Assembly: GCA_041504365.1 (NCBI GenBank)
Contig: CP167917.1
Coordinates: 2,108,001-2,172,000 of the forward strand
DNA: 64,000 bases
Direction of reading: 5' to 3'
Source of the DNA: Dryocola sp. LX212
GTDB lineage: Bacteria > Pseudomonadota > Gammaproteobacteria > Enterobacterales > Enterobacteriaceae
Shown: in pieces, positions 1 to 64,000 of the stretch
Position numbering within the stretch: position 1 is the stretch's first letter
How the letters are laid out: each line of letters begins with the position of its first letter
Made by a program: the position numbers and the translations under genes
Notes under the pieces: generated by a model
The model's database searches: none
What the model was told of the DNA's origin: nothing
Seen by the model: only the letters and a program-made list of their open reading frames with translations

Positions 1-747
1 ATAGCGGGTGGTGATACGGACGTCTTCCGGTACGCCGCCGCAGAACGGGTGCGCGCTGACGTCCAGACGCCCCCCGTTGAAATCGAAGCCCAGCATCTGC
101 ATGGTTTCAAGGCCCAGCTCACGCTGCGTCTGGATGGCAAAAGGGCCGATGGGGTCGAGGGCAGGACGTTGAGACTGTTTATCGACCACTTTTTGCAGCA
201 GATCAGGCAGCCACCCTCGCAGATCGCCAAACAGCACGTCCAGCTTTTCACTGGTCATGCCCGGCTCGTAGAGATCGAGCAACGCATCGTAAGGGGTTTT
301 CCCCTTGGCTTCAGCGCGCAGCCTTGCCTCTTCGCGGCTCACGCGGACAACCTCTTTCAGATTGGCGGCAAAACCCTGCCAGTCGTTGGCCGGGCGCTGC
401 GTACGCCAGCCGTGTTCACAGCGGGTGCCGACCAGCGATTTCTCTTCAACCAACGAGTCCGGCAACACTACCGCTTCCTGATACTGACGCGTCATTTCAC
501 GCAGGTTAGCGCGTTCAACATCGTTAAGATCTTCCTGAGCGGCGGCCTGCAGGAAAGTAACGGTTTTCTTGTCGGTCAGGATCTGATGTTGCAGAACGCT
601 CAGCTCTGCCAGAGCTTCACCCCGGGCGGTGCTGCCGTTTGGCGGCATATTGGTGAACATATCCCAGCCAGCGATGGCGGAAAGATGTCCAAAGCGGGAC
701 AGGCGGCGGAAGGTGCGGGTGAGATGGTTATAGTTTTGCTTTTCCAT
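1..747 (-). CDS. Carboxypeptidase M32 (Taq family), N-terminal part, cut by window edge
   Basis: An open reading frame on the minus strand starts with ATG at 747 (GAGG ribosome site just upstream) and runs off the left edge after 249 codons. The last visible stretch reads FDFNGGRLDVSAHPFCGG and then TTRY, the conserved DVSAHPF region of M32 metallocarboxypeptidases. The N-terminus (MEKQNYNHLTRTFRRL, then an AIAGWDMFTNMP segment) also fits the family. These cytoplasmic enzymes remove C-terminal residues using a metal held by an HEXXH motif, which lies beyond the window and is not visible. E. coli K-12 lacks an obvious copy. The family call is firm; the physiological substrate is unknown. Confidence 0.88.
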   Translation of the reverse strand, partial: MEKQNYNHLTRTFRRLSRFGHLSAIAGWDMFTNMPPNGSTARGEALAELSVLQHQILTDKKTVTFLQAAAQEDLNDVERANLREMTRQYQEAVVLPDSLVEEKSLVGTRCEHGWRTQRPANDWQGFAANLKEVVRVSREEARLRAEAKGKTPYDALLDLYEPGMTSEKLDVLFGDLRGWLPDLLQKVVDKQSQRPALDPIGPFAIQTQRELGLETMQMLGFDFNGGRLDVSAHPFCGGVPEDVRITTRY

Positions 748-819
748 AGGGCCTCGCGAGTGTTATCGACGCTGCAAAAAATAGCAAAAAGCGTTGAAAA
801 ACACGAGGCCCGACGGTAG

Positions 820-2070
820 TTACTGTGCGCGATGGTGCAAACGGGAACCGGTTAGCAGGGCAATCACCAGCAGCGCACCGATAAAGCCCGCTACGCCGTT
901 CCAGCCGAACTGATGCCAGAACACGCCGCCGAGTGTACCGGCGATGCTGGATCCCAGGTAATAGCTGAACAGGTAAAGAGAGGAAGCCTGGCCTTTTGCG
1001 CGTTTCGCGCGTGGCCCAATCCAGCCGCTGGCGACCGAGTGGGCAGCAAAAAAGCCTGCGGAGAACAGCAGCATACCGCCGAATATCACAACCAGCGGAG
1101 AAAAAACGGTGAGGACAAGCCCCAGCAGCATGATGCCGGTCGAGAAAATCATCACCGGGCCACGCCCAAATTTCGCCGTCATAGCGCCCGCTTTCGGTGA
1201 GCTCCATGTCCCGGTCAGATAGGCCACGGACAGCAGGCCCACCACGGCCTGGCTCAGGAACCAGGGCGCTTCCATCAGCCGGTAGCCAATATAGTTAAAG
1301 AGCGTGACGAACGCGCCCATCAGCAGGAAGCCTTCGGCAAACAACAGCGGCAGCCCGTGGTCGCGCCAGTGCAGACGGAAATTAATAAACAGCGTTTTTG
1401 GGCGCAGTGAAGAAGGGCGGAAGTGCCGTGATTCCGGAAGGATTTTCCAGAACATAAGGGCCGAAGCCAGAGCAAAACAGCCGATCGCGGCGACGGCAAT
1501 GCGCCAGTTGAAGAAGTCCGTTATCACGCCGCTCAGCAGGCGTCCGCTCATGCCGCCGATAGAGTTGCCGCTGATATACAGCCCCATAGAGAAAGCCACC
1601 ACGCTCGGGTGGATCTCTTCGCTGAGATAAGTCATGCCCACCGCCGCTACCCCGCTGAGCGACAGGCCAATCAGCGCCCGCATAATCAGGATGCCGTGCC
1701 AGCTGGTCATCATGGTCGACAGCAGTGTGCAGCAGGAAGCCAGCAGCAGGGCGGTGACCATCACCGGTTTGCGGCCAATCGCATCGGACAGGGGGCCGGT
1801 AAACAGCAGGCCGATGGCCAGCAGGCCGGTAGAAATGGAGAGGGAAATACTGCTGCTGGCAGGCGTAACGCCAAACTCCTGCGACAGGACGGGCAGGATC
1901 GGCTGCACGCAGTACAGCAGGGCAAAAGTGGCAAGCCCGGCTGAAAACAGCGCCAGGGTTACGCGCATAAACTGCGGCGTACCACGCTTAATATAAAGAG
2001 GGGGGCTGGCTGAAATGCGTTCGTCAACGTCCTCTGTGGGGGCAGTGCTGACGGTAGATGTACGGCTCAA
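820..2070 (-). CDS. ynfM: MFS transporter YnfM
   Basis: A 12-helix major facilitator superfamily protein very similar to E. coli YnfM (417 aa), including the IKRGTPQFMRVTLALFSAG segment before helix 1 and the loop motif GPLSDAIGRKPVM. I place the start at TTG 2070, six bases after AAGGA, which matches the E. coli N-terminus MSRT. Another TTG at 2076 directly abuts the ribosome site and would add two residues. It is predicted to be an inner-membrane proton-driven exporter of small molecules; the natural substrate is not settled. It is divergent from the LysR gene ynfL, the same arrangement as in E. coli. Confidence 0.95.
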   Translation of the reverse strand: MSRTSTVSTAPTEDVDERISASPPLYIKRGTPQFMRVTLALFSAGLATFALLYCVQPILPVLSQEFGVTPASSSISLSISTGLLAIGLLFTGPLSDAIGRKPVMVTALLLASCCTLLSTMMTSWHGILIMRALIGLSLSGVAAVGMTYLSEEIHPSVVAFSMGLYISGNSIGGMSGRLLSGVITDFFNWRIAVAAIGCFALASALMFWKILPESRHFRPSSLRPKTLFINFRLHWRDHGLPLLFAEGFLLMGAFVTLFNYIGYRLMEAPWFLSQAVVGLLSVAYLTGTWSSPKAGAMTAKFGRGPVMIFSTGIMLLGLVLTVFSPLVVIFGGMLLFSAGFFAAHSVASGWIGPRAKRAKGQASSLYLFSYYLGSSIAGTLGGVFWHQFGWNGVAGFIGALLVIALLTGSRLHHRAQ

Positions 2071-2169
2071 AATCAATCCTTACTACGCTTTACGGTCTGT
2101 CCACTGAGAGTAGAAAAATGTAAATGTTCTGTCTAATATATTAATAATCTCAATTGATACATATCAGAT

Positions 2170-3078
2170 ATGACTATCGAATTAAGACACCTGCGCTACT
2201 TCGTGGCGGTGGCGGAAGAACTGCATTTTGGCCGGGCCGCCGCGCGCCTGCGCATCTCGCAGCCTCCGCTAAGCCAGCAGATTCAGATCCTTGAGCAGCA
2301 GATTGGTGCAAGGCTGCTGGCGCGCACCAACCGCAGCGTGAGCCTGACGGCGGCAGGGAGCCAGTATCTGAACGATGCCAGGCAGATTTTGAGCCAGGTG
2401 GAGGCGGCGGCGGTTCGCGCCTGGCGTCTGCACAGCGGCGAGACGGGGGAGCTGCGCATTGGCTTTACCTCTTCAGCGCCGTTTATTAAGGGCGTATCAG
2501 ATAGCCTGTCGACCTTCCGCAGGCGCTACCCGGACGTGCATATTCAGATGCGCGAAATCAATACCCGTCAGCAAATAGCGCCGCTCAACGATGGCGAGCT
2601 TGAGCTCGGGCTGATGCGTAACACGCGCCTGCCGGACACGCTGGACTGGAAGCTGGTGCTGCGTGAGCCGCTGCTGGCAATGGTGCACCGGGACCATCCG
2701 CTTGCCGGGGCGGCCGCTATCTCATTGCAGGATCTGGCCCTTGAGCCGTTCGTCTTTTTTGACGCCCACGTCGGGACGGGGCTGTACGACGACATCATCG
2801 GTTTGTTACACCGTAACGAAATTACCCCCTACATCACCCAGGAAGTGGGCGAGGCGATGACGATTATTGGGCTGGTCTCCGCCGGGCTGGGCGTGTCGAT
2901 TCTGCCAGCCTCCTTCAAACGCGTGCGCCTTAGCGACGTCGTCTGGTTGCCTATCCGCGAGCCGGAAGCGCAGTCGGAAATGTGGTTGGTCTGGCCAAAA
3001 CATCGCGAGCTTAGCGCCGCTGCCGTTCGCATCAGCGCCCTGCTGACCGAGGCAAATATAGGAAATTCTGCGCCGTAA
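2170..3078 (+). CDS. ynfL: LysR-family regulator YnfL
   Basis: The 302-residue protein opens with a typical LysR winged helix-turn-helix (LRHLRYFVAVAEELHFGRAA, then RISQPPLSQQIQ) and continues into a periplasmic-binding-protein-like effector domain (about residues 90-295). It corresponds to E. coli YnfL (about 297 aa). The gene is divergent from ynfM across a 99-bp AT-rich gap, the classic layout for a LysR regulator controlling its neighbour and itself. The effector is unknown. It is the next gene upstream of mlc but is separated by 117 bp containing the mlc operator. Confidence 0.93.
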   Translation: MTIELRHLRYFVAVAEELHFGRAAARLRISQPPLSQQIQILEQQIGARLLARTNRSVSLTAAGSQYLNDARQILSQVEAAAVRAWRLHSGETGELRIGFTSSAPFIKGVSDSLSTFRRRYPDVHIQMREINTRQQIAPLNDGELELGLMRNTRLPDTLDWKLVLREPLLAMVHRDHPLAGAAAISLQDLALEPFVFFDAHVGTGLYDDIIGLLHRNEITPYITQEVGEAMTIIGLVSAGLGVSILPASFKRVRLSDVVWLPIREPEAQSEMWLVWPKHRELSAAAVRISALLTEANIGNSAP

Positions 3079-3161
3079 TAAGCTCAAATATGTGCGGCAA
3101 ATCACAACCCTACGTAAATATTTGACTCCTCTGCTTGAAGTGTTTCACCATAGCCCAAAGT

Positions 3162-3183
3162 TTATTTCGAAGCGCGAAAATAA
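3162..3183 (+). promoter_or_regulatory. Mlc operator in front of mlc
   Basis: A 22-base imperfect palindrome with arms TTATTTCG and CGAAAATAA lies 12 bases before the GTG start of mlc. It matches the established Mlc box pattern found at ptsG, manX and mlc itself, which implies negative autoregulation relieved when unphosphorylated PtsG titrates Mlc to the membrane. Seen directly: the palindrome and its position. Its function is inferred from E. coli. Confidence 0.8.
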
Positions 3184-3195
3184 AGGGAGCATGAC

Positions 3196-4413
3196 GTGGT
3201 TGCTGATAGCCAGCCGGGGCACATCGATCAGATTAAGCAGACGAATGCGGGGGCGGTTTACCGCCTCATCGATCGGCACGGCCCTGTTTCGCGCATCGAT
3301 CTCTCCCGTCTGGCGCAGCTGGCCCCCGCCAGCATTACGAAAATAGTCCGTGAAATGCTCGAAGCCCACCTGGTGCAGGAGACGGAAATTCAGGATCCCG
3401 GCAGCCGGGGCCGCCCGGCGGTGGGCTTAATGGTGGAAACAGAAGCCTGGCACTATCTGTCCGTGCGCATTAACCGCGGCGAAATCTCCCTTGGCCTGCA
3501 CGATCTCAGTAGCCAGCTTATCGTTGAGGATACCGTTTCTCTGCCGCTGGATGACCCGAATCCGCTGCTTTCCCGCGTTATTAGCCAGGTCGACCAGTTT
3601 TTCATCCGCCATCAGCACAGGCTCGAACGCTTAACCGCTATCGCCATTACGCTGCCGGGCATCATCGACACGGTAAAAGGTATCGTCCATCGGATGCCGT
3701 TTTATGACGTCTGTGATATGCCGCTGGGCGAAGAGCTGGAGAAGCACACCGGCGTACCGGTGTTTATTCAGCATGATATCAGCGCGTGGACGATGGCGGA
3801 GGGGCTGTTTGGCGCTTCACGCGGCGCCCGCGATGTGATTCAGGTTGTTATCGATCATAACGTCGGGGCGGGCGTTATCACCGATGGGCGTTTGCTGCAC
3901 GCGGGAAGCAGCAGCCTGGTCGAAATTGGCCATACCCAGGTCGACCCGTACGGCAAGCGCTGCTACTGCGGAAACCACGGCTGCCTCGAGACAATTGCCA
4001 GCATTGAAAGCATCCTCGAGCTTGCCCAACAGCGCATGAACCAGTCGATGGGTTCGATGTTGCACGGCCAGCCGCTCACCGTCGAATCGCTTTGTGATGC
4101 TGCCTTACAGGGCGATCTATTGGCGAAAGATATTATTCTGGGCGTGGGGATTAACGTTGGCCGCATCCTGGCCATGATGGTTAATTTATTTAATCCTCAA
4201 GTGATACTTATTGGTTCCCCCCTTAACCGCGCGGCCGACATTTTGCATCCGGCGATCACCAGCTGTATCCGTCAGCAGTCGCTACCCGCATACAGCCAGC
4301 ACATGGTCGTGGAAAGCACCCAGTACAACCACCGCGGCACCATGGCCGGGGCGGCGCTGGTCAAAGACGCAATGTATAACGGTTCGTTACTGATTCGCCT
4401 GCTGCAGGGATGA
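3196..4413 (+). CDS. mlc: Mlc global repressor of glucose/PTS genes (ROK family)
   Basis: A 405-residue ROK-family repressor nearly colinear with E. coli Mlc (DgsA, 406 aa). The N-terminal helix-turn-helix (VSRIDLSRLAQLAPASITKIV) is followed by a ROK domain carrying the zinc site His246, Cys256, Cys258 and Cys263 in GHTQVDPYGKRCYCGNHGC. The C-terminal amphipathic region ends in NGSLLIRLLQG, identical to my recollection of the E. coli end. The start is GTG (MVADSQPGHIDQIKQTNAG), as in E. coli. Mlc represses ptsG, ptsHI, manXYZ, malT and itself when glucose is absent and is captured by dephosphorylated PtsG during glucose uptake. The Mlc box just upstream supports autoregulation. Confidence 0.97.
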   Translation: MVADSQPGHIDQIKQTNAGAVYRLIDRHGPVSRIDLSRLAQLAPASITKIVREMLEAHLVQETEIQDPGSRGRPAVGLMVETEAWHYLSVRINRGEISLGLHDLSSQLIVEDTVSLPLDDPNPLLSRVISQVDQFFIRHQHRLERLTAIAITLPGIIDTVKGIVHRMPFYDVCDMPLGEELEKHTGVPVFIQHDISAWTMAEGLFGASRGARDVIQVVIDHNVGAGVITDGRLLHAGSSSLVEIGHTQVDPYGKRCYCGNHGCLETIASIESILELAQQRMNQSMGSMLHGQPLTVESLCDAALQGDLLAKDIILGVGINVGRILAMMVNLFNPQVILIGSPLNRAADILHPAITSCIRQQSLPAYSQHMVVESTQYNHRGTMAGAALVKDAMYNGSLLIRLLQG

Positions 4414-4540
4414 TCCTTTTCATTGATGCAATAAATATTGCGCTATCTCAAACCGCCCCTTTCCCGCATCTTTTAGACTTCCGGCACTGAACTATTCATT
4501 TTTCAATAAAGTTTTTTGCGTATTACCCTCGGGAGTTATC

Positions 4541-5236
4541 ATGCTTAAGCGTTTCTTTATCACAGGTACCGATACCGCAGTCGGCAAGACGGTGGTGTCA
4601 CGCGCGCTGTTGCAGGCGCTGGCAACCAGTGGCAAAAGTGTTGTCGGCTACAAGCCGGTAGCCAAAGGGAGCAAAGAGACGCCGGACGGACTGCGTAACA
4701 AAGACGCGCTGGTTTTACAGAGCGTTTCTACTCTGGAGTTGCCCTACGATGCCATTAACCCAATCGCGCTAAGCGAAGTGGAGAGCAGCGTCAGCCACAG
4801 TTGCCCAATTAACTACACTTTGCTGTCGGATGGCCTGCAAAACCTCAGCCGTATGGCGGATCATGTGGTAATTGAGGGAACAGGCGGCTGGCGCAGCCTG
4901 ATGAACGATCTTCGTCCACTGTCGGAGTGGGTTGTGCAGGAACAGCTGCCGGTGCTGATGGTGGTGGGTATTCAGGAGGGCTGCATCAACCATGCGCTGC
5001 TGACCGCCCAGGCCATCGCCAACGACGGCCTGCCGCTGGTGGGCTGGGTGGCTAACCGTATTAATCCGTGCCTGGCGCACTACGCTGAAATCATCGACGT
5101 GCTGAGCAAAAAGCTGCCGGGGCCGCTGATGGGCGAACTGCCTTATCTGCCGCGTGCCGAACAGCGCGAGCTGGCGCAGTACATCGATTTATCCGTGCTC
5201 GACAGCGCTCTGACGGTAGACCGAGTGGGGGCGTAA
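4541..5236 (+). CDS. bioD2: Dethiobiotin synthase paralogue BioD2
   Basis: A 231-residue ATP-dependent carboxylase of the BioD family (E. coli BioD2/YnfK). The P-loop GTDTAVGKT occupies residues 9-17 and the conserved EGTGGW segment lies near residue 110; in BioD1 the latter reads EGAGGW. The reaction is 7,8-diaminononanoate + CO2 + ATP to dethiobiotin, the step before BioB in biotin synthesis, in the cytoplasm. It lies outside any bio operon, as in E. coli, where BioD1 is the main enzyme. Its last 48 bases overlap the 3' end of clcB on the opposite strand. Confidence 0.92.
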
Positions 5237-6448
5237 CCAGCGCGACAGCGCGGATGCCACCACGCAGGCTACCAGCAGGCCGGGGAGCAGCGAAAACTCC
5301 CCGGTCATTTCACAAACCATCAGCGTCGCCATAATCGGCGCATGCGTCGTTGCCGCCAGCAGCGTTGCCATGCCGGTTAACGCCATCAGAATAGCCACCG
5401 ACTCCCCGCTTGCGGGCCACACGCCGCAGAACTGCCCGAACAACATTCCCAGCGCCGCGCCCACGAACAGGGTTGGCGTAAATACCCCTCCCGGTGCCCC
5501 CGACCCGCTGCTTGCCAGCACCGCCGCAAGCTTACAGAGCAAAATAGCTGCCACAAACAGCAGGGCCGGCGGTCGCGAAAGAAACGACTGCACCACGCTA
5601 TAGCCGTTCCCCCACACCAGCGGGGTGATAAGCGAAAGCAGGCCGACAATCAGCCCGCCAAGAGCCAGCTGTAATGGCGGCGTCAGATGCAGGCGACGAA
5701 ACAGCTCGCCGCTTGTTGCCATCATCCACAGGAACAGGGGACCGGCAACGCCGGCCAGTACGCCAAGTATGCCCATCAAACCATACTGGAGAGGGATTGG
5801 GGCGCTGAGAATTTTGACGGTATAAAGCAGCGTCTGCCCGCCGCTGAGAAGGTTAGTGACCAGCAGGGCGGTCACGGCCGCGATCACTACCGGCCCAAGC
5901 GAAGCGAGCATCAGGGTGCCAAAAAGAATTTCAGCGATAAACAGGCTGCCCGCCAGCGGCGCGTGATAGGCGCTGGCCATCCCGGCGGCGGCCCCGCAGG
6001 CCACCCAGAGCTTCCATTCATCGCTGCGGGTAAAGCGCTGGGCAAACACCGACGCGAAGACCGTCGCCAGTAAAACCATGGCCCCCTCCCGCCCGATGGC
6101 GCTGCCGCTGGCGACAACCAGCAGCGAGGCGGCGGATTTTACCAGGCTTGCGGGCACGTCCAGCCGCCCGTCACCGGTTTCAATCGCTTCCATGTAGTCC
6201 GTGGGCGCGCTGGGGCGTTGACGAGTTGCACGCTGCCAACCCCAGAGCAGTAAACCGGCCAGTAGCCCGCCAATCGCGGGGGTAATCAGCCTGCGCCAGG
6301 AAGGCAGGGCCGCAGCCGCCGCAACCAGGCTACCGCCGTGGTCGCCCAGAAAAAGGCCTTCAAGCAGATACATCGACTGGCGGAACAGCCAGACTACAAC
6401 GGCGGAGGCTATGCCGATCCCGACGGCGAAAACCAGCCGTCTGAGCAT
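5189..6448 (-). CDS. clcB: ClcB voltage-gated-type chloride/proton channel family protein
   Basis: A polytopic CLC-family membrane protein. Family signatures are present: GSAIGREGA (containing the gating glutamate), AEILFG (coupling-glutamate region) and [17 protein letters not shown] 6448 gives 419 residues, matching E. coli ClcB (418 aa, MFHRLL aligning to MLRRLV). An upstream ATG at 6484 would add 12 residues. Neither start has a strong ribosome site. ClcA and ClcB support extreme acid resistance in E. coli by chloride/proton exchange. The gene converges on bioD2 with a 48-bp coding overlap. The identification is secure; the start is less so. Confidence 0.92.
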
Positions 6449-6550
6449 GCCATGGATATCGGGGAAGTGATTTAAGCGTTGCATAAACAATAGCGTAGCG
6501 GGAAAAGGGGGATATTGTGCGGCAGAAACTGCTTTCCCTTAAGCTTCCGG

Positions 6551-6578
6551 AAAGAAAAAGGGTCCGTTACAGGACCCC
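6551..6578 (-). terminator. Rho-independent terminator of the bicupin-to-MFS operon
   Basis: Read on the minus strand, GGGTCC, a six-base loop and GGACCC are followed by TTTTTCTTT. The hairpin lies 12 bases beyond the bicupin stop codon, so it closes the leftward operon. Confidence 0.8.
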
Positions 6579-6589
6579 TGGCTGGGTAA

Positions 6590-7756
6590 TTATACGGGCT
6601 GTTCGATTTTCAGCCCCGCGCGACGGGCGGTGGCGGGCAAAATGCTGGCGATAGCAACGTAGCCGTCCGGATCGAGGCAGCGGTCATTTTCACGGGCACG
6701 TTCGATAATGTCTTTGTCCCAATAAAGGCGTTTGCGCTGGTCGCCTTTGGTGGTCAGGATTGCCTCCATTACGCCGTCGGTGGCGCGGTAGCGACGCCAG
6801 CTGCCGCCGGGCACGGAGATCACCGAACCTTCGGTTGCGACAATCGACACTTCCTCGCCCTGGCGGTTCCAGGTCACCTCCAGGGTGCCTTTAAACACCA
6901 TCAGCACCTGCGTTTCCGGGCAGCAGTGCAGGCCAACCAGGCAACCGTCCTGAATGCGCAGCCACTCAACGGAAAAACCGTGCGGGTTAACGATAGCGGG
7001 CGCGCTGTTGCGATCCTGGGAGATGCCGAAGCCGATAACCGGAGCGATTTCACCGCCGTGGCCGGGCAGAACCGCATCCAGCAGCCCATCGCGGGACCAC
7101 TGACGCTGCTCACCCGTTACCGCGCGGCGGCTCATCTCATCTACGGAATAATCCCGCAGCGCAGCGATCTGCTCCGGGGCAAGAGGCTGTAGCCGCTCGC
7201 TTTCCGCCGGTACCGGCGCGCCCGCCTCAACGTCAATCAGCATATTATCCCGGCTGAGATACAGGCCGTATTCGCTGGCCGCGTCCAGAATCGACGGGTG
7301 CCAGATTATTCCGCCAGTGTTGTCGCCGCCGAGCACGGTAAAGACCATGCCGCTGGTGTCCTGCGGGCTGACGTTGGTAAAGCCGCGGAAAATCCACGTC
7401 GGGATCGACAGAATTGCCGGAGCGCTGAACTCTGCCTCATGCTCGCCGTTCGCCCCCCAGCGGAAGCGCCAGCTCCCTTCATGAATAAGGAACACTTCGG
7501 CGGTGAAGTGCAGATGGAGGTTATTCGTCACGCCTTTGGGCATGGCGGCCGCGCCAATATTAAAGCCGTGGGCTTCAGGAATGTTCACCACCTGCGAGGC
7601 GGACTGGGTGACGCCCGGCCCGATAAACGAATAATTCTGCTTGAGGTGTGAACCCGGCAGCTTGCAGTCGATAAACGCCACGCTGCATGAAACCCGGTCT
7701 TCCGGAAGCACGAGACGGCGGCGCGCCTCTTCCTGAGTCAGTGTTACGTATTGCAT
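6590..7756 (-). CDS. Bicupin-domain protein, possible dioxygenase or isomerase
   Basis: A 388-residue protein that appears to hold two cupin barrels. The first, near residues 30-170, has the metal-type motif NNLHLHFTAEVFLIHEGSW. The second, near 230-350, has GCLVGLHCCPETQVLMVFKG and ends in a SVISVPGGSWRRY strand. I chose ATG 7756 because AAGGAG sits seven bases before it; the reading frame stays open upstream to 8122, but that part lies inside the aldolase gene. Bicupins include gentisate, quercetin and homogentisate-type dioxygenases as well as isomerases. Histidines are present in both motifs, so metal binding is plausible, but I do not recognise the substrate. It is the last gene of a leftward operon, 10 bases after the aldolase gene. 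Confidence 0.8.
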   Translation of the reverse strand: MQYVTLTQEEARRRLVLPEDRVSCSVAFIDCKLPGSHLKQNYSFIGPGVTQSASQVVNIPEAHGFNIGAAAMPKGVTNNLHLHFTAEVFLIHEGSWRFRWGANGEHEAEFSAPAILSIPTWIFRGFTNVSPQDTSGMVFTVLGGDNTGGIIWHPSILDAASEYGLYLSRDNMLIDVEAGAPVPAESERLQPLAPEQIAALRDYSVDEMSRRAVTGEQRQWSRDGLLDAVLPGHGGEIAPVIGFGISQDRNSAPAIVNPHGFSVEWLRIQDGCLVGLHCCPETQVLMVFKGTLEVTWNRQGEEVSIVATEGSVISVPGGSWRRYRATDGVMEAILTTKGDQRKRLYWDKDIIERARENDRCLDPDGYVAIASILPATARRAGLKIEQPV

Positions 7757-7766
7757 GTTGTTCTCC

Positions 7767-8558
7767 TTAATAGCCTGAAGAGCCGCTTGCGGACGGCGTT
7801 TCGCCGCGTGCATAAGCCACGGCCTCGCGGGACGCGCGGCCAAGCTGCATGACGTCATTGGCGGGGGTAACAAAAGAAAAGCCTTCTGCCAGACGCTTTG
7901 CGGCGGCCTGGCCGGAGGTACAGAAGATACCGGCGACTTTGTTATGCGCCCGGCTGCGGGCAACGACGAGCTCCACGGCGGCCAGCATTTTCGGGTGCTG
8001 TGATTCGGCGCTGGCGCTGCCGGTGAGGGTAAGCGAGAGATCGTTGGGGCCGATAAACACGCCGTCCAGCCCGTCGGTGGCCAGAATCGCGTCAAGATTG
8101 TCCAGCCCCTGCTGGGTTTCAATCATCGCCAGCGTCAGGATCTCTTCGTTGGCATACTGCGGATAATCTTTACCGCCGTAGAGCAGGGCACGCGCGGGGC
8201 CGAATGAGCGGTTACCCAGCGGCGGATAGCGGCAGGCGGCAACAAACTGCTGCGCCTGCTCAGGCGTGGAAACCATCGGGCAGATAATGCCCCAGGCACC
8301 GGCGTCCAGCAGCCGCATGATCTGCGCGGGATCGTTGCTGTTCACCCTGGCAAGCGGCGTGGCCGGGGTAGCGGAAATGGCCTGCAGCATGGCGAGTGCG
8401 CTGGCAAAGTCGATCATGCCGTGCTGCATATCAACGGTGACGGAATCGTATCCCTGATGACCAGCGATTTCAGCGCTGTAGCCGGAAGGGATGGCCAGCC
8501 AGCCGTTAATCACCGGCTGCTGCCGGCGAAAGGCCTCTTTAAGCGAATTTTTTCTCAT
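7767..8558 (-). CDS. HpcH/HpaI-family class II aldolase
   Basis: A 263-residue TIM-barrel aldolase of the 4-hydroxy-2-oxoheptanedioate (HpaI)/citrate-lyase-beta fold. Expected residues are present: His46 (VDMQHG), Arg71 (LARVNSND), metal ligands Glu147 (AMIETQQGLDNLD) and Asp173 (GPNDLSL). The family retro-aldol reaction splits a 4-hydroxy-2-oxo acid into pyruvate (or oxaloacetate) and an aldehyde, using a divalent metal. Its start overlaps the hydrolase stop (ATGA), so translation is coupled. In this locus it is the probable carbon-carbon cleaving step, but the substrate cannot be read from sequence. Confidence 0.88.
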   Translation of the reverse strand: MRKNSLKEAFRRQQPVINGWLAIPSGYSAEIAGHQGYDSVTVDMQHGMIDFASALAMLQAISATPATPLARVNSNDPAQIMRLLDAGAWGIICPMVSTPEQAQQFVAACRYPPLGNRSFGPARALLYGGKDYPQYANEEILTLAMIETQQGLDNLDAILATDGLDGVFIGPNDLSLTLTGSASAESQHPKMLAAVELVVARSRAHNKVAGIFCTSGQAAAKRLAEGFSFVTPANDVMQLGRASREAVAYARGETPSASGSSGY

Positions 8559-9274
8559 GCTTGTGACTCCTTGATCCAGACCCGCAGGGCCGTGGCAACC
8601 CAGTCAGGGGCTTCCAGCGGCAGAAAGTGGCCGCTATCTGAGTGGGTTAACCAGCGTGCGGTTTTAGCCGCTTCGGCGGCGAGCTGGTGATGTTGTGGGG
8701 TACAAATGGCGTCATGCGCGCCGTTGAGGATTAACGAAGGTCTGCTGAACGCTGCCAGGGGTGCACGGTGGTCGGCGCGGGAAATTGCTATTTCTGTTTG
8801 TCGGGAAAAGGTTTCGATGCCGGACTCGTCAGCCATGGTCGTGATAACCGAATGCAATCCAGCATCGTCCAGATGCCCCGGCGCGACGTACTTCTGCCAC
8901 ATCTTTTCGCTCACCCAACGTTCGGCACCCAGTGCCTGCGCTTCAGAAACTGCCGCCCGCCGACCGACGGCGTTAGCGGGCAAATCCGCAAGTGGATTCA
9001 CCGAGAGCAGGGCCAGCCCGGCAATCCGCTCCGGGGCGTCGGCCAGCAGTTGCAGCGCGACCATAGCGCCAAGGGAAAACCCCGCCACACAGAAGCGCGG
9101 TGGCAAAGTCACGAGCAGACGGGAAGAAAGCTCCCGCGCGGAATCTGCGCCGCTGGTGACAATGCTGGTTACGTGGCTGACGCGAAGCCGTTCGATGACC
9201 GGCTGCCACAGGCGGTGGTTGCACAGCGTGCCACCCAGCAAAATCAGCGGTGTGTCGTGATTATCCAACATCAT
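8555..9274 (-). CDS. Alpha/beta-hydrolase
   Basis: A 239-residue single-domain alpha/beta-hydrolase. The nucleophile elbow GFSLG places the catalytic serine at residue 67; the acid is probably Asp188 (NGAHDAICTP) and the histidine His216 (SDSGHFLPLE). The N-terminal LILLGGTLCNHRLW carries the oxyanion-hole glycines. There is no signal peptide, so it is cytoplasmic. It resembles enol-lactonase or ester-hydrolase type members, which would suit opening of a lactone formed by a dehydrogenase. ATGA overlaps join it to the SDR gene upstream and the aldolase downstream. Confidence 0.82.
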   Translation of the reverse strand: MMLDNHDTPLILLGGTLCNHRLWQPVIERLRVSHVTSIVTSGADSARELSSRLLVTLPPRFCVAGFSLGAMVALQLLADAPERIAGLALLSVNPLADLPANAVGRRAAVSEAQALGAERWVSEKMWQKYVAPGHLDDAGLHSVITTMADESGIETFSRQTEIAISRADHRAPLAAFSRPSLILNGAHDAICTPQHHQLAAEAAKTARWLTHSDSGHFLPLEAPDWVATALRVWIKESQA

Positions 9275-10035
9275 GTCGCCGTCCAGCCTCCGTCCACCAT
9301 CAGCGCGGAGCCGGTGATCAGCGCCGCTGCCGGAGAGGCCAGAAACACCACCGGCCCCATGACGTCTTCGATCGTTCCGAGCCGCCCGAGCTTAATATTG
9401 TCCAGCACATAGCTGCGGAACGACGGGTCGGCCAGGTTTGTGCGGGACAGCTCGGTCGCAATAAACGTCGGACACAGCGTATTCACCCTGATCCCCGCGT
9501 CCCCCAGTTCAAGCGCCATAGTTTTGGTCAGCCCCTCCAGCGCGAACTTTGAGGCGCAGTAAACGCTGCGCGCCGGGCCGCCGACGTGCCCCATCTGGGA
9601 GGAAATATGAATAACGGATCCGGCAATACTGCTCTCTTTCATCCGGCGGGCAACCTGCTGGCTGAGAAAGAACGTCGCCCGCAGGTTGAGCGCCATTACC
9701 GCGTCGTAGTCCTCTTCACTGACCTCCAGAAAAGGCCGGTGACGCGCCAGGCCCGCGCTGTTGACCAGAACGTCGAAGGCGGGCAGCCCGGCAAGCGTCT
9801 CACGGACCTGATGCGTATCGGTGATATCCAGCGTGACGGGATGCAGCCGCAGATCTTCCTGCGCGGCTGCATTGGTCGCTTTGCGAAGCTGTGCTGCATC
9901 GCGGGCGATAATCCAGACCTCCGCCCCGGCCCGCGCCAGCGCAACGGCCGCCGCGAAACCGATACCGCGTGAGCCGCCCGTGACCAGCGCCCGACGGTTA
10001 TCGAGTCGGAAATCAGGGGTGCGGGGAAGGCTCAT
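9271..10035 (-). CDS. Short-chain dehydrogenase/reductase
   Basis: A 254-residue classical SDR. The cofactor motif TGGSRGIG lies at residues 19-26; the catalytic set is Ser146, Tyr159 and Lys163 (YCASK); NSAG lies near residue 92. The C-terminal half has the usual RVNTLCPTF and TGSALMVDGGW segments. I took ATG 10035, which overlaps the HisD-like stop by one base (TGATG); the frame is open further upstream but lies within that gene. It should oxidise or reduce an alcohol/ketone with NAD(P) in the pathway encoded by this operon. Confidence 0.87.
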   Translation of the reverse strand: MSLPRTPDFRLDNRRALVTGGSRGIGFAAAVALARAGAEVWIIARDAAQLRKATNAAAQEDLRLHPVTLDITDTHQVRETLAGLPAFDVLVNSAGLARHRPFLEVSEEDYDAVMALNLRATFFLSQQVARRMKESSIAGSVIHISSQMGHVGGPARSVYCASKFALEGLTKTMALELGDAGIRVNTLCPTFIATELSRTNLADPSFRSYVLDNIKLGRLGTIEDVMGPVVFLASPAAALITGSALMVDGGWTAT

Positions 10036-11366
10036 CAGCTTGCCTTCGCCACGTCGACGGGAGGCACCGACCCCGCGTAAGGCACGTCCATGTTGCCGTA
10101 GCGGCGCACACGAATATTGGCCTGCTCGGCGTGACCGGAGAAACCCTCCAGCTGGCAGAGGCGGGAGCAGTAGCTGCCAATCTCCGTGGAGGCTTCGTCG
10201 GTAAGCACCTTCTGGAAGGTACAGGTTTTCATAAACTTGCCGACCCACAGGCCGCCGGTATAGCGCGCTGCTTTTTGCGTCGGCAGGGTGTGATTAGTGC
10301 CGATGACCTTATCGCCGTAGGCCACGTTGGTGCGCGGCCCAAGGAACAGCGCGCCATAGTTGGTCATGTTTTGCAGGAACCAGTCATCGCGGTCGGTCAT
10401 AACCTGCACGTGCTCAGAAGCAATGCGGTCAGCTTCCTGAAGCATCTCTTCGTAGCTGTCGCAGACGATAATTTCGCCGTAGTCGCGCCACGCCTGGCTG
10501 GCAATTTCTGCAGTTGGGAGGCGGGTGAGAAGGCGCTCGACTTCGCGCAGCGTCTCCTGGGCAAGCTTCATGGAATTGGTCAGCAGAATAGCGGGGGTGG
10601 TGATGCCGTGTTCGGCCTGGCCCAGCAGGTCCGTGGCGCAGATTTCTCCGTCTACGGTCTCATCGGCGATGACCAGCGTTTCGGTCGGCCCGGCGAACAG
10701 GTCGATGCCCACGCGTCCGAACAGCTGGCGCTTGGCTTCCGCCACAAAGGCATTGCCCGGCCCGACCAGCATGTCTACCGGCTGCAGGGATTCTGTCCCC
10801 AGCGCCATTGCGCCAATCGCCTGAATGCCGCCCAGCGCGTAAATCTCGGTTGCGCCAGCCATCGCCTGTGCCGCCACAATCGCCGGAGCGGGCTGGCAGT
10901 GGAACGGCGGGGCGCAGCTGATGATGCGCGAACAGCCCGCTACGTTTGCGGTGATGATGGACATATGGGCCGATGCCAGAAGCGGGTACTTACCGCCGGG
11001 GACATAGCAGCCGACCGAGTTAATCGGAATGTTTTTATGGCCGAGGATCACGCCAGGACGCGTTTCCACCTCCAGATCCAACAGGCATTTTTTCTGCTCG
11101 CTGGCGAAGTTAAACACCTGCTGCTGGGCGAATTCGATATCTTTTATGTCCTGGCGGCTCAGCTGTTTAATACAGCTGTTAATTTCAGACTGCGACAGGC
11201 GATAATCCTGGCGGTCGTAATTATCAAACTTAATTGACAGCTCGCGAATAGCGGCGTTCCCGCGCTGTTCAATATCGGCGAGGATATTTTCAACGGTCAT
11301 GCTCACCTGTTTATTTGCCTGCTGGCGTTCAGATAAAGATTTACTGGTTTTTAAATACTGCGCCAT
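10035..11366 (-). CDS. Histidinol-dehydrogenase-like alcohol dehydrogenase (first copy)
   Basis: A 443-residue member of the HisD fold. The zinc and catalytic residues of HisD are all present at fitting spacing: Gln250, His253, Glu318, His319, Asp352, His359 and His412. It is not next to any his gene and has the GTNHTLPT variant typical of catabolic HisD homologues such as the sulfopropanediol dehydrogenase HpsN. The family oxidises a primary alcohol through an aldehyde to a carboxylate with two NAD. I chose ATG 11366 (GGAG upstream) over the upstream in-frame starts. A paralogue lies at 16433-17740 on the other arm of the locus. Confidence 0.86.
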
Positions 11367-11449
11367 GATGTTCTCCATGAATATTTTGCGAGTCTGTCCC
11401 ACCCGACTGAACGGGAGGAAAACTCTTTTTATGAAAGTAGGGTGGTAAA

Positions 11450-12700
11450 TTAAATTTTGTTGCCGTAATCCTGTGCCGGAGCCAGATTATTTGTTTCCGC
11501 TATGGCGTCGGGCTTTTTATTCTGCCGCTGATTTACGCTACGAACCGCTAACGGAGTTAATACCGCCGCCAGCAGGCACAGGCCTGAAATGAATAGATAG
11601 CCGGAGGATAAATTAATATGCTGCAGCATCACCCCCATTAATACCGGCCCGGCAAACATCCCGCAGGAGTAAATGGTCTGGAACAGGCCCATGCGGGTGG
11701 ACTGCTCGTCCTCGACGGTGTTGACCACGCTCAGGGACATAAAGACCGCGAACGCCATCCCGAAGGAGAAGCCGCCCACGGATTGTAGCAGGTAGATCAG
11801 GTACATATTGCTGGTGAAAGGCACGCCAAGCGTCGAGACGAGCTGAAGCATAATGCCGATGACGGCGGTGTTCGCCAGGCCTAAACGCTTATAGAACACC
11901 GAGCTGCACAGGGCGATAGCCAGCGCGTAGAAAATCAGGTGCAGGTTGCTCAGCAGGGTCAGAATGCCCGCTTTAGCCCCGAGCTGCTGGGCATATATCG
12001 GCGTCAGGGTATCGCGCGTTGCAAACGGCACCAGAATTACAATGGTCGCCAGCAGGCCGATAAACCACACGGAGGAGTCGCCCAGCTGGCGTTTAGCGCT
12101 GGTAACGCAGGCCCTGAGGGTTGGCGCGAGGGCGGCATCATGAAACTCCTTAATGTGGAAGGTCAATATCAGCGCCAGCAGCGCCGCAACGCTTGAAACG
12201 AAGTAGCCGATGCTTTTATCAAAGAAGTGGATAAGCGTCCCGCCGATACAGTTCCCCAGAAAGACGCCCAGCGGCCCGGCAAGCGCCAGCAGGGCAACGG
12301 CAGCAGGCGCGTCTTTCCGATCGAAGTAGCGAATAAACAGGATGTTATAGAGCACCCAGGTGGCCGCCGTGAAGCCGTCGGCAGCCTTGGCGAGGTAGAG
12401 CGTAACGGCGGTTGGTTCAAAGTAAGCGATGGGCCAGGTCACCAGCGGCAGCAGCAGGCTGACCTGAATAAATATCTTACGGCTCTTTACCACGTCCGAA
12501 AGAATGCCGATGGGGAAGCGAACGAGCAGGGTAGCCAGGCCGCTGGCACCCATGATCATGCCGACCACTTCGGGCTGCATGCCTTCGCTGATCAGCATCG
12601 GTGCCAGAAAGGCGTCAATGCTGTGGATACAGATGAAGAACAGGACGCTGATGGTGAAAAACAGCCTGACTTCGGATCGATTAAATAGTGCACGAAACAT
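11450..12700 (-). CDS. MFS transporter of the accessory catabolic locus
   Basis: A 416-residue major facilitator with about 12 hydrophobic helices, a short N-terminus and a polar C-tail after helix 12 ([13 protein letters not shown]). The helix 2-3 loop reads [15 protein letters not shown], a good match to the MFS loop motif. It is first in the leftward operon, 83 bases before the HisD-like gene, and starts 367 bp from the divergent LacI gene with two palindromes between them. By position it is the importer for the substrate of this pathway. I cannot assign it to a substrate-specific subfamily. Confidence 0.85.
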
Positions 12701-12816
12701 GGTGGTGAACCTCTAAAATTAATGGGTTATAACCAATCAAGTACGGCATAAACCGGTTCAATCCTTTGGCTGAGACTCCTGTCCCCGGTAAAAACTGACG
12801 GCGTTTTTGCACTGCA

Positions 12817-12830
12817 TGCATACGTATTCA
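12817..12830. promoter_or_regulatory. Candidate LacI-type operator 1
   Basis: TGCATACGTATTCA is an imperfect palindrome built on the perfect core ATACGTAT, located 117 bases upstream of the MFS start. It matches the second site (12906-12919) at 12 of 14 positions, so the pair probably binds the adjacent LacI-family protein. Confidence 0.55.
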
Positions 12831-12904
12831 AAAATGAAAGTTACGAAAAGGTTTCAATTTTGTAAAGGGTAGGATTGTAAATGTGAAAAAAATAATATTG
12901 CCTG

Positions 12905-12920
12905 TTGCATACGCATGCAA
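12905..12920. promoter_or_regulatory. Candidate LacI-type operator 2
   Basis: TTGCATACGCATGCAA has perfect six-base arms TTGCAT/ATGCAA and lies 88 bp (centre to centre) from operator 1. The spacing and shared sequence suggest cooperative binding or looping by the divergent regulator. Confidence 0.55.
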
Positions 12921-13066
12921 AGATGGTGTAAGACTTAAAAACAGGCATTCTGGCGAGCGGAAAAAGGGCCACGCTGGCAATCCCCTCGCGGTCCGTTACA
13001 CTGATGCAACGCCTTGTTTTCACGTAAGATGCATCGTGGCGGGAATGTTGATAAGGAACAGCGACA

Positions 13067-14137
13067 ATGAAACGTAAGACTTTTGGACCCGTGACCTCGC
13101 AGCAGGTGGCGCAGATCGCGGGAGTGTCACAATCGGCGGTGTCCCGCACGTTCACGCCTGGGGCCAGCATTTCGCCGGCCACGCGTGAAAAAGTGCTGAA
13201 AGCGGCGCGGGAGCTGGGCTACCGGCCAAATGCTATCGCGCGGTCGCTGAATACCGCTCGTTCACGCATTGTCGGCGTGGTGATGTCCTATTTTGACAAC
13301 CAGTTTTACCCGCAGGTGCTTGAGGCGCTGGCGCAGAAGCTTGATGAGCTGAACTACCACCTGCTGCTGTTCGTGGGCGACCGCGACGGCAACGTGGACA
13401 GAATTTTTGACCAGATCATGCAGTACCGGGTAGACGGCATCGTGCTGGCGTCCGTTTCGCTATCCATTGAATTGTCGGAAGAGTGCCTGGCCGCTGGGAT
13501 CCCGGTGGTGCTGTTTAACCGCGACGATGAGAACGGCATAGTTTCCAGCGTCAACACGGATAACAAAGCCGCCGCATGCCAGATAGCCGAGTTTTTACTG
13601 GCCGGTGAGCACCAGCGCTTTGCCTATGTTGCGGGGATTGCCGATTCATCGGTAAACGTTGCGCGCCAGAGCGGGTTCGTCAGTACGCTGCGGTCGAAAG
13701 GCGTCGAGGATATCCGGGTGGTGCAGGGTAATTACAATGCGCAGCAAACCAGCCGCGCCGCCCGGGAGCTTTTCTCGTCACCGCAGCCGCCGGACGCCAT
13801 CTTTGCGGCCAATGATCATATGGCCTTAACCGTGATGGATATCGCCCGCTACGAGTTCGGCCTGCGTATCCCCGACGATTTGTCTGTCATCGGCTACGAC
13901 GACACCGGCCCGTCCGGCTGGCCATCCTACGCGCTGACCTCCGCCTCGCAGCCGGTGGACGAGATGGTCAGCGCCACGGTGGCGCTGCTGATGAAGCAGA
14001 TAGAAAGTGAAAACATCGAACCCGAACAGCTGGTGGTCAAGGGGGCGCTGATTGTCCGCCACTCTGCGCGCCGCCCACGCTCAGGCGTAATCGAAAAAGA
14101 CGGATTGTCTCTGTTCCAGCCGCAGGAGGTTGAATGA
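13067..14137 (+). CDS. LacI-family transcriptional regulator of the accessory locus
   Basis: A 356-residue LacI/GalR regulator. The helix-turn-helix TSQQVAQIAGVSQSAVSRTF is followed by the hinge helix region (YRPNAIARSLNTARS) and a periplasmic-binding-protein-like effector domain (about 65-335). The start is ATG 13067, after AAGGAA. Its stop overlaps the start of the first tandem-SnoaL gene (ATGA), so regulator and enzymes are co-translated. It most likely controls both arms through the palindromes at 12817 and 12905 and responds to a pathway substrate or intermediate; the effector is unknown. Confidence 0.92.
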   Translation: MKRKTFGPVTSQQVAQIAGVSQSAVSRTFTPGASISPATREKVLKAARELGYRPNAIARSLNTARSRIVGVVMSYFDNQFYPQVLEALAQKLDELNYHLLLFVGDRDGNVDRIFDQIMQYRVDGIVLASVSLSIELSEECLAAGIPVVLFNRDDENGIVSSVNTDNKAAACQIAEFLLAGEHQRFAYVAGIADSSVNVARQSGFVSTLRSKGVEDIRVVQGNYNAQQTSRAARELFSSPQPPDAIFAANDHMALTVMDIARYEFGLRIPDDLSVIGYDDTGPSGWPSYALTSASQPVDEMVSATVALLMKQIESENIEPEQLVVKGALIVRHSARRPRSGVIEKDGLSLFQPQEVE

Positions 14138-15105
14138 CCAGGTTGCCGGGCTTTAGCCCTCAGTTTGATTCCATACAGCAGTTTATTCTGACGCTGACCC
14201 ACGTGGTCTGGGAGCAGAAGGACATCGGCCAGCTCGCGGATTTTTACGCCACGCCGGTGGTCTTCCACACGCCTGAAAAGCAGCTGAACGATCTTTCCGG
14301 CTTTATGCGCCTGACGCTTGAGGCCATGCACAGCTTCCCGCAGCGCACGGTGCTGACAGAAGATATTCTGACCACCCACACGCCGGAGTTCGAGTATTAT
14401 GCGGCACAGCGCACGCTGGCCTGCATTCAGCACCAGGGTGAAGGCTTCTTCGGTAAACCTAGCGGCAAGGCGGTTTGGGTCCGCACCTGGGCTGACCGGG
14501 TATGTGCCGATGGCGCAGTGCGGCAGGAATGGCTGCTGCAGGATCGCGCGGCGATTGTCTCGCAGATTGGCCTCAGCGCGCGCGATTTTGCGTTACAGCT
14601 GGCGACGGCCCGTCAGGAGCTGGGGCTGGAGAATACCTCCGCCGAGGAGATGGACGCGCGCTGGGCAGGTGGCCCGGAAGGCGACGATGTTGACGGCCCG
14701 CTGGCCGGGCTCGTTGAACGCTATCTCTCTATGTGGGCCGGGGGTAACAGCGGCGTGGTACCGGGGCTTTATCATCCGGCGGCTACCTTCCACGGTCCGG
14801 CGCACGTGCTGCGCACCGGCGAGCAGGATATTGGCGCGTTTCTCTCGGGCTACCGGGCTTCCTTTGCCGACAGCGAAACGCAGCTGCACCATCTTATTGT
14901 CCGCCGTGACGCCAACGAACCCGTGCGCCTCTCCCTGCGCTGGTCGCTGTTAACCTGGCACGACGGCTATGGCCGATTCGGCGCGCCGACGCGTCGGCCG
15001 ATCTCTATTACCGGCATCAGCCAGCTGGAACTGCGAGACGGATTAATTATCCGTGAATATCTGGGCATTGATGAGTTAGCTATCTGGTCACAAATATTTA
15101 ATTAA
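14134..15105 (+). CDS. Tandem SnoaL/NTF2-like protein A
   Basis: A 323-residue protein made of two SnoaL-like (NTF2 fold) units. The first (about residues 8-150) runs from FILTLTHVVWEQKD through FGKPSGKAVWVRTWADR to VRQEWLLQD. The second (about 185-320) runs from VERYLSMW through FGAPTRRPISITGISQ to LIIREYLGIDELAIW. Each ends in the same strand pattern of a hydrophobic strand, a charged turn and an IREYLGIDEL-type helix. SnoaL-fold proteins include polyketide cyclases, isomerases, hydratases and non-catalytic ligand binders. The function here is unknown. It is translationally coupled to the LacI gene and is a distant paralogue of the next protein. Confidence 0.72.
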   Translation: MTRLPGFSPQFDSIQQFILTLTHVVWEQKDIGQLADFYATPVVFHTPEKQLNDLSGFMRLTLEAMHSFPQRTVLTEDILTTHTPEFEYYAAQRTLACIQHQGEGFFGKPSGKAVWVRTWADRVCADGAVRQEWLLQDRAAIVSQIGLSARDFALQLATARQELGLENTSAEEMDARWAGGPEGDDVDGPLAGLVERYLSMWAGGNSGVVPGLYHPAATFHGPAHVLRTGEQDIGAFLSGYRASFADSETQLHHLIVRRDANEPVRLSLRWSLLTWHDGYGRFGAPTRRPISITGISQLELRDGLIIREYLGIDELAIWSQIFN

Positions 15106-15110
15106 GTCTG

Positions 15111-15129
15111 CGGGGGATAGCTCCCCCCG
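15111..15129 (+). terminator. Hairpin after tandem SnoaL gene A
   Basis: GGGGGA and TCCCCC form a strong six-base stem with a four-base loop six bases after the stop, followed by AT-rich sequence without a real T-run. It may partly terminate transcription or act as a processing or stability element between the two SnoaL genes. Confidence 0.45.
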
Positions 15130-15289
15130 AATAAATAAAGCCCGTGTAAATGATAATTTATTTGTCAGGGGCTGCTGTTGCCTGGATTCTGAAAACAAAC
15201 TGTCACTATTTGCAGGCGAGGGGTAATTACATCCCGAATACAGTGCGCCGGGAAATTTCTCAGTGCATCCATCGAACGCAGGAGGTTAT

Positions 15290-16429
15290 ATGTCATCAAC
15301 TGAAGCGACAAATAAAACGCCGGTAGTAGCTGAGAAAACCAATACTAAATCCACTCGCGATGAGCCTGTATTACAGGTTGAGCGCCGTGACTTTGTGGAT
15401 TTAGTTCCAGAAAAACGTCCCCGCGTACAGTCATTAAGAGGATTTGACGACTGTTATACCGATATTGTGGATTATATCGTGCGCTGTACGCATAAAATAT
15501 GGGACGAGCGCGACGTGGGTTTAATTTACTCACACTACACGCATAACTGCGTTTTATATAACGCGCTGGGCACCATGTATAACCGCGAGCAGGTCGTGCA
15601 GGATACGTTGCAGCGCCTGATTGCCTTCCCGGAGCGCCGTGGTATGGCGACCCAGGTTATCTGGAACGGTAACGACGTTGACGGTTTCTACACCTCGCAC
15701 CTGGTAACCGGCACCGGTCGTCATACGCAGTTCAGCCATCTGGGCAAGCCGACGAACCGCACCTTTGTAACCCGCACCGTAGCGGACTGCATGATCCACG
15801 AGAACAAAATCTACCGCGAGTGGGTGGTCAGCGACAACATGGCGATGATGCGCCAGCTTGGCCTGGATACCGACGCGGTGGCGTATGGCATGGCGAAAGA
15901 GCAGTTTGATAAGGGCTTCCGCGTGACCGATATCGGCGAGAACCGCCGCATGGTAGGTCAGTATCCACCGGAAATGGAATGTGACGTTTCCATCGCCCAT
16001 ACCGACACAGAAGAGCAGTGCCTGCGCTGGCTGCATGAGATCTACAACCGCCGCATGCTGGGCAAAATCAAAGACGTGTACGCGACCAACGTCCAGTGGC
16101 ACGGCCCGCTGATGAAAGAGCTGTACGGCCAGGCGGCGGTGATCCACCAGACGCTGGCGCTGATTGGCATGATCCCGGACGGCGCGTGGCTGCCGCAGCA
16201 CGTCTGCTCCAACCCGTGCGAAGAGGGCGGTACCAAGGTCGCGGTACGCTGGATTATGGAAGGTCACCACCTGGGCTACGGCGAGCTGGGCAAACCAACC
16301 GGCGAACGCCTGTTCGTGATGGGCATGTCCCACTACCACATCGTCAACGGCAAAATCGTCGATGAATGGGTCGTCTACGACCACCTGGCGCTGCTGGCGC
16401 AAATCAAACTGGGTCAAATGGAGGAGTAA
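15290..16429 (+). CDS. Tandem SnoaL/NTF2-like protein B
   Basis: A 379-residue protein with a polar, low-complexity N-terminus (about residues 1-50) and two SnoaL-like units. Unit one (about 60-210) contains IVRCTHKIWDERDVGLIY, HLGKPTNRTFVTRTVAD and YREWVVSDNMAM. Unit two (about 245-375) contains LHEIYNRRMLGKIKDVY, YGELGKPTGERLFVMGMSH and VDEWVVYDHLALL. The repeated [GL]GKPT and EWVV-D motifs show an internal duplication, and the same architecture occurs in protein A. The start is ATG 15290 with AGGAGG six bases before it. It lies three bases before the second HisD-like gene. The enzymatic role is unknown; a cyclase, isomerase or hydratase role is only a family-based guess. Confidence 0.75.
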   Translation: MSSTEATNKTPVVAEKTNTKSTRDEPVLQVERRDFVDLVPEKRPRVQSLRGFDDCYTDIVDYIVRCTHKIWDERDVGLIYSHYTHNCVLYNALGTMYNREQVVQDTLQRLIAFPERRGMATQVIWNGNDVDGFYTSHLVTGTGRHTQFSHLGKPTNRTFVTRTVADCMIHENKIYREWVVSDNMAMMRQLGLDTDAVAYGMAKEQFDKGFRVTDIGENRRMVGQYPPEMECDVSIAHTDTEEQCLRWLHEIYNRRMLGKIKDVYATNVQWHGPLMKELYGQAAVIHQTLALIGMIPDGAWLPQHVCSNPCEEGGTKVAVRWIMEGHHLGYGELGKPTGERLFVMGMSHYHIVNGKIVDEWVVYDHLALLAQIKLGQMEE

Positions 16430-16432
16430 GAG

Positions 16433-17740
16433 ATGGGCGCAATCAGTGAAGCAGACGTGCAGTTTCTTAAACGCCCGCAGGGGCAGGACGCGCAGGCGGA
16501 CAGGACGCTGACGGACACCGTTCATAACATTATCGAACAGGTAAAGACGCGAGGGGACGCCGCGCTGCGGGACTTTTCGGCGAAGTTTGATAAAACCGTG
16601 CCGGACAGCTTTGAAGTATCGGCAGACGAGATCAAAGCGGCACTGGCGGATCTCGACCCGCAGACCCGCAGGGACAGCGAGTTTGCCATTGCCCAGGTGA
16701 AGCGGTTTGCCCAGGCGCAGCTGGCAACCATGAAGCCGCTGGAGGTGGAAACGCTGCCTGGCGTGCATCTGGGGCACCGCATTATCCCTATCGAAAAGGT
16801 CGGCTGCTACGTGCCGGGCGGGCGCTATCCCATCTTGTCCGCGCCGGTGATGTCCATAGTGCCGGCCGTGGTGGCAGGCTGTGACGAGATTATTGCCTGT
16901 CTGCCGCCGGGCGCGCATCCGGCGATGATCGCCGTTTGCCACCTGGCCGGGGCGCACCGAATCTTTAAGGTCGGTGGTGCGCAGGCGATTGCCGCCATGG
17001 CGTGGGGCACGGAGTCCGTGCCGGTGGTGGATAAAGTTGTCGGGCCGGGCAACGCCTTCGTCAACGAAGCCAAGCGCCAGGTATTTGGTAAGGTAGGAAT
17101 TGACGCCCTGGCAGGCCCGAGCGAAATCTACGTGATTGCTGACGACAGCGCGAATCCGCAGATATTAGCCGCCGACCTGCTGGCGCAGGCGGAGCACGAC
17201 GTTCATACACGCGTAGGCATGGCGACGACCAGCGAGCGTATCGCCAGCGAAACCCTCAGCGAAATCGAACGCCAGCTCAAAACGCTGCCAACGGCGGTAA
17301 CGGCGGGGGAAGCGTGGCGACGTCAGGGCGAGATTGTGATTTGCCGCGATGAGGAGCAGCTGATTGCATGGGCGGACCATATGGCAACGGAGCATCTCCA
17401 GGTCCATACCCGCGATCCGCACGCCACGGCGAGCAAAATCCGCAACTACGGCTCACTGTTTATCGGCCAGAACGCAAGCGTGGTTTTCTCTGATAAATGC
17501 TGTGGCACCAACCACACGCTGCCAACGATGGCCGCCGCGCGCTATACCGGTGGTCTGTGGGTGGGCGCATACGTGAAGATCTGCACGCATCAGTGGATTG
17601 ACGACCACGGCATCGCGGCGATTGCGGAACCGGCGATTCGCCAGAGCCGTACCGAAGGCATGCAGGCGCACCGCCGTGCGGCAGAAATTCGTTTACGTCC
17701 GGATGAAATTGAAGGGATCACGGGCGGCAAGCGGGATTAA
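16433..17740 (+). CDS. Histidinol-dehydrogenase-like alcohol dehydrogenase (second copy)
   Basis: A 435-residue HisD-fold protein with Gln252, His255, Glu320, His321, Asp354, His361 and His413 in the positions of the HisD zinc and catalytic residues. Like the first copy it has GTNHTLPT and no his-operon context, so a catabolic alcohol-to-acid oxidation is likelier than histidine synthesis. The gene starts three bases after tandem-SnoaL protein B with GGAGGAGTAAGAG upstream. The two copies differ clearly in sequence, suggesting two successive oxidations or two substrates rather than a recent duplication. Confidence 0.86.
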   Translation: MGAISEADVQFLKRPQGQDAQADRTLTDTVHNIIEQVKTRGDAALRDFSAKFDKTVPDSFEVSADEIKAALADLDPQTRRDSEFAIAQVKRFAQAQLATMKPLEVETLPGVHLGHRIIPIEKVGCYVPGGRYPILSAPVMSIVPAVVAGCDEIIACLPPGAHPAMIAVCHLAGAHRIFKVGGAQAIAAMAWGTESVPVVDKVVGPGNAFVNEAKRQVFGKVGIDALAGPSEIYVIADDSANPQILAADLLAQAEHDVHTRVGMATTSERIASETLSEIERQLKTLPTAVTAGEAWRRQGEIVICRDEEQLIAWADHMATEHLQVHTRDPHATASKIRNYGSLFIGQNASVVFSDKCCGTNHTLPTMAAARYTGGLWVGAYVKICTHQWIDDHGIAAIAEPAIRQSRTEGMQAHRRAAEIRLRPDEIEGITGGKRD

Positions 17741-17792
17741 TTCAGAAGAAGTGTGTAGGCCTGAGGAGCGCGGCACCATCCAGCGAGAATTG

Positions 17793-17820
17793 TCGGATGA
17801 CGCTGCGCTTTTCCGACCTA
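17793..17820. repeat. REP-like palindrome
   Basis: TCGGATGACGCTGCGC followed by TTTTCCGACCTA is a typical enteric REP/BIME unit, located 53 bases after the second HisD-like gene where it may shield the 3' end. Confidence 0.75.
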
Positions 17821-17835
17821 TCAAATCGGTCGCGG

Positions 17836-17862
17836 GGTGGATAGGCGATAGCGCCATCCACC
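17836..17862. repeat. REP-like palindrome, variant type
   Basis: GGTGGAT and ATCCACC arms surround a GC-rich centre. This GTGGAT-type variant is also found at 22103 and 61613 and pairs with the adjacent unit to form a BIME between two convergent operons. Confidence 0.65.
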
Positions 17863-17872
17863 GTGTTTTTGC

Positions 17873-19018
17873 TTATGGCTGATAAATATTCAATGCCCGG
17901 CGGGTCTTGCCGGAGCTGAGGTAGTCCGCGATATAATCCTGCGAAATTTCCCCGCTGTAGCGTCCGTCCTCATCCGTAATCGGCATCCACACCATGTTGT
18001 GTTCGTACAGCTTCGACAGCACGATACGCAGATTATCTTCCGCTCGCCCGGTGATGCGGAACGGGTGCAGCATTTCCGAGCAGACCCCGGTTGCGCCTCG
18101 TGCTTCCCGGCGTTTTACAAAGCCCAGCGGCTTGCCGTCGCTGTCTACCACCGTAATTGAACGCATATCGTTATCGTCCATGGTGCCGAAAGCTTCCGGC
18201 AGCGGGGTGGATTCACGGGCGGTAATCGTCGGTTGTTGATCCGTAACGTCGCCCGCCTGTACCAATAGCAGACGCTTGAGGGTACGGTCCTGGCCGACAA
18301 ACGAGCCGACAAATTCGTTGGCCGGTTTTGCCAGCAGCTCGTCCGGGCTTGCGCACTGCACGATTTTACCCTGGCGGAATACCGCGATGCGGTCGCCAAG
18401 TTTCAACGCCTCGTCAATATCGTGGCTTACCAGCATGACGGTTTTCTTCAGCTGGCGCTGCATGTCCAGGAACTCGTTCTGGATCACTTCGCGGTTGATC
18501 GGGTCGACCGCGCCGAACGGTTCATCCATCAGCAGTACCGGAGGATCCGCCGCCAGCGCACGAATAACGCCGATGCGCTGCTGCTGGCCGCCGGACATTT
18601 CGCGCGGGTAGCGATGCAGGAATTTTTTCGGATCCAACGCCACCATGCTCATTAATTCGCTGGCGCGCTCTTTGCAGCGGGCTTTGTCCCAGCCCAGCAT
18701 GCGCGGCACGACCGTGATATTCTCTTCAATGGTCATGTTGGGGAACAGGCCGATCTGCTGGATCACGTAGCCGATATTGCGGCGCAGCGTTACCGTATCC
18801 AGCTCGTTGGTATTTTTACCGTTAATCAGGATATTGCCGCTGGTCGGGGCAATAAGACGGTTAATCATCTTAAGCGTGGTGGTTTTACCGCAGCCGGAAG
18901 GGCCGAGCAGTACGCACATTTCCCCTTCGGGCACGTTAAGGCTGATGTTATCAACCGCATTCATACTCTGACCGTTCTTCTGAACGAACTGTTTGGTGAG
19001 GTTTTCTAGTTTTATCAT
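17873..19018 (-). CDS. osmV: OsmU/OpuC-type osmoprotectant ABC transporter, ATP-binding subunit
   Basis: A 381-residue ABC ATPase with Walker A GPSGCGKTTT (about residues 38-47), signature MSGGQQQRIG and Walker B LLMDEPFGAVD. The C-terminal third is a tandem CBS module (DMRSITVVDSDGKPLGFVKRREA and the following repeat), which in OpuA/OpuC/ProV proteins senses ionic strength or nucleotides. I chose ATG 19018, which overlaps the upstream permease stop (TAATG). It matches the Salmonella OsmV type (osmVWXY, the osmU system for glycine betaine and choline sulfate) by subunit order and neighbourhood near the dms genes. Confidence 0.9.
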   Translation of the reverse strand: MIKLENLTKQFVQKNGQSMNAVDNISLNVPEGEMCVLLGPSGCGKTTTLKMINRLIAPTSGNILINGKNTNELDTVTLRRNIGYVIQQIGLFPNMTIEENITVVPRMLGWDKARCKERASELMSMVALDPKKFLHRYPREMSGGQQQRIGVIRALAADPPVLLMDEPFGAVDPINREVIQNEFLDMQRQLKKTVMLVSHDIDEALKLGDRIAVFRQGKIVQCASPDELLAKPANEFVGSFVGQDRTLKRLLLVQAGDVTDQQPTITARESTPLPEAFGTMDDNDMRSITVVDSDGKPLGFVKRREARGATGVCSEMLHPFRITGRAEDNLRIVLSKLYEHNMVWMPITDEDGRYSGEISQDYIADYLSSGKTRRALNIYQP

Positions 19019-19665
19019 TATCGGATCCCCTTCGGTGTCAGTACCAGCTGCAGGCGATGAAGCAGCCAGTCCAGCACAATGGCTAAAACACAAATCATGA
19101 CGGCTCCGGCAATCAGCATACGAATATCGCTGCCGCCGATACCATTAAGCAGTAATAAACCCAGACCGCCTGCGCCGATCACGGCGGCGATGGCCATTAC
19201 ACCAATGTTCATCACTACGGCGGTACGGATACCGCCAAAAATAACGGGCAGGGCCATAGGGATTTCAACCCAGCGCAGACGCTGCCAGAACGTCATGCCG
19301 ATGCCTCGTCCCGCTTCACGCAGGCCCGGCGGCAGGCTGTCGAGCGCGGTGTGGGTGTTGCGCACAATCGGCAGCAGCGAATATAAGAACACTGCGGTGA
19401 TGGCGGGCAGCACGCCAATGCCCTGACCGACCATCGAAAACAGCGGGATCATCAGGCCAAACAGGGCGATGGACGGAATGGTCAGCACGATGGTGGCGAT
19501 GCCCAGCACCGGCGTAGCCAGCCATTTGTGACGGACGATAAGAATGCCCAGCGGCACGCCAATAATTATCGCCAGGCCCACGGCCATCAGCACCAGCCAG
19601 AGGTGCTGCAATGTCAGGCTGCCCAGGTAACCGGCGTTATCAATCATGTAATGCAACGTGTCCAT
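19018..19665 (-). CDS. osmW: OsmU/OpuC-type ABC transporter, permease subunit
   Basis: A 215-residue inner-membrane permease of the BPD_transp_1 fold with about six helices and the EAA loop LREAGRGIGMTFWQRLRWVEIP. It is the first of two permeases in this four-gene operon and should pair with the second one (20597-21313) around the OsmV ATPase. Its stop overlaps the osmV start by one base, and its start lies nine bases after the osmX stop. The role in osmolyte import is inferred from the operon. Confidence 0.9.
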   Translation of the reverse strand: MDTLHYMIDNAGYLGSLTLQHLWLVLMAVGLAIIIGVPLGILIVRHKWLATPVLGIATIVLTIPSIALFGLMIPLFSMVGQGIGVLPAITAVFLYSLLPIVRNTHTALDSLPPGLREAGRGIGMTFWQRLRWVEIPMALPVIFGGIRTAVVMNIGVMAIAAVIGAGGLGLLLLNGIGGSDIRMLIAGAVMICVLAIVLDWLLHRLQLVLTPKGIR

Positions 19666-19674
19666 GATGCCTCC

Positions 19675-20577
19675 TTAGAGCAAGCCTTTCTGCTGCAGGA
19701 ACTCGCGGGCGACCTGCTGCGGGGTTTCATGGTCGATATCCACTTTCGCGTTCAGGGTGGAAATCACGTCATTATTAAGCTGGGAGGAGAGGGTGTTCAT
19801 CGCCTCTTCCAGTCCTGGATTCGCTTCCAGGGTATCTTTGCGCACCACCGGCGTGACGGCGTAGCTCGGGAAGAAGCCTTTATCATCCTCCAGTACCTTG
19901 AGGTCGAAACCCTTCACGCGGCCGTCCGTGGTGTAGATAAGTCCGGCATCAACAAAGCCGTCGCGCACCGCGTTGTAAACCAGGCCCGGGTCCATCTGGC
20001 GGATTTGCGATCGCTCCAGCGGCATGTTGTAGGCCTGCTGCAGCGGCTTCATGCCGTCGCTGCGCCCGGAGAACTCCAGGTCCAGCCCCAGCATCCAGTT
20101 GTTATTCGGATCGGTCTGGCGAATATGTTCGATTCTGGCAACCAGCTCCGACATGGTGTTGATGTTTTCTTTCTCGGCGCGCTTACGCTGCATGGCAAAG
20201 GCGTAGGTGTTGTTCATATCCGCAGGTTTAAGCCACACCAGACCAAGCTTGCCATCCAGCCTTTTGACAGTGTCGTAAGACTCCTGCGGCGTCATGCGCT
20301 TGTTGATGTGGTTAAAGATAATCAGCGACGTCCCGGTGTACTCCCAGGTCATATCGATCTGCTTGTTGATCATCGCATTACGGGAAATTACCGTGGCGAT
20401 GTTGGTTTTAGGGGTGACCTGAAACCCCTTCTTTTGCAAATACTGGGTGGTCATAGCCGAAAGAATATGCTGTTCGGTAAAGCTTTTGGTCGCCAGCACA
20501 ATGGGGTCGGCGTGGGCCGCTCCGGCCAGCAAAGTCGTGGCGGCAATGGCCGTTACCAGACGTTTTAAGGGATTCAT
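19675..20577 (-). CDS. osmX: OsmU/OpuC-type periplasmic substrate-binding protein
   Basis: A 300-residue OpuAC-family binding protein with a Sec signal peptide ([23 protein letters not shown], cleavage after residue 23) and the family opening [19 protein letters not shown]. Aromatic residues expected for quaternary-amine cages are present ([26 protein letters not shown]), which fits binding of glycine betaine-like ligands. It acts in the periplasm and delivers substrate to the OsmW/OsmY permeases encoded on either side. Confidence 0.9.
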
Positions 20578-20596
20578 GCAACGTTCCTTATTGTTG

Positions 20597-21313
20597 TTAT
20601 TTCGCGATGTGCGGGCTCAGTACGCGGCCCAGGCCCGCCAGGGCTATATCCAGGATCAGCGCAAACAGAGCCGTCGCCGCCGCGCCGAGGATCAGCGTCG
20701 GGAAATCATTCAGATAGATGCCGGGGAAGATAAGCTCGCCGTAGCTGCTTGCGCCAATCAGGAACGCCAGCGGGGCGGTACCCACGTTGATGGCGGTCGC
20801 AATGCGGATGCCGGAAAGAATGACCGGCCAGGCGTTTGGCAGTTCCACCTGACGCAGGCGCTGCCATTTGGTCATCCCGATGCCGTTTGCCGCTTCGATA
20901 AGCGAGGCGGGCACGCCGCACAATCCCGCATAGGTATTGCGGACAATCGGTAATAAAGAGGCCAGGAAGAGGGCGATAATCGCCGGTTTGTCGCCGATGC
21001 CCAGAATCACCATCGCCAGCGCGAGAACGGCAAGCGGCGGCAAAGTGTTGCCGACGTTGAAGATCTGCATCACGTATTCAGCCCAGCGGCGGGCGGCGGG
21101 GCGGCTGAGCATAATGCCGCTCGGAATGCCCACCAGCAGCGCAAGCGCCATAGAGCTGAAGACTAAAATCAGATGCTGCTGCCCCAGATACAGTAAATCG
21201 ACTTTTCGCGCCCGGATGATATCCGGCCCGATTCCCCAGACCAGCAGCCCGAGCACGACAATCAGCGCCAGAGCACCCAAAAGGGTACGTTTTACGAAGG
21301 ATGCGTTTTGCAT
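20597..21313 (-). CDS. osmY: OsmU/OpuC-type ABC transporter, second permease subunit
   Basis: A 238-residue permease paralogous to OsmW, with an EAA loop [22 protein letters not shown] and an extra N-terminal helix ([19 protein letters not shown]). It is the first gene of the osm operon, preceded by GGGAGACACACTGC. The name follows Salmonella osmVWXY and is unrelated to the periplasmic E. coli protein also called OsmY. The family match is clear; the substrate is inferred. Confidence 0.87.
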
Positions 21314-21338
21314 TGCAGTGTGTCTCCCTGTTGCACGC

Positions 21339-21366
21339 GTTATAGCAGCCCGTGGAGCTTTGCCAG
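21339..21366 (-). promoter_or_regulatory. Candidate promoter of the osm operon
   Basis: Read on the minus strand, CTGGCA and TGCTATAAC (an extended -10 with TATAAC) are separated by 16 bases, about 25 bases upstream of the osmY start. The TGCTATAAC form would suit sigma-70 or sigma-S. The call rests on pattern only. Confidence 0.4.
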
Positions 21367-21574
21367 AGGCGCCTGTTGTTATGCCTTGTGTCGGCAGGGT
21401 GTTGAAAGCTATAGCAACGGCGCGGGGAGGATGCCAGCATGGGTGATGATTAAGGGGCTAATGATTTATGCGGTGAATCATTGAGGAGCCTTCTGCCGCC
21501 TCGCTTGGTTACGCTTCGTAAAGAATTGTCTTAAAAATGTTAACGGTACGTGACGTTGTAACTTTCGTCGGGGT

Positions 21575-21604
21575 GCCGGATGACGCTTCGCTTATCCGGC
21601 CTAC
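21575..21604. repeat. REP element
   Basis: A textbook REP unit: GCCGGAT and ATCCGGC arms around a GACGCTTCGCTT centre, ending in CTAC. It lies between the divergent osm operon and the monooxygenase gene. Confidence 0.85.
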
Positions 21605-21761
21605 TCTACGGGAGGAGTTGTAAGGTCGATAAGCACCATCCGCCACCGGGCAGCCCGGCCCCGATAGAAGGTTGGCGTAAAAGCCCGCCCGCTGCTAGCC
21701 TGATTGGTTCAAGTTCCCGGGGGTAGGCCCCGAGGCAGCAACAATAAATCAAGGATTTTCA

Positions 21762-22079
21762 ATGAGCGAAGTTCAGATCGTAGCTACTCTGACACCTTTT
21801 CCTGAACATATCCCTGCGATAAGAAAAGCTGCGCAAACAATGGTACCGCTCACGCACCAGGAAGCCGGATGTCTGCAATACGATCTGCATGAAAGCCGGG
21901 CGATTGCGGACGTTCGCGAACTGGCAAATGAGGGCGCAGTGTCATTTGTCTTTATTGAGCGCTGGAAATCAGAGGAAGATTTGGTGAAGCACGTCGCGAT
22001 GCCGTATCACGATGATTTTCTGGAAATTCTGGATGGAAAGCTGGAAAGTCTGAATGTTCAGCGACTGAATGCGCTCTAA
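21762..22079 (+). CDS. ABM-family putative quinol monooxygenase
   Basis: A 105-residue protein of the antibiotic-biosynthesis-monooxygenase (ABM, ferredoxin-like) fold. The N-terminal strand VQIVATLTPFPEHIPAIRKAAQ, the middle GCLQYDLHES and the FVFIERWKSEEDLVKHVAMPYHDDF segment match YgiN-type quinol oxygenases and stress-linked relatives. Such proteins are homodimers without a cofactor. AAGG lies 10 bases before ATG 21762. It stands alone between REP units; the substrate is unknown. Confidence 0.82.
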   Translation: MSEVQIVATLTPFPEHIPAIRKAAQTMVPLTHQEAGCLQYDLHESRAIADVRELANEGAVSFVFIERWKSEEDLVKHVAMPYHDDFLEILDGKLESLNVQRLNAL

Positions 22080-22102
22080 CGTGCGCAACCTGCCTCAGTA
22101 TT

Positions 22103-22133
22103 GTAGGGTGGATAAGCGCCAGCGCCATCCACC
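22103..22133. repeat. REP-like palindrome, GTGGAT variant
   Basis: GGTGGATAAGCGCC and GGCGCTGGCGCTTATCCACC are near mirror images, between the convergent monooxygenase and dmsD genes. It resembles the unit at 17836. Confidence 0.7.
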
Positions 22134-22146
22134 GCTACTCAGAATC

Positions 22147-22776
22147 TTAGAGATAGAGCTCTTTGCTGGCGACGGGGATCAGCAGACCTTCGCGCCAGTT
22201 GGCCAGCGTTAAGCGGGTCAGTTCGCCCAGGCCCTGATAGAACGGATGGTCAGCCTTCTCGATAAACAGCTCCAGGAAGCGCCCTGCCCACGGCAGGATA
22301 TGCCAGGCCAGAAGCTCGTCCACGCGCTGCGGCTGACGCTGCTCTGCAAGCCATGCACACATCATCAGCAGGGTGCCAATGTGGTCGTCTGGTTCGTTTT
22401 GGTCGAGCTCCACGCCGATCTCGTGCTTGCGCATCCAGCGGCGCAGTTCAATCATCGAATCGCCAAACAGCACGTTCTCTTTGTCGAGGTAAACGGAACC
22501 CCATGGCGCTGCAGGGAGTGCGTTAGGGCCGATGAACAGGCGCTGGAACGCCTCGTTCAGCGTCTCTTGCTGATAGTTGCAGCCTTCCGCCATGCGCTGT
22601 GCGATATCCGCAAGTTCAGGCACTTGTACCGGCCATTCGACGGCCCAGACAGGGTTCGCAAGGGAGGCATAAAGCGGAGCCGCATCCCGGCTCTGAGGGG
22701 CCTGGTGATACAGCACACCGAGCACGCGGCCCGTAAGGGCGATAACCGCCAGTCGTTGCGAATCTTGAGATGACAT
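22147..22776 (-). CDS. dmsD: DmsD, twin-arginine leader-binding chaperone for DmsA/YnfE
   Basis: A 209-residue TorD/DmsD-family redox enzyme maturation protein. Family hallmarks are present: FQRLFIGPNALPAAPWGSVYLDKE (GP..P..PW.S hotspot), QNEPDDHIGTLLMMCAWL (E(P)xDH motif) and LLAWHILPWAGRFLELF. DmsD binds the Tat signal peptide of DmsA/YnfE in the cytoplasm and holds it until cofactor insertion is complete. It is the last gene of the dms operon, separated from dmsC by a terminator-like hairpin that may lower its expression. E. coli DmsD is 204 aa. Confidence 0.94.
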   Translation of the reverse strand: MSSQDSQRLAVIALTGRVLGVLYHQAPQSRDAAPLYASLANPVWAVEWPVQVPELADIAQRMAEGCNYQQETLNEAFQRLFIGPNALPAAPWGSVYLDKENVLFGDSMIELRRWMRKHEIGVELDQNEPDDHIGTLLMMCAWLAEQRQPQRVDELLAWHILPWAGRFLELFIEKADHPFYQGLGELTRLTLANWREGLLIPVASKELYL

Positions 22777-22800
22777 ATTTCTTTTCCTGGTAATACCTGC

Positions 22801-22828
22801 AAAAAATTTGCGCGGGGTTTCCCGCGCA
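22801..22828 (-). terminator. Attenuator or terminator between dmsC and dmsD
   Basis: On the minus strand TGCGCGGG, a four-base loop and CCCGCGCA are followed by AAATTTTTT, a well-formed intrinsic terminator inside the operon. Readthrough or processing would be needed for dmsD expression. Confidence 0.7.
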
Positions 22829-22839
22829 TTTTGAACTAA

Positions 22840-23697
22840 TTAACCTGCAATCGCCATGCCTACGGTCATATGCAGACCGTAGAACAGGCCGCGACCGATA
22901 AGCTCACCGGCTACCACCAGCACAAAACCAGCCAGTAACGTGGCGGTGGAAGGCGTCAGGCGGCGGGCCAGCGGGCAAATCCAGCAGCCCAGGCCCAGCG
23001 CCAGCAGCACAATTCGCCAGACCTGCAGCGAAGCGTAGTCCGGCAGCAGCGCGGAAGCCTGCTGGATGGAGCTGCTGATGCCGGAGAGGCTGAAGCCCTG
23101 AAGCACAATTACCCCAACGGTTACCAGCAGCGCCAGCACGGAAAGTGCGGCGAGTTTGGTCCCCGCGAGCGGATAGTTCACCAGACGCAGCAGCACGGCG
23201 CCAAGCAGCGGACCGCCCAGCACTACCGTCATAAAGAAGCTCAGCGTTGTGTAGCCAGTGTGCCAGGTGGGCACGGTATCTATCTGGTAAACGCGCGTCA
23301 TCATCCAGACAAAGACCAGGCCCAGCAGCATTGACACCACCAGCCACAACTTCCCCAGCGCAGCCGGCATCTTTTTCAGTCCTGCAACCAGCCACCAGAA
23401 ACCACCCACCGCGAAGAACACCGAGCCGCTGGCGATTTCATTACTCAGGGCGGAGTGCCCCACGCGGTTAAGGGAGTTAAAGGCGCGCAGCGGCGAGCCA
23501 AGGTGCATGATGGAGGCGACAAATGCCACGCCCATAATCACCCACAGGAAGAACATCGAGCGGACAATCTTGTTTTGCAGCTCGCTGTTATTGCTGACGG
23601 ACATCCACGCCATGCCCATCACGATAACGCCGCCAACGACGCACTGGCCCAGCACGGTAAATAACACCAGCGGCCATTCATGCCATCCACTGCCCAT
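22840..23697 (-). CDS. ynfH: DMSO/selenate reductase membrane anchor subunit (DmsC/YnfH)
   Basis: A 285-residue polytopic protein with about eight helices and the family start MGSGWHEWPLVLFTVLGQCVVGG; E. coli YnfH is 284 aa. It anchors the catalytic AB dimer to the inner membrane and oxidises menaquinol, passing electrons to the DmsB clusters. I chose ATG 23697 because AAGGAGG sits seven bases before it and only one base separates it from the dmsB stop; the longer open frame overlaps dmsB. Confidence 0.93.
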   Translation of the reverse strand: MGSGWHEWPLVLFTVLGQCVVGGVIVMGMAWMSVSNNSELQNKIVRSMFFLWVIMGVAFVASIMHLGSPLRAFNSLNRVGHSALSNEIASGSVFFAVGGFWWLVAGLKKMPAALGKLWLVVSMLLGLVFVWMMTRVYQIDTVPTWHTGYTTLSFFMTVVLGGPLLGAVLLRLVNYPLAGTKLAALSVLALLVTVGVIVLQGFSLSGISSSIQQASALLPDYASLQVWRIVLLALGLGCWICPLARRLTPSTATLLAGFVLVVAGELIGRGLFYGLHMTVGMAIAG

Positions 23698-23698
23698 C

Positions 23699-24316
23699 TT
23701 ATACCTCCTTCGGATTGGCCAGATAACCGGTCTTATCCCCACAGGGGCGACCGTTGGCGTTAGGTTTAATGACGATATTTGGTTTGGTGAAGTGCGCGGA
23801 CGGCAGCGGCGCAATCGCGGCCTGTTCGCCGTACTTTTTACGCAGCTCGTCGATTGGTGCCATATCTAGCGCGCGCAGCGGGCAGGACTCGACGCAGATC
23901 GGCTTTTTGCCGTCGGCGATGCGGTCGTAGCAGCCGTCGCACTTGGTCATGTGGCCTTTCTCGGCGTTATACTGCGGCGCGCCGTAAGGGCAGGCCATGT
24001 GGCAGTAGCGGCAGCCGATGCACACATCTTCGTTAACTACCACAAAACCATCTTCACGCTTGTGCATTGCACCGCTCGGACAGACCCTGGTGCAGGCCGG
24101 GTCTTCGCAATGGTTACAGGCTATCGACAGGTAATAGGCGAAGACATTCTGATGATAAACACCGTTATCCTCCTGCCAGTCGCCGCCCGCGTATTCATAA
24201 ATGCGGCGGAAGCTGACGTCCGGGCCTAAATTTTTGTAGTCTTTGCAGGCCAGCTCGCAGGTTTTGCAGCCGGTGCAGCGACTTGAGTCAATGTAAAATC
24301 CGTACTGGGTTGTCAT
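23699..24316 (-). CDS. ynfG: DMSO/selenate reductase iron-sulfur subunit (DmsB/YnfG)
   Basis: A 205-residue ferredoxin-like electron-transfer subunit with four cysteine groups for four [4Fe-4S] clusters: CTGCKTCELAC (from residue 14), CNHCEDPACTRVC, CIGCRYCHMACPYG and the CDGC/CVESCPL groups. It links the membrane anchor to the molybdenum subunit and is exported in complex with it by Tat. E. coli DmsB and YnfG have 205 residues, so the length is exact. Start ATG 24316, ten bases after the catalytic subunit stop. Confidence 0.95.
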   Translation of the reverse strand: MTTQYGFYIDSSRCTGCKTCELACKDYKNLGPDVSFRRIYEYAGGDWQEDNGVYHQNVFAYYLSIACNHCEDPACTRVCPSGAMHKREDGFVVVNEDVCIGCRYCHMACPYGAPQYNAEKGHMTKCDGCYDRIADGKKPICVESCPLRALDMAPIDELRKKYGEQAAIAPLPSAHFTKPNIVIKPNANGRPCGDKTGYLANPKEV

Positions 24317-24326
24317 TCGCTACGCC

Positions 24327-26765
24327 TCACGCCTTTTTGATTTCGACCAGATTGGTATGTTGTGGATTGCCTTTCGCCAGCGGCGACGGGCGTTGCGTGG
24401 TGAGGGTGTTCATACAGGAACCGTGATCGATACGATCGCCGTTCATGTTGGCGTCGTGCCAGGCGCCCTGGCCCATTGCGGTTACGCCCGGTATGATGCG
24501 AGGGGTCACTTTTGCTTCAACGCGAATCTCACCGCGCCCGTTGAATACGCTGACGAGATCGCCGTTGGCGATACCGCGTTGCTGCGCGTCAATCGGGTTT
24601 ATCCACACTTCCTGGCGGCAGGCGGCCTTGAGCACGTCAACGTTGCCATAGCTGGAGTGGGTACGGGCTTTGTAGTGGAAACCAAACATCTGCAGCGGAT
24701 AAGAGCTGCGCTCCGGTGCGTCCCAGCCGTCAAAGGTGGAGGCGTAAACTGGCAGCGGGCTGATGGTTTCGTCTTTTTGCAGCTCCCAGGTCGCAGCAAT
24801 TTTCGCCAGCAGGTCGGAGTATATTTCGATTTTGCCGGAAGGTGTTTTCAGCGGGTTGGCCGCCGGATCTTCACGGAATTTCTTATAGGCGACGAAGTGG
24901 CCGTTCGGATCTTTACGCTTGTAGATGCCCATGGTGCGCAGCTCTTCGTAAGAAGGCAGCGCCGGATCTTTGGCGAGCATTTTGGCGTAAAGGTGCCTGA
25001 GCCACTCTTCCTGGGTGCGACCCTCGGTGAACTTCTGGTAAACGTCCGGCCCCAGACGGCGGGCCACTTCGCTGGTGATCCAGTAAATAGGCTTGCGCTC
25101 GAACTTCGGTGCGGTAGCGGGCTGAATGAAGATCAGATAGCCCATGTTCCCGGCGTAGTCGTTCGGAATAATGTCTTCCTGCTCCACGGTCATCAGGTCC
25201 GGCAGCAGAATATCGGCGTACTTGGCAGAGGAGGTCATGAAGTTTTCAATGACGACAATCATCTCGCACTTGCTCTCATCCTGCAGGATATCGTGCGTTT
25301 TGTTGATTTCAGCGTGCTGATTAATGATGGTGTTGCCCGCGTAGTTCCAGATGAACTTGATGGGCACGTCCAGCTTGTCTTTGCCCCGCACGCCGTCGCG
25401 TCTGGCTGTCATTTCCGGGCCGCGCACAATCGCGTCCGTCCAGCTAAAGCAGGAGATCTGCGTTTTGACAGGATTGGACAGCACCGGCATACGCTCGATG
25501 GTGATGTTGTAGGTGGATTCACGTGCACCGCTGTTGCCGCCGTTGATTCCCACGTTACCGGTAAGGATTGGCAGCATGGCAATAGCACGGGCGGTCAGTT
25601 CGCCGTTGGCCTGGCGCTGCGGCCCCCATCCCTGCACGATACAGGCGGGTTTAGTGCTGCCGATTTCGCGGGCAAGCTTGATGATGCGGTCCACCGGAAT
25701 ACCGGTGACGGCAGAAGCCCACTGCGGCGATTTTTCAATGCCGTCTTCGCCCTCGCCAAGAATATAGGCTTTGTAATGGCCGTTAGCGGGAGCGCCTTCC
25801 GGCAGCGTTTTCTCGTCGTAGCCTACGCAATATTTATCGAGGAACGGCTGGTCAACGAGGTTTTCGTTAATCAGCACGTGGGCGATACCGGCGACAAGCG
25901 CGGCGTCGGTGCCCGGACGGATTGGGATCCACTCGTCCTCACGGCCTGCGGCGGTGTCGGTATAGCGCGGATCGATAACGATCATGCGGGCGCGAGAACG
26001 TTCACGCGCTTGTTCCAGATAATAAGTGATGCCGCCGCCGCTCATGCGGGTTTCAGCCGGGTTATTTCCAAACAACACCACCAGCTTCGTGTTTTCAATA
26101 TCTGAAGTACTGTTGCCGTCGTTGCTGCCGTAGGTATACGGCATGGCGCAGGAAATCTGCGCTGTACTGTAAGTGCCGTAATGGCTCAGGAAGCCGCCGT
26201 AGCAGTTCATCAGGCGAGCAACCAGCGAAGCATAAGGGGAGGAGCGGGTAATGTTGCCGCCGACCACCCCCGAGGAGTAATTAATGTATACGGCTTCGTT
26301 GCCGTATTTTTCTACGGTGCCTTTCAGGCTTTTGGCAATGGTGTCCAGCGCCTCGTCCCAGGATATACGCTTAAATTTCCCTTCGCCGCGTTTGCCTACG
26401 CGCTTCATTGGGTAGTTCAGGCGTTCCGGGTGGTTAATACGACGGCGAATCGAACGGCCGCGCAGGCAGGCGCGAACCTGGTGATCGCCGTACTCATCGT
26501 GCCCGGTGTTGTCCGTTTCCACCCAGTAGACTTCGTTATCACGCACATGTAGACGCAGGGCACAGCGGCTTCCACAGTTGACGGAACAGGCACCCCAGAC
26601 CACTTTATCGTCGCGATTTTCCAGCGCGCCGTTAACGGCGACGGCAGCGGCTTTCAGTCCAAAGGGCAGTGAAATCCCACCGGCGGCGAGAGCAAGACTC
26701 CCGATTGCCGTTGACTTCATCAGGCTTCGGCGGCTGATCCCGCCTGGGTTGTTTATATCAGACAT
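24327..26765 (-). CDS. ynfE: Molybdopterin reductase catalytic subunit (DmsA/YnfE type)
   Basis: An 812-residue Mo-bisMGD enzyme of the DMSO reductase family with a Tat signal (SRRSLMKSTAIGSLALAAGG near residues 11-30). CSVNCGSRC with a later Cys in RACLRGRS forms the FS0 cluster site. The Mo-ligand serine region is YGTYSTAQ near residue 200. Sequence is closest to E. coli YnfE, which with YnfF/G/H serves in selenate and S/N-oxide reduction during anaerobiosis. Here only one catalytic gene is present where E. coli has ynfE and ynfF. It is first in the operon, behind a plausible FNR promoter. Location is periplasmic side of the inner membrane. Confidence 0.94.
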   Translation of the reverse strand: MSDINNPGGISRRSLMKSTAIGSLALAAGGISLPFGLKAAAVAVNGALENRDDKVVWGACSVNCGSRCALRLHVRDNEVYWVETDNTGHDEYGDHQVRACLRGRSIRRRINHPERLNYPMKRVGKRGEGKFKRISWDEALDTIAKSLKGTVEKYGNEAVYINYSSGVVGGNITRSSPYASLVARLMNCYGGFLSHYGTYSTAQISCAMPYTYGSNDGNSTSDIENTKLVVLFGNNPAETRMSGGGITYYLEQARERSRARMIVIDPRYTDTAAGREDEWIPIRPGTDAALVAGIAHVLINENLVDQPFLDKYCVGYDEKTLPEGAPANGHYKAYILGEGEDGIEKSPQWASAVTGIPVDRIIKLAREIGSTKPACIVQGWGPQRQANGELTARAIAMLPILTGNVGINGGNSGARESTYNITIERMPVLSNPVKTQISCFSWTDAIVRGPEMTARRDGVRGKDKLDVPIKFIWNYAGNTIINQHAEINKTHDILQDESKCEMIVVIENFMTSSAKYADILLPDLMTVEQEDIIPNDYAGNMGYLIFIQPATAPKFERKPIYWITSEVARRLGPDVYQKFTEGRTQEEWLRHLYAKMLAKDPALPSYEELRTMGIYKRKDPNGHFVAYKKFREDPAANPLKTPSGKIEIYSDLLAKIAATWELQKDETISPLPVYASTFDGWDAPERSSYPLQMFGFHYKARTHSSYGNVDVLKAACRQEVWINPIDAQQRGIANGDLVSVFNGRGEIRVEAKVTPRIIPGVTAMGQGAWHDANMNGDRIDHGSCMNTLTTQRPSPLAKGNPQHTNLVEIKKA

Positions 26766-26883
26766 AGCTCACTCCATGACTACTCCCTGAGAAGGTGCGT
26801 CATTTTAGGTTTTTGTTAGTGATTGCAGCTGAGGTGGGCAAATGCCTAACTAATTAACAGGCAAATAATACCCTCTGAAAGAA

Positions 26884-26924
26884 ATTGTACTTACTTGGGG
26901 GTATGACTTATTAACATCCGTCAA
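26884..26924 (-). promoter_or_regulatory. Candidate FNR-dependent promoter of ynfEGH
   Basis: On the minus strand an FNR-like dyad TTGACGGATGTTAA (26924-26911) is centred about 41 bases before the start predicted from a -10 TACAAT at 26889-26884, the spacing of class II FNR promoters. CATACCCCC between them resembles a NarL heptamer. The 3' half-site is degenerate. Confidence 0.5.
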
Positions 26925-26964
26925 TTTTGGCGTGATTGGGGAAGGGAAAATGCAGGCAAGAAAA

Positions 26965-26981
26965 GGGCGCACATGGCGCCC
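26965..26981. repeat. Hairpin repeat copy 1
   Basis: GGGCGC, ACATG loop, GCGCCC. A 20-base stretch around it, AAGGGCGCACATGGCGCCCC, recurs exactly at 27124-27143. Confidence 0.75.
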
Positions 26982-26992
26982 CTGGATTGCTG

Positions 26993-27028
26993 ACAAAGAA
27001 GGAAAAAGCGTGGTTTTCCCTTCTTTGT
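26993..27028. repeat. Long inverted repeat
   Basis: ACAAAGAAGG and CCTTCTTTGT pair as a 10-base stem, extended by AAAA/TTTT with one bulge and by GCTG/CAGC flanks. It could be a terminator for transcripts on either strand or part of a small RNA. Confidence 0.65.
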
Positions 27029-27039
27029 GGTTAGCAGCC

Positions 27040-27061
27040 GAAAATCAATGAATTGATTTTC
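27040..27061. repeat. Perfect 10-base inverted repeat
   Basis: GAAAATCAAT, a two-base spacer and ATTGATTTTC form a perfect AT-rich palindrome, 11 bases after the previous inverted repeat. Its function is unknown. Confidence 0.7.
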
Positions 27062-27125
27062 CTTGTTATTTATTCGGTGAGATCTTTTCGAATTCCATTC
27101 GGTTTGGGTTAGTCATCAGTCTGAA

Positions 27126-27142
27126 GGGCGCACATGGCGCCC
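27126..27142 (-). terminator. Hairpin repeat copy 2, possible ynfD terminator
   Basis: The same GGGCGC/GCGCCC hairpin as at 26965 lies seven bases beyond the ynfD stop. It lacks a strong T-run (TTCAGACTG follows on the minus strand), so termination would be weak. Confidence 0.5.
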
Positions 27143-27148
27143 CAAAGG

Positions 27149-27454
27149 TTACTGCTGCTGTTCCGCTTGTGGCGCATCCTGGGTGGCTGCGTTTTCGGCG
27201 GAGTCGTTACCGCTGCCGGTGCGGCTGTAGAGTATCTTTTGCGTATCGTTTGCGCAGTGCCCAACGACCTGAACATCAGGCTTATCCGCCTGGTCGTTCG
27301 GCACGATGGTCAGGGTAAAGCCTGACTCCGGCACGCCGTTGTTAATAATTTTCTGCTGAATGTCGGCCTTAACTTTATCGCAGGAGCCCTGTGCCGCCAG
27401 CGCCGGGGTGGCGGACATCAGTACAAAAGCTGCCAGCCAGATTGACTTCTTCAT
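27149..27454 (-). CDS. ynfD: YnfD, DUF1161 periplasmic protein
   Basis: A 101-residue secreted protein, the same length as E. coli YnfD. The Sec signal peptide is MKKSIWLAAFVLMSATPALA (cleavage after residue 20). The mature part has the DUF1161 pattern CDKVKADIQQKIINNGVPE followed by VVGHCANDTQKILY, with two cysteines likely forming a disulfide. The tail is polar and rich in Q and A (QDAPQAEQQQ). I chose ATG 27454 with AGGAAGAG upstream; the ATG at 27457 would add one Met. The function is unknown. It is divergent from ynfC across 109 bp. Confidence 0.9.
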   Translation of the reverse strand: MKKSIWLAAFVLMSATPALAAQGSCDKVKADIQQKIINNGVPESGFTLTIVPNDQADKPDVQVVGHCANDTQKILYSRTGSGNDSAENAATQDAPQAEQQQ

Positions 27455-27563
27455 CATCTCTTCCTTTATCTTGAGGATGTTCAATAATCATAGACCAACT
27501 GCTGTAAATATTTGTATTTGCTTATATCATGTTGAGATATTTCAAAACGGGAACAGAACTAAC

Positions 27564-28274
27564 GTGAAGAAAATCATCATTCTCAGCGCGCTGGTCGCGA
27601 CCCTGGCAGGATGCGATAAGCCGGCTACTCCGCTGAGCTACACGCCGGAGATGGCGAGCTTCTCGAATGAGTTCGATTTCGATCCGCTGCGTGGGCCGGT
27701 AAAAGACTTCAGCCAGACGCTGATGAACGAAAAGGGCGAAGTGGTCAAGCGCGTGTCAGGATCGGTTTCTGCGGAAGGTTGTTTTGACACCCTTGAGTTC
27801 CACGACCTGGAAGAGAACAGCGGTGCTTCGCTGGTGCTGGATGCGAACTATTATGTTGACGCAACCAGCCAGGAAAAACGCGTCAGGCTTCAGGGAAAAT
27901 GTCAGCTGGCCGAACTGCCCGCCGCGCAGATTACCTACGATACCGATGACAACGGTTTCGTGGTAGCCGCGCATGGCAAAGAGGTTTCAGTGAAATACTC
28001 CTACGACCCGGATGGCTACCCGCTGGGGAAAATCACTACCGCGAAAGATGCCACGCTGACGGTGGAGGCGAAAGCAGGTGCCGATAGTAAAAAAAAGCTG
28101 GATTATACGGCGACCAGCTCGCTTAACGGCAAGGCCATCGCCCAGGCGAAGCAAAGCTGTGATTACGACGGCCACTTTAATCCGGTCGCCTGCGAGCTTA
28201 ATATCGTCGACGACAGCGTGACTCCGCCCGCCACCACGCGTTACTCGATTAAAAACACGATTGATTACTATTGA
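27564..28274 (+). CDS. ynfC: YnfC lipoprotein (UPF0257)
   Basis: A 236-residue lipoprotein identical in length to E. coli YnfC. The start is GTG 27564 (read as Met), giving the lipobox LVATLAGC with lipidation at Cys17. The body contains EMASFSNEFDFDPLRGPVKDF and the ending KNTIDYY, both as in E. coli. An in-frame start far upstream (27360) would remove the signal and is rejected. The residues after Cys are Asp-Lys: Asp at +2 favours inner-membrane retention in E. coli. The function is unknown. Confidence 0.9.
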   Translation: MKKIIILSALVATLAGCDKPATPLSYTPEMASFSNEFDFDPLRGPVKDFSQTLMNEKGEVVKRVSGSVSAEGCFDTLEFHDLEENSGASLVLDANYYVDATSQEKRVRLQGKCQLAELPAAQITYDTDDNGFVVAAHGKEVSVKYSYDPDGYPLGKITTAKDATLTVEAKAGADSKKKLDYTATSSLNGKAIAQAKQSCDYDGHFNPVACELNIVDDSVTPPATTRYSIKNTIDYY

Positions 28275-28278
28275 TAAG

Positions 28279-28299
28279 CGAGGGCAGATTCTGCCCTCG
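28279..28299. terminator. Bidirectional hairpin between ynfC and srfC
   Basis: CGAGGGCAG, loop ATT, CTGCCCTCG forms a perfect nine-base stem between the convergent genes ynfC and srfC. There is no marked T-run on either side. Confidence 0.6.
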
Positions 28300-28315
28300 T
28301 CGTGGCTATCCTGCT

Positions 28316-30457
28316 TTAAATTTTCGCCAGCAGCCCGCGCAGTTTTGCCCGATGATCTTCGCTGACGTCGTGCGGGTGGCGATAATCGATATTTTCCACT
28401 GCGCGAGCGTACAGGGCGACCAGCCAGTCATAAACGTAGCTGGCGTTGCCGCGGGCTGGCGTTTCCCCCAGCTGCGTGAGGCGCGTAGCCGCCCTGGCCT
28501 GCACCGCAGGTGAAAACACCTTCGCACCTTTGTTCACGCGGCTTGCCGGTCGGTTTTCCTGCGCAGCGCTGGCATAACCGAGCCAGTTAACAAAATCTCC
28601 CAGCACGCCTGCCGCACAGGTGATCTCCTGCGCCATGCTGCCGTCGCCGGATGCCAGCATCTCTTCCAGAAGATCCGGCAGACCGAGCCGGTAGCCGGTG
28701 GCAATCAGCAGTTCGCACAGCGCCCGCAGCTGGCTGGCATCCAGCCCCAGCCGCTGAGCCGCTCCGGCCCGTTGACCAGGCCCGCGCAGGTGGGTAACCC
28801 ACAGCTGATGAACTGCCAGCGCATAGCTGGTGGCCGCAGCCTGACCGCGTGCCTCAACGTCATCGTCGGCGAACAGGTTAATATCCAGCACGAACCCAGC
28901 CGGTTTGCTTTGCTGCTGATGGTAATGACGCAGCCAGCACTGCTGAAGAGCGTGGCGATCGGGCACCAGGCCTGCCAGCAGCTCGCCGTGCAGAGCTGCG
29001 CTGGACTGCAGGGCGCGAACCAGCCCTTCGGCCTGAAGACGAGCCGTTTCGGGGGCCACGCCATGACCGTCCGTGAAGCGGTGGAAAACCTCCTTAGTTT
29101 TCGCATCCAGCTCGGCCTGTAACCCTGCCAGACGGCTATTCCGGCGCACGACGCTGACGGCGTCAGAAAGCCACTCCAGCAGACGCTGCATATTGCGGCT
29201 GTCCAGCGTCTGGAGGGTTCCCCAGCGCTTTCCGGCTTGGCCTACCATGCGCTGCACGCCGTCGTCCACGCTGACGCCGCTGGTGAAGCGTGCATCATGC
29301 GGCGTTATCGTCCAGATCAGCCCCGGAAGCGCGGCATGCGCTCCCTGGGTATCGTCAACCCAGCGGGAAAGCGTTTTGCCGATGGCTTTTACCTCATCCC
29401 GATCGCCAGCAGCATTGCAGACCAGCAGGGTATCGGGCTGCAAACGGTCGGCATAATAGTCAATCTGCCGATTGGGAATATCAATGATATCCACGCCCTG
29501 CAGCGCGGGGGCATGACACAGCGTCAGGCAGACCTCAGCACAAAGTTCCAGCAGGTCGGACTGTGGCAGGCTGACCGGCGAGCCGATTTCGTCCCCCCGG
29601 AGCGGGCAAATCAGCACATCGGCCTGGACGTCCGTTTCATCCGGTGCTGCGGGGATCAGAAAACCTTCGGCAGGCAGCAGGAACGAGTCGACCAGCAGGC
29701 TGGCAGGGGCCAGAAACTGCTGCGCCTCGCCGATGTGATGTAGAGTTTCGCTGAGATGCTGCCACTGCGCGCTAAGCTGCGCATCTTCTCCCCATAGCAT
29801 CCCCAGAAGGGAAACGCGGTCGGTGGTGGTCAGCCAGGGGATCAGCTCAGCCATCTGCTGCCAAAGCGCGTCGTCCAGATGGTGCTGCCGACGCAGCTGC
29901 GCATGGTAACAATGGGCGATATCGGCAATCTGGTGGCTACTGATACCCGGCACGCTTCCTGCCTGGCGGTGGGGCTGCAATTCGGCCAGGCGGGCGGCAA
30001 CCGTGCTGGACTGGGCGACGCGCTGCTGCGGGCGCGCGTGGTACAGGCGAATCATTCGCTGCGTCAGATCGCTTTCGTCCTGCAGCGTCAGCAGCAGCGG
30101 GAATTTATCGCTGGACGGTGCCTGGCGCTGGGTAAAACGCACGGCCAGCGAAGCTGCGGCGTGTCCGGGAACGATATGCGTCAGGTAATCCAGCGTTTTC
30201 TCGCCAGGCTCGACTTCAATGCGGCCTGCGTGGTTGGCCAGCAGCGCGCTCAGCAGGTGCCGCTTACCCGCCAGTGACTGGCCGCAGATGCCTAATGTCA
30301 GCGGTGCGTGCTGCGCCGCATTCAGCTGCTGCTGGCGACGCTGCAGCGGCAGAAGCCGGGCAAGCAGGCTGTCCGCCTCGTTTTCTAAAAGCGGGGCGTG
30401 CTGGCGGGTATTCTGCACCCAGTTCGCCAGCTCTGGCAGTACGGGGGGGGTATTCAT
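28316..30457 (-). CDS. srfC: SrfC-type protein with P-loop-like motif
   Basis: A 713-residue protein matching the SrfC 'putative virulence factor' family. Near the N-terminus LTLGICGQSLAGKRHLLSAL (residues 53-72) is a P-loop of the GxxxxGK form, but Arg66 replaces the usual Ser/Thr, so nucleotide hydrolysis is uncertain. The arrangement of P-loop, a later VDIIDIPN-type switch (near residue 325) and long helical regions recalls dynamin-like GTPases. Its start overlaps the srfB stop (ATGA). In Salmonella srfABC is SsrB-linked; a Xenorhabdus SrfABC was reported as cytotoxic. No direct function is readable here. Confidence 0.82.
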   Translation of the reverse strand: MNTPPVLPELANWVQNTRQHAPLLENEADSLLARLLPLQRRQQQLNAAQHAPLTLGICGQSLAGKRHLLSALLANHAGRIEVEPGEKTLDYLTHIVPGHAAASLAVRFTQRQAPSSDKFPLLLTLQDESDLTQRMIRLYHARPQQRVAQSSTVAARLAELQPHRQAGSVPGISSHQIADIAHCYHAQLRRQHHLDDALWQQMAELIPWLTTTDRVSLLGMLWGEDAQLSAQWQHLSETLHHIGEAQQFLAPASLLVDSFLLPAEGFLIPAAPDETDVQADVLICPLRGDEIGSPVSLPQSDLLELCAEVCLTLCHAPALQGVDIIDIPNRQIDYYADRLQPDTLLVCNAAGDRDEVKAIGKTLSRWVDDTQGAHAALPGLIWTITPHDARFTSGVSVDDGVQRMVGQAGKRWGTLQTLDSRNMQRLLEWLSDAVSVVRRNSRLAGLQAELDAKTKEVFHRFTDGHGVAPETARLQAEGLVRALQSSAALHGELLAGLVPDRHALQQCWLRHYHQQQSKPAGFVLDINLFADDDVEARGQAAATSYALAVHQLWVTHLRGPGQRAGAAQRLGLDASQLRALCELLIATGYRLGLPDLLEEMLASGDGSMAQEITCAAGVLGDFVNWLGYASAAQENRPASRVNKGAKVFSPAVQARAATRLTQLGETPARGNASYVYDWLVALYARAVENIDYRHPHDVSEDHRAKLRGLLAKI

Positions 30458-33426
30458 TTTTGATAGACGCTCCCGCTGTCGATCCAGTAGTGGCTCGCGC
30501 CGCTGTAGCTGCCGGCGAGCGTGTTCAGTTTAAAGCTCAGTTGGCTGAGCGGCACTTTGCTGCCGTCCTGCAGCCAGGCTTCGGCTAATACAAAGGCGTC
30601 CGCATCGCGGGTTTGCTGTAAGCGCACGTTTAAGACGCCGTCTCCGGCGATAGATTTGGCAAGCGAGGCCGAGTTAATCGCCAGGGTATAGAGCGGCGTT
30701 GCGGGCCAGCGCGCATTATCCAGCTGGCGGAAGCCCAGGCAGGCGTTACCGCGCAGCGGAAAGTGCAGGCGGGTATCCAGGGTTGCTTTTGGATTATCCA
30801 AATCGATATCGCTGTACCAGACGTTTTCATCGCTCAGTACGTTGTTGCCGTCGAGCATGCCCAGATGGCGAATGGTCGAGTACGCCTGGATATCGCTGGC
30901 TTTGAAATTAAAGCCAGGCAGGCGCAGGTCCATCGCCAGGCTGCACAGCATGGCCCCGACGGCCGCGGTGGATTTCGGGTTGCCGATGCGCCCCTGCTGG
31001 CTGAACGGATACCACTCGTGCGTCTGGTAGCTATCGAGCCAGACGATGCGGTTAACCGGCACCGGCTGCAGGTGGCGAAGCAGCGCCTGCACGCCCGGAA
31101 GACAGGCCGGGCGGCCGGTAATCAGCAGGACATCACAGCAGTAGTGGCTGATAACTTCACATAAGGCCTGAAGCGGCGCGGTGAGCGTGAATTGCCCGGC
31201 CATCAGCGCTTCCTGCAGCGAAGAAAGCTCGACCTGGATCGGTACGCTGAACAGGTCAAACTGCGGCGCGTCGACTGGCAGCGCGTGCTGTACGGCCTGC
31301 TGAACGTAATTAATCACGTTATCCGTTGGCCGCTGGGTTAGCAGCTCGTCGAAGGTGGCTTCCAGCGTCGCATGGCGATCGTCCGGATCGCTGTTTTCCC
31401 AGAAATCCAGCACCGCATGGCCCAGCGGAATAAACAGCTGCAGGGCAGTCTGCTGGCGCAGGGTGCCGCGCGTATCCATGCGGCCCGACTCGCCAAACAG
31501 CGTGGTCATCAGCCCGGTCACATCCGCCACGCCCGCCTTATGCATCTGCGCCTGTAAAGCTGGCAGCACGCAGCGCTGAATGACATCCAGAAGAATATCG
31601 TCACCCGCGACTTTAAAACCTTCGCGGAACAGCAGGCGCGGAGCGATCTTGACGTTGCTGCCCACGCCGTCGTCCAGCTGATACTGGGTGATAGCCATGT
31701 CCGTCGTGCCGCCACCGATATCAATAGAAGCAACGCGCAGTGTTTTGCCCGCAGGTTCATCTTCGCTAAGCTGACGGTCCGGGCGGGCGAGGCGCTTAAA
31801 GAAAGCGCCGCTTTGCCCGGCGTAGTTCACGATGGCTTCGTTATACAGCCAGACGAGCTGGCCGCAAGTCGCCTCGTCCCATTCCATATGAACCTCCGGG
31901 ACCGGGACAACGCTCTTCTGCTTATCGCGCTCGTTGGTAAAGCCTTCATCCGCCGGGTGCCATTCCATCGCTTTCCACACCAGGCCGACGGCCTCGCGCA
32001 TGCGCTGGCGGAAGAGTTCGCGCTCCTGCTTCGGCATGGCGGAAGGCAGGGTAAGAATAAGATTGCGCAGCTGCCGGGGCGCGTTCAGGTGCCCCATGCT
32101 CTGGCGGGAGCCGACGCTGTTGATCTGCATCAGCGCCTGGGCGAGCAGCTCGCAGAGCATCAGCGTCATCAGCGAACTGCGGCTGTACTGCGGCGAGAAG
32201 ACCGGCAGGCGCTCGTCCATTGGCAGATCGTAGAGCGGCTGGCCGTCGTCGTTCATCAGGTTCATCAGCGGGAAGGCGGTGGCGAGCGGTTCGCGCTGGG
32301 TTTTGATGCCCATCTGGCTGAAGCGCCAGTCCTGGCTCGCCGGGGTTTCGTCCCACAGGTAGCGGCGTGGGCTGGAGATACCGCTGGCGCCTTCCGTTCC
32401 CAGGCGCACGCTCGCCATACGGCGGGCCTCGGTCCCCACGCGGGCGATAGAAGGCCAGACGAAGGCGTCATCGCGCCCGCTCTCCACCGAGAAGTGCTGC
32501 TTGCCGAATCTGGCTTCGGAAAACTCAAGGCGGCTGGTGAACATTGCCTCGTTAATAAACTGCGGTTCGCTCAGGGAGCGGATTTGCAGTTCGGCGGTCT
32601 GGCGCAGGCCGTCGTTGGCTTCGCAATGATCTTCAATCAGCACGCCGCAGGTGTGGGTGTTGCCAACGTCGAGCACCAGGTCCACAGGGATAGCAGGGGC
32701 TTGCAGCGTAGCGGTGACAATTTTCACTTCCGGCACGGAGAGCTGCGCGCCGAGCATTTCCAGGATATTCAGGTAATGCGCCTGGTACTCGAACATCTTC
32801 ATCGCACCGGCGATTTCACGCTCCGTGCGGGATTCGTGGCGCGAGACGAACTGGGTGAATACCTCGCGCAGCCAGCCATCTACCCAGGTCTGGTCGAGGA
32901 AATCGTGGATTTCGTGGTTCTGCCAGGCCAGCGTGAAGCGAGCGCCGTTGCGGACGTCGTTCTGCGTGGGGGCCAGATGCGCGGCAGGGTGGTCATCCGC
33001 GTAGATTTTTGTATCCAGCGCAATGCTTATTCGTACGGTGTTGCCCGCAGAGTCTGGCTCGTCAAGACGGCGGAGTTGCACGCGCGCCCAGTTATCCGGT
33101 CCGCCAACGAAGGTGCGCGGCGGGTTGAAACGGCCAAACGGCAGCGGCAGCCAGGTTTTATCCATCACCTTCAGCGAATGGCCAAGGGTAACGGTGCTCT
33201 CAGGCTTCACCACCTCCGGCGCGCCACCCTGGCCTTCCGGCAGCGTGAACTTACCGGGGACGATATCGTAATCGAGGCGCAGCAGCGGGCCATTGGCGGT
33301 TTTACGCACGAAGCGCCCGGTGTGCGGGGCGTCTGGCTGAGGGGCAAGGCCAAAGTCCAGCAGCTGGATGCCGCTGTCTTTAATGAGCGTCACGCCCGGT
33401 TTGTAATGGAACAGGTTGGCAAGCAT
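30454..33426 (-). CDS. srfB: SrfB-type protein with actin/Hsp70-like ATPase signatures
   Basis: A 990-residue protein of the SrfB family. Three motifs of the actin/Hsp70 ATPase fold are visible in order: phosphate-1 LVLDVGNTHTCGVLIED (about residue 245), phosphate-2 ASIDIGGGTTDMAITQY (about 562) and the adenosine motif VLLITGRPACLPGVQALL (about 762). No signal peptide or membrane helix is seen, so it is probably cytoplasmic and held at the membrane through SrfA. It lies two bases after srfA and overlaps srfC by four, so the three are made together. The biological role is unsettled. Confidence 0.88.
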   Translation of the reverse strand: MLANLFHYKPGVTLIKDSGIQLLDFGLAPQPDAPHTGRFVRKTANGPLLRLDYDIVPGKFTLPEGQGGAPEVVKPESTVTLGHSLKVMDKTWLPLPFGRFNPPRTFVGGPDNWARVQLRRLDEPDSAGNTVRISIALDTKIYADDHPAAHLAPTQNDVRNGARFTLAWQNHEIHDFLDQTWVDGWLREVFTQFVSRHESRTEREIAGAMKMFEYQAHYLNILEMLGAQLSVPEVKIVTATLQAPAIPVDLVLDVGNTHTCGVLIEDHCEANDGLRQTAELQIRSLSEPQFINEAMFTSRLEFSEARFGKQHFSVESGRDDAFVWPSIARVGTEARRMASVRLGTEGASGISSPRRYLWDETPASQDWRFSQMGIKTQREPLATAFPLMNLMNDDGQPLYDLPMDERLPVFSPQYSRSSLMTLMLCELLAQALMQINSVGSRQSMGHLNAPRQLRNLILTLPSAMPKQERELFRQRMREAVGLVWKAMEWHPADEGFTNERDKQKSVVPVPEVHMEWDEATCGQLVWLYNEAIVNYAGQSGAFFKRLARPDRQLSEDEPAGKTLRVASIDIGGGTTDMAITQYQLDDGVGSNVKIAPRLLFREGFKVAGDDILLDVIQRCVLPALQAQMHKAGVADVTGLMTTLFGESGRMDTRGTLRQQTALQLFIPLGHAVLDFWENSDPDDRHATLEATFDELLTQRPTDNVINYVQQAVQHALPVDAPQFDLFSVPIQVELSSLQEALMAGQFTLTAPLQALCEVISHYCCDVLLITGRPACLPGVQALLRHLQPVPVNRIVWLDSYQTHEWYPFSQQGRIGNPKSTAAVGAMLCSLAMDLRLPGFNFKASDIQAYSTIRHLGMLDGNNVLSDENVWYSDIDLDNPKATLDTRLHFPLRGNACLGFRQLDNARWPATPLYTLAINSASLAKSIAGDGVLNVRLQQTRDADAFVLAEAWLQDGSKVPLSQLSFKLNTLAGSYSGASHYWIDSGSVYQK

Positions 33427-33428
33427 GG

Positions 33429-34733
33429 TCAGTCACCCACTTTCTTAAACGTCAACGGCACTACGGTGTCGCCCGCGTAGCGTCCGCTGCACTGGGCCAC
33501 GCCGTTATCGCCGGGCCTGCAGGAGATTTCCGGCATCGGATAGCGGGAGCCGTCGCTACAGCGCGCGCTGCCACGGGTTTTAATCATCAGCACGCCGTTG
33601 CTGTGCAGGCCGGAGAACACCGCCACTTTGCAGCTGATGTTATCGCCATGAACCAGCCGCGCGGTGCCTTTGTTATCCGCAATCTGATAGCGCAGCACCG
33701 GAGGTTTACCGGTGATCGGGTTACTGGCATCGATGGTCACGCGCCAGGAGCCGTTAAGGAATTTCGTCGAACCAATTTTCAGCGCCTCCGCCGGGAGCAT
33801 CAGGGCATGCTTAGGGGCAGAAGCGGGAGCGGGCTCTGGTGCTGCCTCAGGTTCAGGAGCGGGGGCGGCAACTACGTTGGCCTGGGCCAGCGGCAGCGTG
33901 GACTGCGGAACGGGTTGATCGACGGTTTTGATCGCGGCAGGCGCAATGGATGCAGGCTTCGCTTTTACCGACGCTAAAGGTTTTGCTTCCGGGGTCGATA
34001 AAGAGTTCCAGGCAACGGGAGCCGCCATCAAAACCAGCGCTGCTGCGGCAACAGGTAGCATCCATAAGCGGGATTTAGGTTTCGCAGCCGGTAGCGCTTC
34101 GGGCTCTTCCTGAACGATAACGGGGGCAGGAGCAGCCTGCATCGGCAGGGAATAAACCAGCGGCTCGTCCGGGGAGCTTATTTGGGTGGGAGCGGGAGCA
34201 GTTTCTGGTAAATCAGGCTCGGGAACAAATTCGATAACCGGCTCATGGGGTTCAGCCGCGCGCAGGCAGTCCAGCACGTCATCACGCGCGCCCTGATTAA
34301 GATTCACAAAGCCCCAGAAAGTGATAACCGGTTTGCCGTTAACCAGATAAACATGCTGGCTGCCGGGGAACTGCAAAGCGCTGGAGAGCAGCGAGCCAAA
34401 CAGCTGAATGGCCGTTTTCTCCGCCTGCTGGCAGCGCTGAATGAGCGTGGCGATGTTCGCCAGTCCGTTATCCAAATAGCGCAGCGCTTTTTTTCGCTGC
34501 TCGTCGCTGGCGGCGGCCCAGCTCAGCACGCTGCCCTCGAGCGGCGCATACCAGTCAACACGGTCGCCCTCGTCGTTCGGCTGGGGGATTGCAAGGCTGT
34601 CCGCCACCGCATGCTGTTTACGCAGGCGCAGGGTTTCGCGTATCTGCAGCGCCGAGTCAAACACCGCCTGTCCGTTTTCACCCAGCGCCAGAAAGTCGTC
34701 AAGACTGCCGCTGCGCAGTAAAGTTTTTGCCAC
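33429..34733 (-). CDS. srfA: SrfA-type membrane protein
   Basis: A 434-residue protein with a cytoplasmic N-terminal domain (about residues 1-215), one transmembrane helix (LWMLPVAAAALVLMAAPVAW near 223-242), a Pro/Ala-rich linker (about 250-310) and a C-terminal domain with several cysteines (DNISCKVAVF, RGSARCSDGSR, ISCRPGDNGVAQCSG) that could form disulfides in the periplasm. This is type II single-pass topology, as expected for the SrfA family. The start is GTG 34733 with GGATGA upstream. It is first of the srfABC operon, preceded by a CTTCACGCA inverted repeat. Confidence 0.82.
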   Translation of the reverse strand: MAKTLLRSGSLDDFLALGENGQAVFDSALQIRETLRLRKQHAVADSLAIPQPNDEGDRVDWYAPLEGSVLSWAAASDEQRKKALRYLDNGLANIATLIQRCQQAEKTAIQLFGSLLSSALQFPGSQHVYLVNGKPVITFWGFVNLNQGARDDVLDCLRAAEPHEPVIEFVPEPDLPETAPAPTQISSPDEPLVYSLPMQAAPAPVIVQEEPEALPAAKPKSRLWMLPVAAAALVLMAAPVAWNSLSTPEAKPLASVKAKPASIAPAAIKTVDQPVPQSTLPLAQANVVAAPAPEPEAAPEPAPASAPKHALMLPAEALKIGSTKFLNGSWRVTIDASNPITGKPPVLRYQIADNKGTARLVHGDNISCKVAVFSGLHSNGVLMIKTRGSARCSDGSRYPMPEISCRPGDNGVAQCSGRYAGDTVVPLTFKKVGD

Positions 34734-34770
34734 GTCATCATCCCGCTGTTAACGACTCCTTTCGAGCCAT

Positions 34771-34806
34771 CTTCACGCATTACATTTTACCGACCGGTGC
34801 GTGAAG
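34771..34806 (-). promoter_or_regulatory. Inverted repeat upstream of srfA
   Basis: CTTCACGCA and TGCGTGAAG face each other across 18 bases, about 40-70 bases before srfA. It may be an operator or a leader hairpin; no known regulator motif is recognised. Confidence 0.4.
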
Positions 34807-34925
34807 CAAACGGCAGAAGAGACGCCATATTTTTCTAATTATTGGGGGATTGGGAAAATCGACGTTGGGGGCGTGCTGCAATCTGTGCTAATCATTAGGT
34901 TCCACAACGATTAAGGATTAACCCG

Positions 34926-35639
34926 ATGCCTGAGTCCCTTCCGATCCTGCTGGTGCAGATGGGCCATCCGCCTGCGGATATTCGTGATGCGGTGGGTGAA
35001 CAGCCGCAATGGTTTCGCGCCGCGCTCGGCGACAGGGTATCGGTGAAAGTGGTTTGCCCGTTCGACGGCGACCCGCTGCCGGTGGCAGGAACGTTTCGCG
35101 CGGCGGTGATTTCAGGCTCATGGTCGATGGTGACGGACCACGAGGCGTGGAGCGAGCGCACCGCCGAATGGACAAGAGAAATGATGCAGGCCGGGGTGCC
35201 GATGCTGGGCGTCTGCTACGGTCATCAGCTTATGGCCTACGCAACGGGCGGCGTGGTGGACTACCATCCGCAGGGCAGCGAAGTAGGGCAGCTGCCGGTA
35301 ACGCTAAGCGCGGCTGCCAGACAGGATGCCTTGCTGGGTGAGTTACCCGATACCTTTGACGTATTCCTGAGCCACGAGCAAAGCGTGCTGACGCTGCCGC
35401 CGGGCGCAGCGGCATTGGGCGCATCCAGCCACGACCCGCATCAGATTATCCGCTACTCCCCAACGGCCATTTCGGTGCAGTTCCATCCGGAGTTTACCGC
35501 GCCGGTAATGAGCCAAATCATCACCAGCCGCAGCGAAAGAATTGCCATGAAGGGCAAAGATCGGGATGCGCTGTTGTCGCGCGTGAGCGATACGCCAGAG
35601 TCCCGGTCGTTATTGCAGCGGTTTGTATTCGGTGGATGA
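34926..35639 (+). CDS. Class I glutamine amidotransferase-like protein
   Basis: A 237-residue GATase-1 domain protein without a fused synthase. The nucleophile elbow GVCYGHQL gives Cys97; the catalytic His187 and Glu189 lie in QFHPEF. This triad is intact, so glutaminase-type hydrolysis is possible. It resembles the stand-alone GMP-synthase-like amidotransferases (YfeJ-like) and gamma-glutamyl hydrolases of polyamine breakdown such as PuuD, though no puu genes are nearby. Start ATG 34926 after AAGGA. It is monocistronic and divergent from srfA. Confidence 0.84.
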   Translation: MPESLPILLVQMGHPPADIRDAVGEQPQWFRAALGDRVSVKVVCPFDGDPLPVAGTFRAAVISGSWSMVTDHEAWSERTAEWTREMMQAGVPMLGVCYGHQLMAYATGGVVDYHPQGSEVGQLPVTLSAAARQDALLGELPDTFDVFLSHEQSVLTLPPGAAALGASSHDPHQIIRYSPTAISVQFHPEFTAPVMSQIITSRSERIAMKGKDRDALLSRVSDTPESRSLLQRFVFGG

Positions 35640-35679
35640 CGCTAATGCTTATTCACCTTACGTACGGCGATTAAGTATC

Positions 35680-35710
35680 GTAGGCCGGATAAGCGAAGCG
35701 CCATCCGGTA
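35680..35710. repeat. REP element flanking the APH gene, left
   Basis: GTAGGCCGGATAAGCGAAGC followed by GCCATCCGGTA. It matches the unit at 36830-36860 in the same orientation at all but two positions. Confidence 0.85.
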
Positions 35711-35862
35711 TTTTTTCGGTGAAGGGTTAGTGAACGACCGACAATGAACGAAAGTTGCCTTACCAGAAATCAGCATGCAGGAAAGCGCTTCATCTATGGC
35801 TTAAAATGCCTGAATGCATACCCATCTCCCGCTTGTGCTATAAGGATGTTTAAGAAGACTTT

Positions 35863-36690
35863 ATGGATACGTTCAAGTTAAAACCCTGGCTAAATCGCTG
35901 GAACCTCATTCCTGATGGCACTCCATTTATAACTCATACATCCCAGTTATATCCGGTCAAAACGGCAGCACATGGTATTAAAGCCATGTTAAAAGTTACG
36001 GATGATGCGGATGAACAAGCCGGTAATTCACTCATGGCATGGTGGGAAGGGAATGGTGCGGCACAGGTTCTTGCACATGAAAATGAAGCAATTCTTCTCT
36101 CAAGAGCCATAGGTTCCGCATCTTTATCAGCTATGTCCCGTGAAGATCAGGATGATGTAGCTTGTCGTATTTTGTGTATTACTGCGAACCGGCTTCATAC
36201 ATTCCCCAAAAGACCATTACCCCAGCTTACGCCTCTACATGAGTGGTTTTATCCTCTAAAACGAGCGGCATTGAAGTATGGCGGTATCCTGACACGTTGC
36301 GCAGAAATTTCAGAAGATTTGCTTTCTTCTCCACGAGATGTGGTCGCATTACATGGTGACTTACATCACGGTAACGTGCTTGATTTTGAAACGTCGGGCT
36401 GGTTAGCCATTGACCCAAAAGGACTAATAGGGGAACGGGGATTCGACTTTGCCAATATTTTCACTAATCCGGATCTTGGTAATCCAGTGCCTCGTGTCGC
36501 GACTGTACCGGAGATATTTAAACAGAGGTTAAGTATTGTTGCCGAGACGGCAGATCTGGACAGAGATCGTCTTCTCAAATGGATAATTGCATGGTGTGGG
36601 CTTTCAACCGCCTGGTCCCTCTCAAGTAACGATACGGTTTCAACAACTATAAAAGTTGCCGAGTTGGCGATGACTGAATTGGAACAGTGA
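35863..36690 (+). CDS. APH(6)-type aminoglycoside/hydroxyurea kinase family protein
   Basis: A 275-residue kinase of the APH(6)/hydroxyurea-resistance family (StrB-like fold). The catalytic loop LHGDLHHGN places the base at Asp166, and the metal-binding IDPKGLIGERGFD follows at about residues 185-197. The N-lobe starts WNLIPDGTPFITHTSQLYPV, and AMLKVTDDADE supplies the ATP-binding lysine region. By family it phosphorylates the 6-OH of streptomycin, but many chromosomal members have no proven resistance phenotype. The gene is visibly AT-rich (mid-40s percent GC by eye) against the 55-60 percent neighbours and is bracketed by two REP copies, suggesting acquisition. Confidence 0.86.
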   Translation: MDTFKLKPWLNRWNLIPDGTPFITHTSQLYPVKTAAHGIKAMLKVTDDADEQAGNSLMAWWEGNGAAQVLAHENEAILLSRAIGSASLSAMSREDQDDVACRILCITANRLHTFPKRPLPQLTPLHEWFYPLKRAALKYGGILTRCAEISEDLLSSPRDVVALHGDLHHGNVLDFETSGWLAIDPKGLIGERGFDFANIFTNPDLGNPVPRVATVPEIFKQRLSIVAETADLDRDRLLKWIIAWCGLSTAWSLSSNDTVSTTIKVAELAMTELEQ

Positions 36691-36829
36691 GTGGGATATC
36701 GACAATGGATGTAGTGATTTCCTGTACGTCCGCTCCTCGCTCTAAGCTGCCAGCCACATCGATTAAGATTGGCCCGGTTTTTTCACGAAATGAGCAATGA
36801 CAGCGCCACCAACCGATCAATACAGTTGC

Positions 36830-36860
36830 GTAGGCCGGATAAGCGAAGCGTCATCCGGCA
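36830..36860. repeat. REP element flanking the APH gene, right
   Basis: GTAGGCCGGATAAGCGAAGC followed by GTCATCCGGCA, a near-identical direct copy of the unit at 35680, lying between the APH gene and the end of the lacI-type gene. Confidence 0.85.
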
Positions 36861-36878
36861 TATTACCAGTGCGCAGCC

Positions 36879-37850
36879 CTACACCGATCCCCGCACCACC
36901 AGCTTCCAGTCCAGAATTTCATTCACCGTTTCCACCTCTGGGTTATCAATTCTCTCCAGTAGGAGCTGCACGCTGCGCACGCCCAGCTGGTGCATTGGCT
37001 GCTCGACCGTGGTCAGCGGCGGGCTGGTCACCGAGCCGAACGGCACACCGTCGAAGCCCATAATTGCCACGTCCTGCGGGACTCGCAGTCCGTTGATGTG
37101 GGCGTAATGCAAGGCGCCACCGGCTAAGGCGTCGGAGATGGCAAACACCGCGTCCGGCGGCTCCGGCAGGGTGAACAGTTCCGCCATTGCCTGTACGCCC
37201 GCCTGATATTCGAGGCTGTCCGCATAGACCACGGCCTGCCACGCACTGCTTCTTGCGGAACGATACCCAGCCTCACGCTGCTGGGAATAGAGATAGCGCA
37301 GATCGCCGTTGATCAGCGCAATGCGTTTGTAGCCCGCGCTGGTAAGGTGATCCACCGCAGCCGCCGCCGCTTTGAAGTTATCGATCGTGACGGAAGAGGC
37401 GTTATAACCCGGATCGCCTTCGCCGCACTGCACCCACGGGGAATCGCCGATAAGCGTGGTTAAGCCCGGCAGACAGCTGATGGCGTCCATAGTGATCACG
37501 CCGTCCACGACTTTGCCGCTCAGCAGCTGCAGATAGGCGGACTCGCGCGTCAGCCGGGATTCAGAGTTACACAGAAGAATGTGATAGCCGTGTTTTTCCG
37601 CTTCTTCTTCAATGCCGCGCACCACGCGGGCGCAGAAGGGGTTGGTGATGTTGGAGACAAGAACGAGCAGCATGCGGCTGCGAGCCGTGCGAAGCTGGCG
37701 GGCCAGCAGGTTGGGCTGGTAGTCGCAAGATTCTATAGCAGCCAGCACTTTGTCGCGGGTATCGGGCTTCACTGCGGGATTGCCGTTCAGCACTCTGGAG
37801 ACGGTGGCGGTGGAAACTCCGGCGGTGCGGGCGACTTTATCTATCGACAT
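36879..37850 (-). CDS. LacI-family regulator of the Gfo/Idh sugar locus
   Basis: A 323-residue LacI/GalR regulator with helix-turn-helix SIDKVARTAGVSTATVSRVL at the N-terminus, hinge YQPNLLARQLRTARS and an effector domain with FAISDALAGGALHYA and IMGFDGVPFG. I chose ATG 37850 (AAAGGATCAGC upstream), which puts the helix-turn-helix at the very N-terminus. It is divergent from the transporter gene at 38036, and two matching palindromes lie in the gap. It should repress the four-gene sugar locus until a sugar or derivative binds; the ligand is unknown. Confidence 0.93.
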   Translation of the reverse strand: MSIDKVARTAGVSTATVSRVLNGNPAVKPDTRDKVLAAIESCDYQPNLLARQLRTARSRMLLVLVSNITNPFCARVVRGIEEEAEKHGYHILLCNSESRLTRESAYLQLLSGKVVDGVITMDAISCLPGLTTLIGDSPWVQCGEGDPGYNASSVTIDNFKAAAAAVDHLTSAGYKRIALINGDLRYLYSQQREAGYRSARSSAWQAVVYADSLEYQAGVQAMAELFTLPEPPDAVFAISDALAGGALHYAHINGLRVPQDVAIMGFDGVPFGSVTSPPLTTVEQPMHQLGVRSVQLLLERIDNPEVETVNEILDWKLVVRGSV

Positions 37851-37943
37851 GCTGATCCTTTGAGCGCATTGGCTATTTGTGAAGCACATTCCAGATTTGC
37901 ATCAATAGTATCAAATAATCCGCAGGCATGATGGCAACCCTTC

Positions 37944-37957
37944 TGAAATCGATTACA
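37944..37957. promoter_or_regulatory. LacI-type operator, distal copy
   Basis: TGAAATCGATTACA matches the proximal operator at 13 of 14 positions. The centres are 32 bp apart, about three helical turns, which favours cooperative binding. Confidence 0.75.
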
Positions 37958-37975
37958 TTTTTAATGATCTGTTAA

Positions 37976-37989
37976 TGTAATCGATTACA
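37976..37989. promoter_or_regulatory. LacI-type operator, proximal copy
   Basis: TGTAATCGATTACA is a perfect 14-base palindrome with the central CG typical of LacI/GalR operators, 46 bases before the transporter start. Confidence 0.8.
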
Positions 37990-38035
37990 AAAATAACCTC
38001 TTACCCTTAATTCAATACTCTGTCGTGGAGGATGT

Positions 38036-39283
38036 ATGTCTTCTCAATCAGCCGTTGGGGCTCAGGTGTTAACCCATAAGTGGGTTATCCCGCGCCTGTC
38101 GTTAATGATGTTTCTGGAGTTTTTCGTCTGGGGTGCCTGGTACGTGACGCTGGGCGTGGTGATGGGCAAATACGGGCTGAGCGCGGTAATAGGGGATGCG
38201 TACTCCACCGGGCCAATCGCCTCGATTCTTTCGCCGTTCGTGCTCGGGATGCTGGTTGACCGCTTCTTTGCCTCGCAGAAAGTGCTGGGCATTCTGCATC
38301 TGGTCGGCGCGGCTCTGCTCTGGTGGCTGCCGGGCATGTTTGAAAGCGGGCAAAGCGGCCTGCTGTGGGTGGTCTTCGCCTACATGCTTTGCTATATGCC
38401 GACCATCGCACTCAGCAACAACGTTGCGTTCCACAGCCTGGCAAACAGCGAGAGGGGCTTCCCGATAGTGCGCGCCTTCGGCACCATCGGCTGGATTGTT
38501 GCCGGGCTGATTGTCGGGATGAGCGGGCTGTCCGACAGTACCGGCATCTTTACCATGGCCGCCGTCGCCTCGGTGGTGTTGGGCATCTACAGCTTCACGC
38601 TGCCAAACACGCCAGCACCGGATCGCGGCAAACCACTTTCCCTGCGTGACCTGGTCTGCGCCGACGCCTTCGCGCTGTTGAAACAAAAGCACTTCATGGT
38701 GTTTATCATCTGCGCCACGCTGATCTCCATTCCGCTGGCCGCTTACTACGCCTATGCCGCACCGTTTATCTCCGCGCTGGGCTTCGAGAACGTCAGCGGG
38801 GTAATGGCCTTCGGGCAGATGTCCGAGCTACTGTTCATGCTGCTGATCCCGTTCTTCTTCCGCCGCCTCGGCATCAAGATGATGCTGCTGATCGGCATGC
38901 TCGCGTGGTTTGCCCGCTACGCCATGTTCGCGCTGAGTATCGCGGAGGAAACCCGCTGGATGATTTACATCGGCATTATCCTGCACGGGGTGTGCTACGA
39001 CTTCTTCTTCGTTATCGGCTTTATCTATACCGATAAGGTGGCGGGGGACAAGGTGAAAGGCCAGGCGCAGAGCCTGCTGGTGCTGTTCACCTACGGGCTG
39101 GGGATGCTCATCGGCTCGCAGATCAGCGGCGCGGTATTCAACCGCTCGGTCACCGCGCAGGGGGCCGAGGCGCTGGTACAGTGGCAGCACTTCTGGTGGA
39201 TGCCTGCTATCGCCGCGGTCGTGATTGCCGCCATTTTCTTCTTCACCTTCCATTACAAAGAAGGTGCGAATAATGGCAGATAG
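38036..39283 (+). CDS. NupG/XapB-like MFS sugar or nucleoside transporter
   Basis: A 415-residue transporter of the nucleoside:H+ symporter (NHS) branch of MFS, with about 12 helices and the typical opening LSLMMFLEFFVWGAWYVTLG. Close relatives include NupG, XapB and YegT. By position its substrate is probably a sugar or glycoside processed by the three downstream enzymes, since no nucleosidase gene is present. The final 11 bases overlap the next gene. It is the first gene after the two LacI-type operators. Confidence 0.88.
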   Translation: MSSQSAVGAQVLTHKWVIPRLSLMMFLEFFVWGAWYVTLGVVMGKYGLSAVIGDAYSTGPIASILSPFVLGMLVDRFFASQKVLGILHLVGAALLWWLPGMFESGQSGLLWVVFAYMLCYMPTIALSNNVAFHSLANSERGFPIVRAFGTIGWIVAGLIVGMSGLSDSTGIFTMAAVASVVLGIYSFTLPNTPAPDRGKPLSLRDLVCADAFALLKQKHFMVFIICATLISIPLAAYYAYAAPFISALGFENVSGVMAFGQMSELLFMLLIPFFFRRLGIKMMLLIGMLAWFARYAMFALSIAEETRWMIYIGIILHGVCYDFFFVIGFIYTDKVAGDKVKGQAQSLLVLFTYGLGMLIGSQISGAVFNRSVTAQGAEALVQWQHFWWMPAIAAVVIAAIFFFTFHYKEGANNGR

Positions 39284-40361
39284 GGCACTCCGGGTGCTGG
39301 TAGTGGGCTGCGGCAATATGGGCGCGGCTCACGCTCTGGCCTATCAGGCGCTACCGGAATTTACTCTCTGCGGGCTGCTCGCCCGTGGGGACTCTAAACA
39401 TCGCCTCCGGCAGCAGCTGGGGGCCGATATTCCGCTGTTCGACGATATGCAGGTGGCAATTATACAAACACAGGCGGATGCGGTCTGCATCGCCACCTGG
39501 CCGGACAGCCATGAAGTGCTGGCGCTGACGGCGCTCGCTGCGGGCTGCCATGTGTTTATCGAGAAACCCATCGCCACCACCGTATCCGGCGCGAAGCGCG
39601 TGGTGGCAACGGCCCAGCTGGCGGGTAAAAAACTCGTCGTTGGTTATATTCTTCGTCATCACCCGGTCTGGCAGCAGTTTATCGAACTGGCGCATACCCT
39701 CGGCAAACCGCTGGTGATGCGCATGAACCTCAACCAGCAGAGCGCCGGGGCCGCCTGGCACACCCATAAAATGCTGATGCAGTCGCTGTCGCCGATCGTG
39801 GACTGCGGCGTGCACTATCTGGACGTGATGTGCCAGATGACCCAGTCCAGCCCGCTGTCGGTCAGCGCCATAGGCGTGCGGTTAACCGATCAAATCCCGG
39901 CAAAACAGTTTAATTACGGCCAGCTTCAGGTGCGCTTTGCCGACGGCTCGGTGGGCTGGTACGAGGCGGGCTGGGGGCCGATGATGAGCCAGATGGCGTT
40001 CTTTATTAAGGACGTTATCGGGCCGGAGGGTTCCGTCTCCATCGTCGCCTGCGAGGCGGGCGGCGAAGGGCGGTCCGCCAGCGTTGAAGCCCATACCCTC
40101 ACCGAATCCCTGCGCCTGCATCATTCCCGGCTGAACGCCGACGGCGAATTTGCCGCGCCGGACGAGTGGATAAGTGCCGACGGCGAACCCGACCACTACG
40201 AACTCTGCCGCCTGGAACAGAAGTTCTTTGCCCGCGCAATTTTTGACGATAACGATTTAACGCAGCACCAGCAGCAGGCTATCGAGAGCCTGGCTGTGGT
40301 GCTGGCGGCTGACCTCGCGGCGCGCGAGCAGCGCATGGTGAACATTAAGGAGGTGTTGTAA
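39273..40361 (+). CDS. Gfo/Idh/MocA-family oxidoreductase 1
   Basis: A 362-residue NAD(P)-dependent oxidoreductase. The N-terminal Rossmann fold has VLVVGCGNMGAAHALAYQ, the EKP motif is in HVFIEKPIATT (about residue 105), and the catalytic-region CGVHYLDVM (about 185) carries the family D/GxxxxH pattern with His. I chose ATG 39273, inside the transporter end (11-bp overlap), because it puts the dinucleotide fold at the N-terminus. The family oxidises sugar or polyol hydroxyls, often at C3. Its stop overlaps the next start (TAATG). Confidence 0.88.
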   Translation: MADRALRVLVVGCGNMGAAHALAYQALPEFTLCGLLARGDSKHRLRQQLGADIPLFDDMQVAIIQTQADAVCIATWPDSHEVLALTALAAGCHVFIEKPIATTVSGAKRVVATAQLAGKKLVVGYILRHHPVWQQFIELAHTLGKPLVMRMNLNQQSAGAAWHTHKMLMQSLSPIVDCGVHYLDVMCQMTQSSPLSVSAIGVRLTDQIPAKQFNYGQLQVRFADGSVGWYEAGWGPMMSQMAFFIKDVIGPEGSVSIVACEAGGEGRSASVEAHTLTESLRLHHSRLNADGEFAAPDEWISADGEPDHYELCRLEQKFFARAIFDDNDLTQHQQQAIESLAVVLAADLAAREQRMVNIKEVL

Positions 40362-41419
40362 TGAAAACGCTAAAAGGGCCATCCATTTTTCTTTCCCAGT
40401 TTATCGGCGACAGGCCGCCGTTTAACTCCCTGGAAACCCTGGCGGCCTGGGCTGCCGGGCTGGGCTACAAAGCGGTGCAAATCCCGACGCATCTGCCGCA
40501 TATTTTCGATCTGCGCAAAGCAGCTGAAAGCAAAGATTACTGCGCGGAAATCAGCGGCACGCTGGCTAATGTCGGCCTGCAAATCAGCGAACTTTCTACA
40601 CATCTGCAGGGCCAGCTTATCGCCGTGCATCCTGCTTACGACGCCGCCTTTGCTGGCTTTGCCCCGCCGGAGCTGGCGCACGATGCAAAAGCCCGCCAGC
40701 AGTGGGGCGTTGAAAGCCTGAAGCAGGCGGCACGGGCTTCGCAAAACCTGGGCCTGAAGGCCCATGCTACCTTTTCCGGCGCGCTGGCCTGGCCATATTT
40801 CTACCCGTGGCCGCCGCGCAATGCCGTACTTATCGATGAAGCCTTTAAGGAGCTGGCAAACCGCTGGCGGCCCGTGCTGGACGTCTTTGATGAGGCAGGC
40901 GTCGACGTCTGTTTTGAGCTGCATCCCGGTGAAGATTTGCATGATGGCGTCACATTTGAGCGTTTTCTAGGACTGGTTGATAATCATCCGCGCTGCAATA
41001 TCCTTTATGACCCGAGCCATATGCTGCTGCAGCACATGGATTACCTCGGGTTTATCGATCTCTATCACTCCCGTATTAAGGCATTCCACGTAAAAGACGC
41101 GGAGTTTCAACGCTCTGCCCGCAGCGGCGTATATGCGGGATTCCAGCCGTGGGTGGAGCGTCCGGGGCGTTTCCGTTCGCTGGGGGACGGGCAGGTCGAT
41201 TTCAAAGGCATTTTCAGCAGGCTCGCGCAGTACGGCTATGAAGGGTGGGCTACGCTTGAATGGGAGTGCTGTCTGAAATCGGGCGAAGCGGGCGCGCGCG
41301 AAGGGGCGAAATTTATCGCCGACCACATCATTCCCGTTGCCGACTACGCTTTTGATGATTTTGCCCATAGCGAAAGCAACGGTGCGGCGGTGCGTAAAAT
41401 GCTCGGGCTGGAGGGTTAA
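40361..41419 (+). CDS. Sugar phosphate isomerase/epimerase-like TIM-barrel protein
   Basis: A 352-residue xylose-isomerase-like TIM barrel (AP_endonuc_2 family). Metal-binding positions are visible on successive strands: Glu in CFELHPGED, Asp and His in LYDPSHMLL, His in KAFHVKDAEF and Glu in TLEWECC. Members act as keto-sugar isomerases, epimerases or, beside Gfo/Idh enzymes, as lyases/hydratases on 3-keto-glycosides. It is translationally coupled to both neighbouring oxidoreductases, so the three probably act in sequence. The specific reaction cannot be read. Confidence 0.88.
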   Translation: MKTLKGPSIFLSQFIGDRPPFNSLETLAAWAAGLGYKAVQIPTHLPHIFDLRKAAESKDYCAEISGTLANVGLQISELSTHLQGQLIAVHPAYDAAFAGFAPPELAHDAKARQQWGVESLKQAARASQNLGLKAHATFSGALAWPYFYPWPPRNAVLIDEAFKELANRWRPVLDVFDEAGVDVCFELHPGEDLHDGVTFERFLGLVDNHPRCNILYDPSHMLLQHMDYLGFIDLYHSRIKAFHVKDAEFQRSARSGVYAGFQPWVERPGRFRSLGDGQVDFKGIFSRLAQYGYEGWATLEWECCLKSGEAGAREGAKFIADHIIPVADYAFDDFAHSESNGAAVRKMLGLEG

Positions 41420-41421
41420 CG

Positions 41422-42537
41422 ATGAAACGCATACGGTTAGGCATGGTGGGCGGCGGTGAAGGTTCGTTTATCGGCGGCGTGCATCGTATTGCCGCACGTC
41501 TTGACGACCAGTTTGAGCTGATTGCGGGCGCGTTTTCCTCATCCCCGGAGGTAGCAAAACGCAGCGGTGAAGCGCTGTTTGTTGAGCCAGACCGCAGCTA
41601 TGAAAGCTGGCAGGAGATGGCAGAACAAGAGGCCGCAAGATCGGATGGTATTGAAGCCGTAGCCATCGTCACGCCTAACTTCCTGCACGTTCCCATTGCC
41701 AAAGCGTTCGTTGAAAAGAAAATTCATGTCATCTGCGACAAGCCGCTGGGCGTCAGCCTTGCGGAAGGGGAAGAGCTGGCGTTTCTCATCAACCAGAGCG
41801 GCTCGCATTTTATTCTGACCCATAACTACAGCGCGCTGCCGATGGTGCGCGAGGCGCGAGCGCGGATCGCCAACAGTGAGATTGGCGATATCCGCAACGT
41901 AGAGGTGGAATATTTGCAGGGCTGGCTGAACGACCGGCTGGAGCTGACGGATAACAAACAGGCGAGCTGGCGCGGCAAAGCACAGTTCGCTGGGGCCGGG
42001 GCGATTGGCGACATTGGCACCCACGCCTGGCAGCTGGCGGCATTTGTCACCGGTATGGAGCCGGAAGCCATTCGCGGTGAGCTGCTGACCCGCATTGAAG
42101 GGCGTGAGCTGGACGACGAAGTTTATGCCGAAATGCGTTACGCCAACGGCGCGCGGGGCCGCCTGTGGGCAAGCCAGGTTGCCCCGGGCTTTGAAAACGA
42201 TCTACGTTTGCGGATAGTCGGCAGCAGGGGCAGTATGTGCTTCCGCCAGCAGCAGCCGGAGATGCTGGAGATCCATCCGCTGCACGGAAATAGTTACGTT
42301 GTCACGCGCAACGGCGTCAATAATCATGATTCAATCCGCCACCAATGCCGCACCCCGGCGGGCCACCCGGAGGGGTATCTGGAAGGCTTCGCGCAAATCT
42401 ACCGTGAGGCGGCAACGAAAATTCGCGGTGGCACGACGCCCTTATTACCGGGAATTGTTGAAGGCCTGTCCGGCATGCGCTTTATCGAAACCCTGCGCGC
42501 CAGCAGCAACCAGGGCGGGGTATGGATGGACTGGTGA
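41422..42537 (+). CDS. Gfo/Idh/MocA-family oxidoreductase 2
   Basis: A 371-residue member of the same superfamily, with [21 protein letters not shown] (cofactor fold), [16 protein letters not shown] (D/EKP motif with Asp) and [16 protein letters not shown] (about residue 193-208, catalytic GDIGTH). It is closer to the thuB/YcjS-type sugar 3-dehydrogenases than its upstream paralogue, so the pair are not recent duplicates. It is the last gene of the LacI-controlled locus, two bases after the isomerase gene. Confidence 0.88.
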
Positions 42538-42612
42538 TTCATCAATCATGAGATCTCTTCAATTGAGCGGATGTCAAATTTTCAGTAACATCCACTCTTT
42601 CGGAGAGACAAA

Positions 42613-43233
42613 ATGTCCGTCGCTGATGCACTTCTTGCTTATTCCCTCGCCGCCTTACTCCTCACGCTTACTCCAGGTCTTGATACCGCGCTTATTCTGC
42701 GCACCGCCACCGTTGAAGGCGGTAAGAAAGCATTTCATGCCGCGCTCGGCATAGACGCCGGGTGTTTTATCTGGGGAGCGGTGGTTGCTTTTGGCCTCGG
42801 TGCTTTACTCGCTGCTTCTGAACTGGCCTATGACGTACTCAAATACTGCGGAGCGGCGTATTTATGCTGGCTGGGCGTTCAGCTGCTCATCCGACCGCGC
42901 CATACGTTTGATGCTTTTCAGTCCGATGCCCAACCCGGCGATAACTGGTTTTTCCGGGGGATGTTGGGCAACGTTCTCAATCCCAAAATGGGCGTTTTTT
43001 ACGTCTCTTTTCTGCCGCAGTTTATCCCGGCGGGGCACTCCCCGGTGATCTGGACTTTTCTCCTCGTCGCGATTCACGTGTTTATTGGTACGCTCTGGTC
43101 GCTGACGCTGATTGTCACTACCCGCTACGCGTCGAACCTGTTCAACATTCCCGCCGTAGTGAAATGGATGGACCGAGCAACGGGCGGCTTATTTATGCTG
43201 TTTGCCGCAAAACTGGCAATCAGCAGCCGCTGA
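42613..43233 (+). CDS. LysE/RhtB-family amino-acid exporter
   Basis: A 206-residue inner-membrane protein with about six helices. The signatures TPGLDTALILRTATVEGGKKA and GNVLNPKMGVFYVSFLPQF are the two conserved LysE/RhtB motifs. The family exports amino acids or related metabolites (lysine, homoserine, threonine). The start is ATG 42613 after CGGAGAG. It is 75 bp after the oxidoreductase and 220 bp before aldA, and is closed by the GACCGTTTTA inverted repeat, so it is probably monocistronic. The substrate is unknown. Confidence 0.88.
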   Translation: MSVADALLAYSLAALLLTLTPGLDTALILRTATVEGGKKAFHAALGIDAGCFIWGAVVAFGLGALLAASELAYDVLKYCGAAYLCWLGVQLLIRPRHTFDAFQSDAQPGDNWFFRGMLGNVLNPKMGVFYVSFLPQFIPAGHSPVIWTFLLVAIHVFIGTLWSLTLIVTTRYASNLFNIPAVVKWMDRATGGLFMLFAAKLAISSR

Positions 43234-43247
43234 AATATGCCCGTATT

Positions 43248-43280
43248 GACCGTTTTAAATGCAATGCCGCTAAAACGGTC
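43248..43280. repeat. Inverted repeat GACCGTTTTA, terminator-like
   Basis: GACCGTTTTA and TAAAACGGTC are perfect ten-base arms 13 bases apart, just after the lysE-type stop. A further GACCGTTTT occurs at 43353-43361, ahead of aldA. Confidence 0.6.
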
Positions 43281-43453
43281 AGCCTCATGTTGTTAATATG
43301 TAAATAAAATATCCTTCTTGGGTTGAATATATTGAGTGTCATCACAAAAAATGACCGTTTTGCCCGAACAGGACTTTTAAATGCCTAAAATGGTTACAAA
43401 TACTTTACGCATCGATAACAGCAGACATTCATCTGCACATTCAGGAGACGGTC

Positions 43454-44893
43454 ATGACGGCACCCGTACAGCACCCGATGTACATCAACGGTCAGTTTGT
43501 TCAGTGGCAGGGCGATAAGTGGATTGACGTGATTAATCCGGCTACCGAAGAGGTGATTTCCCGCATTCCGGACGGCAGCGCGCAGCAGGCTCGCGACGCG
43601 ATTGATGCCGCTGCCAGCGCGCAGGATGCGTGGGAAGCGCTGCCTGCTATCGAGCGGGCGGGCTGGCTGCGTAAAATCGCCGTTGGCATTCGTGAACGTG
43701 CGGCGGCCATCAGCGCGCTGATTGTTGCCGAGGGGGGCAAAACCCAGCAGCTGGCTGAGGTGGAAGTGGCCTTTACCGCCGATTATCTGGATTACATGTC
43801 CGAGTGGGCGCGCCGCTACGAAGGTGAAATCCTGCAAAGCGACCGGCCTGGCGAAAACATTCTGGTCTTTAAGCGTGCGCTGGGCGTCACCACCGGCATC
43901 CTGCCGTGGAACTTCCCGTTCTTCCTGATTGCCCGCAAGCTTGCGCCAGCGTTAATCACCGGCAATACCATCGTCATTAAACCGAGTGAGTTCACGCCGA
44001 ATAACGCGATTGCTTTCGCAGAAATAGTTCACGACATCGGCCTGCCAAAAGGCGTGTTCAACCTGGTGCTGGGTCGTGGCGAAACCGTGGGCCAGGAGCT
44101 TGCCGGTAACCCGAAAGTGGCGATGGTCAGCATGACCGGCAGCGTCACTGCGGGCGAGAAAATCATGGCGGCAGCGGCTAAAAACATCACTAAAGTCTGT
44201 CTGGAGCTGGGCGGCAAGGCCCCGGCTATCGTGATGAACGATGCGGATCTGGACATCGCGGTAAAAGCCGTCGTGGACTCCCGCATGATCAATACCGGGC
44301 AGGTCTGTAACTGCGCGGAACGCGTATACGTGCAGAAGGGCATTTACGACGAGTTTATTACCCGCCTCAGCGAAGCATTTAAACAGGTTAGCTTTGGGGA
44401 CACCGGGGAGCGTAACGACGTGGCAATGGGGCCGCTGATTAACGCCGCCGCGCTTGAGCGCGTGGAACAGAAGGTGGCACAGGCGGTGAAAGAAGGCGCT
44501 CGCGTATTGACCGGGGGCAAAACGCCGGAGGGCAAAGGCTACTTTTATCCGCCAACGCTGCTGGTCGACGTGCGCCAGGATATGACCATCATGCACGAAG
44601 AGACCTTTGGTCCGGTGCTGCCTGTGACAACCTTTGATACGCTGGACGAAGCGGTGGCGATGGCGAACGACAGCGACTACGGTCTGACGTCCTCAATCTA
44701 TACCCGCGACCTGAATACCGCCATGAAGGCGATAAAAGGGCTTAAGTTCGGCGAAACATACATAAACCGCGAGCACTTTGAAGCGATGCAGGGGTTCCAT
44801 GCGGGCTGGCGCAAATCGGGGATCGGTGGAGCGGACGGGCGTCACGGCCTGAATGAATACCTGCAGACCCAGATGGTCTATCTGCAGGCTTAG
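43454..44893 (+). CDS. aldA: Lactaldehyde/glycolaldehyde dehydrogenase AldA
   Basis: A 479-residue aldehyde dehydrogenase with the same length as E. coli AldA and near-identical blocks (QHPMYINGQFV, FKRALGVTTGILPWNFPFF, GAD.RHGL-EYLQTQ). The nucleophile is Cys285 in NTGQVCNCAERV, the general base Glu in CLELGGKAP, and the NAD-binding GSVTAGEKI segment is present. It oxidises L-lactaldehyde to L-lactate and glycolaldehyde to glycolate, serving fucose, rhamnose and other sugar breakdown in the cytoplasm. It stands alone; upstream AT-rich DNA with ATTGAGTGTCATCACA (43331-43346) is a weak CRP-like site. Confidence 0.95.
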   Translation: MTAPVQHPMYINGQFVQWQGDKWIDVINPATEEVISRIPDGSAQQARDAIDAAASAQDAWEALPAIERAGWLRKIAVGIRERAAAISALIVAEGGKTQQLAEVEVAFTADYLDYMSEWARRYEGEILQSDRPGENILVFKRALGVTTGILPWNFPFFLIARKLAPALITGNTIVIKPSEFTPNNAIAFAEIVHDIGLPKGVFNLVLGRGETVGQELAGNPKVAMVSMTGSVTAGEKIMAAAAKNITKVCLELGGKAPAIVMNDADLDIAVKAVVDSRMINTGQVCNCAERVYVQKGIYDEFITRLSEAFKQVSFGDTGERNDVAMGPLINAAALERVEQKVAQAVKEGARVLTGGKTPEGKGYFYPPTLLVDVRQDMTIMHEETFGPVLPVTTFDTLDEAVAMANDSDYGLTSSIYTRDLNTAMKAIKGLKFGETYINREHFEAMQGFHAGWRKSGIGGADGRHGLNEYLQTQMVYLQA

Positions 44894-44901
44894 CCTTCAA
44901 T

Positions 44902-44921
44902 GCTGGGGGCTTGCCCCCAGC
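44902..44921. terminator. Bidirectional hairpin between aldA and speG
   Basis: GCTGGGGG, loop CTTG, CCCCCAGC is an eight-base GC-rich stem, nine bases after aldA and seven bases beyond the speG stop on the other strand; a short AATAATTT follows on the plus strand. Confidence 0.75.
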
Positions 44922-44927
44922 AATAAT

Positions 44928-45485
44928 TTACTGCGCGGTCGGTTTTAAAATCGAGCCAGTTGGGCGATGGGCATCCAGATACTGCTGCTGGAAAATGCAC
45001 ATGCGGATCGTGTTGCGGTACTCGCCGTTGATAAAGAACTCGTGTATGAGCTCTCCCTCCACCATAAAACCCAATTTCTTGTAGATGTGCACGGCTTTGG
45101 CGTTCTCTTTATCCACGATCAGGTAGAGCTTGTAGAGATTCAGGACGGAAAAGCCGTAGTCCATCGCAAGCTTAGCGGCTCGGGAGGCCAGCCCTTTGCC
45201 CTGAAAATCCGGTGCGATGATTATTTGAAACTCGGCGCGACGGTGAACGTGGTTGATCTCGACCAATTCCACCAGGCCTGCTTTCTCGCCGTTGCATTCC
45301 ACCACAAAGCGGCGTTCGCTCTGGTCGTGGATGTGCTTATCATACAGGTCGGAAAGCTCAACGAAGGCTTCATAAGGCTCTTCAAACCAGTAGCGCATCA
45401 CGCTCGCGTTGTTGTCCAGCTGATGGACGAAACGTAAATCTTCACGTTCAAGAGGGCGCAGCCTGATGCTGAGTTCGGTACTCAT
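44928..45485 (-). CDS. speG: Spermidine N-acetyltransferase SpeG
   Basis: A 185-residue GNAT acetyltransferase almost colinear with E. coli SpeG (186 aa), including [24 protein letters not shown], the acetyl-CoA loop in [11 protein letters not shown] and MHEFF-type ending ([26 protein letters not shown]). It acetylates spermidine and spermine with acetyl-CoA to detoxify excess polyamines; E. coli SpeG forms a dodecamer with an allosteric site. The same downstream-to-upstream order speG, ynfB, ynfA occurs in E. coli. Start ATG 45485 after AGGAA. Confidence 0.97.
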
Positions 45486-45547
45486 GGGGATTCCTTTCTG
45501 GATAAATAAGGCTTCAGAAGAGAAGCCCTATCGGTTCAATGCAGCTA

Positions 45548-45898
45548 TTACGGCGTGATGGCGCGACCGGTACGACGATCGAGACAGCGCAGCGTATTGG
45601 GTTCCCAGTAGGCGTTCACGTTCGCGCTTTGCTGGCAGTTGTCGCGGTTGTCGAAGGCGACGTCGTCTTTATCCCACTCTTTTTCCGCACGTTTGTTCAC
45701 TTTTTGACGCAGAGAGCGTGTGTCATTCCATTGTTCTTTGTCCATCGCTGCATCCTGACGTGTTTGCGCGTTGTCCCCGGACTCAATAATCAGCTTGCTG
45801 GTTTCTGCCTGAGCCGGTTGGGTTAACGCAAATGCACTCATCAGTAACGCCAGTGGCAGTAAAGCCTGAGAAAGACGTTTACGAAGGATTGTGTTCAT
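45548..45898 (-). CDS. ynfB: YnfB, UPF0482 periplasmic protein
   Basis: A 116-residue exported protein with a Sec signal peptide (about residues 1-31, ending PAQA) and a mature part of about 85 residues rich in D, N, K and R ([46 protein letters not shown]). Two cysteines may form a disulfide. It matches the E. coli YnfB family by sequence and by its place beside speG. The function is unknown. Confidence 0.9.
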
Positions 45899-46007
45899 TG
45901 CAGTTTCCTTTTAAGGTGAAGCACGATTCATCATTACTATACCACTGTGGATCCAGTGCGCCACAGGGTGAGCCAGTTAGTCATTATTATCCCTGACATA
46001 GTTCAAT

Positions 46008-46334
46008 ATGATCAAAACAACATTGCTGTTTTTTGCGACCGCGCTTGCTGAAATTCTCGGCTGCTTCCTGCCGTGGCTGTGGCTCAAGCGTGGGGCATCG
46101 CCTTTGCTCCTGCTGCCAGCCGCCTGTTCGTTGGCTATTTTTGTCTGGCTTTTAACTTTACACCCTGCCGCCAGCGGGCGCGTGTATGCCGCTTACGGCG
46201 GCGTTTATGTTGTCACGGCGCTGCTTTGGCTCAGGGTGGTCGATGGCGTAAAACTTAGCCATTACGACTGGATTGGCGCCGGCGTAGCTTTCTGCGGCAT
46301 GCTGATTATCGTGGCCGGCTGGGGCCGCGCCTGA
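46008..46334 (+). CDS. ynfA: YnfA, four-helix inner membrane protein
   Basis: A 108-residue protein of the UPF0060 family with four transmembrane helices and the conserved [23 protein letters not shown] and [15 protein letters not shown] blocks. Its length equals E. coli YnfA. It belongs to the small drug/metabolite transporter group; the Shigella/E. coli YnfA was proposed to act as a small multidrug efflux pump. It is divergent from ynfB. Confidence 0.93.
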
Positions 46335-46510
46335 ACTCTGTTACTGCCGGTTTTACCCTCTGTTTCCCTTCCCGTTAGCCATCCTTAAGTCACGCTGAAA
46401 AGTGTGACTCAGTCTGTCAAAATCGAATAAATATACTTGTATGGTAGTTCGTTCAGCGGTAGTTTTCTGCTCATTGTCGACCTGGAAACCTCCGTAGTAA
46501 GGAAAGCAGA

Positions 46511-47725
46511 ATGAAAATTGTGAAGGCTGAAGTATTTGTCACCTGTCCCGGCCGTAACTTTGTTACGTTAAAAATTACCACCGACGATGGAATGACCGGC
46601 ATAGGCGACGCCACCCTTAACGGACGCGAACTGCCGGTGGCTTCTTATTTGCAGGATCATGTTTGCCCGCAGCTGATAGGGCGTGATGCACACCGCATCG
46701 AAGATATCTGGCAATTCTTTTATAAAGGCGCTTACTGGCGTCGCGGTCCGGTAACCATGTCTGCGATTTCCGCCGTTGATATGGCGCTGTGGGATATTAA
46801 AGCCAAAGCCGCAGGCATGCCGCTGTACCAGCTGTTGGGTGGGGCATCCCGCGAGGGCGTGATGGTTTACTGTCACACCACCGGCCACTCGCTTGATGAT
46901 GTGCTTGAGGATTACGCTCGTCATAAGGATATGGGCTTCAAAGCCATTCGCGTGCAGTGCGGAGTGCCGGGTATGAAAACCACCTACGGCATGTCAAAAG
47001 GTAAGGGGCTGGCTTACGAGCCTGCTACAAAAGGGGTCTGGCCGGAAGAGCAGCTGTGGTCCACAGAAAAGTACCTCGACTTCACACCGAAGCTTTTCGA
47101 CGCCGTGCGCAGCAAGTTCGGCTATGAAGAACATCTGCTGCACGACATGCACCACCGCCTGACGCCGATCGAAGCGGCGCGCTTCGGCAAGAGCATTGAA
47201 GATTACCGTCTGTTCTGGATGGAAGACCCGACGCCTGCGGAAAACCAGGAGTGCTTCCGTCTCATTCGCCAGCACACCGTCACGCCGATTGCCGTCGGCG
47301 AAGTTTTCAACAGCATCTGGGACTGCAAGCAGCTTATCGAAGAGCAGCTAATCGACTATATCCGCACCACCATTACCCACGCGGGCGGCATCACAGGGAT
47401 GCGCCGCATCGCCGATTTTGCTTCGCTTTATCAGGTGCGTACCGGTTCACATGGCCCGTCGGATCTCTCCCCGATCTGCATGGCCGCCGCGCTGCACTTT
47501 GACCTGTGGGTACCGAACTTCGGCGTGCAGGAATATATGGGCTACTCCGAACAGATGCTGGAAGTGTTCCCGCACAGCTGGACGTTCGATAACGGCTATA
47601 TGCATCCGGGCGAGAAGCCGGGGCTGGGCATCGAATTTGATGAAAAGCTGGCGGCGAAATACCCGTATGAACCCGCTCATCTGCCGGTAGCCCGTCTGGA
47701 AGATGGCACCTTGTGGAACTGGTAA
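46511..47725 (+). CDS. rspA: RspA, D-mannonate dehydratase-like enolase-superfamily protein
   Basis: A 404-residue mandelate-racemase/muconate-lactonizing-type enolase of the ManD group. Visible catalytic-site elements are HDMHHRL (near residue 212), WMEDPTP (metal Glu), [11 protein letters not shown] (metal Glu), [11 protein letters not shown] (His) and a C-terminal [10 protein letters not shown] loop. E. coli RspA dehydrates D-mannonate or D-altronate only slowly. 'Starvation-sensing' describes an older homoserine-lactone-related phenotype. It is followed after 14 bases by rspB, and the downstream dehydrogenases point to sugar-acid catabolism. Confidence 0.95.
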
Positions 47726-47739
47726 CAGGAGAATAAGAA

Positions 47740-48753
47740 ATGAAAAGCATCACTATTCAGACACCAGGAAAATTAGAGATTGAGGAACGCCCGCTTATTA
47801 ATCCCCAGTCTGGCGAAGTCCGTATTAAAGTATCCAGCGCCGGAATATGTGGTTCGGATGTACATATTTATCGTGGACACAATCCATTTGCGAAATACCC
47901 GCGCGTAATCGGCCATGAGTTCTTTGGCCATATTGACGCGGTCGGCGAGGGCGTGGACGCGTCGCGCATTGGAGAGCGTGTAGTAGGCGACCCGGTGGTG
48001 AGCTGCGGACACTGTTATCCCTGTTCTGTTGGTCGTCCTAACGTATGCGCTGAGCTTCAGGTCATTGGCGTACACCGCGATGGTGGTTTCAGCGAGTTTG
48101 TTACGCTGCCCGCTAAAAATGCCCACGTGGTGCCGGACAGTATTCCCGATAACGAAGCAACGATGGTGGAGCCGTTCACCATTGCCGCCAACATTTGCAG
48201 CCAGCTAAACCCTGGCCCGTTAGACACGGCGCTGGTGTATGGCGCAGGCCCAATGGGGCTGAGCTCGATCCAGGTGCTGCGTGGCGTCTACGGCGTGAAA
48301 GAGATTATCGTGGCGGACCGCATTGATGAGCGTCTGGCAATGGCAAAGCTTAACGGTGCTGACGGGGTTATCAACAACACGAATATCGATTTAAAAAGTT
48401 GGCTGGAAGAAAAGGGCATTCGCCCAACGGTAATTATTGACGCCGCCTGCCATCCATCAATTCTGCCGGAAGCCATTAGCCTCGCATCCCCGGCCGCACG
48501 CATCGGTATTATGGGCTTCTCCTCGGATCCTTGCGTTATCAGCCAGCAGGGCATAACCAGTAAAGAGCTGTCTATTTTCAGCTCACGCCTGAACAGTAAC
48601 CGCTTCCCGCAGGTAATCAGCTGGATGGTGGAGAAAAAAATCCAGCCGGAGAAATTAATAACCCACCAGTACCCTTATACCGAGGTGCTGGAGGCGATGA
48701 AGATATTTGAAGAAGACCAGAAGCACTGCTGCAAGGTTCTTTTGAAATTTTAA
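47740..48753 (+). CDS. rspB: RspB, zinc-dependent alcohol dehydrogenase family protein
   Basis: A 337-residue MDR-family dehydrogenase. The catalytic zinc region is CGSDVHIYRGHNPF with GHEFFGH, the structural zinc cysteines are in CGHCYPCSVGRPNVC, and the cofactor-binding YGAGPMGLSSIQVLRG (about residue 165-180) is intact. It matches E. coli RspB in order and sequence. It probably oxidises a sugar acid or polyol linked to RspA. The gene starts 14 bases after rspA (ribosome site AGGAG) and is followed by a transporter gene. Confidence 0.93.
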   Translation: MKSITIQTPGKLEIEERPLINPQSGEVRIKVSSAGICGSDVHIYRGHNPFAKYPRVIGHEFFGHIDAVGEGVDASRIGERVVGDPVVSCGHCYPCSVGRPNVCAELQVIGVHRDGGFSEFVTLPAKNAHVVPDSIPDNEATMVEPFTIAANICSQLNPGPLDTALVYGAGPMGLSSIQVLRGVYGVKEIIVADRIDERLAMAKLNGADGVINNTNIDLKSWLEEKGIRPTVIIDAACHPSILPEAISLASPAARIGIMGFSSDPCVISQQGITSKELSIFSSRLNSNRFPQVISWMVEKKIQPEKLITHQYPYTEVLEAMKIFEEDQKHCCKVLLKF

Positions 48754-48827
48754 ACCACACATCATTACGCTCATTTCGTTGTTTTGCGTACCCTACAAAA
48801 TAGTAAGACCGTATTTATGGAGTAGTT

Positions 48828-50120
48828 ATGGCTAAGAATTTACGCTGGATAATCGTACTGTTGCTGTTTTTAGTCTATATGATCAATTATCTCGACCGGG
48901 TCGCGTTATCTATTACCTTACCGATGATCGAAAAGGATCTGACCATTAATGCCGAAGAGTTCGGGATGATATTCGGCAGCTTCTTCTTTGGCTACGCGTT
49001 ATTTAATTTCATCGGCGGTCTGGCGGTGGATAAGTTCGGCCCGATGGTCGTTTTGGGCAGCGCGGTCGGCCTGTGGTCTATCTTCTGCGGGATGACGGCG
49101 CTCGCCACCGGCTTCTGGTCGATGCTCATTCTGCGCGTGCTGTTCGGTATGGCGGAGGGACCGATTTGCTCCTCTGCTAACAAGATGATCAACGGCTGGT
49201 TCCCGCGAAAACAGGCGGCGACTGCTGTCGGCTTCCTCAGCGCCGGTTCGCCATTGGGCGGTGCGGTTGCCGGGCCAATCGTGGGTTATCTGGCACTTTC
49301 GTTCGGCTGGCGCCCGGCGTTTATGATCATCTGCTCCATCGGTATCATCTGGATGCTGGTCTGGTTCTTTATCGTGGCAGACAGCCCGGAGAAAAGCCGT
49401 CGCGTCAGCGTGGAAGAACAGGCTTTTATTGCTGAGCTTAAAGCACAGGATGACGCAGCTAACAGCGGCCTGAATGATGATGCTTCCGACCATACTTTGG
49501 GGCACTACCTCAAGCAGCCAATTATCCTGGTCACCGCTTTTGCCTTCTTCTGCTACAACTACATTTTATTCTTCTTCCTGAGCTGGTTCCCGTCTTACCT
49601 GGTACAGGCTCACGGCCTGAATATTAAGGAGATGAGTATCACTACCGTGATCCCGTGGATCGTTGGCTTTGTTGGCCTGGCACTCGGCGGCGTTATTTCC
49701 GACGCTATTTTACGCATCACCGGAAAATTACTGCTCTCCAGAAAAATTGTCTTAGTGGTTTGCTTACTGGCGGCGGCTATCTGCGTTGCGCTTGCAGGCT
49801 CGGTCAGCTCGGTTGTTCCGGCCGTCATCCTGATGTCCATCTCGATCTTCTTCCTGTACGTCACCGGTTCTATTTACTGGGCAATTATTCAGGACGTGGT
49901 CACTAAAAAGCGTATCGGTAGCGTCAGCGGGTTTATTCACTTTGTCGGCAGCATCTCCGGGATTATCGGCCCGATTGTCACCGGCTTCATCGTGCAGAAT
50001 ACCGGCAAGTTTGATAGCGCCTTTATCCTCGCAGGGGTCGTGGCTGCCGTCGGTGCGGTTTTAGTCTTCTTCGTCATCAAACAGCCAAAAGCGGTTAAGC
50101 CGCTGGCGGTGACGCATTAA
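48828..50120 (+). CDS. MFS transporter, anion:cation symporter family, of the rsp locus
   Basis: A 430-residue MFS protein with about 12 helices. It opens with WIIVLLLFLVYMINYLDRVALSITLPMIEKDL, the hallmark of the ACS family (ExuT, GudP, GarP, DgoT). It should import an aldonate or hexuronate. The start is ATG 48828 (GGAG upstream), 74 bases after rspB. E. coli has the MHS-type gene ydfJ near this place instead, so this transporter belongs to a different lineage. The substrate is inferred from context. Confidence 0.9.
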   Translation: MAKNLRWIIVLLLFLVYMINYLDRVALSITLPMIEKDLTINAEEFGMIFGSFFFGYALFNFIGGLAVDKFGPMVVLGSAVGLWSIFCGMTALATGFWSMLILRVLFGMAEGPICSSANKMINGWFPRKQAATAVGFLSAGSPLGGAVAGPIVGYLALSFGWRPAFMIICSIGIIWMLVWFFIVADSPEKSRRVSVEEQAFIAELKAQDDAANSGLNDDASDHTLGHYLKQPIILVTAFAFFCYNYILFFFLSWFPSYLVQAHGLNIKEMSITTVIPWIVGFVGLALGGVISDAILRITGKLLLSRKIVLVVCLLAAAICVALAGSVSSVVPAVILMSISIFFLYVTGSIYWAIIQDVVTKKRIGSVSGFIHFVGSISGIIGPIVTGFIVQNTGKFDSAFILAGVVAAVGAVLVFFVIKQPKAVKPLAVTH

Positions 50121-50134
50121 CTGAAAGAAGTGTG

Positions 50135-50149
50135 AGTTGTCATACAACT
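50135..50149. promoter_or_regulatory. FCD-type GntR operator 1 upstream of ydfI
   Basis: AGTTGTCATACAACT is a perfect palindrome with arms AGTTGT/ACAACT. It fits the FadR/FCD-family consensus TNGTNNNACNA and probably binds YdfH. Confidence 0.65.
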
Positions 50150-50158
50150 TTTGAAGGA

Positions 50159-50169
50159 GTGTCATACCA
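50159..50169. promoter_or_regulatory. FCD-type GntR operator 2 upstream of ydfI
   Basis: GTGTCATACCA repeats the GTCATACnA core of operator 1 at a centre spacing of 22 bp (two helical turns). It matches the FCD consensus except for its first base. Confidence 0.55.
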
Positions 50170-50199
50170 AATGACGTAACATTAACTCAAATCAACATG

Positions 50200-50223
50200 C
50201 AGACTACCATGGCAGGTAGTCTG
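50200..50223 (+). promoter_or_regulatory. Perfect 9-base inverted repeat in ydfI leader
   Basis: CAGACTACC and GGTAGTCTG flank a six-base centre, 37 bases before the ydfI start. It could be an operator or an mRNA leader hairpin. Confidence 0.5.
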
Positions 50224-50259
50224 TGGCTGTCCCGAGATCCCTAATCAGCGAGTTTAAAA

Positions 50260-51711
50260 ATGGAAAACAAGTTTTTAAATGCAAAAGCCACCGTCCCGCG
50301 CTACGACCGTAACAAACTTGTTCCGCGCATCATTCACCTGGGCTTCGGCGCATTTCATCGGGCGCACCAGGCCGTCTATGCCGATATCCTTGCCCAGGAG
50401 CACGGCAGCGACTGGGGCTATTGCGAAGTAAACCTGGTCGGCGGTGAACAGCAGATTACCGACCTCAAACAGCAGGATAATTTATACAGCGTGGCTGAAA
50501 TGTCCGCCGACGGCTGGCAGTGCCGTGTGGTAGGCGTAGTGAGGAAGGCGATTCACGGACAGGTTGACGGCTTGGAAGCCGTATTTGATGCCATGATGCA
50601 GCCGGAAGTGGCGATTGTTTCCCTCACCGTGACGGAAAAGGGCTACTGCCACGCTCCGGCCACGGGGACCATCCTGATGGATCACCCGTTTATCGTGCAT
50701 GACCTGGCAAACCCGCACCAGCCGCAGTCCGCACCGGGCGTGATTGTCGAAGCGCTGGCGCGCCGTAAAGCCGCCGGACTGCCTCCGTTTAGCGTGATGT
50801 CCTGCGACAACATGCCTGAGAACGGCCACGTGACCCACAACGTGATCACCGCTTTAGCCGACGCTATCAGTCCGGAGCTGGGCGCCTGGATCAAAGCTAA
50901 CGTCACGTTCCCGTCAACAATGGTAGACCGCATTGTGCCAGCCGTGACGCCAGAAACTCTGGCGCTGGTTGAGCAGGCGACAGGCGTAGCGGATCCGGCG
51001 GCGGTGGCCTGTGAACCGTTCCGCCAGTGGGTTATCGAAGATAATTTTGTTGCCGGGCGTCCGGCGTGGGAAAAAGCAGGCGCTGAGCTGGTTAAGGACG
51101 TGCTGCCGTACGAAGAGATGAAGCTGCGGATGCTTAACGGCAGCCACTCCTTCCTGGCCTATCTGGGCTATCTGGCGGGCTACCAGCATATTTCTGACTG
51201 CATGCAGGATGAAAACTACCGCCGCACCGCCCATGCGCTGATGCTTAACGAACAGGCTCCTACGCTTAAAGTGCAGGGCGTTGATTTAGGCAAGTACGCA
51301 GATTCGCTGATTGCCCGTTACACCAACCCGGCGCTGAAGCATCGCACCTGGCAAATCGCCATGGACGGCAGCCAGAAGCTTCCGCAGCGTTGGCTGGACT
51401 CCATTCGCTGGCATCTGGCGAACGGCAGCCGTTTTGATCTGCTGGCGCTGGGCGTGGCGGGCTGGATGCGCTATGTCGGCGGCGTGGACGAGCAGGGCGA
51501 AATAATCGAAGTCAGCGATCCGCTTCTGTCGGCAATTCAGGAGGCGGTTTCAGGAAGCAAAGAAGGGGAAAACCGTGTGCAGGCGCTGCTGGGGCTGAAA
51601 ACCATCTTTGGCGAAGATTTACCGGCAAACGAGAAATTCGTGAAGCAGGTGACAGAAGCTTACCTTGCGGTGCGCGAAAACGGCGCTAAAGCAACAGTGG
51701 CGAAGTACTGA
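50260..51711 (+). CDS. ydfI: YdfI, D-mannonate/fructuronate-type oxidoreductase
   Basis: A 483-residue member of the mannitol dehydrogenase (polyol-specific long-chain) family, close to E. coli YdfI (486 aa). Motifs include [14 protein letters not shown] (cofactor fold), the SCDNMPENG segment, and the catalytic [17 protein letters not shown] with the family Lys-x5-Asn-x2-His pattern. It interconverts D-mannonate and D-fructuronate with NAD(H), which suits action together with RspA on the same sugar acids. It is preceded by two FCD-type operators and an inverted repeat, so it has its own control point in the locus. Confidence 0.94.
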
Positions 51712-51720
51712 TTGGCCGGG

Positions 51721-51811
51721 CGTCATCCGTCAGATTTTGTCGGATGACGCTGCGCTTATCCGACCTACGAAAGCTGGAATGTCGGATGACGCTGTACTTA
51801 TCCGAACTAAG
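51721..51811. repeat. BIME of three REP units
   Basis: CGTCATCCG (51721) faces CGGATGACG (51741), and two full direct REP units, starting GTCGGATGACGCTG, lie at 51739 and 51781 (42-bp period). It sits between the convergent ydfI and ydfH. Confidence 0.85.
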
Positions 51812-51843
51812 AAAGCCTTAGCGCCTTCCACCCTACTTTACTA

Positions 51844-52530
51844 TCAATCCTCGCTAAACCAATCTCTGTTCTCCTGACGGATCAACAGGATGGACTGACT
51901 TATCTCATGCAGATGTCGGTGCATTGCCTGATCCACATCGTGCTCATTATGCCTTTGTAACGCTTCGAAAATGTCGTAATGCTGCGCCAGCAGCATGTCT
52001 GGCGGTGAGACGTGATCGAGACTCATGTAACGCACCCGGTCCATTGTCGCCTTAATGTTTTCCACCGTGTCCCACGCAAGCTGGCAGTCTGCCACCAGCG
52101 CGAGCTGATGATGAAACTCGTCATCCAGCTGGAAAAAGTCGTCCAGCTGGTGACGATCAATCGCCACGCGCTGCTGGCTCAGAAGCTGTTCAAGCTGATA
52201 AAGATGGCTGTCCGTCGCCATGCTTGCCGCCCGTTTTACCACCGCGCGCTCAATCGCCTCGCGGATAAAGCAGCCGTTTTTAACATGCGTGACGGAAATC
52301 CTGTTCACGTAGGTTCCGCGCTGCGGGCGTATCTGCACCAGGCCCGTTTCGGCGAGCTTGATAAACGCTTCGCGCACCGGCTGACGGGAAACGTTAAAAC
52401 GTACGGAAACTTCTTTTTCAGAGAGCGGCGTGCCCGGCGGGATCAGACAACGAACGATATCACTGCGCAGAATACGATAAATTTGCTGATTAACGGGCTG
52501 CGTAGGATTGAGAACCGAAGGTGATGGCAT
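51844..52530 (-). CDS. ydfH: YdfH (RspR), GntR/FCD-family regulator
   Basis: A 228-residue GntR regulator. The winged helix ([43 protein letters not shown]) occupies residues 14-60, followed by an FCD ligand domain with metal-binding histidines in [10 protein letters not shown] and [11 protein letters not shown]. It matches E. coli YdfH, also named RspR, reported to repress rspA. Here it faces ydfI tail to tail and its gene carries the likely target operators on the opposite side of ydfI. The effector may be a sugar acid. Confidence 0.95.
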
Positions 52531-52623
52531 GGCTTTGTTCTTATTTAGAAAACTTAACTAAATTTACCACCGATCGGAGGGATCTCCCATACCCGAACAT
52601 TTAATCCGGGTAGGGGAAAAGCA

Positions 52624-53373
52624 TTAGCCTTCGCGGTGAACGCTTAGTCCGGCAAAGGTCTGGCTGACCGGCATCATCTCAAGGGTGTTGATGTTGACGT
52701 GCTTCGGCAGTGTCGCGACCCACCAGACGGCTTCCGTCACGTCTTCCGGCGTCAGGGCGTTAGCGTTTTCGTAGGTTTTACCCACTTTTTCGTCATCGCC
52801 CTTGAAGCGCACGTTAGAAAACTCGGTGCCTTCCACCAGACCGGGTTCGATGTCGGTCACACGAATCGCAGTTTTGTGCAGGTCGGTACGCAGGTTAAGG
52901 CTGAACTGGCGAACGAATGCTTTGGTTGCGCCGTAAACGTTGCCGCCAGCGTAAGGCCAGCTCCCGGCGGTTGAGCCGATATTGATGATATGCCCACGGT
53001 TGCGCTCGACCATGCCCGGCAGTACGGCGCGGGTCATGTACACCAGCCCTTTATTGTTGGTGTCGATCATCGTTTCCCAGTCGTCGGCATCGGCCTTGTG
53101 GGCAGGCTCCATACCGAGCGCCAGACCGGCGTTGTTCACCAGAATATCAATGTCGCGCCATTCGGCAGGCAGGTGTTCCATCGCCTGTTCGATGGCGGCG
53201 CGGTTACGCACGTCCAGCTGCAGGGTGAGGACGCTGTCGCCCAGCTCTTCCTGCAGCTCCTGTAAGCGCTCCTGACGACGGCCGGTAGCAATTACTTTGT
53301 GTCCGTTCTGGATGAAACGACGGGTGATGCTCTCACCAAAGCCAGCGGTGGCGCCGGTTACCATAATAATCAT
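52624..53373 (-). CDS. ydfG: YdfG, NADP-dependent 3-hydroxy acid dehydrogenase (SDR)
   Basis: A 249-residue classical SDR close to E. coli YdfG (248 aa). The cofactor motif VTGATAGFG (residues 5-13), NNAG near 82 and the active-site STAGSWPYAGGNVYGATK (Ser, Tyr, Lys) are present. It oxidises L-allo-threonine, L-serine and 3-hydroxypropionate-type 3-hydroxy acids with NADP, and reduces malonic semialdehyde from uracil breakdown. I chose ATG 53373 (GAGGAAC upstream), since the frame stays open to 53415 but E. coli begins MIVLVTGATAG. In E. coli it lies beside dcp; here the guaD-xdh operon separates them. Confidence 0.96.
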   Translation of the reverse strand: MIIMVTGATAGFGESITRRFIQNGHKVIATGRRQERLQELQEELGDSVLTLQLDVRNRAAIEQAMEHLPAEWRDIDILVNNAGLALGMEPAHKADADDWETMIDTNNKGLVYMTRAVLPGMVERNRGHIINIGSTAGSWPYAGGNVYGATKAFVRQFSLNLRTDLHKTAIRVTDIEPGLVEGTEFSNVRFKGDDEKVGKTYENANALTPEDVTEAVWWVATLPKHVNINTLEMMPVSQTFAGLSVHREG

Positions 53374-53623
53374 GTCACTGTTCCTCAACGCTTTTACGTC
53401 TTTATACCTTAGCATGGCTGTCGGGCCTGCGATAAACGAAGTTTTCCGCTGCGCAAAAGTAGTGCAGCGCTAAGCATCTGCTGCTATATGAAGGTGCAGT
53501 TTGTGAACATTGCTCTTTTGTTGCGCAACCCGTTTACAAAGCAACCGTTTGCAATCACCTTTTAATCTGGCATCAAGATTGCAACAGTACGTTGACTATT
53601 CCTCAGCATTTACGGGTACGGCG

Positions 53624-54955
53624 ATGGTGGTTAATTATACGCAGGCGATACGCGGCCAGTTTTTTGATATCGCGAAAGTGGGGGCCAGCCCCGAGGCGCT
53701 GAAGACCAACGCTCGTCATCTGGACGACGGTCTTCTGTTTCTGAACGGCGGCACCATTGCCGCGCTGTTACCCTGGGAAGAAGGGCGCGGCCTGCTGCGC
53801 CATGAAACTGATTATCTGGATAGTCGCGACAAACTTATCCTGCCGGGGTTTGTGGATACCCATCTGCACTATCCGCAAACGGAGATGATTGGCGCCTACG
53901 GCGAGCAGCTTCTGGAATGGCTGGAAACTTACACTTTCCCGGTGGAGAGCCAGTATCAATGCCGTGACCATTCAGCGCGGATGTCTGTATTTTTCCTTAA
54001 TCAGCTACTAAGCAACGGCACGACGACAGCCCTTGTGTTTGGTACGGTACACCCGCAGTCCGTAGATGCGCTGTTCAGCGCGGCTGAACATGTCGGCATG
54101 CGGATGATCGCCGGAAAGGTCATGATGGACCGCAACGCGCCGGAGTACCTGACGGAAACCCCGGAGCAGAGCTATCAGCAGACGCGAGAACTGATTCTGC
54201 GCTGGCATAAGCGGGGCCGTCTCAATTACGCGCTGACCCCACGGTTTGCCCCAACATCTTCCCCGGAGTTACTGGCTGCGGTGCAGAAGCTGCGCGAAGA
54301 ATTCCCGGACACCTGGGTCCATACCCACCTGAGCGAAAACACCAGCGAAGTGGACTGGGTCAAAGCCCTGTGGCCTGCGCACGCCAGCTATCTCGGCGTT
54401 TACCATCATTACAATCTAACGGGTAAACGCAGCGTGTTTGCCCACGGTATCCATCTTCAGGAGTGCGAGTGGGACTGTCTGCACGACACCGACTCAGCTT
54501 TGGCCTTTTGCCCGACCTCAAACCTGTTTCTCGGCAGCGGCCTGTTTAACCTGAAACAGTGTCAGCATAAGCAGGTACGCATGGGAATCGGCACCGATGT
54601 TGGCGCCGGGACGACGTTTAATATGCTGCAAACCCTGGCGGAAGCCTACAAGGTGGCGCAGCTGCAGAGTTATCGCCTGTCAGCTTGTGAAGCGTTCTAC
54701 CATGCCACCCTTGGCGGCGCACACGCGCTGGATCTGGACGGCAAGATTGGCAACTTCCAGACCGGCAAAGAGGCCGACTTCGTGATCCTCGACCCGGCGG
54801 TTACCCCGCTGCAAAAACTGCGCTACGCCAATAGCCGCGATATCTACGAGAAGCTGTTTATCCTGATGACGCTCGGGGATGACCGCAATATCTGGCAAAC
54901 ATGGGTCGACGGAAAATGCGCCTGGCAGCGAGACGAGCTGGAGGTGGCGGCATGA
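53624..54955 (+). CDS. guaD: Guanine deaminase
   Basis: A 443-residue amidohydrolase similar to E. coli GuaD (439 aa). The metal-binding GFVDTHLHYPQTEM, the strand TWVHTHLSEN, the CPTSNLFLGSGLF motif and the GIGTDVGAGTTFNMLQ motif are all present. It converts guanine to xanthine and ammonia with zinc, in the cytoplasm. I chose ATG 53624 (MVVNYTQAIRGQF) because the E. coli N-terminus aligns there; the frame is open from 53510. It feeds xanthine directly to the xanthine dehydrogenase encoded next; its TGA overlaps the xdhA ATG. Confidence 0.94.
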   Translation: MVVNYTQAIRGQFFDIAKVGASPEALKTNARHLDDGLLFLNGGTIAALLPWEEGRGLLRHETDYLDSRDKLILPGFVDTHLHYPQTEMIGAYGEQLLEWLETYTFPVESQYQCRDHSARMSVFFLNQLLSNGTTTALVFGTVHPQSVDALFSAAEHVGMRMIAGKVMMDRNAPEYLTETPEQSYQQTRELILRWHKRGRLNYALTPRFAPTSSPELLAAVQKLREEFPDTWVHTHLSENTSEVDWVKALWPAHASYLGVYHHYNLTGKRSVFAHGIHLQECEWDCLHDTDSALAFCPTSNLFLGSGLFNLKQCQHKQVRMGIGTDVGAGTTFNMLQTLAEAYKVAQLQSYRLSACEAFYHATLGGAHALDLDGKIGNFQTGKEADFVILDPAVTPLQKLRYANSRDIYEKLFILMTLGDDRNIWQTWVDGKCAWQRDELEVAA

Positions 54956-56388
54956 TCCAGTTCCTGCTTAATCAGACGGTGAAAACGCTGGATGATGTCG
55001 ATCCGAATACCACCGTGCTGAACTGGCTGCGCGGCAGTGAACGGCGCTGCGGTACAAAAGAGGGATGCGCATCCGGGGACTGCGGGGCCTGCACCGTTGT
55101 GCTGGGCAGCAGCCACGGCGGGAAGATGCGGTATGACACGGCGAACAGCTGCATTACGCTGATCGGCCAGCTTGACGGTAAGCAGCTGCTGACGGTGGAA
55201 GATCTTGCCGATAACGGCGCGCTTCACCCGGTGCAGCAGGCGATGGCGGACTGCCACGCGTCACAGTGCGGCTTCTGTACGCCGGGCTTCGTGATGTCCA
55301 TGTTTGCGCTGCAAAAAACGCAGGTTGAAGCCACCCGCCACGATATCGAACAGCATCTTGGCGGCAACTTGTGCCGCTGCACTGGCTATCGGCCAATTAT
55401 CGAGGCGGCGGAGCGGGCCTGTAACATGTCCGCAGATCGGTTCACTCTGCAGGAAGAGCAGACCGCCCGTCGGCTGGAGGCGATGAGCAGCTCGGATACC
55501 GCAGTATTAATGAAATCCAATCGCTGTCTGCTGCCGAAAAATCTCGACCAGCTGGCAGAGATTTATCTGCAAAACCCTGAGGCCCGGTTGCTGGCGGGCG
55601 GTACCGATCTGGCGCTGAGCATCACCCAGCAGTACAAAACGATGCCTTTAATCATCGGCATCAGCCAGATAAAAGAGCTGCAGGAGATAACCGTCACCGC
55701 CGATGAGATCCGCATTGGCTCCGCCGCCACTTTACAGGCCTGTCAGCAGGCGCTGGCCGGTCATATCCCGGCGTTCAGCCAGCTGCTGGAGCGCTTTGCC
55801 TCCCGGCAGATTCGTAACCACGGCACCCTCGGCGGCAATCTGGCAAACGCTTCACCCATAGGGGACTGTGCGCCAGTGCTGTTAGCGCTGGATGCGGTAC
55901 TTGAACTGCGCAGCGGGGCTGAGACTCGCAGGCTGCCGCTCGATCGGTTCTTCCTCGGCTTCCGGCAGACCGCCCTGGCCGCGGGTGAGTTTATCAGCCG
56001 TATCGTTATACCTCGCGTGACACTGTCACCAAAATTCAGCGTCTGGAAAGTGTCGAAACGCATGGACGACGATATTTCTACCGTGCTCGGCGCGTTTAAC
56101 CTTCATCTCAACGAAGGCGTAGTGATGAGCGCCAGAGTAGCCTTCGGGGGGATGGCTGCCGTCCCCGCCAGAGCAAAATGCTGTGAACAGACGCTGATCG
56201 GTCAGCCGCTGAATGAAGAGACGCTTGCCAGGGCAAGCCGTGCCCTGAGTGAGGACTTCCAGCCGCTGAGTGATTTTCGCGGCAGCGGTCGCTACCGCCT
56301 TGCCGTGGCGCAAAACCTGCTGCGCCGCCTGATGCTGCAAAGCGGCGACGTTCAAATGCCGCTGGAGGTACACAATTATGTCAGCTAA
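54952..56388 (+). CDS. xdhA: Xanthine dehydrogenase small subunit (2Fe-2S plus FAD)
   Basis: A 478-residue protein with a ferredoxin domain at residues 1-90 (CGTKEGCASGDCGACTVVLG), a second [2Fe-2S] domain (SQCGFCTPGFVM, LGGNLCRCTGYRP, up to about 155), then an FAD domain (LLAGGTDLALS near 218) and a C-terminal CO-dehydrogenase flavoprotein domain. This is the bacterial XdhA layout. It transfers electrons from the molybdenum subunit XdhB to NAD. I took ATG 54952 (GGAGGTGG upstream), overlapping guaD by four bases; the longer frame to 54901 lies in guaD. The xdhB gene overlaps its end by 11 bases. Confidence 0.94.
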   Translation: MIQFLLNQTVKTLDDVDPNTTVLNWLRGSERRCGTKEGCASGDCGACTVVLGSSHGGKMRYDTANSCITLIGQLDGKQLLTVEDLADNGALHPVQQAMADCHASQCGFCTPGFVMSMFALQKTQVEATRHDIEQHLGGNLCRCTGYRPIIEAAERACNMSADRFTLQEEQTARRLEAMSSSDTAVLMKSNRCLLPKNLDQLAEIYLQNPEARLLAGGTDLALSITQQYKTMPLIIGISQIKELQEITVTADEIRIGSAATLQACQQALAGHIPAFSQLLERFASRQIRNHGTLGGNLANASPIGDCAPVLLALDAVLELRSGAETRRLPLDRFFLGFRQTALAAGEFISRIVIPRVTLSPKFSVWKVSKRMDDDISTVLGAFNLHLNEGVVMSARVAFGGMAAVPARAKCCEQTLIGQPLNEETLARASRALSEDFQPLSDFRGSGRYRLAVAQNLLRRLMLQSGDVQMPLEVHNYVS

Positions 56389-58723
56389 CCCGGTTCGCCT
56401 CTCTGAACAGGCCCTGATTGAACAGTTTACCCGCGAGCTGACCGGCGGAGCGGGCAGCAGCAGCAGGCATGAAAGCGCCGATAAACAGGTCAGCGGCAAA
56501 GCGGAATATATCGACGACAGGCCGGCGTTGCCCGGCCTGCTGCATCTGTGTCCGGTGCTCAGCGAACATGCACACGCCAGAATTGTCAATATTGATGTTA
56601 GCGCCTGTCTTGCCGCCCCCGGCGTGGTGCGGGTGTTCGGCTGGCAGAATGTGCCGGGCGAGCTGGATATCGGGCCGCTGGAGCCGGGCGATCCGCTGTT
56701 TGCCAGAGAAATTGTCGAGTATCACGGACAGGTCGTGCTGACCGTCGCCGCCGAAACGCCCGAAGCCGCGCGCGCTGCGGCCCAGCTCGCAAAAATTGAA
56801 TATGAAATTCTTGAGCCTGTGCTGGATGTAGAGGCCGCTCTGGCGCGCAAGAGCTACGTTCAGGAGCCGCATATCCACAAGCGCGGGGACGCGAAATCCG
56901 CGCTGGCGGCTGCTGCGCATCGCGTTCAGGGGCAGTTTCACATTGGCGGCCAGGAACACTTTTATCTGGAAGGGCAGATTGCCATGGTGCAGCCCGGCGA
57001 GGACGGCAGCGTCACGGTCTGGTCCTCTACCCAGCATCCGACGGAAGTGCAGAAGCTGGTGGCTTCGGTATTGGGCATTTCAATGAATAAAGTGACCGTC
57101 GATATGCGCCGCATGGGCGGCGGCTTCGGCGGTAAAGAGACGCAGGCCGCCAGCTTTGCGTGCCATGCCGCACTGGCGGCAACGCTGACCGGCCGCCCGG
57201 CAAAAATGCGCGTTTCCCGACGCGACGATATGCGCATCACCGGCAAACGCCACCCGTTCTTTGTGCGTTATGACGTAGGGTTTACCGATGAAGGAATGCT
57301 GAACGGCGTGGTTATTGATCTGGCGGCCAACTGCGGCTATTCGCTGGATCTTTCAGGATCGATCTGCGACCGGGCGATGTTCCATGCGGACAACGCCTAC
57401 TATCTTGGCGACGCGCTGATTACCGGCTACCGCTGCCGTACGAATCTGGCCTCCAATACGGCCTTCCGGGGCTTTGGCGGCCCGCAGGGCATGGTGGCCA
57501 TCGAGCAGATCATGGACCACATTGCCCGCGAACTGGGACTGGATCCCCTTGAGGTACGCAAACGTAATTATTACGGCGAGCACGAGCGCAATGTTACCCA
57601 CTACCATCAGACGGTGGAACATAATATCCTGCCGGAAATCACACGCCAGCTGGAAGAGAGCGCAGGCTATGCGGCACGGCGCGCAGAAATAGAAATATTT
57701 AATCGCCAGAGTCCCGTGCTCAAACGCGGGCTGGCGCTGACGCCGGTCAAATTCGGCATCTCATTTACATCAAGCTTCCTGAACCAGGCCGGGGCGCTAA
57801 TTGTTATCTACACCGACGGTACGGTACAGCTCAACCACGGCGGCACGGAAATGGGCCAGGGGCTGAACACCAAAGTGACGCAGATTGTCGCCAGCGTGCT
57901 GCAAATTCCTCTGGAGCAGATTCAGGTCTGTGCCACTAACACCGGTAAAGTGCCGAATACCTCGCCGACGGCGGCGTCTTCCGGAACCGATCTCAACGGC
58001 AAGGCGGCAGAAAGCGCGGCGCAGACCATAAAAGACCGGCTGGTGGAGATGCTATGCGGGTTACACCGCTGTTCTGCAGAGCAGGTTGAGTTTCGCAACG
58101 GCGTGGTAAAAGTACCCGGCCATCATTTTACTTTTGCAGAAGTGGCAAACATGGCGTGGCTGAACCAGGTGCCGCTCTCCGCCAGCGGATTTTATAAGGT
58201 GCCAGGCATTCATTACGATCGTGCCGCCGGGCGCGGGCAGCCGTTCTACTATTTCTCCTACGGCGCGGCCTGCTCGGAGGTGATTGTCGATACCCTGACC
58301 GGGGAATATCGCCTGCTGCGCACGGATATACTGCATGACGTCGGCACCTCCCTGAACCCGGCGCTGGATATCGGCCAGATAGAAGGGGGCTTTATTCAGG
58401 GCGCGGGCTGGCTGACCTGTGAGGAGCTGGTATGGAGCGACAAAGGCCAGCTGATGACCGACAGCCCGATGAGCTACAAAATCCCGGCGATTGGCGATGC
58501 GCCTGCGGACTTTCGCGTATCGCTGCTGGCCGGCCACGCCAATCCGCAGCAGACCGTTTATCACTCAAAGGCCGTTGGCGAGCCGCCGTTTATGTTGGGC
58601 ATTTCAGTGTGGTGCGCCTTGCAGGACGCGGTTGCCAGCGTCAGCGGCTATCGCAAACATCCCTTACTGGATGCGCCCGCCACGCCTGAACGCGTCTTCT
58701 GGGGCTGTCAGGAGGCACGATGA
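56378..58723 (+). CDS. xdhB: Xanthine dehydrogenase molybdenum-cofactor subunit
   Basis: A 781-residue molybdopterin-binding subunit of the xanthine dehydrogenase family. Landmark segments are HIGGQEHFYLEGQ (about 190), QHPTEVQKLVASVLG, RRMGGGFGGKET (about 245), AFRGFGGPQG (about 365) and, near the end, AVGEPPFMLG, which carries the active-site glutamate of the family. It hydroxylates xanthine (and hypoxanthine) at C8 or C2, giving urate, using water as the oxygen source. The gene follows xdhA with an 11-bp overlap and overlaps xdhC by four bases, so stoichiometric synthesis is likely. Confidence 0.94.
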   Translation: MSANPVRLSEQALIEQFTRELTGGAGSSSRHESADKQVSGKAEYIDDRPALPGLLHLCPVLSEHAHARIVNIDVSACLAAPGVVRVFGWQNVPGELDIGPLEPGDPLFAREIVEYHGQVVLTVAAETPEAARAAAQLAKIEYEILEPVLDVEAALARKSYVQEPHIHKRGDAKSALAAAAHRVQGQFHIGGQEHFYLEGQIAMVQPGEDGSVTVWSSTQHPTEVQKLVASVLGISMNKVTVDMRRMGGGFGGKETQAASFACHAALAATLTGRPAKMRVSRRDDMRITGKRHPFFVRYDVGFTDEGMLNGVVIDLAANCGYSLDLSGSICDRAMFHADNAYYLGDALITGYRCRTNLASNTAFRGFGGPQGMVAIEQIMDHIARELGLDPLEVRKRNYYGEHERNVTHYHQTVEHNILPEITRQLEESAGYAARRAEIEIFNRQSPVLKRGLALTPVKFGISFTSSFLNQAGALIVIYTDGTVQLNHGGTEMGQGLNTKVTQIVASVLQIPLEQIQVCATNTGKVPNTSPTAASSGTDLNGKAAESAAQTIKDRLVEMLCGLHRCSAEQVEFRNGVVKVPGHHFTFAEVANMAWLNQVPLSASGFYKVPGIHYDRAAGRGQPFYYFSYGAACSEVIVDTLTGEYRLLRTDILHDVGTSLNPALDIGQIEGGFIQGAGWLTCEELVWSDKGQLMTDSPMSYKIPAIGDAPADFRVSLLAGHANPQQTVYHSKAVGEPPFMLGISVWCALQDAVASVSGYRKHPLLDAPATPERVFWGCQEAR

Positions 58724-59490
58724 ACGACGAGTGGATCGGTATTCTGTCGCAGCTGCGCGAGCGTCGCGAACCCTGCGTCCTGCTCACCGTGCTGGAGGAA
58801 AAAGGGTCTGTGCCGCGTAACGGCGGCACAAAAATGGTGGTCGGGCCGGAACAAACCTGGCTGACCATCGGCGGCGGGCACCTGGAGTTTCAGTGCATCG
58901 CGATGGCCCGTGAAATGCTGGGAAACAGTGCCAGCACGCCACGGGTGGAGCACTTTAATCTGGGGGCGCGGCTGGGCCAGTGCTGCGGAGGGATGACGAA
59001 GGTCCTGTTCGAGCCGCTCATCCAGCCGCAGCCGCAGATCATCGTATTTGGCGCGGGTCACGTTGGTAGAGCGCTCGTCTCACTGCTGGCAACGCTGCCA
59101 TGTCGTATTACCTGGGTCGATGAGCGTCCGGATCAGTTGTTAAACGTGCCGGATGGGGTAAAGGCTGTTCACGCTGAGGATCCGCTTGATGCGGTGGCGG
59201 CTGCCGCGCCGGACGGCTACTTTGTCGTCATGACCCACCATCATCCACGCGATCTGGAGCTGGCCGAGGCGATACTCAGGCGCGGGGATTACCGCTATTT
59301 TGGCCTGATTGGCTCGCAGACCAAACGCCAGCGTTTTGAATATCGTCTGGAAGGAAAGGGAGTGAGCACCCGGCAGCTTAATACGATGCGCTGCCCGGTG
59401 GGGCTTGCGGACGTGAAGGGCAAGCTCCCGGCGGAAATTGCCGTGGCGATTGCGGCAGAGATTATTGCCGTTTATCAGGCAGCCCTCTGA
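58720..59490 (+). CDS. xdhC: Xanthine dehydrogenase accessory protein XdhC
   Basis: A 256-residue XdhC/CoxI-family protein. The N-terminal half has the family core CVLLTVLEEKGSVPRNGGTKMVV, and the C-terminal half a Rossmann fold (IIVFGAGHVGRALVSLLA) with GLIGSQTKRQRF. Members bind the molybdenum cofactor, promote its sulfuration and insert it into the large subunit. It is the last gene of the guaD-xdhABC operon, overlapping xdhB by four bases. A REP unit follows at once. Confidence 0.94.
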   Translation: MNDEWIGILSQLRERREPCVLLTVLEEKGSVPRNGGTKMVVGPEQTWLTIGGGHLEFQCIAMAREMLGNSASTPRVEHFNLGARLGQCCGGMTKVLFEPLIQPQPQIIVFGAGHVGRALVSLLATLPCRITWVDERPDQLLNVPDGVKAVHAEDPLDAVAAAAPDGYFVVMTHHHPRDLELAEAILRRGDYRYFGLIGSQTKRQRFEYRLEGKGVSTRQLNTMRCPVGLADVKGKLPAEIAVAIAAEIIAVYQAAL

Positions 59491-59495
59491 ATCAG

Positions 59496-59525
59496 GCGGA
59501 TGACGCTGGCGCTTATCCGCCCTAC
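59496..59525. repeat. REP-like element
   Basis: GCGGATGACGCTGGCG followed by CTTATCCGCCCTAC, six bases beyond the xdhC stop; probably protects the operon transcript and separates it from dcp. Confidence 0.8.
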
Positions 59526-59568
59526 AATCAAGGCAATACTTTCCGTTCACTCCTTTCCGGGGGCCTAA

Positions 59569-61611
59569 ATGTCCGACAACCCGTTCTTCCACGTCAGCCT
59601 GTTACCGTACCAGGCACCGCGCTTCGACGAAATCAAAGACAGCCATTACCGTCCCGCTTTCGATGAGGCTAAACGTCTTAAGCTCGCTGAAGTGGCCCTG
59701 ATCGCGCAGGCCGGTGAAGCACCCACGTTCGAAAATACTATCCTGGCGCTGGAAAAAACGGGGCGGATGCTGTCCCGCGTGACCAGCGTCTTTTTCGCCA
59801 TGACGGCGGCCCACACCAACGATTATCTGCAGCAGCTGGACGAAGAGTTTGCCAGCGAGCTGGCGGAGCTGGGCGATGACATACGCCTTAATGAAGCCCT
59901 GTTTAGCCGTATCGATGCGGTTTATCAGCAGCGTCATGGTTTGGATCTGGACAGCGAGTCTCTGCGCCTGGTGGAGGTCATCTGGCAGCATTTCCATCTG
60001 GCGGGTGCTACGCTCAATGCGCAACAAAAATCCCGGCTGAAAATACTCAATAAAGAAGCCGCGCAGCTCAGCAGCCAGTTTAATAACCGCCTGCATGCGG
60101 CGGGCAAGGCAGGCGGTCTGGTGCTTGAAAAAGCCTCTCAGCTGGATGGGCTCAGCAGCAGCGAAATCGCCGCGGCTACACAGGCCGCCGAAGACAAGGG
60201 GCTGAAAGAGCGCTGGCTGATCCCGCTGCTGAATTTTACTCAGCAGCCCGCGCTGCAATCGTTGAGCGACCGTCAGACCCGTGAAAAGCTTTTCAAAGCC
60301 GGATGGGAACGCACTCAGCGCGGCGATGGCAACGACACCCGCGCCATTGTGGCAAGGCTGGCGACGCTGCGCGCGGAGCAGGCTCAGCTGTTAGGTTTCG
60401 ACAACTACGCGGCGTGGAAAATCGCCGACCAGATGGCGAAAACGCCGGATGCGGCGCTCGGGTTTATGCGTAACATCGTGCCTGCCGCCACGGCGCGCGC
60501 GCAGCGCGAACTTGCGGATATCCAGCAGGTAATAGATGCACAGCAGGGCGGTTTTAAGGCGCAGGTCTGGGACTGGGCATTTTACGCCGAGCAGGTGCGC
60601 CGGGGGAAGTACGACCTCGACGAAGCGCAGATCAAACCCTACTTCGAACTGAACGGCGTGCTGGACAACGGCATGTTCTGGGCGGCGAGCAAACTGTTCG
60701 GCCTTAAATTTGTTGAACGCTTTGATATCCCGACTTATCACCCGGACGTGCGCGTGTGGGAAATCATCGATAAGGACGGGCGCGGCATGGCGCTGTTCTA
60801 CGGCGATTACTTTGCGCGGGACAGCAAAGGCGGCGGCGCCTGGATGGGGAATTTTGTTGAACAGTCAACCCTGTTCGAAAACGATCCGGTGATTTACAAC
60901 GTCTGTAACTACGTGAAGCCCGCGGCAGGCGAACCCGCGCTTATCTCCTGGGATGACGTGGTGACGCTGTTCCATGAGTTCGGCCACACGCTGCATGGCA
61001 TGTTCGCCAGCCAGCGTTACGCCACGTTATCCGGCACTAATACGCCGCGTGATTTTGTCGAGTTTCCTTCACAAATCAACGAGCACTGGGCAAGCCAGCC
61101 GGAAGTTTTCGCCAACTACGCACGCCATTATCTGACCGGCGAGCCAATGCCTGAACCACTGCGTGAAAAGCTCTTCAAAGCTGCGCAGTTCAACAAAGGC
61201 TACGACATGACGGAACTGTTGGCCGCCGCGCTGCTGGATATGAACTGGCACAGCCTGCAGCCGGGAACGGATGTTTCAGACGTGGCGCAGTTTGAAAGCG
61301 GCGCGCTGGAACGAGAAAAGATAAATCTGGCGGCGGTGCCACCACGTTACCGCAGCAGCTACTTCGCCCATATCTTCGGCGGCGGCTATGCGGCAGGGTA
61401 TTACGCCTATATCTGGACGCAGATGCTGGCAGACGACGGCTACCAGTGGTTTTTGGAGCAGGGCGGATTAACGCCGGAGAACGGCCAGCGTTTCCGCGAG
61501 GCGATTTTGTCCCGCGGAAACAGCAGCGATCTGTCTCAGCTCTATCGCGACTGGCGCGGGCACGATCCCTACAGCGAACCGATGCTGAAGAATCGCGGTC
61601 TGGCTCAATAA
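59569..61611 (+). CDS. dcp: Peptidyl-dipeptidase Dcp (M3 family)
   Basis: A 680-residue zinc metallopeptidase of the M3 thimet family. The motif FHEFGHTLH places zinc ligands His469 and His473 with catalytic Glu470; the third ligand lies downstream near FVEFPSQINEHW. The beginning NPFFHVSLLPYQAPRFDEIKDSHY fits E. coli Dcp (681 aa). It removes C-terminal dipeptides from oligopeptides, mainly in the cytoplasm. The start is ATG 59569. Upstream is a REP unit, so it is probably transcribed on its own. Confidence 0.96.
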   Translation: MSDNPFFHVSLLPYQAPRFDEIKDSHYRPAFDEAKRLKLAEVALIAQAGEAPTFENTILALEKTGRMLSRVTSVFFAMTAAHTNDYLQQLDEEFASELAELGDDIRLNEALFSRIDAVYQQRHGLDLDSESLRLVEVIWQHFHLAGATLNAQQKSRLKILNKEAAQLSSQFNNRLHAAGKAGGLVLEKASQLDGLSSSEIAAATQAAEDKGLKERWLIPLLNFTQQPALQSLSDRQTREKLFKAGWERTQRGDGNDTRAIVARLATLRAEQAQLLGFDNYAAWKIADQMAKTPDAALGFMRNIVPAATARAQRELADIQQVIDAQQGGFKAQVWDWAFYAEQVRRGKYDLDEAQIKPYFELNGVLDNGMFWAASKLFGLKFVERFDIPTYHPDVRVWEIIDKDGRGMALFYGDYFARDSKGGGAWMGNFVEQSTLFENDPVIYNVCNYVKPAAGEPALISWDDVVTLFHEFGHTLHGMFASQRYATLSGTNTPRDFVEFPSQINEHWASQPEVFANYARHYLTGEPMPEPLREKLFKAAQFNKGYDMTELLAAALLDMNWHSLQPGTDVSDVAQFESGALEREKINLAAVPPRYRSSYFAHIFGGGYAAGYYAYIWTQMLADDGYQWFLEQGGLTPENGQRFREAILSRGNSSDLSQLYRDWRGHDPYSEPMLKNRGLAQ

Positions 61612-61612
61612 A

Positions 61613-61638
61613 GGGTGGATGGCGTTTATCCACTCTAC
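61613..61638. repeat. REP-like element, GTGGAT variant
   Basis: GGGTGGATGGCG followed by TTTATCCACTCTAC, directly after the dcp stop. Same variant type as at 17836 and 22103. Confidence 0.65.
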
Positions 61639-61706
61639 AAAACCGGTGGCTGGAGGACGGATGAGCGGCCCGAATAAAACTGACGGTTTTTTGAGCTGGC
61701 TATTTA

Positions 61707-61715
61707 TGCTACAAT
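61707..61715 (+). promoter_or_regulatory. Extended -10 promoter of the ydiH-like gene
   Basis: TGCTACAAT combines an extended TG with a -10 TACAAT, about 38 bases before the start codon. No strong -35 is visible (TTTTTT at 17 bp), which suits an extended -10 promoter. Confidence 0.55.
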
Positions 61716-61752
61716 CATTGTCGGTTTCACAACGAACATATTGAGGATTGCA

Positions 61753-61941
61753 ATGAATACCAAAACCAGCCCGGCCACGCTTGCGTTTGAATTTCTTCGT
61801 CGCGAAGCAGAGAGCCTGACCCCGGCCCAGTACCTGGTCAAGTTCAACCAGCTTAAGCTTGAGTTTGCGGACTTAATGGAGCTGACCTCGCTAGAACTGC
61901 GCGAAGAAATTTCCCACGCACACAGCCTCGGTATTCATTGA
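61753..61941 (+). CDS. ydiH: YdiH-like small protein
   Basis: A 62-residue protein sharing the pattern LAFEFLRREAESLTPAQYL and LKLEFADLMELTSLELREEI with E. coli YdiH (62 aa). It is predicted to be two or three helices with a charged surface, and has no signal peptide or membrane segment. The function is unknown. The start is ATG 61753 after TTGAGGATTGCA (GAGG at -9). The gene has its own extended -10 promoter and is closed by a strong bidirectional terminator. Confidence 0.85.
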   Translation: MNTKTSPATLAFEFLRREAESLTPAQYLVKFNQLKLEFADLMELTSLELREEISHAHSLGIH

Positions 61942-61958
61942 TTCCTGAGCTCCTGTTG

Positions 61959-61991
61959 TAAAAAAAGCCACTGTAAACAGTGGCTTTTTTG
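61959..61991. terminator. Strong bidirectional intrinsic terminator
   Basis: AAAAAAGCCACTG, loop TAAA, CAGTGGCTTTTTT. The A-run and T-run flank a seven-base stem, so it serves both ydiH and the convergent CsbD/DUF883-like gene. Confidence 0.92.
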
Positions 61992-62027
61992 TTTTATTGC
62001 TGTTGAACTATCGGCAAACAAAGTCGG

Positions 62028-62276
62028 TTATTTACGGCCTAACAGAAAACCGATCACTACACCAATCGCACCCGCGACGGCTAAGCCACCCAGTGGGTTA
62101 GAGGAAACCTGATCGCGCACGGTGTCTGCGGCATCCCTTACGGCGTAGCTCGCCTGCGAGGCATATTTTTTTGCCGCACCCGCCGCAGCGTGGTCAGGGC
62201 GGTTAGTCTCGCGACCGAAAACTTCCTGTGCTTTACCCGCTGCTTCGTTCAATTTATCTTCGGCTTTCTCAAACAT
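62028..62276 (-). CDS. Small CsbD/DUF883-like protein with C-terminal membrane anchor
   Basis: An 82-residue protein. The N-terminal half (FEKAEDKLNEAAGKAQEVFGRET) looks CsbD-like or DUF883-like and predicted helical. The C-terminus ends NPLGGLAVAGAIGVVIGFLLGRK, the glycine-zipper-like tail of the ElaB/YqjD/YgaM group, which in YqjD anchors it to the inner membrane and binds stalled ribosomes. I chose ATG 62276 with AAGGAG upstream. In E. coli such proteins rise in stationary phase under RpoS. The exact role is not known here. Confidence 0.78.
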   Translation of the reverse strand: MFEKAEDKLNEAAGKAQEVFGRETNRPDHAAAGAAKKYASQASYAVRDAADTVRDQVSSNPLGGLAVAGAIGVVIGFLLGRK

Positions 62277-62362
62277 GTCGGACTCCTTAGGTGTGTATTC
62301 ACCATTGAGTATAGCCAAAGCCCGGAACCTGCCAGCCGCTTTAGGAATGTTCGCCGTCTGGC

Positions 62363-63229
62363 TCAGGCCTGCTGCGCCCGCAGCTGGTCAATCATCCAGC
62401 GTCCCGCCGCACCGGGCGGCACCTTATTTGACCACATCACGTCCACGTCAATGCGCTGGGGCCAACCTGCCACCGGCAGCTCTTTCAGCACGCTGTGGCC
62501 GAACTGCTGCACCAGCCAGCGGGGTAATATTCCCCAGCCGAAGCCTTGCTCCGCCATCTCCAGCAGCATCAGAAGTGAAGGGGATGACCAGGCCGGGCCG
62601 CCGCCCGTCTGCCGCGTTGGGTCCTTATAGGTTTTCAGGCACAGCTGACGCACGGTATGCAGCTGGTCCAGTTCCACGGATGGCAGCTGCGCCAGCTCGT
62701 GCTGGCTATGCAGAAAAATCGACATCTCGGCGCCAACCTGCAAACGTGCGACGGTGACGTCAACCGGATAACGCTCCTGTACGCGCAGCACACCGACGTG
62801 GGCTCGGCCTGACTGAATCAGATCAATAACGTCCTCGTCTTCTGCAATCAGGCATTCAAACTCAATATCCGGAAACTTCCCGGAAAAGCGTTTGAGGATC
62901 GATTCGTGGTGCGCGGTTTGCCAAACGTCGGAAAGCACGAAGCTGAGGCGCGGCTCGATGTTGCCCGCCAGCCGTACCGACACTTCATCCAGCCGTTCGC
63001 TGGCGGCAATAATTGACTGCACGTAAGGCAGCACACGGTAGCCCTGCGAGGTGAGTACCGGCTGGCGGCTGCTGCGGTCAAACAGCGTAATCCCCAGGTC
63101 CGCCTCAAGATTGGCGATAGCGTTGCTGATGGTGGACTGGCTTTTGCGCAGCTTGCGCGCCGCCGCCGAAAAAGATCCGGTTTCCACCGCCTGGAGGAAT
63201 GCTTCGAGTGACTCAGGAGAGAAGTGCAT
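62363..63229 (-). CDS. LysR-family regulator divergent from a PACE efflux gene
   Basis: A 288-residue LysR regulator. The helix-turn-helix ESLEAFLQAVETGSFSAAARKLRKSQSTISNAIANLEADLGI occupies residues 6-47 and the effector domain follows (about 88-285). It is not PunR/YdhB by its N-terminus. It faces the PACE efflux gene across 89 bp, the usual layout for a LysR activator of an efflux gene. The inducer could be a cationic biocide or a polyamine, but the sequence does not say. Confidence 0.9.
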   Translation of the reverse strand: MHFSPESLEAFLQAVETGSFSAAARKLRKSQSTISNAIANLEADLGITLFDRSSRQPVLTSQGYRVLPYVQSIIAASERLDEVSVRLAGNIEPRLSFVLSDVWQTAHHESILKRFSGKFPDIEFECLIAEDEDVIDLIQSGRAHVGVLRVQERYPVDVTVARLQVGAEMSIFLHSQHELAQLPSVELDQLHTVRQLCLKTYKDPTRQTGGGPAWSSPSLLMLLEMAEQGFGWGILPRWLVQQFGHSVLKELPVAGWPQRIDVDVMWSNKVPPGAAGRWMIDQLRAQQA

Positions 63230-63318
63230 TATCTATCGCTTTTATCGATGGCTCTTCATTTCATTCTATCAGGAATTACGATGAGAATAGGGCGCAAGGC
63301 AATACACTGGAGTTATTT

Positions 63319-63753
63319 ATGCATTCGCAAAAAAGATCTTTCGCTGAGCGCGTGGTGCACGCGGTCGGCTTTGAAGTCATCGCTATCTGTATTTCGGCCC
63401 CGGCCGCCGCGTGGCTGATGAACAAACCTATTTTCCAGATGGGGGCGCTGGCCGTCATGCTGGCTACCGTCGCGATGATCTGGAACATTATCTATAACAC
63501 CGGCTTCGATAAATTCTTCCCGGTTGGCCAGCCGCGTCGTCTGCCGCTGCGTATTGCCCATGCGCTGGGCTTCGAGGGTGGTTTTATCCTGATCGGCCTG
63601 CCGCTGGCAGCGTGGATGCTGGACGTCACTTTACTGAAAGCATTTATGGTGGAAATTGGCTTCTTCCTGTTCTTCCTGCCGTACACGGTTATCTATAACT
63701 GGTGCTACGACGCGCTGCGTAACCGTCGCCTGCAGTACCTGGCGAGCAGATAA
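63319..63753 (+). CDS. PACE-family (AceI-like) biocide/polyamine efflux protein
   Basis: A 144-residue membrane protein with two repeated BTP units, each with two helices. RVVHAVGFEVIAICISAPAAAW (about residues 11-32) and RIAHALGFEGGFILIGLPLAAW (about 79-100) share the HA-x-GFE motif with the conserved glutamate. The PACE family exports chlorhexidine and related cations by proton exchange, with short-chain diamines as likely native substrates. The start is ATG 63319, seven bases after GGAG. It is regulated presumably by the divergent LysR gene. The substrate is not proven. Confidence 0.9.
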   Translation: MHSQKRSFAERVVHAVGFEVIAICISAPAAAWLMNKPIFQMGALAVMLATVAMIWNIIYNTGFDKFFPVGQPRRLPLRIAHALGFEGGFILIGLPLAAWMLDVTLLKAFMVEIGFFLFFLPYTVIYNWCYDALRNRRLQYLASR

Positions 63754-63760
63754 TCAGCAG

Positions 63761-63781
63761 GCTGCCCTGCGACAGGGCAGC
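63761..63781. terminator. Hairpin between PACE gene and tam
   Basis: GCTGCCCTG, loop CGA, CAGGGCAGC is a perfect nine-base stem between convergent genes; it has no clear T-run. Confidence 0.6.
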
Positions 63782-63790
63782 TTCGTCAGC

Positions 63791-64000
63791 CTAAGTTTTA
63801 CGGGCAATAATAAACAGGCGTGGGAAGAGCATCAGCACGTTGCCGTCCTTTTGTACCGGGTAAGCCTGTTGCAGCAGGTGGTGATAGCGCTCCAGAAACG
63901 CCTTCTGCTGAATGGCGTCCAGATTTTCCAGGTAAGGGCGCAGGCCGGTGGAGCTCAGCCAGTCGATGATCGCCTGATGTGAAGGCATCACATGGAAATA
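63791..64000 (-). CDS. tam: Trans-aconitate 2-methyltransferase, C-terminal end, cut by window edge
   Basis: The minus-strand frame is open from the right edge to a TAG at 63791-63793. The visible 69 residues include SHQAIIDWLSSTGLRPYLENLD and the end LMLFPRLFIIARKT, which match the C-terminus of E. coli Tam. Tam is a cytoplasmic SAM-dependent enzyme that methylates trans-aconitate, an inhibitor of aconitase. The SAM-binding domain lies outside the window, so the catalytic motif is not visible. The call rests on the C-terminal match alone. Confidence 0.85.
   Translation of the reverse strand, partial: YFHVMPSHQAIIDWLSSTGLRPYLENLDAIQQKAFLERYHHLLQQAYPVQKDGNVLMLFPRLFIIARKT

Follow-up and report, generated by a model that had tools for sequence, protein, structure and literature searches.

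Among described systems, those closest to the locus analysed here begin with the pathway for 2,3-dihydroxypropanesulfonate (DHPS) encoded by hpsRNOUP-suyAB, in which the HisD-fold enzyme HpsN has the motif G-R-Y-A/S-H. In PMC11382572, the His126 of this motif is said to be conserved, and the HpsN set is defined by requiring both hpsO and hpsP as neighbours. Other relatives are the HisD of histidine biosynthesis, the polyketide cyclase-hydroxylase fold of SnoaL, SnoaL2, AclR and KstA15, and the HpcH/HpaI aldolases (HpaI, GarL and hydroxyketoacid aldolase). Our locus shares with hpsRNOUP-suyAB, as PMC11382572 presents it, the HisD fold, the Zn ligands, the Glu-His pair, Asp352 and Lys353, along with an MFS importer and a neighbouring SDR. 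It differs in that its enzymes lack His126, its ten genes contain neither an HpsP-type MDR nor a sulfolyase, and it adds SnoaL duplexes, a bicupin, an amidase and an aldolase.

The locus lies in a window of 64,000 nucleotides from Dryocola sp. LX212. Pfam and NCBIfam profiles confirmed the families of all ten open reading frames, which are intact at the places originally predicted. The start of the bicupin gene was corrected to 7756, while the starts of SnoaL2 (preceded by GGAGG) and HisD-a are probably at 15290 and 11366, respectively. The features are as follows:

6590..7756, minus strand: bicupin whose N-terminal cupin retains the metal motif H-x-H-x3-E (H81, H83, E87)
7767..8558, minus strand: HpcH/HpaI class II pyruvate-type aldolase (PF03328, E 9e-37)
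8555..9274, minus strand: alpha/beta hydrolase, distantly PcaD-like (PF00561; PcaD models below cut-off; ATGA overlap)
9271..10035, minus strand: SDR oxidoreductase (PF13561, E 5e-58; ATGA and TGATG junctions)
10035..11366, minus strand: HisD-a, a dehydrogenase with the HisD fold, placed by the tree as sister to HpsN (PF00815, 457 bits)
11450..12700, minus strand: MFS transporter, taken as importer (PF07690)
12817..12830, no strand: predicted LacI-type operator 1, TGCATACGTATTCA, kept in the aligned MFS-LacI gap
12906..12919, no strand: predicted LacI-type operator 2, TGCATACGCATGCA, kept in the aligned MFS-LacI gap
13067..14137, plus strand: LacI-family regulator (PF00356 and PF13377)
14134..15105, plus strand: SnoaL1, tandem SnoaL protein (PF07366, PF12680)
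15290..16429, plus strand: SnoaL2, tandem SnoaL protein, hallmark of the group ('ester cyclase' in annotated records)
16433..17740, plus strand: HisD-b, HisD-fold dehydrogenase, own clade in the tree (PF00815, 470 bits)

The four start/stop overlaps described earlier are present, namely ATGA at aldolase/hydrolase, hydrolase/SDR and LacI/SnoaL1, and TGATG at SDR/HisD-a. ClcB flanks the locus to the left and a betaine ABC transporter of the ProV/OsmF type to the right, and the reported lack of the set in E. coli agrees with the absence of any megablast match in a collection of 5,426 E. coli genomes.

Two LacI-type operators are conserved between the MFS and LacI genes when this gap is aligned across the window and 29 loci. 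Across all 4.7 Mb of the genome, this motif is found in exact form at three places: the two in the gap and a third located 13 bp upstream of a lone amidase gene, 290 kb from the locus. Because this unlinked gene bears the same operator, the locus is not self-contained, contrary to the original prediction. Among 149 family genomes, the same eight carry orthologs of SnoaL2 (at least 83%), HisD-b (at least 82%) and the amidase (at least 55%), and the exact motif is present in all eight of these SnoaL2 genomes vs. 4 of the 141 others (G016, G023, G060 and G114, at 5 places). A reversed-motif control is found in 3 of the 149 (G023, G045 and G143). Sites beyond the MFS-LacI gap precede the amidase in the genome itself as well as in G065, G019, G050, G153 and G156. 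Outside the Enterobacterales, a relaxed motif gave 100 sites in 56 loci vs. none for the reversed control, 93 of them preceding a cluster gene by no more than 300 bp compared with 12.5% of random positions; 17 of the 56 loci lack a match. A stricter motif found none in 8 of 28 genomes or records. Thus, a palindromic operator is conserved before member genes and rare elsewhere, as expected of a LacI-controlled regulon, and the set is probably switched by one regulator. The amidase of relatives either sits within the cluster or carries the operator itself. Of 17 cluster genomes, chosen mostly for having no adjacent amidase, 10 lack the gene, which is therefore optional or replaceable. Defining the regulon through its operator can locate missing parts, as it did with the amidase.

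Following SnoaL2 relatives leads to all or part of the set in 31 Enterobacterales loci; the set is reordered in Alphaproteobacteria, and distant versions occur on Deinococcus and Priestia plasmids. Company was counted by tblastn in loci selected by the presence of SnoaL2; gene calls on high-GC loci gave shadow ORFs. LacI, SnoaL1, SnoaL2 and HisD-b are found in all 31 Enterobacterales loci, followed by the MFS gene (30), the aldolase (28), the SDR and hydrolase (27 each), the bicupin (26), HisD-a (25) and the amidase (16). For the 38 other loci that span 21 kb or more, the counts are LacI 37, HisD-a 35, HisD-b 33, bicupin 29, SDR and amidase 28 each, and hydrolase 27, with HpaI or RraA in 26 but never both. 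RraA accounts for 20 of the 38, and a MetE-like gene is present in 13; neither identifies the substrate. The transporter of relatives is a CUT1 ABC importer with a binding protein, or a TonB receptor together with an MFS protein, and the Roseibium locus adds TRAP genes. The earlier reading of a coherent, probably catabolic locus is supported; its members keep company across genera and classes, well beyond this strain, and this recurrence is more than chance. Some loci are incomplete. HisD-a is absent from 6 of the 31 Enterobacterales loci, one of which is a 4.9-kb contig, and G065 and G068 have just one HisD-a, a 72-73% copy located on a different contig. In L034 and L036, the set is reduced to MFS, LacI, SnoaL1, SnoaL2 and HisD-b, while G086 has the left genes and a distant SnoaL2, with no HisD-b at E 1e-120. 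A Phaeobacter record contains relatives of SnoaL2, the transporter and LacI; HisD, SDR and aldolase are absent.

The two HisD-like proteins keep the Zn ligands and catalytic Glu-His pair, with the motifs GKYPL and DK in HisD-a and GRYPI and DK in HisD-b. Across 120 aligned cluster copies, the HpsN residues Glu318, His319, Asp352 and Lys353 and the Zn ligands are kept in all, except for the last Zn His, which is gapped in three HisD-a rows. The sulfonate-binding His126 is found in none, its place being taken by Leu, Ile or Met. A tree of 52 sequences rooted on the HisD of E. coli and that of the genome itself (at G000:C1:2938408) unites all others with a support of 0.98, HisD-a being the sister clade of HpsN and HisD-b a clade of its own, both separate from the two HisD proteins. 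NCBIfam model TIGR00069 (hisD) gives the pair 436 and 456 bits, above its cut-off of 243.8, and by that model both are therefore plain HisD. They do share with HisD the fold, Zn ligands, catalytic residues and the Pro-Leu at the position of HpsN's His, but HisD has Tyr beside the Zn Asp where the cluster enzymes have Lys. Although the cluster genes are labelled 'histidinol dehydrogenase' in the plasmid records examined and by NCBIfam, clades and residues suggest two further HisD-fold groups acting on other substrates. Three of five HisD-a homologues outside the cluster (72-74%) have a LacI gene on one side and a permease gene on the other; the permease has a weak GntP likeness, from one match below cut-off in two proteins scanned.

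SnoaL1 is present in 31 of 31 Enterobacterales loci and 0 of 49 other loci of the set. The SnoaL-like fold is borne out by PF07366 and by fold matches for both halves of the duplex, whose fold neighbours are polyketide cyclases or hydroxylases; here the protein is a duplex in a probably catabolic setting, and its sequence matches to solved members are marginal. Fold comparison of SnoaL2 and the bicupin yields a fold class and no reaction, and since vicilin seed proteins rank level with oxalate decarboxylase, the bicupin match is uninformative on chemistry. The aldolase resembles HpcH/HpaI aldolases in family and over its full length, its closest solved group being 8adq/6r62 (217 bits), but falls under every listed equivalog cut-off (HpaI 190, GarL 154 and rhamnonate aldolase 150 bits vs. 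369, 407 and 441).

Could the locus degrade a C3 sulfonate, with the HisD-like enzymes acting as HpsN? Both have DHPS dehydrogenases as their best PDB matches, HisD-a is sister to HpsN, Lys353 is kept, and an SDR of HpsO's Pfam family (PF13561) is present. Nevertheless, the loss of His126 from every cluster copy, set against the conservation given in PMC11382572, makes sulfopropanediol an unlikely substrate. Among the ten genes, the SDR comes without the MDR (HpsP) that the same text demands beside hpsO, and none of SuyAB, CuyA and Xsc is present. Following the His126 test we discarded DHPS catabolism, which we regard as highly improbable. Scarcely less improbable is a biosynthetic role, in which SnoaL proteins would tailor a product as in anthracycline polyketide pathways and the MFS protein would export it. 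The fold neighbours of SnoaL fit such a role, but the ten genes include no synthase or carrier gene, relatives use the import systems listed above, Roseibium's TRAP genes among them, and an HpaI- or RraA-type aldolase recurs. Polyketide tailoring was rejected because biosynthetic genes are absent and import systems recur.

Two further alternatives are each unlikely, though less so. The locus may consist of two neighbouring modules, one for an organic acid (HisD-a, SDR, cupin and aldolase) and a second with SnoaL2, HisD-b, amidase and importer. The HisD-a homologues found apart with LacI and a permease gene, the single halves kept in L034 and L036 and the mostly opposite half in G086, and the two LacI genes each of Roseibium and Alloyangia would all suit this arrangement. 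Yet many loci from Devosia and sphingomonads carry the same operator on genes of both halves, and 31 of the 38 full-length other loci contain HisD-a as well as HisD-b. Alternatively, the pathway may already be described under other enzyme names or outside the literature searched; the set is so common that someone may have met it, and subscription literature lay mostly outside the search. Against this, the original statement that no described pathway with this exact set is known still holds for the open-access full texts searched, where combinations of enzyme names retrieved no paper on it; text searches did retrieve two papers on HpsN. In NCBIfam, SnoaL1 and the bicupin matched no model, SnoaL2 matched one below cut-off, and the aldolase, hydrolase and MFS protein passed the cut-off of no equivalog.

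We therefore favour, as the probable reading of these sequences, a catabolic regulon that is inducible and has spread horizontally: a transferable gene set with which very different bacteria seem to degrade a naturally occurring compound. The sequences show directly how the operator is distributed, which genes keep company and which catalytic residues are conserved; repression, catabolism itself, the substrate, the order of steps and the products are what we infer. The LacI-family repressor, bound to both operators in the gap that separates the divergent MFS and lacI genes and to the one before the unlinked amidase gene, would keep these genes off until an inducer arrives. The MFS protein would then import the compound, and the amidase may act on an amide to free a carboxylate or an amine. 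By analogy with HisD and HpsN, HisD-a and HisD-b would each oxidize a primary alcohol beside a zinc-chelating hydroxyl or amino group to a carboxylate, a four-electron step predicted from the conserved catalytic residues. The pair, which retains Lys and has Leu, Ile or Met in place of the His that recognises sulfonate, may represent a new specificity class. The SDR would generate a keto group, the SnoaL duplexes may carry out a proton-transfer, hydration or aldol-type step, and the alpha/beta hydrolase may cleave an ester, lactone or C-C bond. A late retro-aldol cut would fall to the metal-dependent aldolase, HpaI here and RraA in other lineages. The stronger proposal, which we hold to be evenly balanced, is that three or more bacterial phyla share a complete, undescribed route for degrading a compound common in the environment, with HisD-fold four-electron alcohol dehydrogenases of two new substrate classes, catalytic SnoaL duplexes and one conserved operator over all of it.

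A set kept so widely points to a substrate often met by soil, plant and marine bacteria, and the operator makes the question of its purpose answerable by a simple reporter screen. The candidate substrate class is best read as small polyols or hydroxy acids that bear an amide; for HisD-a, 3,4-dihydroxybutanoate, which has a carboxylate where DHPS has its sulfonate, is no more than a guess. Other compounds considered, with none claimed, were pantothenate, pyridoxine, kojic acid, iminosugars, mycosporines, apionate and methylerythritol.

According to the original prediction, the locus (6590..17740) holds ten genes in two divergent operons. All ten open reading frames were found intact on reading the sequence, with bicupin, aldolase, hydrolase, SDR, HisD-a and MFS on the minus strand and LacI, SnoaL1, SnoaL2 and HisD-b on the plus strand. 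Domain and family profile searches returned the families originally named, and the four predicted overlapping junctions are present, three as ATGA and one as TGATG. The locus is flanked by ClcB on one side and a betaine-type ABC transporter on the other. Its proposed absence from E. coli was borne out by megablast, which gave zero matches in a collection of 5,426 E. coli genomes. HisD-a and HisD-b, two HisD-fold dehydrogenases, make up with the standard HisD the three PF00815 genes of the window's genome (4,702,617 bases). A text search of the open-access literature found no paper describing the gene set.

When species genomes were scanned with SnoaL2, one of the two tandem SnoaL proteins, 117 stretches encoding relatives came up. 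The best 80 of these were used and grouped by record title, 31 as Enterobacterales and 49 as others (mostly Alphaproteobacteria); L034, recorded as Chryseobacterium, was counted among the former because its layout matches that of L036 (Citrobacter sp. 18056). Since every locus was chosen for SnoaL2, the counts (tblastn) describe gene company and not frequency. SnoaL1, SnoaL2, HisD-b and LacI are each present in all 31 Enterobacterales loci, MFS in 30, aldolase in 28, SDR and hydrolase in 27 each, bicupin in 26, HisD-a in 25 and amidase in 16. Loci with gene gaps include L045, a contig of 4.9 kb, and L024, L027 and L051, which have no HisD-a in the locus. In L034 and L036 none of the five left genes is present; the right half (MFS, LacI, SnoaL1, SnoaL2 and HisD-b) stands alone, and the left half's place is taken by genes for a peptide-type ABC transporter and a D-Ala-D-Ala dipeptidase. 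Among the 38 other loci of at least 21 kb, LacI occurs in 37, HisD-a in 35, HisD-b in 33, both HisD types in 31, bicupin in 29, SDR and amidase in 28 each, hydrolase in 27, RraA in 20, MetE-like in 13 and HpaI in 6.

Gene order varies among lineages, as do the genes flanking the cluster among enterobacterial genera, which is consistent with transfer of the set as a unit. The whole or partial set was found by tblastn in 8 of 9 annotated plasmid records examined. Those of Novosphingobium, Roseibium, Alloyangia, Martelella and Pantoea dispersa carry it whole or in part, and those of Deinococcus and Priestia filamentosa carry distant versions. The Sinorhizobium medicae set is partial: HisD-b is absent from the stretch, and HisD-a matches in two pieces at L104:5365-6653, where the record has no annotation. 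The Phaeobacter plasmid has relatives of SnoaL2, the transporter and LacI only. In the version on the Deinococcus sp. QL22 plasmid, four 'ester cyclase' genes, one of them short, lie side by side (L110:12995-16793). A sister system is found in genome G086 (L157:3943-9893), where bicupin, aldolase, hydrolase, MFS and SDR genes adjoin a 31% SnoaL2 relative and HisD-b is absent.

Alignment of the intergenic space between MFS and LacI from the window and 29 loci revealed two conserved palindromes, both predicted operators:
12817, palindrome 1, TGCATACGTATTCA
12906, palindrome 2, TGCATACGCATGCA

With zero mismatches, TGMATACGNATKCA occurs at three places in the whole genome, namely these two palindromes and 1831544-1831557, whose end is 13 bp upstream of an amidase start. 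This amidase (C1:1831571-1832884, on the contig of the window's genome), a gene frequently inside the cluster in relatives, matches the Pantoea dispersa amidase at 64% and has on its two sides what we take to be cobB and potD; two further matches to the amidase, at 40% and 38%, are weaker and sit at other places in the genome.

Among 149 genomes of the family, 8 have SnoaL2 orthologs (at least 83%), and the same 8 have HisD-b matches of at least 82%. Amidase matches at E <= 1e-60 fall in these 8 (at least 55%) and in G133 (39%). The motif is present in 8/8 genomes with SnoaL2 orthologs versus 4/141 without; its reversed control is present in 3/149. In a second sample of 17 cluster genomes, chosen mostly for absence of a cluster-adjoining amidase, 7 have the amidase. 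The amidase is thus linked to the cluster yet optional. In the 17 genomes, TGMATACGYATKCA lies within the cluster and at four outside places, all preceding the amidase, one each in G149 (by coordinates the same assembly as G065), G151 (likewise the same assembly as G019), G153 and G156; the reversed control gave 0 matches in all 17. In G050, a site lies 91 bp upstream of an amidase about 8 kb away on the same contig. No site was found near the amidase in G056, G032 and G041, where it directly follows HisD-b.

The candidate operator extends across phyla. TGNATNCGNATNCA has 100 matches in 56 non-enterobacterial loci (1,126,159 bases), distributed over 39 of them, and the reversed pattern has 0 in the same loci. 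Of the 100 sites, 93 precede a gene hit by the cluster queries by no more than 300 bp, against 12.5% of random positions, and one lies inside such a gene. TGNATNCGNATNCA also occurs on the Deinococcus and Priestia plasmids. A stricter form matches in 20 of 28 genomes or records, and in 19 of these 20 every site falls within a 14-kb stretch of a single contig. G183 (Devosia psychrophila) is the exception, with an extra site upstream of aldehyde and alcohol dehydrogenase genes that are in the cluster in three other loci and unlinked in G183. Positions noted for this pair, which lies inside some alphaproteobacterial clusters, are:
L078:6598-9206
L087:6547-9218
L081:12626-15147
L226:6268-8883

The HisD-like enzymes were surveyed in 55 HisD-a and 65 HisD-b cluster sequences, using the numbering of the DHPS 3-dehydrogenase HpsN. 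The Zn ligands, Glu318, His319, Asp352 and Lys353 are kept in the 120 sequences, the last Zn His being gapped in 3. His126 of HpsN, described in PMC11382572 as recognising the sulfonate and conserved in HpsN, is replaced by Leu, Ile or Met in 120/120. Unlike HisD-a and HisD-b, the genome's own HisD has Tyr at a position where they have Lys. A tree was built from 52 sequences, comprising 14 from the HisD-a set of 55, 14 from the HisD-b set of 65, and others from plasmids, stand-alone genes and references. It makes HisD-a sister to HpsN with support 1.0 and sets HisD-b apart with support 1.0 without the Priestia copy and 0.86 with it; one Deinococcus copy is left unplaced (support 0.14). Against reading them as separate groups, both HisD-a and HisD-b score above the cut-off of the NCBIfam hisD model.

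HisD-a matches at E <= 1e-120 occur, among the 149 family genomes, in the 8 with SnoaL2 orthologs and in G086 and G087. In G065 and G068 the only match is a 72-73% copy on another contig; G065 is the assembly of L024, which like L027 has a cluster without HisD-a, and its homologue matches at 73%. Five HisD-a homologues were found outside the cluster, one (L156) with LacI only, one (L154) with neither LacI nor permease, and three in a three-gene module in which the HisD-a-like dehydrogenase is flanked by LacI on one side and a permease on the other:
L152:7358-11376
L153:7757-11783
L155:1096-5112

Any likeness of the permease to GntP is weak, and TRAP genes adjoin HisD-a in Roseibium; the HisD-a substrate is probably an organic acid. 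L152 and L153 carry a related operator-like sequence, TGCATTCGAATGCA, and the module is perhaps the simplest place to find this substrate.

What the sequences show is where the operator occurs, which genes keep company, their families and which residues are conserved. Family knowledge suggests that the pathway would take up a compound, oxidise primary alcohols by four electrons, hydrolyse an amide and make a retro-aldol cut; the order of these steps, the substrate, the products and repression by LacI are what we infer. The HpaI and RraA aldolases never share a locus among the 26 of 38 loci with either, as expected if each can make the same cut; alternatively, this exclusion may reflect shared ancestry. 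In fold comparisons, SnoaL2 has the SnoaL fold in both halves, and the model of the bicupin (pLDDT 85.8) is similar to bicupins as a class.
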